Shown here: piece after piece, positions 1 to 64,000 of the stretch
How the letters are laid out: every line of letters starts with the position of its first letter
How positions within the stretch are numbered: position 1 is the first letter of the stretch
Assembly (NCBI RefSeq): GCF_000702725.1
Contig: NZ_JNJI01000003.1
Location: 1-64,000 of the forward strand
Source of the DNA: Mesoplasma photuris ATCC 49581
Lineage (GTDB): Bacteria > Bacillota_I > Bacilli_A > Mycoplasmatales > Mycoplasmataceae
Direction of reading: 5' to 3'
DNA: 64,000 bases
Program-made: the position numbers and the translations under genes
The notes under the pieces: generated by a model
Databases searched by the model: none
Seen by the model: the letters and a program-made list of their open reading frames with translations, nothing else
Told to the model about the DNA's origin: nothing

Positions 1-1
1 T

Positions 2-67
2 AAAGTTAAACAGGGATTAGCAAAAATTCTAGGAGAATTAATCTTAGAAGAAACTGAAGAAAAATAG
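2..67 (+). CDS. C-terminal end of an upstream gene (partial)
   Basis: An open frame enters from the left edge and ends at TAG 65-67. Only about 21 residues are visible (ending LEETEEK), so the product cannot be named. It lies 12 bp upstream of the next start and probably belongs to the same transcript. Confidence 0.5.
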   Translation, partial: KVKQGLAKILGELILEETEEK

Positions 68-79
68 AAAGGAATAATT

Positions 80-1209
80 ATGGAAATAACAATCAAAACA
101 AGCGAACCTCTTTTAGGTTTTAAAACTAAGCATCGACAAAAAATCAATTTCCATGATTTTAGATTTTGATATAAGGCAATTTTAGGTATTGGAATACTTA
201 CATTAGTAAAATTGCTTGTTATGCAGTGATTATTGCTCAAATTTATGCTCTAAATCGTGGAATAACTGATTATCTAATTGAACATAATGCTGAATTAGGA
301 AATGAAACTGGTGCTTCTGGATCTGATCTGCAAACCATTGCTGGTGATTTACAAAGAATATTAAGTACTGGTAAACTTGGAAACGAATTTATCGTTAGTT
401 GAATCACTGATCCAAAATGATATGACCAATATGGAACATTTATTAACATTTTTCAAAAATACTCATATAATGCAAACGGAGATGTAACTGTCACATTTGG
501 AACAACGGTTAATGCTTTAGAAGCAATGACATTTTATTCGTCATATTTTACAACTTTATCTAACATTTTAGTTGGAGTTTGATTAGTAACGGCTGCATTT
601 TGACCTAAAAATGAAGGAACATTCAATCGTGGATTTGCAAATATTCGTTGAGCTGGAACAAGTGCGGTATTTATCACAATCACTGCAATAGTTTGAAACT
701 TCATTCTATTACCAGGAATGATTATTGGAGTAGGTAATTTTGTCAGACTAGATGCTTGAGGATGAGTTTCTGGATTCTTATTACACTTAGTTGGTCCTGT
801 ATTATTTTTAGTTTATGTATCTGTATTTATGCCTTTAAAAGAAAAAGGGATTACCCTTGATAGAGTAAAACATGGATATATTGGATTTATCATAGTACTA
901 GCAACTTACTTAATGTATACAGTTGCTCGTGGGGGAATTAGACAAATAATTGGTAAAACAGATCCAAATATTAACTACCCTTACCCATTCTTAGATATTT
1001 TTTCACCAAATGTTATGAACACTGGAATTCCTGGAATTGTAGCTTTTGTGATTTGTGGAGGAATTATTGTCGGAATTGCGATTGGATTTACTTATTTATA
1101 TGCAAATATAATGAATTATCGAATCGCAAAAGAAACTGGTAATCCAAGAATAATTCTTAAAGAGGAAAAGAAAAAAAATAAAAAGAAAAAGGAACATAAA
1201 GATGGATAA
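80..1209 (+). pseudogene. Multipass membrane protein, frameshifted (mollicute DUF1600-like)
   Basis: Reading starts at ATG 80 after an AAAGGAA ribosome site and gives about 43 residues in one frame, which then runs into TAA near 250. A second frame, open from about 175 to TAA 1207-1209, carries the rest with no start codon of its own. Joining the two near 185-215 gives one protein of about 376 residues with roughly six hydrophobic segments. A YFTTLSN motif, conserved tryptophans and a YPFLD motif recall mollicute DUF1600/Pr6Pr-like membrane proteins; that assignment is from memory. A one-base change in an AT run would explain the break, so this is a recent pseudogene or a sequence error. The last 8 bp overlap the next gene. 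Confidence 0.6.
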
Positions 1210-1705
1210 TTTCTTATTTAGTTTAGAAATATTAGGAGCTGCTGGGTCAATAGCTACTCTTATGGCTCTGTGATTTGAGATAATTGCTAGAAGACGTGAA
1301 AGTTATAAATTTAAAATTAATCAAATTAATAATAAATTTTATAAAATTGCAAAAAAGATTTTATCTTTAAAAAAAGATCCTAAAAAAATTGAAACATTAG
1401 ATCGTGATGAAATGTTTTTTATGGTTAATGAATTAACTTTTTCTTGATTAAGTGTTAAGAAAAAACTTAAAAAATTCAAAGGTTATAGTTTAGTAGAAAC
1501 TTCAATGGAAGAATTAATTAATAAATGCAACAGGCTTGCTCTAAACGAGAAAGATGTTGTTATTGATAAAAGTGATGAAATTATTATTAAAATTATGTTA
1601 ACTTTATTTGAATTAGCAACAGTTGATGGTAAGTTCAAAAAAGGCCATTTTGAATCAATTGAAAAACAATACAAAGCTTTAACAATGGAAGAAAAGAAAG
1701 ATTAA
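1202..1705 (+). CDS. Hypothetical protein with N-terminal membrane segment
   Basis: 167 residues. It starts at ATG 1202, overlapping the stop of the membrane-protein gene by 8 bp, which indicates translational coupling. Residues about 5-25 form one hydrophobic segment, followed by a Lys-rich, probably helical cytoplasmic part. I do not recognise the family. Coupling suggests it is a partner of the upstream membrane protein. Confidence 0.7.
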
Positions 1706-1752
1706 TTTATTTAAAATATAATATTCGTTTGAATATACTATATTGCTATATA

Positions 1753-1788
1753 AAAAAGAGAAGTATTAAAAACTTCTCTTTTTTGTTT
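1753..1788 (+). terminator. Rho-independent terminator
   Basis: AAAAGAGAAGT pairs with ACTTCTCTTTT around a 7-nt loop and runs into T-rich sequence, closing the first transcript 48 bp after its last stop codon. Confidence 0.85.
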
Positions 1789-1917
1789 TAAAATATCAAT
1801 ATAATTTTAAAAAAGATATTTAAATACTGTTATTTAATTGATCTAAATTAATTAATTATTTCTACTTTCAATAAAAACTTTTAATCAGAGAATATAATTA
1901 TATTAAGTAGGTACATT

Positions 1918-2700
1918 ATGAATAAATATAATTTAATATCAAAACTTCAAAATAATATAGAAACAAATGATTCATCAATAAATTGCAATGTATCAAAAGT
2001 TTTATTAGATAATTTATATGATATATCTAAATTAACGATAAACAACTTAGCAATACTTTCGAATTCTTCTACTTCAGCAATCGTAAAATTTTGTAAACAA
2101 ATGGGTTTGGAAGGATATAAACATTTAATTCAAGTTTTAATGTTTGAAAATTCAATTATCAACTCTCACTTAGCACATAAAAAAGAATTTAAATATGAAA
2201 TGTGTGATAGAGATTTTTTAAATGCTTATCATAATTTAATTATTGATAATCTTGATTATATTAAGAAGAATAGTGAAAATTCTTTATTTCAAACTAAAGA
2301 AAAAATTGTTAAAGCAAGAAAAATCTTTTTGTTCGGAAAAGGGGCAAATCTAAATGTATTATCAATTTTTAATAATTATTTATTAAAATTGGGATATTGA
2401 GTATTTTATTCAAGAGATTTAGATGTTCAGTATAGCTATCTTGAACAAGCTGGAAAAAATGACTTATCTTTTATATTTTCATATAGTGGAATGACTGAAG
2501 AAATGATTAATGTTAACAAAAAGCTAGTTAAGAATAATTGCGACGTTGTATTAGTAACGTCTAATTTGTTGTCGCCAATAATAAACGATGACACTATTGA
2601 TATTATCGTTTTAAATAATGAAGAAGTTATGGACAAACAAACAAATTCGACTATGTCATTTGTGTATATTGTTATGCAACTAATTTATTTAATTTCTTAA
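1918..2700 (+). CDS. RpiR-family regulator (module 1)
   Basis: 260 residues. The N-terminal HTH_6 domain (about 1-75) has the recognition-helix pattern SSTSAIVKFCKQMGLEGYK typical of RpiR/MurR regulators. The C-terminal part (about 110-250) is a SIS sugar-isomerase fold with FLFGKGA and FSYSGMTEE, the phosphosugar-binding loops. Such proteins repress or activate nearby catabolic genes in response to a phosphosugar or related ligand. It sits just upstream of the MalY-RidA-flavoprotein-symporter cluster in the same orientation, so that cluster is the likely target. One of five RpiR genes in the window. Confidence 0.88.
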
Positions 2701-2835
2701 TCAGTAAACAAATTTCCAATTTTAAAAATAATTTACACATTATTTTTTTTATAAAAAAATCTATTTTTGAGATTAATAATATATTTGAAAAGAAGAAAAT
2801 ATATTTTAATTTAGTTTATAGAATGATCATTGTAA

Positions 2836-2852
2836 GCAAAATTTAATTTGGC
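2836..2852. promoter_or_regulatory. Candidate operator palindrome upstream of module 1
   Basis: The 237-bp gap 2701-2937 holds no gene. Within it a 17-bp imperfect palindrome, GCAAAATTTAATTTGGC, matches at 7 of 8 arm positions and overlaps a TTGGCA that could be a -35 box. It is a plausible binding site for the adjacent RpiR protein, but AT-rich DNA yields such symmetry by chance. Confidence 0.3.
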
Positions 2853-2937
2853 AATTCTAATTAAATTAATAAATATATAAAAATAGATATCTAAAATAAA
2901 GTGTATTTTCGACTTTAGAAAGGATGTGAAATTATAT

Positions 2938-4134
2938 ATGTGAAAAATTAGGCAAGGATTTGAACAAAAAAGATGAGATATAGCAGAAAATGAAAATAAA
3001 TATGGAATCAAAATTGATGATAGCTATATTCCATTGTGAATTGCTGATTCAGATTTGCCATTACCAAAAGAAGTAGTTGATAAAATTGTTGAAAGAGCTG
3101 CTTTCCCTTATTATGGTTATCAAAGTATGAGACCAGAATTTATCGAAGCAATAGTTAATCATACTAAAAAAACTAAAAAAATAGATATCACTATTGATAA
3201 TTTATTTTTTACACCCGGAACAGTATTTACAGCTTCTACAGTCATTCAAGCAATGACTAAAGTTGGCGACAAAATTATGATGAGTTACCCGATGTATGGA
3301 CCAATATACGATAATGTCGTTAATTGAAAAAGAGTTCCACTAATGGTTCCTCTTAAAAAAGAAAATAACAAATTTGATTTAGATTTAGATTTAATTGAAC
3401 AAAAAATTAAAGAAGAAAAACCCAAAATGTATATCATTATAAACCCAATGAATCCGGGAGGAAGAATTATTCCAAAAGCAGACATTGAAAGACTTCTTAA
3501 AATACTTAAAGAAAATAATGTCTTTTTATTCTCTGATGAAATTCATGGAGACATAACATTATTTGACAATGAAACAATTTCATTTGCTCAATATATGGAC
3601 AAATACGACAATATAGTTGTTGGAACTTCTTTGAACAAAACCTTTAATTTAGCAGGTATTGAAAATGGTTGAGGAATTGTTAAAGATATAAAAATGAAGA
3701 AAAAACTGATGGAGATTATTGAATTAAATCACTTACCTTCAGAACCAAATATCTTTGCTCAAGTATCTTCAATTGCTGTGATTAATCATGGTCAAAAATT
3801 CTATCAAGATTCGAAAAAAATTTATGAAAAGAACTTTTTATATATCCAAAAATACTTGAAAGAAAATACACCTGAGTTAGAACCCCTTGATTCTGAAGCA
3901 ACATTTTTAATCTACATAGACTATAGTAAAACTGGAATTTCAGAAGAAGACTTTTTTAAACTAATGACACATGAAGCTAAAGTTTTGATTCAATGTTCAA
4001 ATGAATTTGTCAATCCTGGTGGAGTATATTTCAGAATTAATTTAGCAACTAGTCCTGAAATAATTGAAGAAGCAATTCATAGAATTTCTTCAGTTATTAA
4101 TAAACACTTGAAAGGAAAAAATAATGAAAAATAA
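2938..4134 (+). CDS. MalY/PatB-type PLP C-S lyase or aminotransferase (module 1)
   Basis: 398 residues, full length for the MalY/PatB branch of class I/II aminotransferases, which cleave cystathionine or cysteine S-conjugates to pyruvate, ammonia and a thiol via 2-aminoacrylate. Landmarks in order: WIADSDLPLP near the N-terminus, NPMNPGG, SDEIHGD, the PLP lysine in SLNKTFNLAG (about K234), and FRINLAT with the carboxylate-binding Arg. I chose ATG 2938 although the AGAAAGGA site is 13 nt away; GTG 2926 is in frame but lies almost on the ribosome site. The end overlaps ridA by 11 bp. The cystine-type symporter downstream suggests cystine or cystathionine as substrate (inference). Confidence 0.85.
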
Positions 4135-4504
4135 AGTAATAATAGCAAAAGATGCTCCAAAAGCAGTAGGACCCTATTCAGCAGGAGTGGTTACTGTTCA
4201 AGGTATTCTATATATTTCTGGTCAATTACCAATTGACCCTAAAACAGGAGAAATGGTAGAAAAAAATGCAAAAGCTCAAACTTTACAATCTCTTAAAAAT
4301 GTTGAAGCAATTTTAAGAGCTAATGACATGACCCTTCAAAATATTGTAAAGACAACTGTGTTTCTTGCTGATATAAAAGATTTTGCAGATATGAATGAAG
4401 TTTATGCAGAATTTTTAGGTGATGTTAAACCAGCCAGATCTGCATTCCAAGTGGCTGCTTTACCAAAAGAAGCAATCGTTGAAATAGAAGTAATTGCAGC
4501 GTAA
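4124..4504 (+). CDS. ridA: RidA/YjgF enamine-imine deaminase
   Basis: 126 residues, the standard length of RidA, which hydrolyses the reactive 2-aminoacrylate released by PLP beta-eliminating enzymes. GPYSAG, YISGQLPID and PARSAFQVAALP are family hallmarks; the Arg of PARSAF is the substrate-binding residue. Its start overlaps the lyase stop by 11 bp, so the producer and the detoxifier of aminoacrylate are translated together. First of three RidA copies in the window. Confidence 0.95.
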   Translation: MKNKVIIAKDAPKAVGPYSAGVVTVQGILYISGQLPIDPKTGEMVEKNAKAQTLQSLKNVEAILRANDMTLQNIVKTTVFLADIKDFADMNEVYAEFLGDVKPARSAFQVAALPKEAIVEIEVIAA

Positions 4505-4506
4505 TT

Positions 4507-5853
4507 ATGAAAGTAGTTATAGTTGGAGGAGCAGCTGCTGGAATGGGTATGGCTGCTAAACTTAAAAGATTAAAACCAGATACTGAAATAGTTGTCTATC
4601 AAAAAAACGATTATGTTTCATTAGGTGCTTGTGGTTTACCATATTTTGTAGCTGACAACTTTCAAGATCCCAATCAATTAATAGCAAGACAAGTGACTGA
4701 ATTTGAAAAAACTGGAATTATTATTAATACTGGTACTACAGTAGATAATATTGATTTTGAAAGTAAAAAGCTTTATTTTAAAGATAAAAAAGGAAACTCA
4801 GGTGAAGATTCATATGATGAAATTATGATCGCTACTGGAGCATCACCAATCGTTATTCCTGTACCTGGAATACAAAGCAAAAATGTATTCACACTTACAA
4901 GTTTAGAAGATGGAATAAGACTAAAAGAAGCGGTTATTAATAATAATAAAATTAATAATATCGCAGTAATTGGTGCAGGTTTCATTGGTTTGGAAGTTGT
5001 AGAAACTCTGAAACATTTAAATAAAAATGTTACATTAATTGAAATGGAACAAAGAGTATTGGCAAAAACCTTTGATGAAGATTTAACAAATATATTTGAA
5101 GAAGAACTTTATTCAAATAAAGTTGAGTTTATTAAAGGTGATGCACTAATAGAAGTTATAGAAGAAAAAGGCAAAGTGGTTTCAATTAAATTAAAATCAG
5201 GAAAAGTTCTTGATTGTGATGCGGTTGTTTTGAGTGTCGGTTTTAGACCTAACACAGCTTTCTTAAAAGAAAGTGGAATAAAAATGTTAGGAAATGGGGC
5301 AATTATCGTAAACGACCAAGGAAAAACAAATATAGATCATGTTTGAAGTGTTGGAGATTGTGCGTCTTCTAAAAACTATCTTGATGGTTCAGATACATAT
5401 ACACCACTGGCAACTGTTGCTAATAAATTCGCAAAAGTTGTGGCTAATAATATCGCTGGAGTTGAATCTAAATTTTCTGGAACACTTGGAACTGCAATAA
5501 TTCGTGTTTTTAACAAAGAAGGAGCACGAGTTGGTTTTACAGAAGAATATGCTAAAGCTAAAGGAATAGATTATTCAGTTTCTATAGTACACGATAAAGA
5601 CCATACTAACTATGTTCCAAATCAAGCACCATTATCAATTAAATTGATAATGGATAATAAAACAAAAACAATAATCGGTGGACAAATCATTGGATCAGAT
5701 AAAGCAGTATTAAGAATTCATTCTATAATTGCTATGATTTGATCAAAAATAAAAGTTAATGAAGCATTAGAGCAAATTGATATGCCGTATGCTCCACCAT
5801 TTGCAAGAACAACAGACATTGTTAACATAGCGTTATCGAAGTTTGTTAAATAA
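4507..5853 (+). CDS. CoA-disulfide reductase / NADH oxidase family flavoprotein
   Basis: 448 residues, two-dinucleotide-binding flavoprotein. FAD motif VVIVGGAAAGMG is at residues 2-13, NAD(P) motif VIGAGFIGLE lies near 155, and SVGDCA near 280 is the second FAD signature. The redox cysteine sits in SLGACGLPYF (C42). The CGLPY context fits CoA-disulfide reductase better than the SFLGCG context usual in NADH oxidases, but the two subfamilies are close. It starts 2 bp after ridA. With a C-S lyase and a cystine-type importer, a role in reducing disulfides or persulfides is reasonable; the exact substrate is inferred. Confidence 0.82.
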
Positions 5854-5877
5854 TATAAAAAAGAAAGGAATTGAAAT

Positions 5878-7908
5878 ATGATAAGTACATTACGAAATAC
5901 TAGGATGCTTGATTTCTTTAAAGAACTTCAACCACTTGGAGATAATGTAGTTCTTGGTGAAGATAAAGGAATATTTGCCTCATTCTTAGCCATCAGTACA
6001 TGACAATCAGCTGTTACAGTTATAGCATTCTTAGGAATATTAGTCGGATTTTGATTATTCATGAAAAAGAAAAAAATCAAATTCATTTATAGAGTATTAA
6101 TGGGTATGAGTATCGGATTATTATTTGGTTTAATTTTACAAATAATTGCCGGATTCCCTGAATTTGGTTTATTCCAAATTAAAGATGGAGCTGATTTCAT
6201 AAATGAAGCTGTAGAGGGAGGAACTTGAGAAGGACATCAAGTTGTTGTGGGAGACTATTGAGCTTACGAGTTAAATATTTGATCACAATTATTTAAAAAT
6301 ATTTTCATTAATGGTATTTTAATGCTAACAGCACCAGTTGTGTTCTTAGCAATCTTCAGAGTAACTTCTAGACCTGGAGCTAGAGGAGTTGGAAGAATTA
6401 CTGTTAAAGGAATTGCATTATTATTAATCAATGTTACATTTGCCTTTGTTATTACATTCGGATTAGGAATGTTATTAAAAGTTGGAGATGGAGCAGGATT
6501 AGTATTAGAATCTGGTGATAAAGAATTTATGGATAATAAACCATTTGCCGAAATTATTTGAAATTATTTCCCATCTAATTTTGCTGGTGCATGAGTAGCT
6601 GGAGGAGTTATTCCTTTGATGATCCTTGGAGTTTTATTTGGATCATCAGTTAAATTATTATCAAAACGTAAACCAGATCAAATGAAAGCAATTAGAAATG
6701 CTATGGATACAGGATACAGTGTTGTAACTTCTGTGATGATGACATTTATGAAAATCATGCCATTAGCAGTAGCATCAATGATGCTTAATACACTTATTTC
6801 TAAACCAATTGGATCAATTGCTACAATGGGTAAAGCATTAGGTGTTGGTTACTTAGGACTTCTAATTTCATTAGGATTCTTAACATTATTATTATTTGTA
6901 AGTAGAGTAAAAGTTGGACAATGATGAAAATTAGGATTAAAACCTTTAATCCAAGGTTTTGCAACACAATCATCAAATGCAACTTTACCTGTCACAATGT
7001 CTACCCTTAAAGATGAAATGAAAGTTAATGATAATGTTGTAGGAACAATTGCACCATTATCAACATCAATGGGTCTTATGGGATGTGCTGGAGTTCAAGC
7101 AGGACTTATTACAAGTTTCTTATGAACTGGAACTGGTGCTGGAACTGATGTTCATGATATGGCATTATTTACATACTTTATTACAGCGTTGATTGTTACA
7201 ATCATCGCATCATTAGGAATTGCTGGTGTTCCTGGAACAGCTGCTGTTGTTACAGCTGGTGTACTTGGAGGATTAGGACTTGGAGCATGATTTGCACCAG
7301 TTTATGCAATTGTTGGAGCTTTAGATGGTCTATTTGATATGGGTAGAACTGGAACTAACGTTATAGCTGGAGCGGCAGTAGCAACGATTGTAGGTAAGTC
7401 CGAAGGTCTGATTGAAGAGGGAAGTACTTTATTAACCGAAAAACAATTGGATGAACAAAAAGCATTATTATTGAAAATTAATTCAAATGAAGATGCAAAA
7501 GAAGCTAAAGCTAAAGCTGAAAGCATAAGATTTAAAGAAAGAGCTAAATTGTCAAGTGAAGCAAACCAAGCCATTAAAGCAATTAAAAAAGAAATTGCGA
7601 TAGCTGAAGATGCAAAAACTTTAAGAGCAGCAATGGATAAACTAGACTTAATTAAAGAAGAGTATAGAATTGCAAAAGAAAAAGCAAACCAAGCTTATGC
7701 TGAAGTTGATGCTCAAGCTGCAGCAGAAAAAGCTGCTAGAAAAGCTGAAGCAAAAAGAATTAAAGCAATTACAACTGAAGAAAGAAGACAAACAGCCCCA
7801 GCTAGAAAAGCTGAAGCAAGTTTGATCAAAAAAAGAGAAGCTGAAGCAAGAAAAGCTGCAGCAGCAAGAAGAGCTAACGCAAGAAAAGAAGTTAGATCAT
7901 CAAGATAA
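5878..7908 (+). CDS. DAACS symporter, L-cystine (TcyP) type, with long coiled-coil tail
   Basis: 676 residues against roughly 420-460 for usual family members. The membrane part (to about residue 505) has the dicarboxylate/amino acid:cation symporter signatures TQSSNATLPVTM and DMGRTGTNV. The TQSS and MGRT variants resemble TcyP/YdjN cystine importers rather than glutamate carriers. The remaining 170 residues form a highly charged Ala/Lys/Glu/Arg coiled-coil tail, presumably cytoplasmic. Last gene of module 1, 24 bp after the flavoprotein and followed by a terminator. Cystine as substrate is a family-level inference supported by the neighbours. Confidence 0.8.
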
Positions 7909-7914
7909 ATAAAT

Positions 7915-7958
7915 AAAAAAATTCCACATCAATTGTTAAGTTGTGTGGAATTTTTTTT
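7915..7958 (+). terminator. Terminator of the cystine-type module
   Basis: AAAATTCCACA pairs with TGTGGAATTTT, followed by a run of T. It starts 7 bp after the symporter stop. Confidence 0.9.
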
Positions 7959-8123
7959 ATTCATAATTTCTAAAATATAACTTTAATATTTTATTTTAAC
8001 TTCAACATATAAATCATAATAAAAGTTTAATAATCAATTTTTGTCCAAAACATTCACCAAAACCAAATTTTATAAAAGACCATATTTTTTCATTTTACAT
8101 AAAAATCATAATAGGAGGATATT

Positions 8124-9671
8124 ATGATAAAAATTAAAAAACAAGACACTTCAAAAAAGACTTTTAATATGAAAATTGATAAAAAAGTTTTAATGAAGAA
8201 TGTTCAAAAATTTGGTGGATGACTTAGTGCAATGATAATGCCTATTATCGGAATTATCATTGGTTGAGGTATATTAACAGCATTTTTCTTAGATACAGGA
8301 TGAACGCCAGTAGCTGTGATTAATGACTATTTAATTGGTAATATTATTAATTATTTATTACCGATTATGATTGGTTTTTATGCAGGTAAGTTAGTTCACG
8401 GAGACAGAGGTGGAGTAATTGCATCCTTTGTTGTATTTGGTGTAATTGTAGGAAATCAATTTAATCCTGGTTGATGAGAAGGAGCATCTGCTACACCTCA
8501 ATTTTTAGGAGCTATGATGGTTGGTCCGCTAGCTGCATACATTTTGAAGTTATTTGATAAATTACTAGAAAACAGAATTAGAAGCGGATTTGAAATGTTA
8601 GTAAACAACTTTTCATTAGCTATTATTGGTTTATCTTTATGTTTAGCGGCTTTCTTCGGATTTCCATGAGTAATTAATGCTATATCATGAGTACTTATGA
8701 AAATAGTATATGGTTTGGTTTCGGCTAACTTGATATTTTTATCTGCATTAGTTGTAGAACCTGCAAAAATATTATTCTTAAATAATGCTATTAACCATGG
8801 AGTATTCACTCCACTAGGTATTCAAATGGCAGCTGATACAGGTAGATCTATTCTATTCTTATTAGAATCAAATCCCGGTTCAGGTTTGGGTATATTAGTA
8901 GCAACCGCTTTATTTGATAAAAAAAGTAGAGGACAAGCAACCGGGGCTACAGTAATTCAATTCTTTGGAGGAATTCATGAAGTTTACTTCCCATTTGTAT
9001 TGATGAGACCAATATTGATTATCGCCTTGTTATCAGGAGGTCTAGCTGGAGATGCGATGTTCCAAATCTTTGATGCAGGTTTAAAAGCACCCGCTAGTCC
9101 TGGATCAATTTTAGCAATCTTTGCAATGGCTGATAGTGAATGGATGAATTATTTAGGAATTTCATTAGGGGTCTTAGTATCGTTTGCAGTTTCGCTTGGA
9201 GTTGGAACATTATTATTTATTATTATGAATAAAAGACACAAAGGACAATCTGTTTCTTTAGAAGAAGCACAACAAAAAACAATTGATTTAAAAGGTAAAG
9301 AATCAAAATATATTAGAAAAATAGATAAAACAGAAAAATTAGAAAAAATTGAAGGAACTCATAAACCTGAAAATCTAAAAAACATTAAATTAGTAATCTT
9401 TGCTTGTGAAGCTGGAATGGGCTCAAGTGCAATGGGTGCTGGAATATTGAGAAAAAAATTCAAACAAGCAGAACTAGACATTGAGGTTAAGAACTTTCCG
9501 ATTAAGGAATTGCCTGAAAATGCTGAATTTGTTATAACTCAGGAATCTTTAACGGAATTAGCAAAATCAAAAGCACCACACTCAATTCATAAAAGTATTT
9601 CTAACTTTTTAGATGGTAAATTTTATGATGAAATTGTTGAAGAATTTAAAAAGGAAATTAATCATGAATAA
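8124..9671 (+). CDS. mtlA: Mannitol-specific PTS EIICB
   Basis: 515 residues. The EIIC part (about 25-370) has [13 protein letters not shown], the [13 protein letters not shown] and ESNPGSGLG stretches and the [11 protein letters not shown] motif, all characteristic of mannitol permeases. The EIIB domain begins near 420 with phosphocysteine C428 in [13 protein letters not shown]. There is no fused EIIA; mtlF downstream supplies it. A strong AGGAGG site precedes ATG 8124. It imports mannitol and phosphorylates it to mannitol 1-phosphate. The last 8 bp overlap mtlF. Confidence 0.95.
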
Positions 9672-10104
9672 TAATTTTGATTTGAAAAATATTAAAATAT
9701 TTAAAAATGCTAAAAATATCAGTGAAGCCATAGATAACTCTGGAAAACATCTTTTAGAGTTGGGTTTTATTGATAAAAAATACATTGAGCAAATGCATAA
9801 AAGACATGAAAAAACTAGTATATGTATTGGTAATTATTTAGCTATACCTCATGGTTTGGATGATTCTAAAAAATTAGTTAAAGAAACAGGAATTGTTGTT
9901 CATTATTATGAGCAAGGATTTAAAGTACCAGATCAAGAAAAAGAAATTAGGTTTGTTATTGGAATTGCTTCAAAAGATGAACAACATTTAGAAATACTAT
10001 CTAATATTGCAGTTGAATTTTCTGATATAGAATATGTTGAACAAATTTTAAATCATAAAAATATTGATAAAGAATACATTAAAGAGGTATTTTCAAATGA
10101 GTAA
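9664..10104 (+). CDS. mtlF: Mannitol-specific PTS EIIA
   Basis: 146 residues, EIIA of the fructose/mannitol family. Phosphohistidine H63 sits in LAIPHGLD. I chose ATG 9664, overlapping the mtlA stop by 8 bp, over earlier in-frame codons inside mtlA. It overlaps mtlD by 8 bp, so mtlA-mtlF-mtlD form one tightly coupled translational unit. Confidence 0.93.
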   Translation: MNNNFDLKNIKIFKNAKNISEAIDNSGKHLLELGFIDKKYIEQMHKRHEKTSICIGNYLAIPHGLDDSKKLVKETGIVVHYYEQGFKVPDQEKEIRFVIGIASKDEQHLEILSNIAVEFSDIEYVEQILNHKNIDKEYIKEVFSNE

Positions 10105-11227
10105 AGTTATTCACTTTGGAGCCGGTAATATAGGTAGAGGTTTTATAGCCCCAATATTATTAAAAAATAAAAATATTGATGAAATAAAATTTTTAGATGT
10201 TAATGAAGAGATTATTAAAAACCTTAATGAAAACAAATCATATATTGTGAATGAATTAGATATTGAAACAAATCAAATTATAGTTGATAGATATAGTAGT
10301 TCAACAATAAAAGGAATCAGAGAAGATAGCAATTTTAAGAACTTTTTAAAAGATACATTTTTAATTACAACTTCAACTGGTCAAAACAATTTAAAGTTTA
10401 TTATTGATGATCTAAAATTCATTATTGATTCAATTGATAAAAATCAAAAGATTATAATTATTTGCTGTGAAAACGGAAATAGAGTTTCTAGTTATTTTAA
10501 AAATGAATATGAAGAAAAACATTCAATTCCTCATAATGTATACTTTGTTGACTGTATGGTCGATAGAATTGTACCAATTCAGTTAAATAATTCTTTAGAT
10601 ATTGATGTTGAAAAATATTATTCATGAATTGTTGATTCAACACAATGACCAGCAGAAATTAATAAAATTGATAATCTAACTTATTCAGAAAATATGGAAA
10701 TAGATATATATAAAAAAATGACTATGCTAAATGGTGTACATGCCTCTTTAGGTTGATTTAGATATAAACAAGATAAATTTGCAGTTCCAATTCTACAAGA
10801 TACTCTTGATGATCAAGATACTTTTGATTATTTGAAAGGTCTTATGGAAAACTACGTTAAAATTATTTCTTTGAAATTTAAATATGACGAACAAATTTTG
10901 AAAAATTATGGGGAAAGCATCATTAAACGTTTTGAAAATAAATTAATTCGTGATGAGTTATATAGAGTTGCCAGAAACCCAATAACAAAACTACAAAAAA
11001 ATGAAAGAATTGTTGATCCGCTATTATTTGCTTACGAAAATGATTTAGAAGTAAATTATCTAAAACAAGCGTTTGTAAATGGAATGAATTATTTCTTTGA
11101 AGAAGATAAAGAAGCTTTAGAATTAAAAGAAATATCAACAAATAATCAAGGAATATCAAAAATAGAAAAGGTTATTAAAAATCTTTCTAAAAAACAAAAT
11201 AAGATATTAAGCCAAATATTAAATTAA
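10097..11227 (+). CDS. mtlD: Mannitol-1-phosphate 5-dehydrogenase
   Basis: 376 residues, typical length. The N-terminal Rossmann motif HFGAGNIGRGFI binds NAD; ENGNRVSSYF, VDCMVDRIVP and LNGVHASLG follow in the order seen in MtlD. It oxidises mannitol 1-phosphate to fructose 6-phosphate in the cytoplasm, connecting the PTS to glycolysis. Starts inside the end of mtlF. Confidence 0.95.
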
Positions 11228-11258
11228 ACTTTAAAATTAAATTAAAAGGAAAAACAAA

Positions 11259-12683
11259 ATGAATAAAAACGAAAGAGATTATCAAATTGTTTATTACATT
11301 TTTAATAAAACCTCTTCTTTTGGAGAACTTACAAATTTTTTTAATATTAGTGAAAAAACTTTGTTAAGAACATTAGATGATTGAAAAAAGGTTTTTAATG
11401 ATGAATTAGAAATAAAAGACAGAAAAGTAACTTTTAAAGGTGACAAAGCTTCTTTTTCAAAAAAAGTTTATTCAAAGTCGAAAGACTTTTTGTCAAAATG
11501 AGAAGCACAAATGTATATCCTTAATTATGTATTTGATAATTTAAAGTCTACTTTAAAAGATTTATCAGAAGATTTGGAAAAAACAAATATAGAAACCAAA
11601 AGTCTTATTGATGAATTAAATGAAATTTGTTTTAGATTTGATTTTTCAATTAATTTAACTCAAAAATCAGGTTTAAAATTTTCTAAATATGATTTTGAAA
11701 GTTTTATAAGTGTTATGGAAATACTTATTAATAATCAAATTTATAGTAGACAAAAGAATACCTTAATTAAAGTTAATGATCTAAGTTTTATTTTTAATCC
11801 TTATACATACAAATTTTTAAATAAAAAATTAAAATTAGAAAATTTTGCTGAATTTTATAAAACTATTGTTGAAAATATAAAAAACAATAAAGTAAATTTG
11901 TCTGATGCTGATGCTATTTTTATGGCTATAAAAATATGTTTATGAAAAAATTTAGAAAAAAATAAAAACACAGTATTAGACAATAATAACATTGTTAAAG
12001 ACTTTTATGAAAATTATGAAATCCCCTTAGTAACAAAAAATTCTTTAAAACGTTATTTTGATAAATCAGAATTAAAAGAATCTGTTGAAATATTTTTAGA
12101 TCAATTAAGCAAATCTATTGAATTTTTATTTAAAGGCGAAATTAAACTTAACGATGAAACAATAGATAACATAAGAAAGCACGTAATTAGAACCATTGAA
12201 ATAAAAAATGCTAAACAAACAGGAATTTCATATGATTTTGAATTATATGGTCTTTCGAAATATATAGTTAAATTCAACGAACTTTTTAATATTTGCAAAA
12301 AAGAAATTGAAAAATTGAATTTAAATGAAAAATTAACAATGATGTTAACTTATGAAATATTTATACATCTAATAATTTGGTTAGATGGAATAGCTTATAT
12401 ATATAACACAAACATTTTTGCCGTTTGTGTCGGTGGTATGGGACAAAGTGCGATGGTTTCTCAGCATCTTAAAAAAATATATAAAAATGCAAACATAGTT
12501 GCAAAAGCAAATGTTCTATTAAGAGAAGAAGATATTAAAAAAGCTCATCTAATAATTTCTTCTATAGAAATTATCAATAATCATGACAATATAATTTTTT
12601 TACCAGCGATGTCAGTTATAAATAACAAAGAAATTGTTCATAAAAAATTGGTGGAGATGATTTACAGGAAATTAATAGAATAA
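11259..12683 (+). CDS. PRD-containing MtlR-like activator lacking the EIIA domain
   Basis: 474 residues. The N-terminus is a DeoR/Mga-type helix-turn-helix (FNISEKTLLRTLDDW). Two diverged PTS-regulation-domain-like helical regions follow, then an EIIB-like segment with FAVCVGGMGQSAM (C390). Bacillus MtlR is near 690 residues and ends in an EIIA-like domain that is absent here. It lies 31 bp downstream of mtlD in the same orientation and should control the mannitol operon, with phosphorylation inputs reduced to the PRDs and EIIB-like cysteine. Family assignment is good; regulatory detail is inferred. Confidence 0.75.
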
Positions 12684-12774
12684 TTTTCTTAATTCATTCC
12701 AAAATGTAATGTTTTAAAATTATTAATTTTTATTTTAAATAAGCATCATAATAATTATGTGTATAAGAAATATA

Positions 12775-12810
12775 CAAAAAGGAAGTTTACCAACTTCCTT
12801 TTTTGTTTTT
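12775..12810 (+). terminator. Terminator of the mannitol operon
   Basis: AAAAAGGAAGTT pairs with AACTTCCTTTTT around a short loop, followed by further T. Confidence 0.9.
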
Positions 12811-12835
12811 TTAAATTTAACCAATTTATAAGTGT

Positions 12836-12841
12836 TATACT
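12836..12841 (+). promoter_or_regulatory. Extended -10 promoter for the TPP riboswitch transcript
   Basis: TGTTATACT just upstream of the riboswitch gives TATACT as a -10 hexamer with an upstream TG, leaving about 10 bp to the likely transcript start before the aptamer. No convincing -35 was seen. Confidence 0.5.
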
Positions 12842-12852
12842 AATTATGAAAA

Positions 12853-12923
12853 GACAGAGGTAGCGTAAGCTTGAGAAATACTCTTAGAACCTGATTTAGT
12901 TAATACTAACGTAGGGAGATCTG
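12853..12923 (+). ncRNA. TPP riboswitch (THI element)
   Basis: The conserved THI-box blocks occur in order: TTGAGA (12871-12876, consensus CUGAGA), ACCTGAT (12889-12895), a TTAGT/ACTAA helix, and GTAGGGA (12911-12917). ACAGA at 12854-12858 can form P1 with TCTG at 12920-12923, or pair alternatively with TCTGT at 12931-12935, which is directly followed by six T and then the thiT ribosome site. That arrangement suggests ligand-dependent switching just before the start codon. The downstream gene is the thiamine transporter ThiT, so feedback by thiamine pyrophosphate is expected. Confidence 0.9.
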
Positions 12924-12953
12924 ATTTATATCTGTTTTTTCGTGGAGGATTTC

Positions 12954-13832
12954 ATGAAAAAAATACAATCTAAATATATATGGTTAATAATAAATGCTAT
13001 AGTTGGTGTTATTTTAAGTGGATTATTAACATGAGGGTTTACTTCAGTAATTATCGAAAGATTAAAAAATGAAACTGATTACGCTAACTTAATCGTTTTA
13101 ATCATTTCACTAGTTATTTTTTTATTAATTTACATATTATTAAACGTATATATTAACTTATCAATTCCAAGTTATAGTGGAGAATCAAAAAAACAATTGA
13201 TAATTTTATCAATTGTGACATTAAACATTCCAAGTATCATTTACTTTTGAATCAATGGTCCAAAGTTAGCCTTTAGATTTAATTTAAAACGATGAGAAGT
13301 ATATGATATTGTGATCATGGGAATGATTTTAGGACTTTATTTATTACTAGACTTTTCAACTAGTTTTATTCAATTACCAGGTTATGTTACTTTATCACTA
13401 AAGTTTATTCCAATTTTCTTTTTTGCTTATATTAGTGATTTTATGAAAGTATTTACTGTAACTATATTAGCTGGAATTTTGTCTTACTTTATGCCAAATA
13501 ACTTTGATGCTGGTAATTTAGCAGCTTATACATTTGATTACTTAATTCCAGTTGTTGCAATTTCGGTTTGTGTATTTATCAAACCAAATATAAGTGAAAA
13601 CAAAGTTATTACTGTAATCAATTGATTAGTATTTGTAACATTACCAACAATCATAATTTACTTTTCAAGAGTGTTTGCTGGAGTGTTGTTTTATGGTGAG
13701 TTTGCTTGAGGCGGATATGACATTTGAATCTATTCATTAGTGCTTAATTTATTTAACACCACATTTGATTACGCTTTATTCTTATTAACTGTGCCAATCA
13801 TATGTAAAACATTGAAGTTTTTAAAAAGATAA
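12954..13832 (+). CDS. thiT: ECF-type thiamine transporter S component
   Basis: 292 residues. The last 185 residues match ThiT: the LKFIPIFFFAYISDFMK region, then YFSRVFAGVLFYGEFAWGG, which parallels RYFWHFIAGVIFWGSYAWKG in Lactococcus ThiT as I recall it. Roughly 100 extra N-terminal residues with about three hydrophobic helices make it longer than the usual ~190. GGAGG precedes ATG 12954. As an ECF S component it needs the shared EcfAA'T module, not present in this window. Control by the upstream TPP riboswitch supports the assignment. Confidence 0.9.
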
Positions 13833-13901
13833 TTTTTTTCATTTTTATAATATGATGTTAAAATTAAATTAATATATAATTTTAAAAATGAGGTGGATAT
13901 T

Positions 13902-14954
13902 ATGATAAAAGGAACCAGTCTATTTGCAAATGTCGGAATTGATGAGCATTTTTTTAAAAAAGCAGGTATAAAAATGAAAGTATCGAATGAACTTTTGAAA
14001 AATAGAGCTGATTTTTATAAACATCTTTATCCTGATTCTGAAATGATAAATGGAGATATCACTAATGAAGAAGTATTTAAAAAAGTTGTAAAGGCACATA
14101 AAAAAAATAAATGTGAGTTTCTTATAGCAACTCCACCATGTCAAGGTATGTCTATTGCAGGTAGAATGAATAGTTTTGATCCTAGAAATGAATTGATTAA
14201 ATATGTAGTTAAATTTGTTAAAGAAACTTTACCAAATAATATATTAATAGAGAATGTACCTGGTTTATTGAAATTCAATATCATGCATAACAATAAAGTA
14301 ATAAATATTAAAGACTATATTGTTGAAGAATTTTCAAACATGGGTTATTTTGTTAATTTTAAAGTTGCTGATGCCTCTGATTATGGAACCCCTCAAAATC
14401 GAAAACGAGTAATATTTTTAATTTCAAAATTTGCTAAATGAGAATTTCCTGATAAACAAATCAAAAAAACAGTAAGAGATACCATTGGCGAATTACCTAC
14501 TCTTGAATCTGGTGATGTAAGTGATCTTAAATTTCATTATGCTAAAAAGCATAATGAAAGACATGTTTTATGAATGAAAAATACCAAAACAGGAAAATCT
14601 GCAATTAATAATATCGAATTTTATCCAGTTAAGGATAATGGACAAAGAATTAAGGGATATACAACAACATATAAGAGAATGGAGTGAGATAAACCTGCCC
14701 CAACAATAACTATGGCATCAGGTTCAATTTCTAGTCAAAATAATGTTCATCCGGGTAGACAATTAAAAAACGGAGAATATTCAGATGCAAGGGTTTTGAC
14801 TATATTGGAATTATTTAGATTGACAGGATTACCAGATGATTGAAATGTTCCTATTTGAGCTTCTGATAATTTGATAAGACAAGTTATCGGAGAATCGTTT
14901 CCGCCTCTTTTTGCTTATGCAATGTTAGAAAGGATTCCAAAAAAAAATGGTTAA
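13902..14954 (+). CDS. DNA (cytosine-5)-methyltransferase
   Basis: 350 residues, Dcm/HhaI type. Motif I is weak ([17 protein letters not shown]). Motif [13 protein letters not shown] carries catalytic C80, motif VI is ILIENVPG, motif VIII is [10 protein letters not shown], and motifs IX-X lie at the C-terminus ([34 protein letters not shown]). I chose ATG 13902 behind GAGGTGG over an in-frame GTG 9 bp upstream. The stop overlaps the next gene by 8 bp; together they look like a type II restriction-modification pair. The recognition sequence cannot be read from the protein. Confidence 0.93.
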
Positions 14955-16092
14955 TACAGTTTGAAGAGCACCTGGTAATTCGAATATTTTCGACTTAAAT
15001 TTTGATAAAATAAATCCAAAAGAAAATAACATCACCACTAGAACATATTTTGTTTTGAAATTTTTTGAAGTTAATAAAAATGTAAGTGTTAAAAAAATAA
15101 CTGAACTAAATTCAAAATTGAAGGATTTTTTGTGTAAGAACTATCCTGGTTTTAAAAAAAATAATACGACTATTGCACACTTCTATAAGCCGCTTATATT
15201 TTATGGTTTTTTAGATATTTTATTTCAAGAAGATAATGATATATATTGTCTTTCTGCGATGGGTAAAGGTCTCATACAGCAAATTGAAGATAACAATTTT
15301 GAAAAAGCTGAAGAAATTTTTTTGGCATCAACATTAGATGTTTCCTTTCCTAATTTAGCTACCCCTAGAGCTACAAATTTGAATTTATTTCCTTTTAGAA
15401 TTTTATATTTATTATTAAATAAATATGGATATATACCAAAAAAATTTGTTAAAAAAAAGTTGGTTTTGATTTCTGATCAAAGTGATCTTGAAAATGTACT
15501 AAAATCTTATGATAAATTTACTAAAACATCAGAAGATGAAGTAATAATGAAAAAATTTGATTCATGAGTTATAAAGTCTTTAATTAGCTCAAATATTTTA
15601 AAGAGCGATCAAAAAAAATATTATTTAACTAGTAAAGCAAAAGAAAATTTAAAGAAATACTCAGTTATAAACCCGAATTCTTGTTTTATTAATGGTGGTC
15701 AAGTTTATGATATCGAAAAGAAAATTAAACCTTCAAGAGATCCTAGATTAGCTATTGAGTCATATGAAAAATCTAACTATTTATGTCAACTTGATAGCAG
15801 ACACGATTCATTCATTAAAAATGATGGAACGAAATATTTAGAATCTCATCATGTTATATGAATGAAATTTGAAGGTATTTTTAATTTTAAAGTCGATGTA
15901 ATTGAAAACCTATTAGCACTATGTGCAGAATGTCATAGGAAAGTTCACCATGCTAATAAAGAGGAAAGGGTTATTAAAATAGAAGAAATGTATGAGCTTA
16001 AAAAGAATTATTTAATCACAAATAATATTTCGTTGGAAGAATTGATTAATATATATATTAATGATAATAAATATGAGTATGATAATGACTAA
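14947..16092 (+). CDS. HNH restriction endonuclease (partner of the C5 methyltransferase)
   Basis: 381 residues. The N-terminal 250 residues contain winged-helix-like stretches but no family I recognise. The C-terminal domain is a clear HNH/zinc-ribbon nuclease: KYLESHHVIWM (H301-H302), NLLALCAECHRKVHH with Cys at 326 and 329. The first zinc-binding position has only one visible cysteine (LCQLDSRH), so the usual C-x2-C pair is altered there. The 8-bp overlap with the methyltransferase supports a restriction role. Confidence 0.82.
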
Positions 16093-16106
16093 ATAAATGT
16101 GGAAAT

Positions 16107-16128
16107 GTGGAAAACTTTCCACTTTTTT
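16107..16128 (+). terminator. Terminator after the C5 restriction-modification pair
   Basis: GTGGAAAACTTTCCAC followed by six T. The stem is short (5-7 bp). Confidence 0.7.
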
Positions 16129-16139
16129 AATCTTTAATC

Positions 16140-16145
16140 TATAAT
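16140..16145 (+). promoter_or_regulatory. Likely -10 box of parE
   Basis: TATAAT, 50 bp upstream of the parE start, preceded by T-rich DNA with only a weak -35. Confidence 0.4.
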
Positions 16146-16152
16146 TTAATAA

Positions 16153-18129
<1,977 letters not shown>

Positions 18130-18142
18130 AAAGGCCAAAAAT

Positions 18143-20116
18143 ATGAAAAATGTAAAAACAACAGCTAGAACAACAACGATAGATAATATTTTGAATGAAT
18201 TAGCTGATCAAACTATTAAGCTACCTAGTTTTCAAAGAAATAAAGTTTGAACAAAAACTGCTAAAGATAAATTTAAAGAAACACTTAAAGAAGGTTATCC
18301 ATTCGGATCAATACTTTTACATAAAAGAGAAGGTGAAGATGTAAAGTTGCTTATTGATGGATATCAAAGAGTTTCTACGATAGATGAATTTGCAAATAAA
18401 CCATTTGCGAATGTTTCTTGAAAAGAATTAGATGTAAATGATTCTAATATAGAATATCTTTTTGATAACAAAACTCACTTTAAAATATTCAAAGAAAAAC
18501 TGGAAGAAAATCTTCAAAAAAACATGTTAAAGGAAAAGTTTGATTCTCAAATCCAAACTTTTTTAAGTTCTATTTATTCTGATTCATTAGAAAAATATAA
18601 AAATAATACTAATGATAATAAAACTAAAAATGAGCTTCCTGATTTTTACAAGGCTAGTCATGTACTTAATCAAGAATTTTATGAAAAATTAAACTCATGA
18701 ATTTCTTTTGGTAAAGAAATATTAAAGATTGAAATACCAATAATAGAATGTCTGACATGAAAAAATCACGATGTAATTGCTGAAATATTTACAAGAATTA
18801 ATACTACCGGACAAAAATTAAGTAAATTTGAAATCGCCGCTTCTCATTGACAGGATATGAAAATTGATATTGAAGGATATCAAAATAATGAAGTATCTAA
18901 TAAAATTATTAATAACGTATTTTCTAAATATGATTGATATCAAGAAAATAAACACAAAAGTGGAATAGTTATGTCAAGAACAAAGGAAAAAATATTGAAA
19001 GAAAAAGAAATAGATCTTTTTGAATTGATATTTGGTTTTTCTAAAATTTTAGAAAAAGAAACAAAAAATATATTTGAAGATCATGTATATGTAGAAATAG
19101 ATTTATTCGAAGAAGGTTTTAATATAGTTAACGCTTGTTTAATGAATCCTAGCAACGCTTTTTCTAATATGAATCAAGTATTTTTGAAAAGACTTTCATT
19201 GAAAGAAAGTTTTAATATATCTGAAGTTTCTGAATTTTTTGAAAAGATTTTACTTGTAGCTAAATTGGTCGATAATTATTTTGAAGAAATAAAGATAGTT
19301 ATGGGTTCTATTAATAACAATAAAATTAACTGAACAACAAATAATAATGATAATGGATTAGTCAAGCCGACTAAAAATCAAACAATATCAATTATTGCTG
19401 ATGTATTTTATAACTACTTTATTGATACTGAAAATAATTTCAAAAAGGGTATTTTATTAAGTACAGATATGTTCTTAAGAGATTACTCAAATATAGGTAA
19501 TCATTTTGTTTATGATACATTAACAGAATTATTTTCAAGTTCTGTAAATAAAACCACAGATGATTTAGTTAATTTTAAAATTCAAAAGTATAAAGATGTA
19601 ATTTTGAAAGAAGAAATGAAATCAGCTCTTGAAAAAGTTATCAGAGATTACAATGTAATTGAAAATAAAAAGAAAAAGAACAAAAGAACAACTCTTAATA
19701 AATCACTTAAAATAATTACAAGTATTTCATTTGAAAACTTAAAATCTACAGGTATAAATATATCTAGTATGAATATAGATCACATAATTCCATATTCTTA
19801 TAATGAAAAATTTTATGAAAAAACAGGAAGATTATTAAATATAAATTCGATAGGTAATTATACACTGTTGGATGAAAAAACAAATAAATCAAAATCTGAT
19901 TCAGACTTGTATTTAGAATTCTTAGACTACAAAGAAGATTGAGATAAAATTTCAAAATTAGAACAAGTGACTTTCTTGGATAAAAGTGAATTTTATTTAT
20001 TTGCTTATGAAAATAAAAATATTGAAGACACTGAAAAAGATTACGATTTATTAATAAATAAAAGAGAAGAAATTATAAAAAATAAAGTTATTGAATATTT
20101 ATATCCAAAAAACTAG
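18143..20116 (+). CDS. DUF262/HNH protein, single-chain GmrSD-like nuclease
   Basis: 657 residues. The N-terminal DUF262 domain shows KLPSFQRNKVW and the IDGYQRVST signature (about 70-79), the ParB-like nucleotide-hydrolysing motif of GmrS. The C-terminus has a DUF1524-like HNH nuclease: NIDHIIPYSY (about 545) followed by NSIGNYTLLDEKTNKSKS. GmrSD proteins cleave DNA carrying modified cytosines (type IV restriction); whether this protein does so is inferred. It sits exactly between parE and parC, with 13 and 12 bp to its neighbours and a 13-bp repeat at each border. Codon use is more A/AGA-rich than in parE and parC, which points to transfer. Confidence 0.85.
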
Positions 20117-20121
20117 AAAGG
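20109..20121 (+). repeat. 13-bp direct repeat, right copy (before parC)
   Basis: AAAACTAGAAAGG, identical to 18122-18134, carries the DUF262 stop codon and the ribosome site of parC. Confidence 0.85.
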
Positions 20122-20128
20122 GCACATT

Positions 20129-22861
20129 ATGGCTAAAAAAATCATCGATAACAGTAACGTTGATCAAGAACAAGGAATTGTTGTTTATCCATTAGAAGAT
20201 TTAATGGGTGATCGATTCGGACGTTATGCGAAATATATTATCCAAGAACGTGCTCTTCCTGATGTTCGTGATGGATTAAAACCAGTTCAAAGACGTATTT
20301 TATATGCGATGAACGAACTAAAATTGTTTAATGATAAACCATATAAAAAATCAGCCAGAATTGTTGGAGAAGTTATTGGTAAGTATCACCCACATGGTGA
20401 TACTTCAATATATGAAGCTATGGTTCGTATGAGTCAAACTTGAAAACTAGGAATGCCTCTAATTGATATGCAAGGTAATAACGGTTCAATTGACGGTGAT
20501 GGGGCTGCGGCAATGCGTTATACTGAAACTCGTTTAGCAAAAATTTCAGATATTTTATTAGATGACTTAGATAAAAACACAGTTATGTTTGCACCAAACT
20601 TTGATGATTCAGAAAAAGAACCAACAGTTCTACCAGCTTATTTTCCAAATATTTTAACAAACGGAAGTACAGGAATTGCTGCGGGTTACGCAACAAACAT
20701 GCCACCACACAACTTAGGTGAATTGATTGATGCAACAATTAGATTAATCAAAACACCTAATACAAGAATTGATTCAATCTTAGAAATTGTTAAAGGACCA
20801 GATTTTCCAACCGGAGGTTTAGTTCAAGGACGTGAAGGAATTAAAGAAGCTTTTACAACTGGTAAAGGTAAAGTAATTATTAATTCTAAATGACATGAAG
20901 AAAAGGGAAATATCATTATTGATGAAATTCCTTATGAAGTTGTTAAACAAGATCTTGTTCGTAAAATTGGGGATACCATTGATGCTAACCCTGGATTAGG
21001 AATCAGAGAAATCAGAGATGAAACAGACCGAACAGGATTAAGAATCGCAATTGATCTATCAGATAAAGCAAATGTTGAAACTGTAAGAAAGTTTTTATTT
21101 AAAAATACACCACTATCAGTTTCATACAACTACAACAATGTTGTAATTGTTGATAAACAACCTCAACAATTAGGGATAATTGAAATTTTAAAAGCCTATA
21201 TTGTTCATTACAAAGAAGTATTCACTCGTAGAACACAATTTGATCTAAATAAGGCAAATACACGTTTAGAAATCGTTTTAGGATTAATCAAAGCAATGTC
21301 TATTCTTGACGAAGTTATTAAAACAATTCGTAGTTCAACAAACAGAGGTGATGCAATTGCTAACTTAGTCGAAAAGCTACAATTTAGTCAACCACAAGCC
21401 ACAGCAATTGCTGATATGCGTTTGTATCGATTAACTTCAACTGATATTGTAAAATTACAAGAAGAAAAAGATACTTTAGAATCATTAATTAAACATTTAG
21501 ATGCTATTTTAAAAGATGAAACTGTTTTAGATAATGAAATAATTTCTCGATTAAAAGAAGTTAAAAAACAATTTGCAATTCCAAGAAGAAGTGAAGTAAG
21601 TGATTTAATTGAATCACTTGATGTTGAATTCAAAGATACACTTGTTGAAAAAGAATTTAGTTTATGAATTTCTAAAGATGGATATTTAAAAGGAATTGAA
21701 AATGCTGTTTTAGCTAAAAATGAGATGAGTACATTTGGTCGTAAACCAAATGATATGTGAATTTCACAAGCAATTGTTTCTAACTTAGAACACTTATTAT
21801 TAGTTTCAAATAAAGGAACATACTATTCAATTCCTTTATATAAATTAACAATGAGTAAATGAAAAGATATGGGAGTACACATTAATACGTATGCCACAAT
21901 GGATGGAAGTGAAGAAATTGTTGGTGCATTTATTTTAAAAGATATTGAACAAGCCACTCAACACATTATGTTAACAACAAAATTAGGAATGACTAAACGT
22001 ACTCCGATTGTTGATTTGGCAACAAAAATTAATTCTAAAGGATTTAGAATTATGAAACTTGTTGATGATGATGTAATAGTATCTGCAAGTTTAGTATCAT
22101 CTAAAACTAAAACAGTGATTATGATTACTGAAAAAGGATTTGGAGTAAGATACCATATTGAAGATATTCCTGTTCAAGGAACTAACTCAAAAGGGGTAAA
22201 AGCTTCAAACCTAAAAGATGATGTAATTATTTCAGGAAGAACACTTTCAGAATTTGATCAAGTAATGTTTATTACTGATAAAGATTCAATGAAGAAAGTC
22301 AATCCACTTGATATTCCACTATATGTTCGTCCTAAACGTGGAGTGCGTTTATTCCCAGAACGTAAACGTGGACAAGAATTCATTAAATTCGGATTTAGTG
22401 TTAATAATAACGATATTATTAAAACGATTGATGAAAATGATGAGTATGGTGAAATTACAGTCGCTAAATCAAAAGTATTATCACTTGATTCAACAACAGC
22501 TGATACTGGAATTGAAAATATTGTTAATGCAAATATTGAAACTCCAATTAGAATTGTTAATGGGGATTTACCTCCAGAGTCTAACTCTAACGATGGAGAA
22601 GAATATATCTCAAAAGTAGAACGTGATGCTACTCGTGAAGCTAATAAAGGTAAAGTATCAGCAAAAGTAACAGTAACTAAATCTTTAAAAGATGAAGCTG
22701 CTAATAAAGTTGCAGATATGACAACCGATTTATCTGATCTTTTAGGAGATTTATCTTCGGTTCTAGGTGGAGTAATTGCTAAACCGGATAAGAAAGAAAA
22801 AGAGAAGAAAAAAGAAGAAGCTTCAAAATTACAATTAGATTTTGATGATTTATTTGATTAA
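20129..22861 (+). CDS. parC: DNA topoisomerase IV subunit A
   Basis: 910 residues, normal for mollicute ParC. The breakage-reunion domain has [38 protein letters not shown], and [10 protein letters not shown] with the DNA-linking tyrosine Y131. A beta-pinwheel C-terminal domain follows (repeats near 520-800), ending in a Lys/Glu-rich linker and an acidic tail. It follows parE in the usual order but separated by the DUF262 gene. A terminator follows directly. Confidence 0.97.
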
Positions 22862-22885
22862 GAGGCTTTAACCTCTTTTTTATTT
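22860..22885 (+). terminator. Terminator of parC
   Basis: AAGAGG-loop-CCTCTT followed by a T run; the stem overlaps the last base of the stop codon. Confidence 0.85.
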
Positions 22886-22927
22886 GATAAAATATATATA
22901 GAAGTTATATTTAAAGTTGGAGATACT

Positions 22928-24367
22928 ATGAAAGAATTTAAAAAAGAATTAGGTCAAACTTTTACTCCTGAAAATATTGTGAATCAAATACTAGATGAGG
23001 GAAAATTTATTTCATCTGAAAAACTTTTTTTAAAAAAAGTCATGGAACCAAGTTTTGGAGATGGAGCATTTTTGATAAAAATAGTCGAAAGAGTCATCGA
23101 GTCATCTAAAAAAAATAAAATGAATTCAGAAGAAATTGAAAACGCGATGAATAATAATATTTTCGGATATGAAATAGATGAATATTTTTACAATAAAACT
23201 AAGGAAAATTTAAATGTAATATTAGAAAAAAATTTATTATCTCCTATTGAATGAAAAAATTTAAAAAATTCTTCTACGTACGAAATAGATATTAGCGATA
23301 ACTCTTTTGATTATGTTTTTGGAAATCCTCCTTATATAAGAATTCAAAACATATCTGAAAAAGATAGAAAAATTATAAAAAATAAATTTTGTTTTGTTAA
23401 AAAAGGAAATATAGATTCTTATTTAGTATTTTTTGAAATAGGAATAAAAATACTAAATGAAAAAGGAATTCTTGGATACATTACACCTAATTCTTATTTA
23501 AGAAATAGATCAGCTTTTGAATTTAAAAGATATCTATTGGAAAATAATCTTTTGACTAAAATAATAGATTTTGATCATACGCAAATTTTTGAAGGAGTAA
23601 CATCTTACACAGCAATAACTATGATATCTAAAAATAAAGGAAAAGATCAAAAATTTATATATAAAAATATGTCACCTTATAGAAAGGCTGAGTTCAATTT
23701 AAATTCTAAAAATTTAAATTGAGATGAAAAATGAATTTTTGGACTTAATAATAAAGGTAAAACTAGAATGGATGAAATTGTAGATATTAAATATGGTATA
23801 GCCACTCTAAGAGATAAAATTTTTATAGCCAATGGATTAAAATCTGATGGCGAGTATACTAAATTTAATAATTTTGAAATAGAAAGTTCAATTATTAAAA
23901 AAATAGTTAAAGGAACTAAAAATTCCGAAAATAAAATAGTTATATTTCCCTACGAAATAATAAATAAAGTGTATGTCAAAATACCAGAAAGTAAATTTAA
24001 AAAACATTATCCTAAAGCATATAAATATCTTTTATCTAATAAAAAAGAATTGCTGATTAGAGATATAGATTCAAATTCTGATTGATATCTTTTCGGAAGA
24101 TCTCAAGGTATAAAAAATATGAATAATAAAAAAATAGTTATAAATAATATGATAAAAGATAAATTAGATTTTTCAATTTTAAATGATGATGAAATTGTTT
24201 ATTCAGGTATTTTTTTAACAGTAAAAGATAATACTAAAAATATAAATGAAATTCTTGAAATTCTTAAATCAGATAAAATTGTTGATTATTTAAAAAAAAT
24301 TGGAAAACCTCAAAGAGGAGAATATGTTTCTTTTAGTTCTAATGACTTGAAAGAATTTTTATTTTAA
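22928..24367 (+). CDS. Type II N6-adenine DNA methyltransferase
   Basis: 479 residues. Order of motifs: GQTFTPENIVNQIL (SAM-region helix), motif I EPSFGDGAFL (about 40-48), motif IV GNPPYIRIQN (NPPY at 133-136), then GYITPNSYLRN and a C-terminal target-recognition part. This order fits the gamma class (TaqI/Eco57I-like). Ile is frequently ATA and Arg almost always AGA, unlike parC, a sign of foreign origin. It is the first gene of a compact defence operon, with 11 bp to the next. Confidence 0.92.
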
Positions 24368-24378
24368 AAGGAGAGAAA

Positions 24379-25185
24379 ATGGATTACAATAAATCTTTTT
24401 TAAAAACTATATCGGATAATTATAAAGACATAGCAAACGCTTTTATATCAAACCAATCGAAAGATCCATTAAGAAACGGTACAAAAGTTGATAATATTCA
24501 TGCCTCAATAGCTAATAATATTTCCCAATGAATAGACACAGAAAAATTTAGAGTTGTTACTAAAAAAAATGATGTAAATTCAAAAGAATATAATTTTGAT
24601 GGATTCTATAAACCTAAAAAATGCGACATAGCTATATTGGGAAGAAATAAATTTGAAAATCATGTTTTTGGAATAATAGAATTCAAAAATCATTTAAGTA
24701 GTATTGCTAAAAATTTTGGTAATAATTTAAATAACATGATTGGCGATAGTCTAAATATAAAATTAAATAAAACCCCTTTTTTCTATATAGAATGTTATCC
24801 CAAAGTTTCTCCGATACTTACAAAAGAAGGAAAAGTTACAAAAAATTATGAAATAACTAAAAATGATAATTTATTTCAAAAATCATTAGATTTATATAAA
24901 AATGTAAAAATAAAATCAGAAAAATTAAATTTTGATTCGTTGCCTGATGGCTTTTTAATTTTTGTATACGAAACTCCTTGAAAATTTTCAGAGGGATCAA
25001 ATTATACAAACTCATTAGAAAAAATATTGAAATATAAAAGCGACCAATTTTATATACCTGAAAATTTGATAAGTAAAATGAATGAGCAAAAAGAAGTTTT
25101 TGTAAATGATTATGAAAATTTTTTAAAAAAAATAAATGAAACTGTGGAGGCAGAATATGCAAAAATTTCAAATAATGATAAATAA
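24379..25185 (+). CDS. Probable restriction endonuclease with PD-(D/E)xK-like core
   Basis: 268 residues. I do not recognise a named family, but KCDIAILG (D83) followed 17 residues later by FGIIEFKN (E101, K103) gives the D-x(n)-E-x-K pattern of PD-(D/E)xK nucleases. Placement directly after an N6 methyltransferase supports a restriction role. The end overlaps the AIPR gene by 29 bp. Start ATG 24379 has GGAGAG 5-10 nt upstream. Confidence 0.6.
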
Positions 25186-27037
25186 TGAAAAAAAAATTAG
25201 GACAGACATAAGAAAAACATTAGCCATATTAATTAATTTAATTTTGAGTGATTCTGAATACAAAGAATTAAGTTATGAATTTGAAAACAATAATTTTTAT
25301 ATAAACAAAAAAGGCTATCCTGCAACTTATTTTTATAATGATAATAAGAATGAAGTAAATGCTATTTTCATCACAGAATTATCGGAATTTGATTTTATTG
25401 GAGAATCTGTAAATTTTGTTAATGCAATTAGAGACGGGAGTATAATGCATGATGAAACTTACAAAAAAGACTATGAATTTTTTTCAGACATAATAGAAAA
25501 CGAAGAAGAAAAAAGTTATAAAATAAATATTTTTCTAAATTTAGAAACACCTTTAAATTCTAACGAATTTCAAAAAATAAATGAAAATTTAAATAAACTT
25601 AGAAAAAATAATGAAAATGTAGACTTTATCATAGAAACAACAGAATCTATTAATTTTAAAATCGAAGAAAAAAGCAATATTGAATTTAATGAAAATGAAG
25701 TTCTTTCAATATCTGATATGAAATATAATTTTGATTTTAAAACACCTATTTCGAGTACAGAAAATATTATAAAATTTAATACAAAAACAGAAAAAATATA
25801 TGTTATTCCTATTTCAGCTGCATCTTTAGTATCTAGTTTTAAAAAGTATGGTAATTTAATGTTGGAGAGAAATGTTCGATTTTCTGTTGAATCAAATTCA
25901 TCATCTATCAAAAATGTTGATGAAGGAATAAAGAAGACTATTGAAGAAAATCCAAATGATTTTTTCATGTTGAATAATGGTATAACAATCACTGCTCTCG
26001 GAGACGTTAAGGTTGATGAAGAAAATCATAAAATATCTTTAGAAAAATTCAATATAGTTAATGGAGCTCAAACCTTAACACAACTGTACAAATATTGTAG
26101 TAAAAAAAATAATATCTTTAATTCCAATTTAGTTTCTGAAATATTTATTTTAGCCAAAATAATTTCCCCAATTGATGAATTTTGCGAAGATTTTAACAAA
26201 AAAATAGATCAAATAACAAGGGCTGCAAATAGTCAAAAACCAATTGAACAACGAGATTTTTATTCTAATTCACAAGAAATGCTCGAACTAAGGGAAGAAT
26301 TTAAAAATAATGGTCTTATTTTAGAAATTAAGAGAGGTCAGGATAATGAAAGAATTAAAAAAGAAATAGAATCAATTAGAGGAAAAGATTATATTATTCC
26401 TAAAAATATTGATAACGGTGTTCTTGGACAAAATGTATGTTCTACAATGATAATGCAACCTTATAAATCTTTTCAAATAAAAAAGAAAATTTTCGATGTA
26501 GAATCTAACTATAAACTTATATTCAAAAATAATAAGATTAAAACAAATGATTTTTTGGAAATTTATAAATTTTATAATCATCATGAACAGTTTGTAAAAA
26601 AAATAATGAATACTATAAATTTTAAAAATAATAAAGAATATGAAAATTTTGTTTCGGAATCTAAAACAAAATTGATTGTATATTCTATTTCTATATTTTA
26701 TATAATTTCTGCAAATATCAAAAACATGAAACATGTTTGTGAAAACGGATCTAAATTCATATCGGAAAAAAATGTAATGAATTTTGAAAATCTAGTTTAT
26801 GTTAATTTAGAAAACCCTTCATTAGCTTCAAAAGAATTGATTAGTGAAATTTTTTTAGAAGCATTTAATTTGTTCACTAAAAAAACCGATAATAAAGGTA
26901 AACCCTATACAAAAAGTGCATTTTTCTTTAAAGAAGAAACTTTTTATTCTATAATAGAATCTATTTTAATGCCTAAATTTAAAGGCGAACAAGAATTAAA
27001 AAATAAAATTTCTGATTTACAACAAATTTTTAAATAG
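25157..27037 (+). CDS. AIPR-family abortive-infection protein
   Basis: 626 residues. Two hallmarks of the AIPR family are present: FFMLNNGITITA (about 270-281) and NIVNGAQTLTQL (about 299-310), followed by EQRDFYSNSQ, also seen in the family. The family is linked to abortive phage resistance; the biochemical activity is not established here. I chose ATG 25157 because GGAGG lies 7 nt upstream; in-frame ATG 25136 has no ribosome site. It overlaps the presumed nuclease gene by 29 bp. Confidence 0.85.
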   Translation: MQKFQIMINNEKKIRTDIRKTLAILINLILSDSEYKELSYEFENNNFYINKKGYPATYFYNDNKNEVNAIFITELSEFDFIGESVNFVNAIRDGSIMHDETYKKDYEFFSDIIENEEEKSYKINIFLNLETPLNSNEFQKINENLNKLRKNNENVDFIIETTESINFKIEEKSNIEFNENEVLSISDMKYNFDFKTPISSTENIIKFNTKTEKIYVIPISAASLVSSFKKYGNLMLERNVRFSVESNSSSIKNVDEGIKKTIEENPNDFFMLNNGITITALGDVKVDEENHKISLEKFNIVNGAQTLTQLYKYCSKKNNIFNSNLVSEIFILAKIISPIDEFCEDFNKKIDQITRAANSQKPIEQRDFYSNSQEMLELREEFKNNGLILEIKRGQDNERIKKEIESIRGKDYIIPKNIDNGVLGQNVCSTMIMQPYKSFQIKKKIFDVESNYKLIFKNNKIKTNDFLEIYKFYNHHEQFVKKIMNTINFKNNKEYENFVSESKTKLIVYSISIFYIISANIKNMKHVCENGSKFISEKNVMNFENLVYVNLENPSLASKELISEIFLEAFNLFTKKTDNKGKPYTKSAFFFKEETFYSIIESILMPKFKGEQELKNKISDLQQIFK

Positions 27038-27087
27038 AATACTCAATTTAAAAATTATAATAAAAATATTATTATAAAGGAGCTAAT

Positions 27088-27336
27088 ATGAAAATTCTAA
27101 AAAACGGTCAGGATTTCAATTCTTCGATCATTTCTCAAATTAAATTTAATGAAGATTCTAATCATTTATTAGTTATTTATAAATCTTCAGAAAATAAGGA
27201 ATACGAATATTGTTTAAGAGATAAAAAAATTTGAGAAGAGCTTGTTAAAGCTGAATCTAAGGGAAAATTTATTGCAAGAAGATTGAAAAATAAAAAAGAA
27301 TATAACATATATAAAAATAATTGTGAACACTTATAA
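27088..27336 (+). CDS. Small KTSC-like protein
   Basis: 82 residues with one TGA Trp codon. SSIISQIKFNED...LLVIYKSSENKEYEYCLRDKKIW...AESKGKFIARRLKNK matches the KTSC domain pattern, a small beta-rich domain often found near DNA-processing or phage genes, function unknown. AAAGGAG precedes ATG 27088. It lies 50 bp after the AIPR gene and may be the last member of that defence operon. Confidence 0.65.
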
Positions 27337-27414
27337 AATAAGAAAAATAATATATATTTTCAAATTACAAAAATGCATAATTGAGATTATTTCTATATTT
27401 TATTTTTCATTAGA

Positions 27415-27420
27415 TATAAT
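27415..27420 (+). promoter_or_regulatory. Likely -10 box for the RpiR gene of module 2
   Basis: TATAAT, 20 bp upstream of ATG 27441. No clear -35 at standard spacing. Confidence 0.4.
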
Positions 27421-27440
27421 AAAAAATAAGAGGAAAAATC

Positions 27441-28184
27441 ATGGATATAATTCTTAAAAGAATAAATAAAATCATTGCTGATGGTACAAACGGAGATACT
27501 AATGTATCAATTGCAAAATTTATTTTAGATAATTTAAATTATGTTTCTGCACATAAAACATCTGAAATTGCAGATAAATGTAATGTGGCACCCTCATCAA
27601 TTATTAGATTTTGCAAAATTATTGGTTTGGAAGGAATTAACGAACTTAAATTTATAATTAAAAAATCAAGAGATAGCATAAAATTAAGTATGGAATATGA
27701 TGAATATTTTGAAAAATATTTAATTGCAAAAAATAATTCAGCAGCACTACTAAATGAAAATTTTTTAGATATTAGAGAAAACATAATTAGAATGTTTGCT
27801 AAAAAAAGAAATATTCATATTTTTTGTTTTAATATAGCTTTTTTTGCTACAAAAGGATTTGTTCAAAGGATGAGAAAAAAGCAATATAGTATTTTTTTAG
27901 AAGATGATATTTCATCAATTCAATCTTATATTGATGTTGTTAAAGAAGAGGATTTAGTAATTTTTGTGTCACTTTCTGGAGAAAATCATCTTCTTGAAGG
28001 TTTTTCAAAAAGCCTAGAAAATAAATGTGAAACATTTGCAATATTGGGAAAAGATACCGAATTTAAAAATGTTGTAGATGAATATTTTATTTTAGAAAAT
28101 ACTGAAGAAGAATTTTGAGACCTATTTTCTATAAGATCACAAACTCTTCAACAATTTTGAGATTATGTATTTCTTGAATCATAA
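27441..28184 (+). CDS. RpiR-family regulator (module 2)
   Basis: 247 residues. HTH_6 domain with CNVAPSSIIRFCKIIGLEG in the first 75 residues; the SIS half (about 105-240) has HIFCFNIAFFATKGF and FVSLSGENHLL. It precedes the fructose-type PTS and MalY-type enzyme, separated by a terminator, and is the likely local regulator. Confidence 0.87.
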
Positions 28185-28214
28185 AATCCATTCCAGTTTT
28201 GGGAATGGATTTTT
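28183..28214 (+). terminator. Terminator after the module 2 regulator
   Basis: AAATCCATTCC pairs with GGAATGGATTT, then T. Confidence 0.85.
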
Positions 28215-28266
28215 AAATGTACAATCTTTATTGTTCATAATTTATAAAACATATTAAATAAAATTA

Positions 28267-28285
28267 GAAATAAATTATTTATTTC
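28267..28285. promoter_or_regulatory. Perfect 19-bp palindrome before the fructose-type PTS gene
   Basis: GAAATAAATTATTTATTTC is symmetric at all nine arm positions and lies between a possible promoter (TTGTTC 28231, TTAAAT 28254) and the AGGAGG of the PTS gene. It is a candidate operator for the RpiR protein encoded next door. Confidence 0.4.
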
Positions 28286-28301
28286 GAACATAGGAGGTTA
28301 T

Positions 28302-30401
28302 ATGTCTAATTTCAAATATGGATCTAAAATTTTTAATGAAAATTTGATAATAATCGATTCTGAATCTAAAACAAAAGAAGAAGCACTTCATGAGCTTTCT
28401 GTTTTAGGTAAAGAAAACGGTGTAGTTTTAAAAATTTCTGATTTAGAAAATGGATTTAAAGCTAGAGAACTTGAAGGTTCTACTGGTTTAGAAGACGGTT
28501 TTGCTATTCCTCATGCAAGAATTTCTCAAATTAAAGAAGCGAGAATTGCTTTTATTCGTTTTAAAGAAGAAATCGAATGAGAAACACTTGATAATAGCAA
28601 AGTCAAAGTAGCAATTGCATTAATGGTTCCTGATGATGATAATTCAAAAGAACATATTACATTAATGTCAAAAGTTGCTCAAAAACTTATCGAACAAGAA
28701 ATAAAAGATAACTTAAAAAAAGAAGTAAATGTAGAAAAAATAATTGATCTACTTTTCAATGAAGAACCTATAAAGAGAGATGAAAAACAAACTGAAAAAC
28801 AAGGATATCTAATTGCTATCACAGGTTGTCCAGCCGGAGTTGCTCATACTTATATGTCTGCTAAAAAAATTGCAGATTATGCTACAGAAAAAGGATGACA
28901 AGTAAAAGTTGAAAAACAAGGTGCTAACGGGATCGAAGATAGATTAACTTCTGATGATGTTAAAAATGCGAACGCATTATTAATTTCTGCTGATATTAAT
29001 CCTAGGGATATAGAGAGATTTGAAAATATTCCTACAATTAGAACATCGGTCGCAGAACCTCTACATGATATGGATAATATTTGAAATAAAATAATTAATA
29101 TTAAACAAAATGTAGATGATCAAAAAATTCCTACAAATCAAAATGCTTCAAAAGAAGAGTCTTTAAATTTTAAAGCAAAATTTAGAAAAGAAGCAAAATC
29201 CTTAAAAGATGCTATTCTTACAGGTATTAGTTTTGTTGTTCCAGTAATTGTTGCAGGAACAACCATTGTAGCATTGATTACCATTATTACTCAAATTGCT
29301 GGAGCAGATAATATTGCTCAAAATGCAAATTGATTAAATGAATTATCTAGTGTTGCTGGTCAGTCATTGAGTGTTTTATTAGCACCAATATTAGCAGCTT
29401 ATATTGCTTATGCGATGGCTGATAAACCTGGTTTATTCCCGGGATTCTTAGGTGGACTTGCATGTAATAATATTGTCAGACAAAAATCGATTATTATTGA
29501 TGGTGAAGAAACTATAGTTGATGTGGTTAACGGATTAGGTTTCTTAGGAGGTCTAATAGTTGGTATACTTGTTGGTTATATGATGATTGCATTTAAAAAA
29601 TGAATGGTAAGTAAAAAATTCCAATCAGTTTTAACTTGATTCGTGTATCCTGTATTGTCTTCATTAATTATTATTTCATTAGTATTATTTGGTATTGGAA
29701 CTCCGATTGCAATTGTGGTTGAAGCAATTTTTGACGGCTTAACTAAATTGCAAGAATCTGGATTTGCAGCAATTGCTGGAATCATAGTTGGAATGCTTTG
29801 TGTATTTGATTTAGGTGGTCCAATGAATAAAGTGGCTTGAGCATTTGGATTTGCTTCCTTTACACAAGCTCAAGCAACTGGAAATATGGCTTTATTAGTA
29901 CCATATACAGCCTTTTGAGCTGCAGGAATCGGTACTGGATGAACAACTACATTAGTTACTACTTTAGGTAGAAAATGATGTACAAAAGAAGAAAAAGATG
30001 CCGGTAAAATTTCTTGAGTTATGTCATCTTTAGGAATAACTGAAGGAAGTATTCCATTAATGCTTTCTGATCCATTTAAAGTAATTCCAGGATTCTTAGT
30101 TGGAGGAGCAGTTTCAGGTGGATTAACATATGCACTAGGTTTAGGTTCAACAATTACAGGTGGAGGATTTATAACTGTTGCTGGTGTTACTTCAATTACT
30201 GGATCAATGGCTGTGTGAGCTGCAATATTAGCATTCATAGGTATTGCTATATTGGGTTCATTAATTTCAACAGCAATTATTATCGGATTGAAAGCACTAG
30301 GAGCAAATCCTGAACTAGAAGAAAAAATTAAAATCAAAACTGTTAAAGTTTTAACATTTGGTAAAGTTAATTTACCTAAAAAACAAAATAAAATTAAATA
30401 A
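28302..30401 (+). CDS. Fructose-family PTS EIIABC permease
   Basis: 699 residues, domain order A-B-C. EIIA phosphohistidine H71 is in FAIPHARI; EIIB phosphocysteine C176 is in ITGCPAGVAHTYMSA; EIIC runs from about residue 300 with ADKPGLFPGFLGG and FDLGGPMNKVAWAFG, typical of fructose permeases. It would import and phosphorylate a fructose-like substrate. No 1-phosphofructokinase accompanies it; instead a MalY-type enzyme and RidA follow, so the substrate may not be plain fructose (inference). Promoter region carries a palindrome. Confidence 0.9.
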
Positions 30402-30417
30402 AAATAGGAGGTGTTTT

Positions 30418-31593
30418 ATGGATAAAAAATTCGAAACAGCAGTTAATAGAGAAAATAGTTTAGAAAGAAAGTCTGATAAAAAGTATCTTTCAAATAACTA
30501 TCCAGTTAGTTTAGATAAAAAAATTATTAATAGTTCAATTGCTGATCTTAATTTTGAAACACCTTACGAAATTTGTGAAGCTATCAAAAAAAGAGCTAAT
30601 ATTAGAAGTTTTAGTTATACATATATTAGTGACGATAGTCTTTCAGCAATTCAAAGTTGATACAAAAATGAACACAAATCAGATATAAATTTAACTGAAA
30701 TAAAATTGGTTCATGGAACTGTTAATGCAATGTATCAAATAGTGCAAAGTTTTACTAATGTTGGAGATTCAATACTTATTCAAACTCCGATCTACGAACC
30801 TTTTGCTAGATGTATTTTACATAATGATAGAAAAATCGTTGAAAATAAATTAATTTTTGAAAATAACACATACAAAATTGATTTCAAAAAACTAGAAGCA
30901 TCAATCAAAGAAAACAATATTAAATTATTTTTATTCTGTAATCCTCATAATCCTGGTGGTAAAAATTGAAACAATGAAGATTTAAAAGAAATTATCGATA
31001 TTTGTTTAAGAAATAATGTAATATTATTTTCTGATGAAGTTCATAGTGATTTAGATTATTCGAATAATTTTACAACCTTATTAAAATATAAAGAAATACA
31101 TAAATTATTAATAATTGCCAATTCGCCTAACAAACCGTTCAATCTTGGGGGATTAAAAGGATCTTACTTAGTAATAAAAAATCCTAATTTAAAAAAAATA
31201 ATTGATCAAAATTATGAAAAGAATTCATTAACTTCTCCAAATGTTTTTTTACAACCAGCCATTATTGAAGCATACACAAATCCTAATGTTAAGAAATGAT
31301 TAGATGATCTTAAAGATATTATGAAAAGTAATTTTGAGTTTTTTAAATCAGAAACATCTGAAATGAAATTTGAAATTTTTGAGAGCGAATCTTCATATTT
31401 ACCATGAATAAAATTTAATTACGAAATTACAGATGAAGAATTTAAACAAGCTTGTTTTAAAGAAAATTTAATTTTTAATTTCTATGATAATTTTTATGGC
31501 GCTGAAAGAAAATGGTTTAGATTGAATACTGGTTGTCCAAGAGAAGAAATTGAGTTAACAATAAAAATATTAAAAAATATTTTTGAAAAATAG
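30418..31593 (+). CDS. MalY/PatB-type PLP enzyme (module 2)
   Basis: 391 residues. Same architecture as the module 1 enzyme but strongly diverged: SIADLNFETP, NPHNPGGK, SDEVHSD, PLP lysine K239 in NSPNKPFNLGG, and FRLNTGCP. AGGAGG precedes ATG 30418, 16 bp after the PTS gene. The E. coli malXY operon is a precedent for a PTS permease coupled to a MalY C-S lyase. Actual substrate unknown. Confidence 0.82.
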
Positions 31594-31603
31594 AAAGAAA
31601 AAT

Positions 31604-31981
31604 ATGAAAGTAATTAATACAAAAAATGCACCTCAAGCAATTGGTCCATACGTACAAGCTATAAAAATTGAAAATGGTACTTTATATACTTCTGGTCAAT
31701 TAGGATTGAACCCAGAAACTATGAAATTACCTGAAACAATCGAAGAACAAACAAGAAATATTTTCAGTAATATAGATGCTATTTTAGCTGAAGCTGGATA
31801 TACTAAAAATGATGTTATAAAAACATTAGTTCTTTTAGACGATCTAAATAATTTTTCTAAATGTAATGAAATTTATGCAGAATATTTTGATAAAAATAAA
31901 CCAGCAAGAAGCGCATTTCAGGTAGCTGCATTACCTATGAATGCTAAAATAGAAATTGAATTCATAGCCTTTAAAAAATAA
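31604..31981 (+). CDS. RidA/YjgF enamine-imine deaminase (copy 2)
   Basis: 125 residues with GPYVQA, TSGQLGLN and PARSAFQVAALP. It starts 10 bp after the MalY-type gene. An in-frame TTG 21 bp upstream lies inside that gene and lacks a ribosome site. Expected to clear 2-aminoacrylate made by its neighbour. Close in sequence to the next RidA gene. Confidence 0.93.
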   Translation: MKVINTKNAPQAIGPYVQAIKIENGTLYTSGQLGLNPETMKLPETIEEQTRNIFSNIDAILAEAGYTKNDVIKTLVLLDDLNNFSKCNEIYAEYFDKNKPARSAFQVAALPMNAKIEIEFIAFKK

Positions 31982-31991
31982 ATCATTTTCT

Positions 31992-32031
31992 ATTATGCAA
32001 AAAAATTGTTTTATTATTTTTTATAGCGCAA
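31992..32031. promoter_or_regulatory. 40-bp shared regulatory element, copy A
   Basis: ATTATGCAA, 4 nt, ATTGTT, 15 nt, GCGCAA. The same words with identical spacing occur at 33354-33393 in front of the divergent rpiR/MalY pair of module 3. It lies 50 bp upstream of the third RidA gene, suggesting that gene belongs to the module 3 regulon. Confidence 0.6.
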
Positions 32032-32081
32032 CAATTAAATATAAATTTATAAATTATTAAAATATTTATATAGGAGAAAAT

Positions 32082-32456
32082 ATGAAAATAATCAATACAA
32101 ATAAAGCGCCTGGAGCTGTAGGTCCCTATGTACAAGGTATTCAAATAGAAAATGGAACATTATATTTATCTGGTCAGTTAGGTTTAGATTATAAAACTAT
32201 GAAAATGCCAGAGACTATTGAAGAACAAACTGTAAATAGTTTAAAAAATATTGAACAAATTTTGAATGAGGCTGGATATAAAAAAGAAAATATTATTAAA
32301 ACATTAGTATTATTAGATGATATAAATGATTTTGCAAAAGTTAATGTTATTTATTCTGATTTCTTCGGAAATCACAAACCAGCTAGAAGTGCATTTCAAG
32401 TTGGAGCATTACCATTAAAAGGAAAAATTGAAATAGAAGTAATTGCATATAAATAA
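32082..32456 (+). CDS. RidA/YjgF enamine-imine deaminase (copy 3)
   Basis: 124 residues, very similar to the copy just upstream (shared GPYVQ, IENGTLY, SGQLGL, PETIEEQT, KTLVLLDD), so a tandem duplicate. It retains PARSAFQVGALP. A 100-bp gap containing a regulatory element separates it from copy 2, implying its own promoter. AGGAG precedes the ATG. Converges on the module 3 rpiR gene with a shared terminator. Confidence 0.93.
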   Translation: MKIINTNKAPGAVGPYVQGIQIENGTLYLSGQLGLDYKTMKMPETIEEQTVNSLKNIEQILNEAGYKKENIIKTLVLLDDINDFAKVNVIYSDFFGNHKPARSAFQVGALPLKGKIEIEVIAYK

Positions 32457-32480
32457 AAAAAACCATTTCTGGTTTTTTTA
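32455..32480. terminator. Bidirectional terminator between ridA copy 3 and rpiR
   Basis: AAAAAACC-ATTTCT-GGTTTTTT works on both strands between two convergent genes; it overlaps the stop codon of the minus-strand gene. Confidence 0.85.
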
Positions 32481-33335
32481 TTTGTTAAATTTATAATTAT
32501 ATTGTTTTCAAGATTTTGATGTTTCAGCAAAAGAGATAACGGCTTCTTTTTTATTTAAACCTAATCTATTAGAAATAGAATCAATTAATAAATTTGTAAT
32601 AACTAATAGAGATATTTTTGAGTTAAGTGAGTAAAAATCGTCATCCTTGTGCATTGTTTTTAACAATATTTTATGTTTTGCATTTTTATAATATTCGCTC
32701 TTAGAAGATGAAGTAATTAGTATAATGTCTATATTTCTTGCTTTTAATTCATCTTGAATAAAACATATTTCTTTTGTTGTTAACGTTTTACTAATTATTA
32801 TTCATATGCTATCTTGTACATCTTCTTTTTTATATTGACTGAATACTTTTAATGCATCATAAAAATTTTCTAAATTATATGAATTAATTTTCATATCTCT
32901 GAAATATTTGTTTAGTTGATTACACATATATTCAGAAAAACCAATTCCATATAGATATATGGTTTTTCCAGAAGTTATTTCATCTATTATCAAATCAATT
33001 TCTGCTGGATTTATATTATTCAAAGTCTCATCTATTGCAAATTTATTTTGAAATTTAAAGTTATTTATCAATTCTTCAATTTTATCATAATGATCTAAAT
33101 GTTTTATATCTTTAATTTCTTCAACTTTATAAAGGATGTTATCTCTAAAATCTTTATAACTTTTATATCCCATTCTAATTACTGCACGGGATACGGAAGA
33201 TGCATTTACAAAAAGCAAATCAGCAATTTGATTAATCGTTTTATCTTTGAAAATTTCGGGATTTTCATTTACTAGTTCTATAATTCTATATTCAGTAGTA
33301 TCTTTTTTAAATTTTTCATTAAGTAATATTTTCAT
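32478..33335 (-). CDS. RpiR-family regulator (module 3)
   Basis: 285 residues on the minus strand. HTH_6 domain with INQIADLLFVNASSVSRAVIRMGYKSYKDF; SIS part with YLYGIGFSEY and a following IIISKTLTTKEI in which the Trp before it is TGA. I chose the ATG at 33335 because GGAG lies 8 nt upstream; an in-frame TTG at 33362 has none. Divergent from the MalY-type gene, with the 40-bp element between them. Confidence 0.86.
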
Positions 33336-33353
33336 GTTTTGTTCTCCAAGTTC

Positions 33354-33393
33354 ATTATGCAATTAAATTGTTAAAAAAACAACAAAGGCGCAA
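33354..33393. promoter_or_regulatory. 40-bp shared regulatory element, copy B
   Basis: ATTATGCAA, 4 nt, ATTGTT, 15 nt, GCGCAA in the divergent promoter region of the module 3 regulator and MalY-type gene. It includes the 11-bp palindrome CAATTAAATTG. Matches copy A at 31992-32031 in words and spacing. Confidence 0.6.
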
Positions 33394-33445
33394 ATGAGTT
33401 ATAAAAAAAAGCTTTTTCATATAATAAAAATGAAAGGAGGTAATT

Positions 33446-34612
33446 ATGGAAAAATTAGATAGAAAAAATAGTTATGATAGAAAATGAAATATGGAACATT
33501 TGCGAGAGAAATATCATGTAGAAGATAATGTCATACCTAATCATGTTGCTGATTTCGATTATCCAACACCAGAATTTATTTTCGACCAGATAAAAGAAAG
33601 ATGTAATTTTAAATCTTTAAGTTATTTTTCAGTAGATGAAGAATTTTATGATGCATTTAAATTTTGATATAAAGAAATGAAAAATATAGAAATTGAAAAA
33701 GGATGAATAAATTATTCATACGGTGTTTTCTTTTCTATGGCAGCTATTTTAAATACGAAAACAAACATAGGTGATTCAATTTTGATAAACACTCCATGTT
33801 ATAGTCCTTTTGTTAGAGTTTGTTTATTAAATGATAGAAAACCAATTATGAATAAATTAATTTTAAAAAATAATAAATATGAATTGGATTTGTATCAAAT
33901 TGAAAAAGATATCATCGAAAACAATATTAAGTTATTTTTATTTTGTAACCCATTAAATCCAACGGGAAGACTTTGAACACTAGAAGAATTAAATGCAATT
34001 GCTTCAATATGTAAAAAACATAATGTTATTTTAGTTTCTGATGAAGTGCATGGAGATTTAGTATCTTATAAAGAAGGATTTAATACAGTTTTGAAAACTA
34101 ATGAAGAATATAAAAATAATGTAATAGTTTTTTCATCAGCTACAAAAGCCTTTAACATTGGTGGAATGTCTAGTTCTTATATGATATCTAAAAATATTGA
34201 TTTGCTTAAAGAACTTTGAAGCTATCAAGAAAAAATATGATTAGGAAATTCAAATGTATTTGGTGTGGAAGTTATGAAAGCTGCATATACTCAAAAAGGA
34301 ATCGAATGATCTAAAGAGATGTCGGTACATCATAATAATATGTTTGAATTGACTAAAAAATTCGTTGAAGAAAATGATTTGCCCTTGAAAGTATTGGATT
34401 TACATGCTGGCTTCTGTGTTTCGGTTGTAGTTGAAAAACACTTATCTGAATTAGAAAAATATAAAAAGGAATTTATTAAAAATGGTTTACTAGTTAGGTT
34501 TAGCAATGAATTCTATGACTACGATAATTTCTGATTTAGAATCATATTATCAACTGACGAAAAAACTATAAAAGAAATATTAGAACGAATTAAAAAAGTT
34601 TTTAAAAAATAG
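33446..34612 (+). CDS. MalY/PatB-type PLP enzyme (module 3)
   Basis: 388 residues. HVADFDYPTP, NPLNPTGR, SDEVHGD, PLP lysine K234 in SSATKAFNIGG, and FRIILST mark the same fold family as the two other copies, again well diverged. AGGAGG precedes ATG 33446. The EIIC gene begins 8 bp after its stop, so enzyme and permease are co-transcribed. Confidence 0.82.
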
Positions 34613-34620
34613 GAGGAAAA

Positions 34621-36219
34621 ATGTCTGATTTAAAAAATACAACTCCTAACGACAATAAGAAAAAGGTTAAGAAATTTGTCGGAAAAAGAGGAAAAAATTC
34701 GGAAAAAAAACTGAGTCAAAAAATCGAAGATACAATGCTACCGATTTTTGCAAAAGTTGGTTCATTTCCGATATTGGTTACAATTAGAGATGCGTTTGCT
34801 TTAATGATTCCAGTTATCATAGCAGGATCATTAGGTATTCTTGGTAGTGCGTTTTTATTTGGTGGTGGAGCTACAGGGTCATCACTTTCAACCTCAGTTA
34901 TTGGTTGAATTGCTAAATGATCTGGATTTGTAGAAACTTCTACAGGAGATGGTGGAACTACTTTATGAGCATTACAAGGTGCGTTCGCTGATGTTGCTGA
35001 TATTGGTAACAAATTATTTTCAATCATCAATACTGCGACAATGGGAGCATTAAGTTTATATGCATCATTCTTCATTGCTTGAAGATGGGCTGCTCTTAAG
35101 GATTCTCAAAATCCAATTTTAGCTGGACTAACAGGTTTGGCTTCATTCCTTATAATCACAGAAGTAAATCCTTTCTTCTTTGATGCAACAGGATTATTAG
35201 CAACATTATTAATTTCTTTTATTACTTCTCAATTATTTATTATTTTTGAAAGAAGTAAAAAGATTCAAATTAAATTACCTTCATCAGTTCCACCAACTGT
35301 TTCAAAGGGTTTTGCCGCACTATTCCCAATTGTGTTTGTATTATTAATTGTTGCATCACTAAATACTATTGCTTGATCAATTGGTTTATATGCTAATTTA
35401 GATATTGAATCTAAAGGTGAAGTAGTATTCGCTGCAGGAGAATATGGTTTTGCAGGTTTATTTTTTAGATTTATATCTGCTCCATTCTTAGCTTTTGCTT
35501 CATCATCAAGTGGTGGTTTAGGAATTGGAATGTTCTATATTTCAATGTATGGGTTATTCTGATTCTTCGGAATTCACGGTGGAAATGTTCTGAATGGGGT
35601 TTTTTACCCAGTTTGATTCGGACTTATTTCAACAAATGCACAAGCTATTGCGGATGGAATGTCTGCAACAGATCCATCATTGGCGGTATTTAATATGGCA
35701 TTTTGAGAAACATATGTCATGACAACAGGTTGAGGAATAACGGGAGCTATGGTTCTTGGAACAATAATTTTTTCAAAACAACAGAAATATAAAGAATTAA
35801 ATAAAATTTGTGGTCCAGCAGCTATATTTAATATTAATGAACCAGTTACTTTTGGATATCCATTGATGTTAAATCCTATTCTGGGACTGGCCGCTATTCC
35901 AGTAATGCCTATTTTCACAATAGTGGCATGATTATTTGTAGGTCCTCTAGGACTAGTATCTAAATCTTATATTTATGCTCCATGAACAATGCCTGTTGGT
36001 ATTGGAGCATTATTCTCATCTGGAATGGATTGAAAAGCAGCGGTTCTAGCTATAGGAATATTTGTTGGAGCATTCATATACTATATTCCATTCATTTTAA
36101 TTAATGAAAAATATGAAAATAAATTAGCGGCAGCAGCATTAAGTAAGCAAGAACCTAAAGAAAGTATTTCTAAGGAAGCTGAAGATATTTTTGCAGCAGC
36201 AGCAAAGAAAGGTAAATAA
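34621..36219 (+). CDS. Lactose/cellobiose-family PTS EIIC permease
   Basis: 532 residues, about ten hydrophobic segments. FAKVGSFPILVTIRDAFALMIPVIIAGS at the N-terminal side, FFGIHGGNV, and FNINEPVTFGYPLMLNP are signatures of lactose/cellobiose EIIC proteins. A Lys-rich N-terminus and an Ala-rich C-terminal tail flank the membrane part. The stop overlaps the EIIA start by one base (TAATG). Confidence 0.92.
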
Positions 36220-36533
36220 TGTTAAATTACGAAAAAATTGCATTTGGAATAATTTCAAGTGCTGGTTCAGCTAAATCATATGCATTTGAAGCTATTTCAG
36301 AAGCTGAAGATGGAAATTATGACCAAGCAAATAAATTAATTGAACTTGGACGAGAAGATATCATAAAAGCAGAACAAGTTCATATGGAAACAATTTCATT
36401 TGAAGCTCAAGGTAATAAATTAGAATTTTCGATATTATTAATGCATGCTGAAGATCAAATGATGAGTGCACAAATGTTATTGGAAATGGCTGAAAAATTT
36501 ATTAATGTTTATGAAAAAATGGAGGCTAAATAA
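36219..36533 (+). CDS. Lactose/cellobiose-family PTS EIIA
   Basis: 104 residues, three-helix EIIA-Lac protein with phosphohistidine H76 in LMHAEDQMMSAQ. One-base overlaps (TAATG) with both neighbours. Confidence 0.95.
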   Translation: MLNYEKIAFGIISSAGSAKSYAFEAISEAEDGNYDQANKLIELGREDIIKAEQVHMETISFEAQGNKLEFSILLMHAEDQMMSAQMLLEMAEKFINVYEKMEAK

Positions 36534-36850
36534 TGGCAACATATAATATAACTTTAGCTTGTGCATTTGGTGCAAGCACATCAAATATAGTAAAAAAAAT
36601 GAGAGAGGTTGCTGATGAAAACAATATCGATGCAGATATTCAAGCTATACCTACTACTGAAGCAATTAAAAGAGTTTCAGAATTTAGTATAATTTTATTA
36701 GGACCACAAGTTAGATATGAATTGAAGCGTTTCAAGAAAGAAGCTGATAAATTCGATATCCCAGTAATTGATATCCCGAGTGATTTGTACGGTGATAACG
36801 ACGGTAAAAGTATTTTGGCTTTAGCTCTTAAAACCTTAATGAACAAATAG
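36533..36850 (+). CDS. Lactose/cellobiose-family PTS EIIB
   Basis: 105 residues, EIIB of the lactose/cellobiose family with phosphocysteine C10 in LACAFGASTSNIV and LGPQVRYEL, which are conserved. With the preceding EIIC and EIIA it completes a permease for a beta-glycoside-like substrate; no phospho-beta-glycosidase is in this operon. Confidence 0.94.
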   Translation: MATYNITLACAFGASTSNIVKKMREVADENNIDADIQAIPTTEAIKRVSEFSIILLGPQVRYELKRFKKEADKFDIPVIDIPSDLYGDNDGKSILALALKTLMNK

Positions 36851-36857
36851 GAGAATT

Positions 36858-37367
36858 ATGAAATTAAAAAATATAGTTATCAATGATAAAGATTTTATAA
36901 ATGATCAAAGATATTTAAGTTTATTTGATGATAAGAAAAGATTGTTAAATTATAATAAGAAACTTAAAATAAAAAATAATTTAAGTAATGATAAATCTTT
37001 AGAAGAACTATGAAATCTTATAGAACTTTTTATAACTAAAGAGTTGAGAACTGTTAAAACAAATGAAAAAAAGTTAATAGTAGGAAATGACGTTTATTTA
37101 AAAAAGGCTAAACATATTGTTTATAATGTAATTGAAAATAATAACAACAATATAATATTAAAAACAGAATGAAATGATATAACTTATTTCATTCAATATA
37201 TTATTAGAAAAACTTCTTCATCAAAAACTATACTATCAATTTCTGAAATAGCAGTATATCCATATATAGTTTCTGGTATAAATGGAGACAAAATTAAAGC
37301 AAAAAATAGACAGTCTTTTAAAAGTCTTTGAAAAACCCTTGATAAATATATAAAAAATAATTTTTAA
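36858..37367 (+). CDS. Hypothetical protein ending the module 3 operon
   Basis: 169 residues with TGA Trp codons; AGGAG precedes ATG 36858, 7 bp after EIIB. Rich in Lys, Asn and Ile, no signal peptide or membrane segment, no family recognised. Operon position suggests a role linked to the permease or its substrate. Confidence 0.7.
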
Positions 37368-37397
37368 ATTAAAAAGAGCTTTAGCTCTTTTTAATTT
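37366..37397. terminator. Bidirectional terminator
   Basis: AATTAAAAAGAGC-TTTA-GCTCTTTTTAATT, a long perfect stem that ends the module 3 operon and the small minus-strand gene beyond it. Confidence 0.9.
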
Positions 37398-37591
37398 GTT
37401 AAGACTGCAATAATTACCATTATTATGCCTAAAGTAAACCCTGTAACAAAACTAAAAAGCAAAAGCTTCTTTTTATTTGAAATAGAAATCTTGTTACTTT
37501 TTAATAAAAAATTATGCCCTATTCAAATAAAAAAAGGTGCTAAAAAACAAATTGCAGCAATTACAATCAATATCATTGTTGATGTTTCCAA
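37391..37591 (-). CDS. Small two-helix membrane protein, TTG start
   Basis: 66 residues on the minus strand. AGGAG lies 8 nt upstream of TTG 37591, which decides the start; an in-frame ATG at 37576 is the alternative. Two hydrophobic helices (ILIVIAAICFLAPFFIW and LLFSFVTGFTLGIIMVII) are joined by a Lys-rich loop. A TTGTGA/TATATT promoter-like pair lies upstream on this strand. Family unknown. Confidence 0.55.
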
Positions 37592-37883
37592 AACATTATC
37601 TCCTATTAATATGATTATATATTTTTTTAATTTTATTGCTTTGTGAATCAATAAAAAATATATAGAGTTTTATAATTAATTCACAAATGTATTTATTATT
37701 TTTTAGCTATTTGTATTCTAATTTCTTTAAGAATCTGTACGATTTTTATTCATTCATCTTTTGATAAATTTTAGATATAAAAAAACTACACCTTCCTTTT
37801 GGAAGTATAGATTTTATTTTTCCTAGTTTAGATTTCTGTCTTGCTTATTTTTTAATGTAAAGTTATTTATGGAGGTGAATAAT
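37592..37883. other. Gene-poor stretch with an isolated hairpin
   Basis: No gene of normal length. A hairpin CTTCC-TTTT-GGAAG at 37792-37805 followed by T-rich DNA looks like a terminator without an evident gene. A minus-strand frame reading LSKDEWIKIVQILKEI near 37705-37770 may be a gene remnant. Confidence 0.4.
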
Positions 37884-38627
37884 TTGAATTTCGTTAGTTA
37901 CACAAATATAATTAGAAATCTATCATTAGCATACATCGACTCAACAGATAAGCTAATTGCTCAAGAGATGATGAAATGTATTAATAATAGAAAGTTTTTA
38001 AAACAAACAATTTTTTCAGATATATGTAATGTTTCACCCAGTGTAATTACAGCATTTTGTAAAAGAATTAAAGTTCCAGGATACAAAGAACTTGTATACA
38101 AGTTGCAGCTTGAAACAGAAATGATGGATAACTTTAGAAGTAACATTCTCGAAATTGAGGGAAATACATCAAGAACTCTTGAAAGTATTTCAACTTTATT
38201 TTTTGAAATAAGACCACTACTGAATAATATTATCAACGTATTAAATGCAAGAAAAGAAGTTGTAATCGTCAGCACATTTCAAACAATTGAGTCCTGTTTA
38301 TTTTTAGAAAAACTTTTGAGACAAAAGGGAATAAAAGTAAATGTTATTGATTGATCACTAAATCTTAACGAAGTGACAAAAATAGTCGATACACCAGCCA
38401 TTTATTTTGCTTTTGGTCCAGATAATTTCAGACTTCATAATTTATACAATGCATCAAAAGAAAACAAATTCAACTTTTTATTCTCATCAAGTTTCCAAGT
38501 TAGCAAACTTGATATTAATGAAGACAACTCTTTTATTGTAAATCCTGAAACAAAACTTAATAGTTGAATGTACAGAAAAGTAATTATGGAACTAATATCC
38601 ATTCTAATTTTTGAAAAAATTCTCTAA
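37884..38627 (+). CDS. RpiR-family regulator of the sulfatase locus
   Basis: 247 residues. HTH_6 domain with CNVSPSVITAFCKRIKVPGYKEL. The SIS half (about 115-240) is more degenerate, lacking the usual S-x-S-G-x-T loop. The start is TTG 37884: GGAGG lies 8 nt upstream, whereas in-frame ATG 37869 overlaps that ribosome site. It precedes the sulfatase operon. Confidence 0.82.
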
Positions 38628-38654
38628 ATTACTTTTGATTTAGAGAATTTTTTT
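38619..38654 (+). terminator. Terminator after the sulfatase-locus regulator
   Basis: ATTCTCTAAAT pairs with ATTTAGAGAAT, then a T run; overlaps the stop codon. Confidence 0.88.
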
Positions 38655-38695
38655 TCTACATATGTAATCAATAATATATATGGGAGGAAAATAAA

Positions 38696-40177
38696 ATGAA
38701 AGCAGTAATGATAATGTTTGACACTTTAACACGAAAATTTTTACCAAACTATGGAAATGATTGAGTTAAAGCTCCAAATTTTGAAAGGTTAGGTAAAAAA
38801 ACAATAACCTTCGAAAATTTTTATGCTGGTAGTATGCCTTGTATGCCGGCTAGAAGAGAAATACACACAGGTAAATATAACTTTTTACATAGAGGGTGAG
38901 GACCACTCGAGCCATTTGATAAATCAATTTTTGATTTAATGACTGAAAAAGGAATATACACTCATTTAATAACAGATCACTCTCATTATTTTGAAGATGG
39001 TGGAGCAACTTATCATAATCGTTATAGTACTTGAGAAGGTTACAGAGGACAAGAAGGCGATAGATGGGTCCCAAGAGATAGCGGCAAATCCGATATAAGC
39101 AATAACTCTTTAAATAAAAAAGGTATCTCATGAGAACAACACTTTGCAAATAGAGAAAGAATGCAAGAAGAAAAAGATTATCCTAGTGTACTCACTATGG
39201 AGTCTGGATTAGACTTTATCAAGAGACACAAGGATTTAGATGACTGATTTGTACAAATAGAAACTTTCGATCCGCATGAGCCATTCCTTGTTCCAGATGA
39301 ATATAGAGTATTGTATGAAAAAGTTATTAGTGATGACTTACCATTTTTCCCATTATATCAACATTTACCAGAAGGATATGATGCAAAACAAGTTGAACAA
39401 ATGAGGAAAGAGTATGCAGCATTAATTACAATGGTTGATAAATATTTAGGTAAAATATTGGATTACTTCGATGAAAATGATTTATGAAAAGATACAATGT
39501 TAATTGTAAATACTGATCATGGTTTTTTACTAGGAGAACATGATTTTATTGGTAAAAATATAATGCCATTTTTTGATGAAATAATACACACGCCATTTTT
39601 CTTACACGTCCCAGAATATGCAGGTTTGGATGGTACAAGAATTGATGCCGTATCTCAAACAATTGATATTGCACCAACGATTTTGGAATACTTCAAATTA
39701 GAGAGAAAAGAAGGTTATGTAAGTAATGGAAAATCATTACTAAATCTCATTAAGGATGAAGAGTTAAAAAACCACGACATAATTGTTTTTGGTGAAAAAG
39801 GTGGATTTGTTTCTATGTATGATGGTAAGTATATTTTTATAAAATCATCTGTAAAAAGTGACAACTTACCTGTAACATTACAAACGCTTTCATTTACAAA
39901 TATGAGGGGATTTATTTCTGAAGATGATATTAAAACCATGAAGCTAATTCCTGGTTCAAACTTTTCAAATCAAATACCAATGGTAGAAATTAATTTATCA
40001 AAAAACCACAAAGATACATTTAAATTTGGTGATTTTTTATTCGATTTAGAAAATGATCCGGAACAAAAAAACAATATTAAAGATAAAAAGCTAATTGAAT
40101 TAATGAATAAAAAATTAAAACAAAAATTAATTGAACTTGAAGTTCCGAACGATGAATTTAAGAGGCTAGGTTTATAA
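38696..40177 (+). CDS. Type I (formylglycine) sulfatase, cytoplasmic
   Basis: 493 residues, alkaline-phosphatase-superfamily sulfatase. Metal ligand region MFDTL (D9), formylglycine site SMPCMPARRE with C49 in C-x-P-x-R, THLITDHSHY, FDPHEPF, and NTDHGFLLGEHD (D274, H275) occur in family order. There is no signal peptide: the catalytic core begins at residue 1, so it acts in the cytoplasm. GGGAGG precedes the ATG. The maturation enzyme follows with a one-base overlap (TAATG). A phosphonate monoester hydrolase also uses this motif and is the main alternative. The sulfated substrate is presumably delivered by the PTS downstream. Confidence 0.88.
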
Positions 40178-41037
40178 TGGAAATGATTTTAATAAAAGGT
40201 GGAAATTTCAGAATGGGCAAAAAAAGTGATGTAGGTAAAGCTACAGATCTTGAATGACCAGAGCAAAATTTATCTGTAAAAGATTTTTACATGGATACAA
40301 CACCAGTAACAAATGAAGAATTTAGTAAGTTTATCAAAGAAACAAATTATGTGACTGATGCTGAAAAGATTGGCACATCATATGTATTTAAATTATTGAT
40401 TGATGAAAATAAACGTAATGAACTTGATAAATTAAATGTAATTAACTGATGATATGACATTAAAGGTGCAACATGAAAAACTCCAGAAGGTCCAAATACA
40501 AACATAGATTCTAGAATGGATCATCCCGTTGTTCATGTGTCAAGAAATGATGCATTAGAATATTGCAAATGAGCGGGGAAAAGATTACCGACTGAATTTG
40601 AATTTGAATATGCAGCACGTGCAGGTTTGATCGACAAAAACTTTCCTTGAGGTAATGAAGTTAAAAATGAAAAAGGTGAATGACTATTAAACATTTGACA
40701 AGGAAAGTTTCCTATAACTAACGATGTTGAAGATGGTTATCTAGGAACCGCTCCAGTAAAAGCGTTCCCACCAAATAATTTTGGTTTATATCAAATGGTA
40801 GGAAATGTATGAGAATGACAATTAAATAGAAGATGAATTCCTTTGGATAAATTTAAAAATTTTGAAATAGAAAAAGAATGGGATAAGAATAATAAAATTA
40901 GTAATGATGAATATGCATTACGTGGAGGCTCTTTCTTATGTACTGATGATTTCTGTGCAAGATATAGAGTTTTCTCAAGAAATGGAAATTCAGCAAAATC
41001 CACATCTAGCAACTTAAGTTTTAGATGTGTGAAATAA
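40177..41037 (+). CDS. Formylglycine-generating enzyme (FGE/SUMF1 family)
   Basis: 286 residues, full-length FGE-sulfatase domain. IKGGNFRMG and [10 protein letters not shown] lie at the N-terminal side; [26 protein letters not shown] and RGGSFLC follow. The two copper-binding cysteines of aerobic FGE are present with C-x4-C spacing (C255, C260) in [17 protein letters not shown]. It oxidises the sulfatase cysteine to formylglycine. The one-base overlap with the sulfatase makes the pair a dedicated activation unit. Activity should need oxygen and copper. Confidence 0.9.
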
Positions 41038-41054
41038 ATAAAGGAAAAAACTAT

Positions 41055-43595
41055 ATGATATTTAAGATATATGCTCCCGCAAATGGTGAAGCAAAATCAG
41101 TTGATCAATGTAGCGATCCTGTCTTTGCCGAGAAAAATCTTGGTGATGGTATTGTTTTTGTACCAACAAATAATTCATTTAACTCACCATTAGATGGTGG
41201 AAAAGTTGAAATGATTTTTGATACAAAACACGCTATATATTTTGATAATAATAACATTAAAGTTTTAATGCACATTGGATTAGACACTGTGAATTTAGAA
41301 GGAAAACCTTTTAATTTAAAAGTGTCAGTTAATGACAGTGTTAAACTTTCAACTCCTATTGTCGATGTTGATTTAGAAGAAATTAAAGCTAATAACTTAA
41401 AGGTTGAAACACCGATAGTTATAGATCAAACAAATATAAAATCAATGAAATTAGTAAATTCAAAATTTGGATTAGTAAAACAAGGCGATTTAATTGCTGA
41501 ATTTGAAATTGAACTAAATGTTGAAGAAATTAAAACTTCATCAATTGAAACTTCTCAAATGGGAGATAAGTATGAGATAAGTGCAAAAAAATATCTAGAA
41601 GCAGTTGGAGCAAATAACTATTCTGATGTATTTAATTGTATGACAAGATTAAGATTCAATATTCATAATAAGGATCTTGTTGATGTTGATGCAATTAAAA
41701 AAATGGAATTAACAAAAGGCGTAAACTGAGCTGGAAATCAATTACAAATTATAATTGGTGGTGAAGTATCAAAAGTTAGAGCAAAAGTGTCTAGCATTAC
41801 TATGGCTCAAAACTTTGAGATTCATGGAAAAGTCAAAAAAAGTGTAAAGGATAAAATATTTGGATTCCTTAGTGGTGTTCTTGCTCCGAACGTAATACTA
41901 TTAATTACGGTGGGGATGTTACAAGCATTAAATGCACTACTAGTCAATACAAATGTAATACCAGCAGTAAATGATGGTAATCTAGCAACTTCAAACGTAT
42001 TTGCTGTGATATTCTTTATTATGTCAAAAGTTGGATTGAGTTTACTAGGGGTATCATTTTGTTACTCAACAACAAAATATCTGGGTGGTAATCCAATTTT
42101 AGGACTATTAATTGGATTAACTCTTGCATCAAGATTCTTGATGCCGGTTGAACCGGTTGAGCCAAATGAATATGAATTTGGTAAATATATTATCAATAAA
42201 GAATACAACATAAAGGGATGATTGCTATTTGAAATAGGCGATTTCCCTATAGTTGTTAAATCGTATGAAAACTCAGTTTTAACATTTATTGTGGCAGGTA
42301 TTGGATGTGTTTATTTAGATAAATGAATTCAAAAATGAATGCCATCAATTGTTGATATTATATTTAGACCAATGATAATTTATTTAGTAATAATTTTATC
42401 TTCATTCTTTATTTTAGGTCCAATCTTATCATTTATAGAATTTGGTATTGTTCAATTTATGAGTGTAATTGAGCAGATCCCAGGGGGAATAGGTGTAGGA
42501 ATATTTGGATTCTTATGACCATTACTAGTTTTAACAGGAATGCACGTATCGGTTCTTGCAATGATTACAATGCAAATTACCGAAGGTGGAAGTAGTGTTA
42601 TGTTAATGGCTTGTTCAGCTAACTGAGCAAATTTAGGATGTTGTATTGGAGTAATAATTGCAACAAGAAACTCTAATACAAGACGAATTGGACTGGCGGC
42701 TTTCCCTGCAGCTATATTTGGGGTATCAGAACCAATTTTATATGGTATCTCAGTTCCAAAAGTTAGACCATTCTTTTTGGCAATGTGTGCTAATGGATTG
42801 AATGGATTGCTAGTAGGAATCTTTGGTATAGATGCAGATATATTCTTACAAGGTGGAATTTTACAATTAATGGCTCTTCATGATAATCTTGAAATCTTAT
42901 GAGCATTAATGATCTGAGCTATTGTATTCAGTGCAGCGTTAGGATTATGTTTAATTTTCTACCGTGATTATGAAAATCAAGTTTATGAAACAAAAAAATC
43001 AATTAAACAAATGAAAAAATATTCAAAATTCTTTGAAGGTAATACTGAAACATTTGATACTGAATCTGTAAAACTTTTGGCTACAGTAAAAGAAAATAAA
43101 AAAGCTTATGCTGATTATGATAAATATCTTTCATCTATACAAAAATTTGAATCAAAAATATCTGTACTAGGTGAAAAAGAAAACAAAAAGAAAAAAGATT
43201 TATATACTAAATTACAAAATATGAAAAGAAAACCTGAAAAATTTGATGAATCTCTAATTAAAGCTGCTACAGATAATTACAATAACTTTTCATTACAAAA
43301 TGAAATACAGAATGTTATTATTGAAATGACAAATTATAAAAAAAATAATATTAATATTGTAGATACTTACAACGATGCATTAAAAGCAAATGAAAATGCA
43401 ATTTTAAATGTGTTGAATGCATACTATCCATCTACTATATATAAACAGTTTGATCAATACAAAAATAACTTTTCAAATGCTGTTCATAATGTAGAAATAG
43501 AATATGGAATCTCAGATAAAAAGACAAATTTATTTGATAAAAAGGAATTCAAAAAGCATATCGATAAAAAAAGTAAAGAATTTATAAATAAATAA
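41055..43595 (+). CDS. PTS EIIABC permease, glucose/sucrose superfamily, with coiled-coil tail
   Basis: 846 residues, domain order A-B-C. EIIA-Glc-type domain with H73 in LMHIGLDTVNLEGK; EIIB with C195 in FNCMTRLRF; EIIC from about 260 to 640 with FGVSEPILYG. Residues about 645-846 form a charged, helical tail not found in usual permeases. AAGGAAAAA precedes ATG 41055, 17 bp after FGE. In this operon it probably imports and phosphorylates the sulfated sugar (inference). Confidence 0.9.
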
Positions 43596-43614
43596 AAGGT
43601 CTAATAAACCTTTT
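43594..43614 (+). terminator. Weak hairpin between the permease and exporter genes
   Basis: AAAAGGT-loop-ACCTTTT with a short T tract; may only attenuate transcription into the exporter gene. Confidence 0.55.
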
Positions 43615-43649
43615 ATTTATTTAAAATACAAAAGCAAAAGGAGTTACAT

Positions 43650-44471
43650 ATGTCTATAGTATTGCTAATTTTTATATTATTTCTACTAGGATTTTTTGTA
43701 TCATCTCTTGGATCGATATCAGGTGTTGGTGGTGGAGTAATATTTGTCCCAGCCTTAATGATATTGTTAAGTTTAGAACCATTCGAAAATATAAAATTTG
43801 TTTCAAACTTACTTGTATTTATAACCGCAGCAATCAATGTTGGAATTAATTTTTATAAAAAAAGAATTAATTTATTAACATTGGGAGTAATTGCGTGCAT
43901 TGCATTGCCATCTATATTATTTGGTAATTATCTTGCAACATTATTCGATACAAGAATAATTAAAATTATAATTGTTGTGGTTTTAACTATTGTAACCATA
44001 TTGTTAATACTATTTGAATATTATTTTAAAAATAAAATTAAAATAAAAATACATGAAGAAAAAAAATGATATTTAATTAAGAGCGCAAGTGGTAATTACA
44101 TAAATTGAATGTGAATTGCGTTGATTACTTTTATGGGGTGTTTAATGACATCGCTAACTGGAATGGGTGGCGGACCTGTAATAATGCCAATGTTATTATT
44201 AATATTAATGTTGGAAATGAAGGAAGCGTCCTCTTTATCGCATTCAATAATTGCTATAGCATCGCTAATAAATGTTGTATATTCATATCAGTTCTTTGCT
44301 GATGGTGATTTAATGTTGCAAATTGCAATACCGATGATTGTAGGATCTGTCCTTGGTACATTTGTGGCAATAAAGATTAAAAAGTATATTAAAAAAGAAA
44401 TTATTATTAAATGAATATTAATTGTTTTGATTTGAATTTCAATAATAAAAATGATTTTAGATTTAATTTAA
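43650..44471 (+). CDS. TauE/SafE-family anion exporter
   Basis: 273 residues, about eight membrane segments in two homologous halves, each opened by a Gly-rich loop: SISGVGGGVIFVPALM and SLTGMGGGPVIMPML. These are the TauE/SafE signatures; members export sulfite, sulfate or sulfonates. AAAAGGAG precedes ATG 43650. Placement after a sulfatase, FGE and permease suggests it expels the released sulfate. Confidence 0.88.
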
Positions 44472-44472
44472 A

Positions 44473-44498
44473 AATTCTCAACTTTTGAGAGTTTTTTT
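44473..44498 (+). terminator. Terminator of the sulfatase locus
   Basis: ATTCTCAA-CTT-TTGAGAGT followed by seven T. Confidence 0.85.
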
Positions 44499-44596
44499 AT
44501 TTAAAACAAAAGAAAATAAGTTTTGTGTTTGAGTATTTTTTAAACATATAGCAATCCTAACACACTCATTCATTAGACCTAGAATCCATTATAATT

Positions 44597-44769
44597 GAAA
44601 GAGGATTATTTCTTAACGGTGATAATATTTTTGAAATTATCAAAGAGGAATCTAGAAATTTATATCTAATATTAAGAACAAGGTTATAATCTTTAAAATT
44701 ACCTTATTAGGAAATGAAGCCGGAATGATTGGCGCTGATCATTGAGCTTTAGAAAATACTAATTTATAA
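44597..44769 (+). pseudogene. Remnant of a ROK-family sugar kinase
   Basis: The 316-bp gap 44472-44787 has no intact gene but keeps the C-terminal end of a ROK kinase in pieces. One frame reads ERGLFLNGDNIFEIIKEESR, broken by TAA; a shifted frame then reads LLGNEAGMIGADHWALENTNL, matching the GNxAGxxGAA-LA ending of ROK glucokinases and fructokinases. Start and ATP-binding parts are missing. Its place behind the sulfatase locus suggests a kinase once belonged here or nearby. Confidence 0.6.
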
Positions 44770-44787
44770 TATAGAAAAGAGGTAAAT

Positions 44788-45219
44788 ATGAAGTTTCTAT
44801 TATCACCCTATATTGAAGAATATTTTGAAATAGGAATTAAAAATAAAGTTAATTTAAAAGATATTAATTTATTTGAAGTAGACAAATTTGTTAATGCATG
44901 AAGTTATCATGGTAGAAGTATAGATAGAATAAATGAAGCTAATCCAGGAGATTGTGTAGCATTCGTTTCTAAGGGAATTCTTTATTATGTTGGTGAAATA
45001 TTAGAAGTATTAAATGATTTACCCGAAGTTGGTAAAAAGTTATGAGATAACGAATCATATTCAACAACAATAATAATTAGTGAAAACATGATTAACGAAC
45101 AAATTCATGCTAAATCTTTTGAAGAAATTTACAAACCCGGAACCAAACCAGTTGTCATGGGACCTCGTTGAGTCAGAGATGAAAAAGCACAAATATTTAT
45201 GAATAGATTTTTAAAATAA
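44788..45219 (+). CDS. Hypothetical protein, possibly PUA/EVE-like
   Basis: 143 residues, two TGA Trp codons. The middle reads NPGDCVAFVSKGILYYVGEILEV, a beta-hairpin pattern recalling EVE/PUA-type domains, and VVMGPRWVRD occurs near the end. No family assigned with confidence. AGAGG precedes the ATG and a terminator follows directly, so it is a single-gene unit. Confidence 0.65.
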
Positions 45220-45242
45220 CAACTAATTGTTGTTATTTTTTT
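45213..45242 (+). terminator. Terminator
   Basis: AATAACAA-CTAA-TTGTTGTTATT followed by a T run, overlapping the stop of the preceding gene. Confidence 0.85.
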
Positions 45243-45293
45243 ATACTTGTTTTATCTAAAAATATATAAGTTAAAATATAGTAAAGGATAACT

Positions 45294-47570
45294 ATGAGTG
45301 AGAAAAAAGTAATTGGTAAAATGGGTTATAAATTTAAAGTTATTGACAAATGAGCAATGGCTAATTTTTTTGATCCTGAAAATGAACGAAAAAGTGTAGT
45401 TATTCAAGGAAATATTACAGATATGATTGAGGGAATGTATTATGAATTATCAGGATACTACATTAAAAATGATCGTGGTTCAAAATTCATTGTTGAAGAC
45501 TATCATGAAGCTAATTTATTCACTATTCCAAACATCGATATGAAAGAAGCAATCACTACATACTTTAGTTCAGAAAAATTTGTTGGAGTTGGACCAATTG
45601 CTGCATCTCATATTTATGAACATTTTAAAGAAGTTGATAATATTTTAGAAACTATTTATCAAGATTTAAATCAATTAGATGATATTGAAAAACTGAAACC
45701 TAAACAAATTGAAGTAATTAAAAAAGTTTTAACTGAACAAATTGAACAAAAAGAAGTTACTTCTAATTTTATTAAAAAGGGATTGAGTATTAATATCCTA
45801 AACAAAATTAGAAAATACTTATTAGATGAAAAACAAGTGTTGGATCACTTAGGAATTGGGATTTACACTTTATATCGTCGTTATGGATTAAAACCATTTG
45901 ATGAAGTTGATAAAATTGCCTTAGCATACGGGGTTGAAATCACCGATCCAATCAGAATCGCATTCTTACTATGAAGAAAGATTAATCTCTATACAGAACA
46001 GAAACAACATACTTTTGTTAAATTTGAAGGGTTTTATGACGATATTAAGCGTAGTTTTGCTAATACCGAAATCGCTTGAGACTCAATTATCAATATTGCT
46101 CAAGAAATTAAGTTAATTAAAATCGTTGATGATCGTTTATATACATATAACGCTTGAAAAGAAGAACAATTTATTGCTGAACAACTATTAAGATTACAAG
46201 ATAAATCAGTTAAAGCAATTAATAAAGATATATCTCTTCAATTTATCGATGAGTTAAACCACAAACTAGAAAAACAAAATCAAAGTTTAGGAATTGATCA
46301 AAGAAAAGCATTAGAAATGTTTGTTAACAACAATGTTTTAATTCTAACTGGAGGACCAGGAACTGGTAAAACAAAAACTATTAGTTGAATTATTGAAACT
46401 TTCTATAAATTGTATTCAATTAATGATTATGTAACTTTTGCAAAAACTGAAGTAGCAGTTGCTGCTCCAACTGGTAGAGCAGCTTCACGTATTAAAGAAA
46501 ACTTAAAACAAATTGATACATCAACAATTCACCGTTTGTTAAAGTACAAAGGTGAGGAAGGATTTGGTATTGATTGAGATACTCCATTAGAACAAAGGTT
46601 AATTATTATTGACGAATGTTCAATGATTGATCAAAAATTATTCTATAACATGTTAAGAGGATTACGAAATTGCGATAAGTTAGTTTTAGTTGGAGATGAA
46701 AATCAATTACCAAGTATCGGATATGGAAACATCTTTTCAGATTTGATCAAATCAAATACTTTACCAATTGCTAAACTAAATGAACAATTCAGAGCTAAAG
46801 ATAATGAAGATATTATTGATTTATCAACAAAGATTATTAATCAAGAAATTGACGATATTCAATGAAATGATTACCATAATATTAAGACAATTTTTGAAAT
46901 TAATTCTGAAGTATTAGTTTCAAAAATTAAAGAATCATTAACAAAAAATATTGCACAAGAAAATATTGATTTATTAGATTATCAATTTATTTCTCCAATT
47001 AAAAAAGGAAAAATTGGTACAAACCAAATCAATGCTTTAATTCAAAAAGAATTTAATCTTCAAACAGGAATTTTTGAAACAGGAAGAACAAGTTTTGGTG
47101 GAGAATCAACTCATTACAAAATTGGTGATAAAGTAATGTATATTGTTAACAACTCTGATAAAGACATTTACAATGGTGATATTGGAGTTATTAAAAATAT
47201 TGATGTTAATATAAATGGAAGTATTAAAGAAATTCATATCGATTTTTATATTAAAATTGATGGAAATAAAATTTCAAAAGAAATCACTTTAGGACGAGAT
47301 GAATTAGAAAATCTAATTCTAGCATATTCATCAACTGTACATAAAACTCAAGGAAGTGAATATGACTATGTATTTTTAACAATTGAAGATATGGGGTATT
47401 TACGTCATGGATTTTTAAATCGTAATTTAGTTTATACAGCAGTTACTCGTTCTAAAAAACAATTGTATATTATCGGAAGTGAAGATCAATTTAAAAAAGC
47501 AATTAAAGTTGATCCACCAGTAAGAAACACAACTTTAGTACAAGTATTAAAAGAATTTAGCAAAAGTTAA
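45294..47570 (+). CDS. recD2: RecD2-type ATP-dependent DNA helicase
   Basis: 758 residues, full-length RecD2. The N-terminal part has an OB-like region and helix-hairpin-helix (FVGVGPIAASHIYEHF). Walker A GGPGTGKTKT lies near 352, followed by AAPTGRAASRI, STIHRLL, Walker B IIIDECSMID, LVGDENQLPSIG, LNEQFRA and YSSTVHKTQGSEYD, all superfamily 1B motifs in order. It is a 5'-3' helicase acting in recombination and repair outside RecBCD. Confidence 0.94.
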
Positions 47571-47590
47571 TTGAAATTAGGAGACTTTAT

Positions 47591-48247
47591 ATGAGAGCAG
47601 ATATTCAAAATTTTGGAAATCATTGCATAATTTGCAATTTAGAAATAACAAAAGAACATAAATCAATTTTTAGAGCAGTCGGTTCATACCGTAGTGGGTT
47701 AGAAGGAATTCAACACCTTGGTTGTTCAAATGCAAAAAGAAAAGCTAATTATGGTAAAAAATCTATAGCGTTAATTATTAGTGGTGTTTCTACATTAATT
47801 ATTTCTTTAATTTTTATGTTGTTATGAATTACTACTACATCAGAACAAGGTAATTTTTTAGAAACGAAAAATTCTTACTTTATTTTAATGGTGACAACTG
47901 GTGTTATATGAATTACTAATGCTATTTTTATAATTATTTATCAAACAAAAGAATGAAACAAACGAAAAAAAGGCTTTTATAAAAATGATCAAATATATAC
48001 AACTAAAGAAATTCAAGCTTTAAAAAAAGAAAGAGAGTTAGTTGTTAAGATCAAACCAAATCATCAAAATAAAAAGCAAAGTTTGTCTTCACTAAAAGCA
48101 TTAAAACTTTTAAAGCTATCTGTAAATTATACAAAAGAAGAATTAAACAATGCTTTGAAAGAAAACATCTCTCAAGAAAAAGATACTTTAAAATATCCAA
48201 TAATTTTAGAAGCATATAATATTTTATTAGCAGAACTTGAAGATTAA
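47591..48247 (+). CDS. Membrane protein with N-terminal Cys cluster
   Basis: 218 residues. Residues 13-50 hold a possible zinc site (HCIICN, later HLGCSN). Two membrane segments follow (ALIISGVSTLIISLIFML; YFILMVTTGVIWITNAIFIII), then a Lys-rich cytoplasmic tail. 20 bp after recD2, probably co-transcribed. Family not recognised. Confidence 0.72.
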
Positions 48248-48274
48248 TTTATAATAAGCATTGAAGGAGAAAAA

Positions 48275-48892
48275 ATGAAGTCAAATAAACTACCAGAAGG
48301 CATGGGATATATTAACGAATATATAACTAAAGAAAATATCGAAATTGGAGATTATACTTATTATCACTCTACAAAAGGTGATATTGGTTTATCAGAATTT
48401 GAAAATAATAATGTGCTATATCATTTTCCTGAATTTTATAACGATAAATTGATCATCGGGAAGTTTTGTTCCATTGCTGATGGTGTACAATTCTTTATGA
48501 ATGGTGCTAATCATGATTTGAAAAGTTTTTCTCAATATCCATTTTTCATTACTGGAATTAATACACCAATTCCAGTAACAACATCACGTGGAGATACTAT
48601 TATTGGAAATGATGTATGAATTGGAAAAGACGCTACAATTATGCCGGGAATTACAATTGGAGACGGAGCAATCATCGCTGCTAAAAGTGTTGTTACAAAA
48701 AATGTACCACCATATACTGTCTTTGCAGGTAATCCTGCTGTTTTGAAAAAAGAAAGATTTTCAGAAGAAGTTAGAGAATTATTATTAGAGTTAAAATGAT
48801 GGGATTTAGATATAGATAAAATTGAAGAAATTATTCCTCATTTAAATAGTGGGAATATTCAAGAATTAAAAAAGCTTATTAAAAAAGTGTAA
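48275..48892 (+). CDS. Xenobiotic-type hexapeptide acetyltransferase (Vat/CatB-like)
   Basis: 205 residues, left-handed beta-helix acyltransferase. IIGKFCSIADGVQFFMNGANHDLKSFSQYPF carries the catalytic His of the Vat/CatB group, followed by hexapeptide repeats (IGNDVWIGKDATIMPGITIG) and YTVFAGNPAVLKKERF. The family includes streptogramin and chloramphenicol acetyltransferases but also enzymes of unknown substrate, so resistance should not be assumed. Confidence 0.88.
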
Positions 48893-48940
48893 AAATTTAT
48901 TTAAATTTACTACCCCTTTAAAAGGGAGAATGATTAAATA

Positions 48941-49282
48941 ATGAAAAATATCATAAGTTATTCACTAGAATCAGATAAAATAATTTTAGATATTCAAGAG
49001 TTAATTAAAGTTATCGATTTTTTAAGTAATTTTCAGAAGAATATTTATAAGAAGCAACTTTTAAAACATCATAAAGTAGTAATTGATCTATTTAACGTTG
49101 AAAGGGATAACTCTATGACACAAAAAGAATTTCAAACAATAGTTATCAATGAATTAAAAGGTATAAATATTCGTTTAGAAAAAATTGAAAACGATGTTGC
49201 TGATTTAAAACAACGTGTTACTGTCATTGAAGAGCGTTTAGATAAAATAGAGGATCGTCTTGATAGAAATAATATATTTTAA
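48941..49282 (+). CDS. Small coiled-coil protein
   Basis: 113 residues. The C-terminal 55 residues are a strict heptad coiled coil (RLEKIENDVADLKQRV, EERLDKIEDRLDRN) of the kind seen in mollicute DUF16-like proteins. An internal ATG 49115 has its own AAAGGGA site 8 nt upstream and could give a 55-residue coil-only form. A small hairpin in CCCCTTTAAAAGGG overlaps the main ribosome site. Confidence 0.65.
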   Translation: MKNIISYSLESDKIILDIQELIKVIDFLSNFQKNIYKKQLLKHHKVVIDLFNVERDNSMTQKEFQTIVINELKGINIRLEKIENDVADLKQRVTVIEERLDKIEDRLDRNNIF

Positions 49283-49302
49283 AAAGTGTAAAAAGTTAAT
49301 AC

Positions 49303-49327
49303 AGGTTAGAGAAATCTAATCTTTTTT
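49303..49327 (+). terminator. Terminator
   Basis: GGTTAGA-GAAA-TCTAATC (one G-U pair) followed by six T. Confidence 0.8.
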
Positions 49328-49372
49328 ATTTGTTTTTTAAAAAACATATATAATTTTATAAAGAGGTTATTT

Positions 49373-50032
49373 ATGAATACAAAAACTTATACATTTACAA
49401 AATACATTGCAACAGTTGCTTCAATATTTATTTTTATAGCTCCGTTAGTTGCATTTTTACCATATATTAAAGAAGAAACAATGACATTAGAAACTTCACA
49501 AATTACATCAACAATAATGGCAGCAGTTGCTGCATTAATAATGGGAGCTTATATTTTCCTACGTTTACGTTTGAAAGTTAAAAACGGATTTAAAAACAGC
49601 AAAAAAGAACAAATTTATTTCATTGTTTCATTAACTCTTTATACTGTAGCTACATTCACTGCACTATTGTGAACAATTAATGCAAATTATGTTATGAACC
49701 AAGATGTACTTAAGATTACATTTTATGTATTCTTTCCGATGATTGTAGTACTTGTTGTAAGTGGAGCAATTTTTGAATCATTAAGTCGTGTTGGAGAACA
49801 AATTGATTTATATAAAAAAGATTATGAAAAACAACAAGCAATTAAACAAGCTAAAATTGCTGAAATTGTAAAAAACAATAACAAAGTTAGCGAAGAAACT
49901 ATCGACCAAATTGTAGAAACAGAAACTTTTAAAGGTGATGCTAAAAAATTACTTCAAAAAGATGATGCTAAAAAAATTGAAAAAGAAAACGGCAAATACA
50001 ATCCATTCATGGATGAAGAATTAGACAAATAA
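49373..50032 (+). CDS. Four-helix membrane protein with charged C-terminus
   Basis: 219 residues. Four hydrophobic segments occupy the first 140 residues; the last 75 are Lys/Glu/Asp-rich and probably cytoplasmic. AGAGG precedes ATG 49373. No family recognised. Single-gene unit with a terminator directly after. Confidence 0.75.
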
Positions 50033-50044
50033 TAATTTAAATTA

Positions 50045-50077
50045 AAAAATACCTTATTAAATTAAGGTATTTTTTAA
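50045..50077. terminator. Bidirectional terminator
   Basis: AAAAAATACCTTA pairs with TAAGGTATTTTTT between two convergent genes. Confidence 0.9.
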
Positions 50078-51532
<1,455 letters not shown>

Positions 51533-51627
51533 TTTTATTCCTTTCTGAAAACCCAACCTTGTTGGTTTCACAATTAGTATATATAAATCATCGGTCAATA
51601 AAATCGTTTAAAAAACGTTTAAAAATT

Positions 51628-51647
51628 ACTTTACAAGTTGGAAAGTA
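51628..51647. promoter_or_regulatory. Beta-glucoside operator, copy A
   Basis: On the minus strand this reads TACTTTCCAACTTGTAAAGT. It matches 52508-52527 at 17 of 20 positions (TACTTTCCAA-N3-GTAAAGT) and sits inside a larger inverted repeat (ATTACTTT...AAAGTAAT, 51625-51649) in the divergent region between the GH1 gene and the RpiR gene. Confidence 0.7.
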
Positions 51648-51678
51648 ATTTACTATAAAAAAATAAACATATTCAAAT

Positions 51679-51691
51679 AAGTAAATTACTT
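51679..51691. promoter_or_regulatory. Second palindrome in the GH1/rpiR divergent region
   Basis: AAGTAAATTACTT is perfectly symmetric and lies 13 bp upstream of a TATAAT (51704-51709) facing the RpiR gene. It may be a further half of the operator system. Confidence 0.45.
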
Positions 51692-51703
51692 TATTTTTGT
51701 TTA

Positions 51704-51709
51704 TATAAT
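51704..51709 (+). promoter_or_regulatory. Likely -10 box of the beta-glucoside regulator
   Basis: TATAAT, 34 bp upstream of ATG 51744. The -35 is weak. Confidence 0.45.
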
Positions 51710-51743
51710 ATGGTTCAATAAACTTAAAGGATGGTAAAGTTAA

Positions 51744-52505
51744 ATGAAAAGTTATTTTGAAATTATTGAAAATATATCAAAAGGGGATAAAAATACAAAC
51801 AATGCTTTAATAGCGAGATCTATTATTGATTTTATAATTGAAAATAAATGATTATCTCAACAAGAATTATCAGATAAATGTTTTTTATCAAATTCATCAA
51901 TTACAAAATTTTGTAAAAAAATCGGTTTAGATGGTTATCGAGAATTAATTTACACATTAAAATATGAAATTAAATCACATTATGAAAAAGAAAGTGCAAT
52001 ATTAACTTCAATACCAAATCAAACAGATAATTATAATTATATTGATAGATATATCGGTAGTATCAATAAATTAATATCTAACAATTCAGATTTTATTAAA
52101 GAACAAATTAAAGTTATTAAAAAACATAAAGAATTAACTCTTGTATTATCATATTCTTTAAAACCTCTAGAACCTTTTATAATCAATATGTTTCAAATTC
52201 ATGGTGTTAATGTGAAGATTATTGATCTAAATCCTAGTTTTAGTTCGAATCAAAGCATTCTTTTAAAAAGTGAGAATATTTTTTTCATATGTGCAAATCG
52301 TGATAATGAAACATTGATCAGACTTTATGATGCAGTTCATGGAAAAAACTCGATAACATTAATATCAACTCAACAACAAATTAATAAATTTAAAAAAGCA
52401 GATAAGGTTTTACTATTACCATCTGGTGATTTTGAAGCTAGTTATATTTTTAGATTATTATTTCTTGAAATGCTATTTTTAAATATCAGTATTGGAATTG
52501 AGTAA
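51744..52505 (+). CDS. RpiR-family regulator of beta-glucoside genes
   Basis: 253 residues. HTH_6 domain with CFLSNSSITKFCKKIGLDGYREL; the C-terminal half is a degenerate SIS domain. AAGGA lies 12 nt before ATG 51744, a rather long spacing. It sits between the divergent GH1 gene and the EIIABC gene; near-identical operators on both sides imply that it controls both. Confidence 0.85.
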
Positions 52506-52507
52506 AA

Positions 52508-52527
52508 TACTTTCCAAAAAGTAAAGT
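52508..52527. promoter_or_regulatory. Beta-glucoside operator, copy B
   Basis: TACTTTCCAAAAAGTAAAGT begins 3 bp after the rpiR stop codon and lies about 70 bp upstream of the EIIABC start. Same words and spacing as copy A at 51628-51647. Confidence 0.7.
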
Positions 52528-52549
52528 GCAATTTAAGTGCACTTTTTAA
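52523..52549 (+). terminator. Terminator or attenuator between rpiR and EIIABC
   Basis: AAAGTGCA-ATTTAAG-TGCACTTT followed by T. Its left arm overlaps operator copy B. Confidence 0.7.
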
Positions 52550-52598
52550 TGTCTTTAATTGACAATAGTGTTTAAAAATTAAAGTGGAGGTGATAAAA

Positions 52599-55295
52599 AT
52601 GAAGATTAATGTTTATGCTCCCGTCGATGGTGAAATCGGTAAGATTGAAGACCTAAAAGACGGAGTATTCTCAGAAAAAATGCTTGGTGATGGATTTTAT
52701 ATTAGAGCAAAGAAAACTCAAAAACATTTCTTTGCTCCAGTAGAATCTGGAAAAGTTTCTCTAATTACAGAAACGAAACACGCTTTTTTCTTTGAAATTA
52801 ATCCTCAAATCAGTGTCTTGATGCATATTGGGCTTGACACTGTTAAATTAGAAGGAAAACCTTTTACTCAAAAGGTAAATGTATTAGATTCTATATCTAC
52901 ATCAACAAATATTGTTGATGTAGATATAGATTATATTAACCAATCTGGTTTAGATCATGTTTGTCCAATAACACTTAATGTTGATGATTCTTCGCTTGGC
53001 ACATTTGAATTTAAAATGGTCGCTAAATTAAAGAATGTTAAGCAAGGGGAGTTAGTTGGTTGGTTTGAAACTGTTGAGAACTCTAAAGTTTCAAAAGAAG
53101 TTGATACAAAAACTGATGCTAAATCTTTTTTCCTAAAAGATGGGAAATATGATAAATTAGCTAAGTCAATTAATAAATTAGTTGGAACTAAAGGTAACTA
53201 TAGTGATGTCTACAATTGTATGACTCGACTAAGATTTAAAATTCAGAATAAGAATATTGTTAAAATTGATGAAATTAAAGCAATAGCTGAAGTTCGTGGA
53301 ATAGTTTGAAATGGTAATGAATTACAAATCATTATTGGACAAGATGTTTACAAACTTAAAGAAGCTGTGGAAAAAAATAATCAAATAGCTTTAGGAGACT
53401 TTGAACTTCAAGCTAAACAAAAATTGTCGCCAGGAAAAGCGTTTATGGCTATGTTTGCTGGTATTATGACTAAAATGATTCCCCTATTCATAGGTACAGG
53501 AATTATTCAAGCAATTATCGGACTACTACAACTTGGTCCAATGCCTATGATATCATTTGCAGATTTCTTTCCATCAGAAAATGGTGCTCCTGCAATTTTA
53601 GAATTAGGAATTGGTTGAGGAATACTATTTGTAATCGGTAAAGCTATGATGGCTTCAATGGGGGTTGCAATTGCTGTTTCGGCTTCTAAATACTTTAAAT
53701 TAGATATGGTATTTGGAGCAGGGATAGGGATAATTATTTGTGCACCGATGATGTTTTCTAATGGTGGACCTTCATCAATCGGAGAAGAATGAGTTCTTTT
53801 TGATTTTGGTGATATAGTTACACCTACTGAAGATAATATTGCTTTAGCGGCTGTTGCTAATAAAATTAGTAAATGGACGGTTACATCTGCAGGTATTAAG
53901 ATTTTTGCAGTTATTGCAATAATTTATCTTGCTGCAGTTGTTGATAGATGAGTAAGATCATGAGTGCATCCTCTACTTGAATTAACAATCAGACCTTTAA
54001 TTGTAGTACTTGTTTCATGTGGTATTGGAATGTTCTTATTTATCCCATTATGAAATATTTTTGAAGGAATGTTTGGTACAGCAATGTACTACATTAGTCA
54101 ATTACCATTTGGTATTGGTGTTGGTTTATTTGCTTCAATATACCAATTATCAGTTGTATTTGGTATTCATATTGCCATTGCAATGATTGCTCAAATTCAA
54201 TCACTTACAGCTTATGGATACGGAGACTTTATGTTTGCAATCTCAATTGCTGTTTGAGCGCAAGTTGGAGCATTAATTGGTGTTATCTTAATGACAAAAA
54301 ATGCTAAACTGAAACGTCAAGCAATTGGATTAATTCCCGTCGGTGTGTTAGGAGTTACAGAACCGATCCTATATGGAATTAACTTACCTAAAAAACGTCC
54401 ATTAATTGCTGGTTCAATTGCTGCTGCAGTTGCTGCTGCTTTTGCTGGAATAATGGGTGTAACAACAAGGGTTTCAACTGGATTAGGTATCTTTGAAGTT
54501 ATTGGTTATTTCCAACTATCTCCTTTAGATCCAACTGGTGAATTGGGAATATTAACAGGTCAATTATCAACCACAATGAATGGAATTTGATATATTGTAG
54601 CTTGTTTAATATCAGTTGGTGGAGCGTTATTATTATGTATGTTAATGTATAAAGAACGTAAAACAGAAAAACAAGGAATTAGTATAATAACATCAAAAAT
54701 TATTAAACTACTTTCACTAAATAATCCTGAATTAAAACAAAGTTTAATTGAAAAAGCTAAAGAATTAGATGCTCCTTTAACAAAAGAAGAAATTGAATTT
54801 ATTAAAGCTCAAGAAAAAATAATTCAAGAGTTAAATAAATTACAATCTGCAAAAGAAGCATTGAATACTAAAGAGTTTTCAATAAAAGAAAAATTAATGT
54901 CAAAAGGTGCTGAATTAATAAAATCAGAAAAAGAATCTAATATTATTAAAGCTGAAAATATCATGAACAAATTAAATGCAATCAACAATGATGCTAAAAG
55001 AGCAGAATTTGATAGATTGATCAAAGATAAAAAGGCTTCATTAGATACTGAAAAAATGAATAAATTAATCGCATCTAAAATGAAAATGATTAACAAATGA
55101 ATTGCTGATGTTGAAAAAATATCATCTTCAGAAATTCTTAAATCAGAAAAATTATTAAACAACTTCAGAAATGCCTTAGATGTTATGAGAATATCTTATG
55201 GAATTAATGAAGAATTACCAGAAATGAATTTATCGGAAAATATTAATCAATTAAAAAATGAAAATAAAACTGCAAAACAATTAGCTAGAGCTTAA
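52599..55295 (+). CDS. Beta-glucoside-type PTS EIIABC permease with coiled-coil tail
   Basis: 898 residues, domain order A-B-C. EIIA H76 is in LMHIGLDTVKLEGK; EIIB C207 is in YNCMTRLRF; EIIC (about 270-690) has SVVFGIHIAIAMI and GVTEPILYGINLPKKRP. Bacillus and E. coli beta-glucoside permeases usually run B-C-A and are about 610-630 residues long. Here roughly 210 extra C-terminal residues form a charged helical tail. GGAGGTG decides ATG 52599. Pairs with the GH1 enzyme through shared operators. Confidence 0.92.
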
Positions 55296-55305
55296 TTTTC
55301 AATAA

Positions 55306-55338
55306 GAAAAACACAGATTAATAAAATCTGTGTTTTTC
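55306..55338. terminator. Bidirectional terminator
   Basis: AAAAACACAGATT pairs with AATCTGTGTTTTT between convergent genes. Confidence 0.9.
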
Positions 55339-55886
55339 TATTTAAATTTATCAAGAGATTCAAGTAAAATAGGTAATTCAAAACAACCTTCTTTTTCCAT
55401 GAAATGGCCACCATCTTCTAAACAAATAAATTCAGCTTCTCATTGATCGGCTAGTGATTTAGATGCTTGTCAATTAACAATACTGTCAGTCTTAGTTGTC
55501 AAGACCAATTTATTATCAATCGATTTTAATAATTCTCAATTTAAAGGTCATTCAGTAAATGGTTTAACAAATTGATATTTAGTTACCGGTTCATAAAACC
55601 CAGACACAAGTGCAACACCGTATGGTTTGATTCCAACATCACTTAAATAATTTAAAATGGTAATCGTTCCTAAACTGTGACCAACAAATATTGTATCTTC
55701 AATATCAATTCAATTAATATTTTTTTTCATAAAATCAATTCATTCATTAACTTTAGGTCTTGAAGCATTTGGCATACTAAAAACTGTTACATCATCACCA
55801 CGTGCTTCAATGGTTTTTTTAAATCAAGGATATCAAGCATTAGTTTCATTACTCATAAAACCATGAATTAAAACATATTTAGGCAT
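55338..55886 (-). CDS. RBBP9/YdeN-type alpha/beta hydrolase
   Basis: 182 residues on the minus strand. VLIHGFMSN at the N-terminus (oxyanion region), the nucleophile elbow FVGHSLGT, and a C-terminal GGHF with the likely catalytic His define a small serine hydrolase of the RBBP9/YdeN group. GGAGG precedes its ATG at 55886. Substrate unknown. Confidence 0.88.
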
Positions 55887-56000
55887 AACTACCTCCATAC
55901 AATAATTATAGCATTCGTGATTTTATTTATTTAATAAAACACTATGTTGATTTATTTTTAGTATTTTTATTAGTATAATCAAAATATATGGAGGAATTTT

Positions 56001-57194
56001 ATGACATTAAATCTTGAATTAATTATGAATCATAAATCTATTGATAAAATCGATAATTATGTTGATATGAATTTAAATATAACAACAATTTTAGATTTAA
56101 TGTCAGACGAATTTATTTCACTTGATGAAAAAGATTATCAACAAGTAAAACAATACATCCAATATGTAATTTGATTAAAAGATAAAAACAAAAATCGTAC
56201 TGATGCTTTTGAAAAATTTGTTAAACGTGTCAAAGTATTAATGAACGATAAGCCATCAAAAATTAAACCTAAGAAATTCGAACATGAATTATCTTTTGAA
56301 GAATCGCAAGCCTTAATTAAAAAAAGAAGAGAAGAACAACGTATTATTGATAAATTTTCATATTCTTCAGGGTTGCATGAAGAAGAAGATTTTTTAACAC
56401 AAAAAACCGTCGAAGAAAGTCCTGAGACAACTGCTTTATATAATGAATTAGAAAAAGTATTAACTGATGCAGGATCAGTTGAAGCTGGATCAGTTGAAAC
56501 AGATTTACCACATACTTATTATGATGATTTTGTTAAATTTGATGAAGAAGTTGAAAACTATTTCACAGTTGGTTTTGATGCACGTAAATCAATTCAAGAC
56601 GCAGCAGTTAGAGAATACGAAGATAATATTTACCAAACAATGGAAATTGAAGAAGAATTTGAAACAGAAGAATATTCAGTTGATCCAACAATGACTGAGT
56701 TATTTACTGAAAATTTAGAAACGGAAGACAATAATACTCAAGTGATTGAAGAAAACTTTGATCATGATTTCGAAGAAGTTGAAGAAATGACTCGTGATAT
56801 GGGGTTAGACAATTTTTCTATTGCTGATGTATCATTTGATGAAGTCGATGAAACATTAACCAATACCGAAGAAGTATTAACAAGTATTGAAAATACAATC
56901 GAAGATACATTGACATCTAATCCATCAATAATTAATCAAGTTGATCCAACACAATTAACTTTCGATATTAATACCGAAGATTTAGAAATCAGTTCATTAG
57001 ATGGAACCATTTTAACTGATAAGTATGGTGTGGAATTAGATGATTTAACTAGTGAATTAGACCCAGATGTAACTTACTTAAATGAAATTGATACTGAAGA
57101 AGAAGTTAGAACAGTTGATGCCTTTGCATTTTTAGATAAAATGGAAGATAAATACCTTGATGTTTTAGATGAAACAACAAAAGAAGAAAAATAA
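56001..57194 (+). CDS. Acidic lineage-specific protein
   Basis: 397 residues. A Lys-rich N-terminal 120 residues is followed by about 270 residues dominated by Glu, Asp and Thr, with no membrane segment or signal peptide. GGAGG precedes ATG 56001. A 15-bp tandem duplication at 56469-56498 produces GSVEAGSVE. Strong acidity and low complexity suggest a disordered or scaffold protein; no known family. Confidence 0.75.
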
Positions 57195-57257
57195 GTAAAT
57201 TTATTTCATATATTTTTAAAAAATGTTAAACTAATAAAGAATTGGAGTTGAATATAT

Positions 57258-57422
57258 ATGGCAAGTGTTATCGTACACGAAGGAGAACCAATTGAAAAAG
57301 CATTAAAACGCTTTCAAAAGGTAGCTGCTGGAAACAAAGCAGAAGCAAGAAAACGTGAATACCACATGAGTAAAGCTGAAAAAGTAATTTACAAACAAAA
57401 ACAAAACCGTAAATTTAAATAA
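57258..57422 (+). CDS. rpsU: 30S ribosomal protein S21
   Basis: 54 residues. VIVHEGEPIEKALKRFQK and the Lys/Arg-rich end KQKQNRKFK are typical of bS21. It binds the small subunit near the anti-Shine-Dalgarno region. Followed by its own terminator. Confidence 0.95.
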   Translation: MASVIVHEGEPIEKALKRFQKVAAGNKAEARKREYHMSKAEKVIYKQKQNRKFK

Positions 57423-57440
57423 GATTACTTATATTCATTT

Positions 57441-57467
57441 AAGAACCAATTAATGGTTCTTTTTTAT
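57441..57467 (+). terminator. Terminator of rpsU
   Basis: AAGAACCA-ATTAA-TGGTTCTT then T. Confidence 0.88.
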
Positions 57468-57496
57468 TCAAAACGACGATTATGTAAAGGAGATTT

Positions 57497-57598
57497 ATGT
57501 TAGTAATTAAGAAAAATAATAAGAAGCAAAAACCTGATAATTTACATAATTATTGAAGAAGAGATGAAAAGGATAAACGAATTCCTAGAAAAAAATAA
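57497..57598 (+). CDS. 33-residue basic protein
   Basis: AAAGGAG precedes ATG 57497. The 33-residue frame (ending RRDEKDKRIPRKK, with one TGA Trp) is flanked by terminators on both sides, which supports a real single-gene unit. Very basic; may bind RNA or ribosomes. Family unknown. Confidence 0.55.
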
Positions 57599-57630
57599 AT
57601 CAGTTTTATTGCTGATTTATTTTTTTTATT
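57593..57630 (+). terminator. Terminator after the small basic ORF
   Basis: AAATAAATCAG pairs with CTGATTTATTT, followed by a T run. Confidence 0.85.
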
Positions 57631-57652
57631 TCTAATACATAATGAGGTGCTT

Positions 57653-58207
57653 ATGATAAATTACATTAAAACTAATATTACTAAAATTGAAAATGATTAT
57701 ATTGAAATGGAAAAAGAACACTATGGATATAAATTCATAATTATCAATACTAAATTAAATACATTTAAGTTAGGTTATCAAATAGTCTATATTCATAAAG
57801 TTATTAATGAATTTGAAGAAGTATATTATGGTTTTAAAAACGAAAATGAACGCGATTTATTTAAAAACTTAATGAATATTAAATCAATTGGTGTTAAAAC
57901 TAGTTCTTTAATTATGTCAACTTTTTCATTTAATGAAGTTATTGAAATTGTTGAAAATAATGATTTAGAATCTTTAGCTTCAATTAAAGGAATTAGCATT
58001 AACTTAACAACTTCGATCATCAAAACACTGTCTAAAATTTACTTTGATAAAAAAATTTCTACTAAAAAAGATGTGGTGATCACTTCTTTAAATAAACTTG
58101 GTTATCAAACTAGAAAAATCTATAAAATCGTTTCTGAACTTGATAATAAAATTGGCCAAGAAGAAATGGTTAGATTAACATTAGAAAGAATTAGTTATGA
58201 GCAATAA
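57653..58207 (+). CDS. ruvA: Holliday junction protein RuvA
   Basis: 184 residues. OB-fold N-terminus, then helix-hairpin-helix segments MNIKSIGVKTSSLIM and LASIKGISINLTTSII, and a small C-terminal domain that contacts RuvB. Diverged as usual in mollicutes. GAGG precedes ATG 57653; an in-frame GTG 6 bp earlier overlaps that site. Overlaps ruvB by 11 bp. Confidence 0.88.
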   Translation: MINYIKTNITKIENDYIEMEKEHYGYKFIIINTKLNTFKLGYQIVYIHKVINEFEEVYYGFKNENERDLFKNLMNIKSIGVKTSSLIMSTFSFNEVIEIVENNDLESLASIKGISINLTTSIIKTLSKIYFDKKISTKKDVVITSLNKLGYQTRKIYKIVSELDNKIGQEEMVRLTLERISYEQ

Positions 58208-59132
58208 CTTTAGACCAAAAGACTATGATGAATATTTTGGTCAACCAAAAATTATTAATAATTTACAAATTTATATCGCAAGTGCAATTAAACGAGAAAC
58301 TAATTTAGATCACATTATTTTATCGGGAGCTAGTGGGATGGGTAAAACATCATTAGCTTATTTAATAGCTAATGTCTTAAAACGGAAAATTCATATTTTA
58401 AACGGACCAACCATTCAAAAACAAAGCGATGTTATATCTGTATTAACTGCTTTAAAAGAATTTGATGTATTGTTTATTGATGAAGTACATTGTATATCAA
58501 AAGAAATTTTTGAACTATTATATCCAGTAATCGAAGATAACAAAATCAATATTTTGATCGGTAAAGATTACAATTCGAAAGTAATCAATATTAAACTTCC
58601 GAAATTCACTCTGATTGTTGCTACTACTGAAATTGATCGATTACCTGTTCCGTTTATTAATCGCTTTCCAATTAGTTTTGAATTACAAGATTATACAGAT
58701 GAACAAATGGCACAAATTAGTCTAAATACAGCTCATAAACTTAATTTACCTATCAGCATTGATATTTGCACTAAATTAGGAGAATATGGACGAAAAACGC
58801 CACGTATTTTAAATAACTTAATGAAAAGAATTCATGATTTTTATATTTTTGAAGAGATTGATAAAATTGATGAAACTTTTATCAACTATGTTTTAAAAAG
58901 AATGGATATATATGAATGTGGTTTAACTAAAAGTGAGATTAATTACTTAAATATTTTAAATGATTGAAATGTACTTGGAGTTGAATCAATTGCGCATCAT
59001 TTAAACTTACCAATTTCAACCATCATCAAAACTATCGAACCTTACTTAATTAAAAATAATTTGATTACCAAAAAAAGTCGTGGTCGAGCATTAACTCAAA
59101 AAGGTTTTCAAGTCATTAGATTAATTAAATAA
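58197..59132 (+). CDS. ruvB: Holliday junction helicase RuvB
   Basis: 311 residues. FRPKDYDEYFGQPKI at the N-terminus, Walker A GASGMGKTS near 44, Walker B FIDEVHCIS, sensor ATTEIDRLP with RFP, and a C-terminal winged helix ending in RGRALTQKGF. It drives branch migration with RuvA; the overlapping gene order ruvA-ruvB is the normal one. Confidence 0.95.
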
Positions 59133-59184
59133 TTTACATTTTAAAGTAATTAAGAATAAAATATACTTAAGGAGGAATAACTTG

Positions 59185-59829
59185 ATGTATCAAAAAAATA
59201 TATGATTATTATTTTCGGAAAATAATTTAGATTTATATAAGGAAATTTATGAAAAAAACGGAACCTTATCAGGGGCTATAACTAGAGAAAAAGAAATTAA
59301 AGAACCATGAACTTTAAAAAGATTCCCTATTTTTTGCGATGTAAATGATAGTAATAAAATTTATAGTGCGCAACCGATGAAAGCTATTTTTAATGAAAAA
59401 CTACAAGACCTTTTAATTGGGGCAGTTCAAGAAGCTCATGAAATTGCTAAACTAATAAAAGATCAATCATCAAATTATGGAGAAAAAGAAGAAGGAGCAG
59501 TTTCTGCTACAGTATTTTCGTTAATGAATAGTTGGTCGTATAATGAAAATTATGATAACTTTACTTTTTTAGACTTGGCTGCAGAATTACTTTATGCAAT
59601 TGCCTGTAGACATAAATTTAGAGATGGAAATAAAAGAACGGCACTATTATCAGCTATATTAATTTTGAAAATGTCTGGTTTTTCACTGAAAACAGAGCAA
59701 TTAAAACTTGTAGAGCAATGAGATGATTTTATGGTTAGAATTGTAGAAGAGCATGTAGAAATTCCTGAAAATATACATATAAATCAAATTAAGGAAAAAT
59801 TGAAAGAAGAACTATTAATAAAAATTTAA
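59185..59829 (+). CDS. Fic/Doc-family protein (death-on-curing type)
   Basis: 214 residues. The Fic core motif is HKFRDGNKRTALLSA (H143), the Doc-like form of HxFx(D/A)GN(K/R). About 60 residues precede the Doc core. Doc toxins phosphorylate EF-Tu; Fic proteins AMPylate targets; which applies is not visible. GGAGG precedes the start (TTG 59182 is possible, ATG 59185 chosen). A 39-residue ORF follows 32 bp downstream. Confidence 0.85.
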
Positions 59830-59861
59830 TATATAATATTTTAAAAGAAGGAGGTATTAAT

Positions 59862-59981
59862 ATGAAATTTAATGATTTAGAAACTACTGATTCATTAGTT
59901 ATTGATTTTGATACTTATGCTAATGAAATCAAAAATGATAAAGATTTAATGGAAGCTTTAGAAAGACTGGCTAATAAATAA
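59862..59981 (+). CDS. 39-residue acidic protein, possible antitoxin
   Basis: A strong GGAGG precedes ATG 59862. The 39 residues (LVIDFDTYANEIKNDKDLMEALERLANK at the end) look like a short strand and two helices. It follows the Fic/Doc gene in the same unit and precedes a terminator. It is much shorter than Phd and not recognisable as a known antitoxin; the role is inferred from position. Confidence 0.5.
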   Translation: MKFNDLETTDSLVIDFDTYANEIKNDKDLMEALERLANK

Positions 59982-59986
59982 TTTTA

Positions 59987-60014
59987 AAAAAACACCTATT
60001 GGTGTTTTTTTATT
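59987..60014. terminator. Bidirectional terminator
   Basis: AAAAAACACC-TATT-GGTGTTTTTT between convergent genes; overlaps the stop codon of the minus-strand gene. Confidence 0.9.
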
Positions 60015-60816
60015 TATTCATTTTTTTAAAAACTGATTTTGCTAAAGTAATTAATATCGAAATTGAATGCACATTAACAATCGCATCTGCATAATTTTGT
60101 AATTTAGCTCCTGCTTCAGAATTTTGTAATTCACTAATATCAGACATCGTTTGAACTTCACTAATCATATCTTGTTGTTTGTATACAGCAAAATACTTTT
60201 CAATCGCTTTAATTGAATCATACTTTTTATCTCAAGATTTTGCATCTTCTAAAGTTGCAAATTCAGTAACAATATTTGCTGCATCATGTGGATTTCTAAT
60301 TAAGAATTCTCTAATAGCATTGATTTCACTTTTCAAAGCACTATTTAATAAATAATCTAAATCGTCAGCGTCAATTTCGCTTAATAATTCATCTGCACCC
60401 AATTTATTCATAATTGATTCAGTTTTAACAACTGCTTTTTGAATTGTTGAGAAAATTGAGCCAAATTGCATTTTTAGCATTGTCTTACCAAATCCTCCAC
60501 CACTCATCATCATTGACATTAATTGAGCTTGATCCATTGATCCATTCATCATTCCAGCAATATTAACTGCATTATTTTTTAATAAATTAACTAAGTTTTC
60601 AAAAGTGTTTATTTGATTGATTTGATTCACCAATTCAGTAGTGTATTCATTTATCTCATCTGTTTTAGGTAAAAATTGAGCCACCATTGGATTATCAGCC
60701 ATTCCTGAATCATTAAATTGTGTTTTAATTTCCAATGATTTTTCATAAATTTTATCAATCGAAGTTTTAATTAGTACTTCAACAAGTAATTGTTTTAATG
60801 TTTGATTATTATTCAT
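60010..60816 (-). CDS. Hypothetical helical protein
   Basis: 268 residues on the minus strand with one TGA Trp codon. Mostly alpha-helical, with a Met/Gly-rich centre (MMSMMMSGGGFGKTML). No signal peptide; no family recognised. Its start at 60816 diverges from the next gene. Confidence 0.75.
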
Positions 60817-60900
60817 AATTTTAATTCCTTTTACATTTATAATTATATCAATTGAACAACCATAAAGGAATTGCTATTATATAAATAGTAAAAGGAATAT

Positions 60901-61935
60901 ATGAAGCAAAATAGTATTACAAAAATTGAAGATAAATACTATGTAAATAAGCATCAGTATTTCTTAATCGATAAAAAAGAAATTAAATCAAAAATGAGTA
61001 AGATTGCTTTTCCAGCAATCATTATGGATACTGAATTTTTTAATAGAAGTCACGATCATAACGAAATGAACAAACAATTATATAGTGAAGAAGACCATGA
61101 TATTGTTTATGTACTTCAATATTCGTTTGCTCAAAATTTTAGAGAAATTTATACACGTAACAATCGAAAATCCATTAAATCGATGACAATGAGAAGAAAT
61201 TATAATGATAATCATTATAATTTCATGAAACAATACGACATGACAATTAAAAGTTTTATTAACATGTGTATTAACAAAGGAATTAAAACCTTGGTTTTTG
61301 CTGGTGATGCAAATGATGCTAAGATTCTAAAAACTTGAATTAATCGTAATAAACAACTTTTAAATAATAAAAAATCTGAATTATTTATTTTAAATGAAGA
61401 GACACATGAATATGATGTAAATACATATGATATTTATGATGTTTTAAATCGAAATATGTCATTTTCTAATTTTGATAAAAATGGAAAACAGTTTTATGAT
61501 CCTAAAAATTTAAAACCAGGAAGAATGGGTGAAAATACTTTATCTTTACCATCTTTAAAAAAGTTTTTTGACTATATGAGAACTTTGAGTAAAAATGAAA
61601 ATTTTAAAGAAGATGAAGATATTTATAAATTATGTATTAGTGCTTTAAAATTTTATTCTTATGATGTTGCAACTCTTGAACAACATAACGCTTGAAATAA
61701 AGATGTTAAAATGGCAAAAGTGCATTGTTATAATGATGTTTTGAAGTTACTTTATTTAATTGATTTTTTATATGCTTTTATGTTTTTTAGTGATGATAAA
61801 AACAAATATATCAAAAATGAGAAAAAAGCTGCACCAAAACCAAGAGCTAAAAAACCTAAAAATGTTGAGACTAAAAACACTTTAACATCAACTGTTAAAA
61901 CTAAGAAAAATGTAAAAGATTTTAGTACTAAATAA
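60901..61935 (+). CDS. Hypothetical protein, possibly DEDD-type exonuclease-like
   Basis: 344 residues. FPAIIMDTEFFN (D43, E45) resembles the ExoI D-x-E motif of RNase H-fold exonucleases; TLVFAGDANDAKILK could be ExoII; AKVHCYNDVLKLL resembles ExoIII but with altered spacing. The C-terminus is Lys/Pro/Ala-rich, as in nucleic-acid-binding tails. Exonuclease function is tentative. Confidence 0.55.
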
Positions 61936-61952
61936 CTAAAATCTTTTTTATT
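61913..61952 (+). terminator. Terminator overlapping the end of the preceding gene
   Basis: AAAGATTTTAGT pairs with ACTAAAATCTTT, then T; the left arm lies inside the coding region. Confidence 0.85.
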
Positions 61953-62040
61953 TAATGTTATTTAAATTGAATGTTAATATGTATAAATATTTTTTTTAGA
62001 CAATATTGCTATAAAATGATTTCGAAGGGAAACTACAACC

Positions 62041-62733
62041 ATGGAAAAGAAAAATAAACAAATACGCGAATACATATTAGGTTTAATTGAAAAGAATAAA
62101 GAACTTAAAATATTTCAATTACCTAGTGAAAATTTTATTGCAACTAAATTTAAAACTTCAAGAACAACAGCTAGAAAAGAGCTTTCTTTATTACAAAGTC
62201 AGGGGATTATTTATTCTGTTCAAGGATCAGGTTATTTTATTTCATCATCTGTAGAATTTTCAAAATTGTATCCTATCGGAAATGAAACATACAAAAAACG
62301 TAAAGTTATTTTATTAGATGATAAAAATCTTTTGTTTAAAATTGCAGACAAATTAAGTATTGACATCCATAATTTGTCTAACGAAAATTATTTTTCATAT
62401 ACTAAAATTTTTGAAAACGAAGATGGTGTTCCTAGAATTTGCAACAATTCATATATTTTAAAAAGTGCATTTAAAAATATAGATATTATCAAAATAACAA
62501 ATTCTTTAATGGGTTTTATTAATGAAAATAATATTAACTTAGATAGACAAATAAACGTTGCAAGTGTTTCAGAATCAAATAAAAGCGATCAAGAATTATT
62601 GGGTGTAAAAAACAAAACATTGATTCCGGTTGTTTATGGAACCATAATTTCATCTGATGGACAATACATCGAAATATATGAAAGAAGATATAACCCTGAT
62701 GATTTTATTCAAAACTGAGTTAAATTCTTTTAG
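62041..62733 (+). CDS. GntR/HutC-family regulator, TreR-like
   Basis: 230 residues. GntR winged helix (LPSENFIATKFKTSRTTARKELSLLQSQGIIY, VQGSGYFI) followed by a UTRA ligand-binding domain ending EIYERRYNPDDF. It is flanked downstream by two TTGTATATACAA palindromes, the sequence I recall for the Bacillus TreR operator, and by a GH65 gene. This suggests control of trehalose or a related disaccharide. Confidence 0.87.
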
Positions 62734-62747
62734 TTGTATATACAACT
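62732..62747. promoter_or_regulatory. TreR-type operator, copy 1
   Basis: AGTTGTATATACAACT, a perfect 16-bp palindrome overlapping the stop codon of the GntR gene. Confidence 0.75.
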
Positions 62748-62756
62748 ATTTTTAAG

Positions 62757-62785
62757 AAAAAGCACTGTATTACAGTGCTTTTTAA
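62757..62785 (+). terminator. Terminator of the GntR gene
   Basis: AAAAAGCACTGT pairs with ACAGTGCTTTTT; lies between the two operators. Confidence 0.88.
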
Positions 62786-62786
62786 T

Positions 62787-62798
62787 TTGTATATACAA
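62787..62798. promoter_or_regulatory. TreR-type operator, copy 2
   Basis: TTGTATATACAA, 67 bp upstream of the GH65 start, in its promoter region. The core is identical to that of copy 1. Confidence 0.75.
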
Positions 62799-62864
62799 CT
62801 TAATTAATTGAAAACATAATATTTTGGTACTTTATTTTATTAAATATGTATGTGAAAGGAAAAT

Positions 62865-64000
62865 ATGGAAAAAATTAATTACAACAAACTTATTGATGGT
62901 GAAAAAAATTGAGCTATCGAAGAAACTTCTTTTGATATTAATAATCAAGGAAAATTTGAAACAATTTTTTCTTTAGGAAATGGGTACTTAGGTTTAAGGG
63001 CAGTTACTGAAGAAAAATATGAAAATAGACATTATGGGCTTTTTATCGGAGGTACATTTAATTTACCAAAAGGTAATGAAGTGCCCGAGCTTCCTAATGG
63101 AGCAGATATTTTAAATATGGAATTTATTATTGATAATAAAAAATTTAGCATATTGGATGGTAACATAAATAATTATTCTAGATATTTAAACTTAAAAAAT
63201 GGTCAATTAATTCGAGAATTTAATTGAACATCTGAAGATACTAAATTAAACTTCGATTTTAAATTTGAAAGTTTCACTTCTTTTGACAACATACATTTAA
63301 TTTGTCAAAGAGTAACAATCAAATCTTTAAAAGGTAGTTCTGAAATTACTTTTATTGGAGGCATTGATGGTCAAACAACAAATTCAGGAACACAACATTT
63401 TGAAGATTATGATACTCAATTTAAAAATTCTAAAATACAACAATATGTATTTAAAACAGATGAGTCTAAGATATCTTTTTATTATAATAGATCTTTCAAT
63501 TTCTTTAAAAATAAGAAAAAAATTGAAAAAATTACTAATTATTTATTATCTGTTTATGGTTATGACCGTAGAAAAGTTTTTCAAGAGTTTGATTTAGATA
63601 TAGAAGAGGGAGAAACTCTTACAATTGAATCGTTTTCAACGGTTGAAACAACAAGAGATTTTGATTGAAATTACAAAGCAGATTATGATGAAATTTTGGA
63701 AATTCAATCTAAACATCTAGAAAAAGTATTAAATAATGGTTTTGAAGATGCGCTTTTAAAACATACTACAAAATTTAAAGGAAATTTATGAAAAAATTCT
63801 GTTAATATTAAATCTAAAAATGATTTAGATATCTTGTTCACAAGAATGGCAAACTATCAACTTTACAAAGTCACACCTCAATTTGATAAAAGATTAAATT
63901 TGGATGCCAAGGGTTGAGTTGGAGAAGAATATAAAGGTCATACATTTTGGGATACTGAAATTTATATTTTACCCTTTTATATCTATACTGATCCGCAAAA
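62865..64000 (+). CDS. GH65 disaccharide phosphorylase (partial)
   Basis: The first 378 residues of a gene cut by the window edge; family members are about 750 residues. ETIFSLGNGYLGLRA near the N-terminus and GWVGEEYKGHTFWDTEIYILPF near 355 are strong GH65 signatures. The catalytic acid and phosphate site lie beyond the edge. Candidates are trehalose, trehalose 6-phosphate, kojibiose or maltose phosphorylase; the TreR-type operators favour trehalose-related substrates. AAAGGAAA precedes ATG 62865. Confidence 0.88.

Follow-up and report, generated by a model that had tools for sequence, protein, structure and literature searches.

SpNanR of Streptococcus pneumoniae, an activator of the RpiR family, binds a near-palindrome of 18 bp that precedes its promoters; a degenerate half-palindrome follows about 23 bp further on (PMC12713135). 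A tetramer is proposed to bridge both sites, and the half-palindrome is reported to be missing where activation is absent (PMC12713135). Most of the RpiR proteins studied are repressors, according to the authors of the SpNanR work (PMC12713135). RccR illustrates that a single RpiR protein can use arms at different spacings: one form of its site has a longer spacer, and its own promoter contains forms that overlap (PMC5489143). No RpiR site for the bacterial group considered here is described in the literature searched.

The genome of Mesoplasma photuris ATCC 49581 (778,966 bp in 10 contigs, 97% complete) contains a spaced element that can be compared with these sites. The window is the whole 64-kb stretch of DNA that was analyzed; statistics are based on its intergenic regions and on pattern searches across the genome. 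TGA encodes tryptophan in this organism: the genes include TGA codons and stay open when read with code 4. The window includes three PatB/MalY-type genes, each near an rpiR gene and PTS-type genes, and three modules that combine rpiR, PatB/MalY-type, and ridA genes with PTS genes nearby (1918-4504, 27441-31981, and 32082-36850). The genes and element copies in the region of module 3 are:

31992 to 32031, forward strand: element copy 1, ATTATGCAA-N4-ATTGTT-N15-GCGCAA, upstream of ridA3 (exact pattern match and statistics)
32082 to 32456, forward strand: ridA3 (Rid family), tandem duplicate of ridA2 (Pfam PF01042, NCBIfam TIGR00004, tree)
32478 to 33335, reverse strand: rpiR3, RpiR-family regulator with HTH and SIS domains, 285 aa (code 4)
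33354 to 33393, forward strand: element copy 2, ATTATGCAA-N4-ATTGTT-N15-GCGCAA, between the divergent rpiR3 and malY3 (exact pattern match)
33446 to 34612, forward strand: malY3, PLP-dependent PatB/MalY-type C-S lyase-like gene (Pfam PF00155; NCBIfam PatB 245 bits, below the 340-bit cut-off)
34621 to 36850, forward strand: lactose/cellobiose-type PTS genes IIC, IIA, and IIB, downstream of malY3

A gene for a 169-aa protein (36858-37367; NCBIfam without a match) closes the module 3 operon.

Both copies are exact in position and strand and share identical spacing, as the initial annotation had claimed, and its placement of them agrees with the gene map: copy 1 lies in the 100-bp gap from ridA2 to ridA3, and copy 2 in the 110 bp that separate malY3 (ATG 33446) from the divergent rpiR3 (ATG 33335, reverse strand). 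The further claim that the spacers drift holds for N15, which agrees at about 3 of 15 positions, but only in part for N4, whose last two bases are AA in both copies; the middle word is therefore really AAATTGTT rather than ATTGTT. The exact runs common to both copies are 9, 8, and 6 bases long.

Many unrelated copies had been named as grounds for doubt, and a genome-wide search for the spaced motif revealed no such crowd: the same two copies are found at 0 mismatches and are the only ones at up to 2. At 3 mismatches there is one more match, upstream of a DegV-like gene, which is taken as chance. Within the window, 2 matches occur at up to 3 mismatches versus 0 expected from shuffles, and modules 1 and 2 contain no copy at this threshold. 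The core TGCAA-N4-ATTGTT by itself is not unique (4 exact copies genome-wide); all but 4 of the first 30 core-site matches examined are in coding sequence, and the exact intergenic match on contig C2 is without GCGCAA.

Chance resemblance in AT-rich intergenic DNA, or a promoter composition common to both regions, would account for the repeat with no regulator at all. Plain identity over the 40 bp is 26/40, a value reached by 182 of 2000 shuffled pairs and unremarkable in AT-rich DNA; the local ungapped score is still reached by 8 of 1000 shuffles (about 1%), and the pair was chosen by eye. The spaced-run statistic, defined as the sum of exact runs of at least 5 bases on one diagonal within 45 bp and compared with dinucleotide shuffles, runs counter to this explanation. 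The element pair scores 13.25, whereas the null has a mean of 5.4, a standard deviation of 1.0, and a maximum of 10.8, so that none of 3000 shuffles attains the observed score; the pair also ranks first of 1722 real intergenic comparisons in the window (next best 9.9). Since the 40-bp identity is unremarkable and the spaced-run score is extreme, the significance resides in the words and their register. With the element also unique in the genome and phased to a TAWAAT box, chance is a very improbable explanation. The words in fixed register, their uniqueness, and the same TAWAAT phasing make a common protein-binding site at the ridA3 and malY3 promoters, as the initial annotation had proposed, a well supported reading.

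A structured RNA or riboswitch was rejected, as an Rfam search at E values up to 1 gave no match near either copy. A terminator was searched for, and none was found. Duplication of ridA as the source of the repeated element was likewise rejected. The ridA2 and ridA3 genes (31604-32456) share 68% amino acid identity and 73% DNA identity over 384 bp and are sisters in the tree (support 95/91); their similarity reaches no further than about 5 nt upstream of the start codon, which places the element-bearing region outside the duplicated block, and N15 agrees at only about 3 of 15 positions.

In Mollicutes, start-site sequencing defines the -10 box as TAWAAT, usually 6 nt before a start whose first base is G or A (PMC5138195). 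On this basis, the promoter features of the two leaders and of rpiR3 are:

31996 to 32010, forward strand: 15-bp pseudo-palindrome TGCAAAAAAATTGTT, copy 1, centre -67 from the predicted ridA3 start
32026 to 32031, forward strand: GCGCAA, copy 1, candidate half-site in which YGCAA of the left arm recurs 31 bp further on; centre -41.5
32058 to 32063, forward strand: predicted -10 box TAAAAT of ridA3, the sole TAWAAT in the leader, 26 bp past GCGCAA
33354 to 33359, reverse strand: predicted -10 box CATAAT of rpiR3, overlapping the element, with TTGTTT at 33377-33382 (reverse strand) and a 17-bp spacer
33358 to 33372, forward strand: 15-bp pseudo-palindrome TGCAATTAAATTGTT, copy 2, centre -67 for malY3
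33388 to 33393, forward strand: GCGCAA, copy 2, candidate half-site, centre -41.5 for malY3
33420 to 33425, forward strand: predicted -10 box TATAAT of malY3, the sole TAWAAT in the leader, 26 bp past GCGCAA

The distance from GCGCAA to TAWAAT is exactly 26 bp in both leaders, which occurs in 0.9% of shuffles, a probability to be read with care because the phasing was noticed before it was tested. The 68-bp composite of element and -10 box has only two occurrences in the genome. Transcription is predicted to start at A 32070 (ridA3) and G 33432 (malY3), giving leaders of 12 nt and 14 nt, respectively. Relative to these predicted starts, TGCAA-N4-ATTGTT (centre -67) and GCGCAA (centre -41.5) have identical positions in both promoters, and the -35 regions match TTGACA at 3/6 at best. 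On the reverse strand, CATAAT and TTGTTT likely form the rpiR3 promoter, which copy 2 would overlap. New in the present analysis are the fixed TAWAAT phasing, the predicted-start geometry, the overlap with the rpiR3 promoter, and the position of the element outside the ridA duplication.

The left and last words have YGCAA in common, in the same direction and 31 bp (about three helical turns) apart. The left word and the middle word point towards one another as CAAT-TAA-ATTG in copy 2 and as CAA-N5-TTG in copy 1, forming a short palindrome. An RpiR operator is expected to contain a palindrome of about 15-18 bp; copy 2 has TGCAAT-N3-ATTGTT, and copy 1 is weaker, both with short arms. The site may be composed of one full site and one half-site.

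RpiR3 is a complete RpiR-type regulator. Its most likely start is the ATG at 33335, which has a Shine-Dalgarno sequence and leaves the element upstream; the mechanically called open reading frame (TTG at 33362) extends into the element. The SIS domain is detected at E 5.5e-10 and the HTH_6 domain at E=2.3e-5 (24.7 bits, below Pfam's cut-off of 28.3 bits). The structure model has a mean pLDDT of 83, and its best structural matches are Vibrio (Vv) NanR, Pseudomonas RccR, and pneumococcal (Sp) NanR; MurR is also matched. An operator of this family should have an HTH and SIS regulator encoded beside it, and rpiR3 occupies that position. The adjacency, the divergent layout, the pseudo-palindrome, and the intact HTH/SIS protein make RpiR3 a plausible binder.

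Orthologous promoters bear on this assignment. RpiR3, MalY3, and PTS IIC were searched for in 60 genomes of the family and 298 of the order, and MalY3 also in genome contigs. The rpiR3-malY3-PTS module was not found in any of these genomes, and same-genus genomes lack it. The nearest RpiR3 relative has 32% identity, the nearest MalY3 relatives have 42% and no rpiR neighbour, and those of PTS IIC belong to different clusters. Two results count against an RpiR3 operator: the element is absent upstream of the nearest malY3 relatives (genomes G016 and G056, both without an adjoining rpiR), and RpiR3 relatives (25-32% identity) have no obvious similar site upstream of their own genes. As there are two sites only and orthologues are absent, the binder is assigned from location and architecture alone.

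Several other candidate sites and loci are found in the window. The fructose-type PTS gene of module 2 is preceded by the near-palindrome ATGTACAATCTTTATTGTTCAT (28217-28238; centre 43.5 bp before a predicted start), a candidate RpiR2 operator. The module 2 order rpiR2-ptsFru-malY2-ridA2 is kept in other genomes of the family; a clear conserved operator was not found in the promoters of these orthologues, and a site like ATGTACAATCTTTATTGTTCAT is not evident upstream of them. The region 62734-62798 has a GntR-type gene on one side and the gene at 62850 on the other. It contains the perfect palindrome AAAGCACTGTATTACAGTGCTTT (62759-62781) with a copy of TTGTATATACAA on either side (62734 and 62787); both sequences are likely GntR-type operators. 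The palindrome-like AAAGTGCAATTTAAGTGCACTTT (52523-52545) precedes a PTS gene that follows another rpiR. Behind an rpiR, a sulfatase-like gene is followed by a formylglycine-generating-enzyme-like gene and a large PTS gene (38696-43595; names assigned from the sequence alone), possibly a locus for the uptake and desulfation of a sulfated sugar.

The element could instead be the common operator of another DNA-binding protein (e.g., the RpiR2 paralogue or a GntR-type regulator). Several RpiR paralogues are encoded within the window, ridA3 is directly downstream of module 2, and the near-palindrome before ptsFru2 also has CAAT...ATTGTT. Yet copy 2 lies in the divergent rpiR3-malY3 region, the usual spot for a local regulator's own site, and neither module 1 nor module 2 has a copy of its own, which leaves a different binder improbable.

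That the element is the operator of RpiR3 in the ridA3, malY3-PTS, and rpiR3 promoters, activating the first two and repressing rpiR3, is somewhat likely. In this mechanism, an RpiR3 dimer would occupy the 15-bp pseudo-palindrome TGCAA-N4-ATTGTT at -67, while the second HTH of the SIS-linked tetramer would contact GCGCAA, 31 bp from the left arm and on the same face of the DNA. At -41.5, beside the poor -35 region, this contact would aid RNA polymerase. Binding of a phosphorylated sugar, imported by the PTS, to the SIS domain would be the trigger, and lyase, transporter, and RidA would be made together; RpiR3 positioned over its own -10 box would repress rpiR3. We infer the identity of the binder, the tetramer contact, the ligand, and activation in preference to repression.

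The same operator and binder could also act in the classic manner, with the tetramer covering -67 to -41 and blocking polymerase at the promoter's upstream edge until a sugar phosphate releases it. Most characterized RpiR proteins do repress, and for MurR and Vv NanR binding to pairs of neighbouring sites is described (PMC12713135). Moreover, if the -10-like TATAAA words at 32040 and 33400 were used, GCGCAA would fall within the core promoter or adjoin it; these words are, however, at unequal distances from the element (8 and 6 bp), and if the TAWAAT boxes, which are equally spaced, serve instead, the main site at -67 falls upstream of the polymerase footprint. Poor -35 boxes also suit activation better. 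The site at -67, the half-site at -41.5, the weak -35 regions, and the equal -10 distance in two promoters together fit activation better than repression, and RpiR3 as a classic repressor is unlikely. The observation made in the initial annotation is right and statistically sound, and an RpiR operator with an activator-like layout is a reasonable reading of the sequence.

Joint control of malY3 and ridA3 would have a metabolic context. Rid proteins remove 2-aminoacrylate, a possible product of cystathionine beta-lyase, and Rid genes cluster with cystathionine beta-lyase genes because both handle this compound (PMC4433059). Regulating the two genes together would accordingly be metabolically sensible. 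The malY1-ridA1 and malY2-ridA2 genes are adjacent pairs, while the module 3 operon is without a ridA; ridA3 stands apart and is joined to it by the common element. This arrangement suggests that every PatB/MalY-type lyase of the genome retains a RidA of its own, in the third case by way of common control. Because the same three-word site lies at the same distance from the -10 box in two promoters, a sugar-sensing RpiR probably controls a detoxifying RidA gene together with a C-S lyase/sugar-uptake operon that lies apart from it. The outcome would be a compact regulon in a wall-less bacterium: one regulator and two or three promoters. A more general proposal is tentative: a mollicute RpiR activator with a fixed palindrome-plus-half-site operator 26 bp from the -10 box, with the duplicated RidA recruited to the lyase-PTS module 3 by operator gain and not by operon fusion.

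Compared with known clusters of RidA and PLP-dependent lyases, the module 3 link is a common regulatory element rather than one operon. The operators of HexR and RccR (TTGT-N7-8-ACAA and TGTAGT-N3 or N16-ACTACA; PMC5489143) resemble the M. photuris site in RpiR family and in a 15-bp pseudo-palindrome with a 3-bp centre; they differ in that the arms here are TGCAAW/ATTGTT, and the KDPG regulon is unrelated. A HexR operator was rejected, as TTGT-N7-ACAA occurs only in copy 2 (33368-33382) and the spacing is N21 in copy 1. For Escherichia coli MurR, a tetramer that spans two adjacent sites, 47 bp overall, has been proposed (PMC12713135); the element here covers 40 bp. MurR sites overlap the -35 and -10 boxes and repress, whereas here one of the two is a half-site and the element lies upstream. 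The SpNanR site has a different sequence, TCTGAAAGTACTTTTAGA, and precedes the -35 box by about 55 bp; the two regulators share only about 14% identity. Like SpNanR at nan operon-I and siaA, the M. photuris system combines an HTH and SIS regulator with a near-palindrome upstream and a half-palindrome nearer the polymerase site, and the arrangement recurs at two promoters that would be controlled together. Judged from the predicted starts, the main site precedes the core promoter, and the half-site lies between the main site and the -10 box. If the proposed operator is correct, it would add a second example of the activator layout that has been proposed for NanR of S. pneumoniae.
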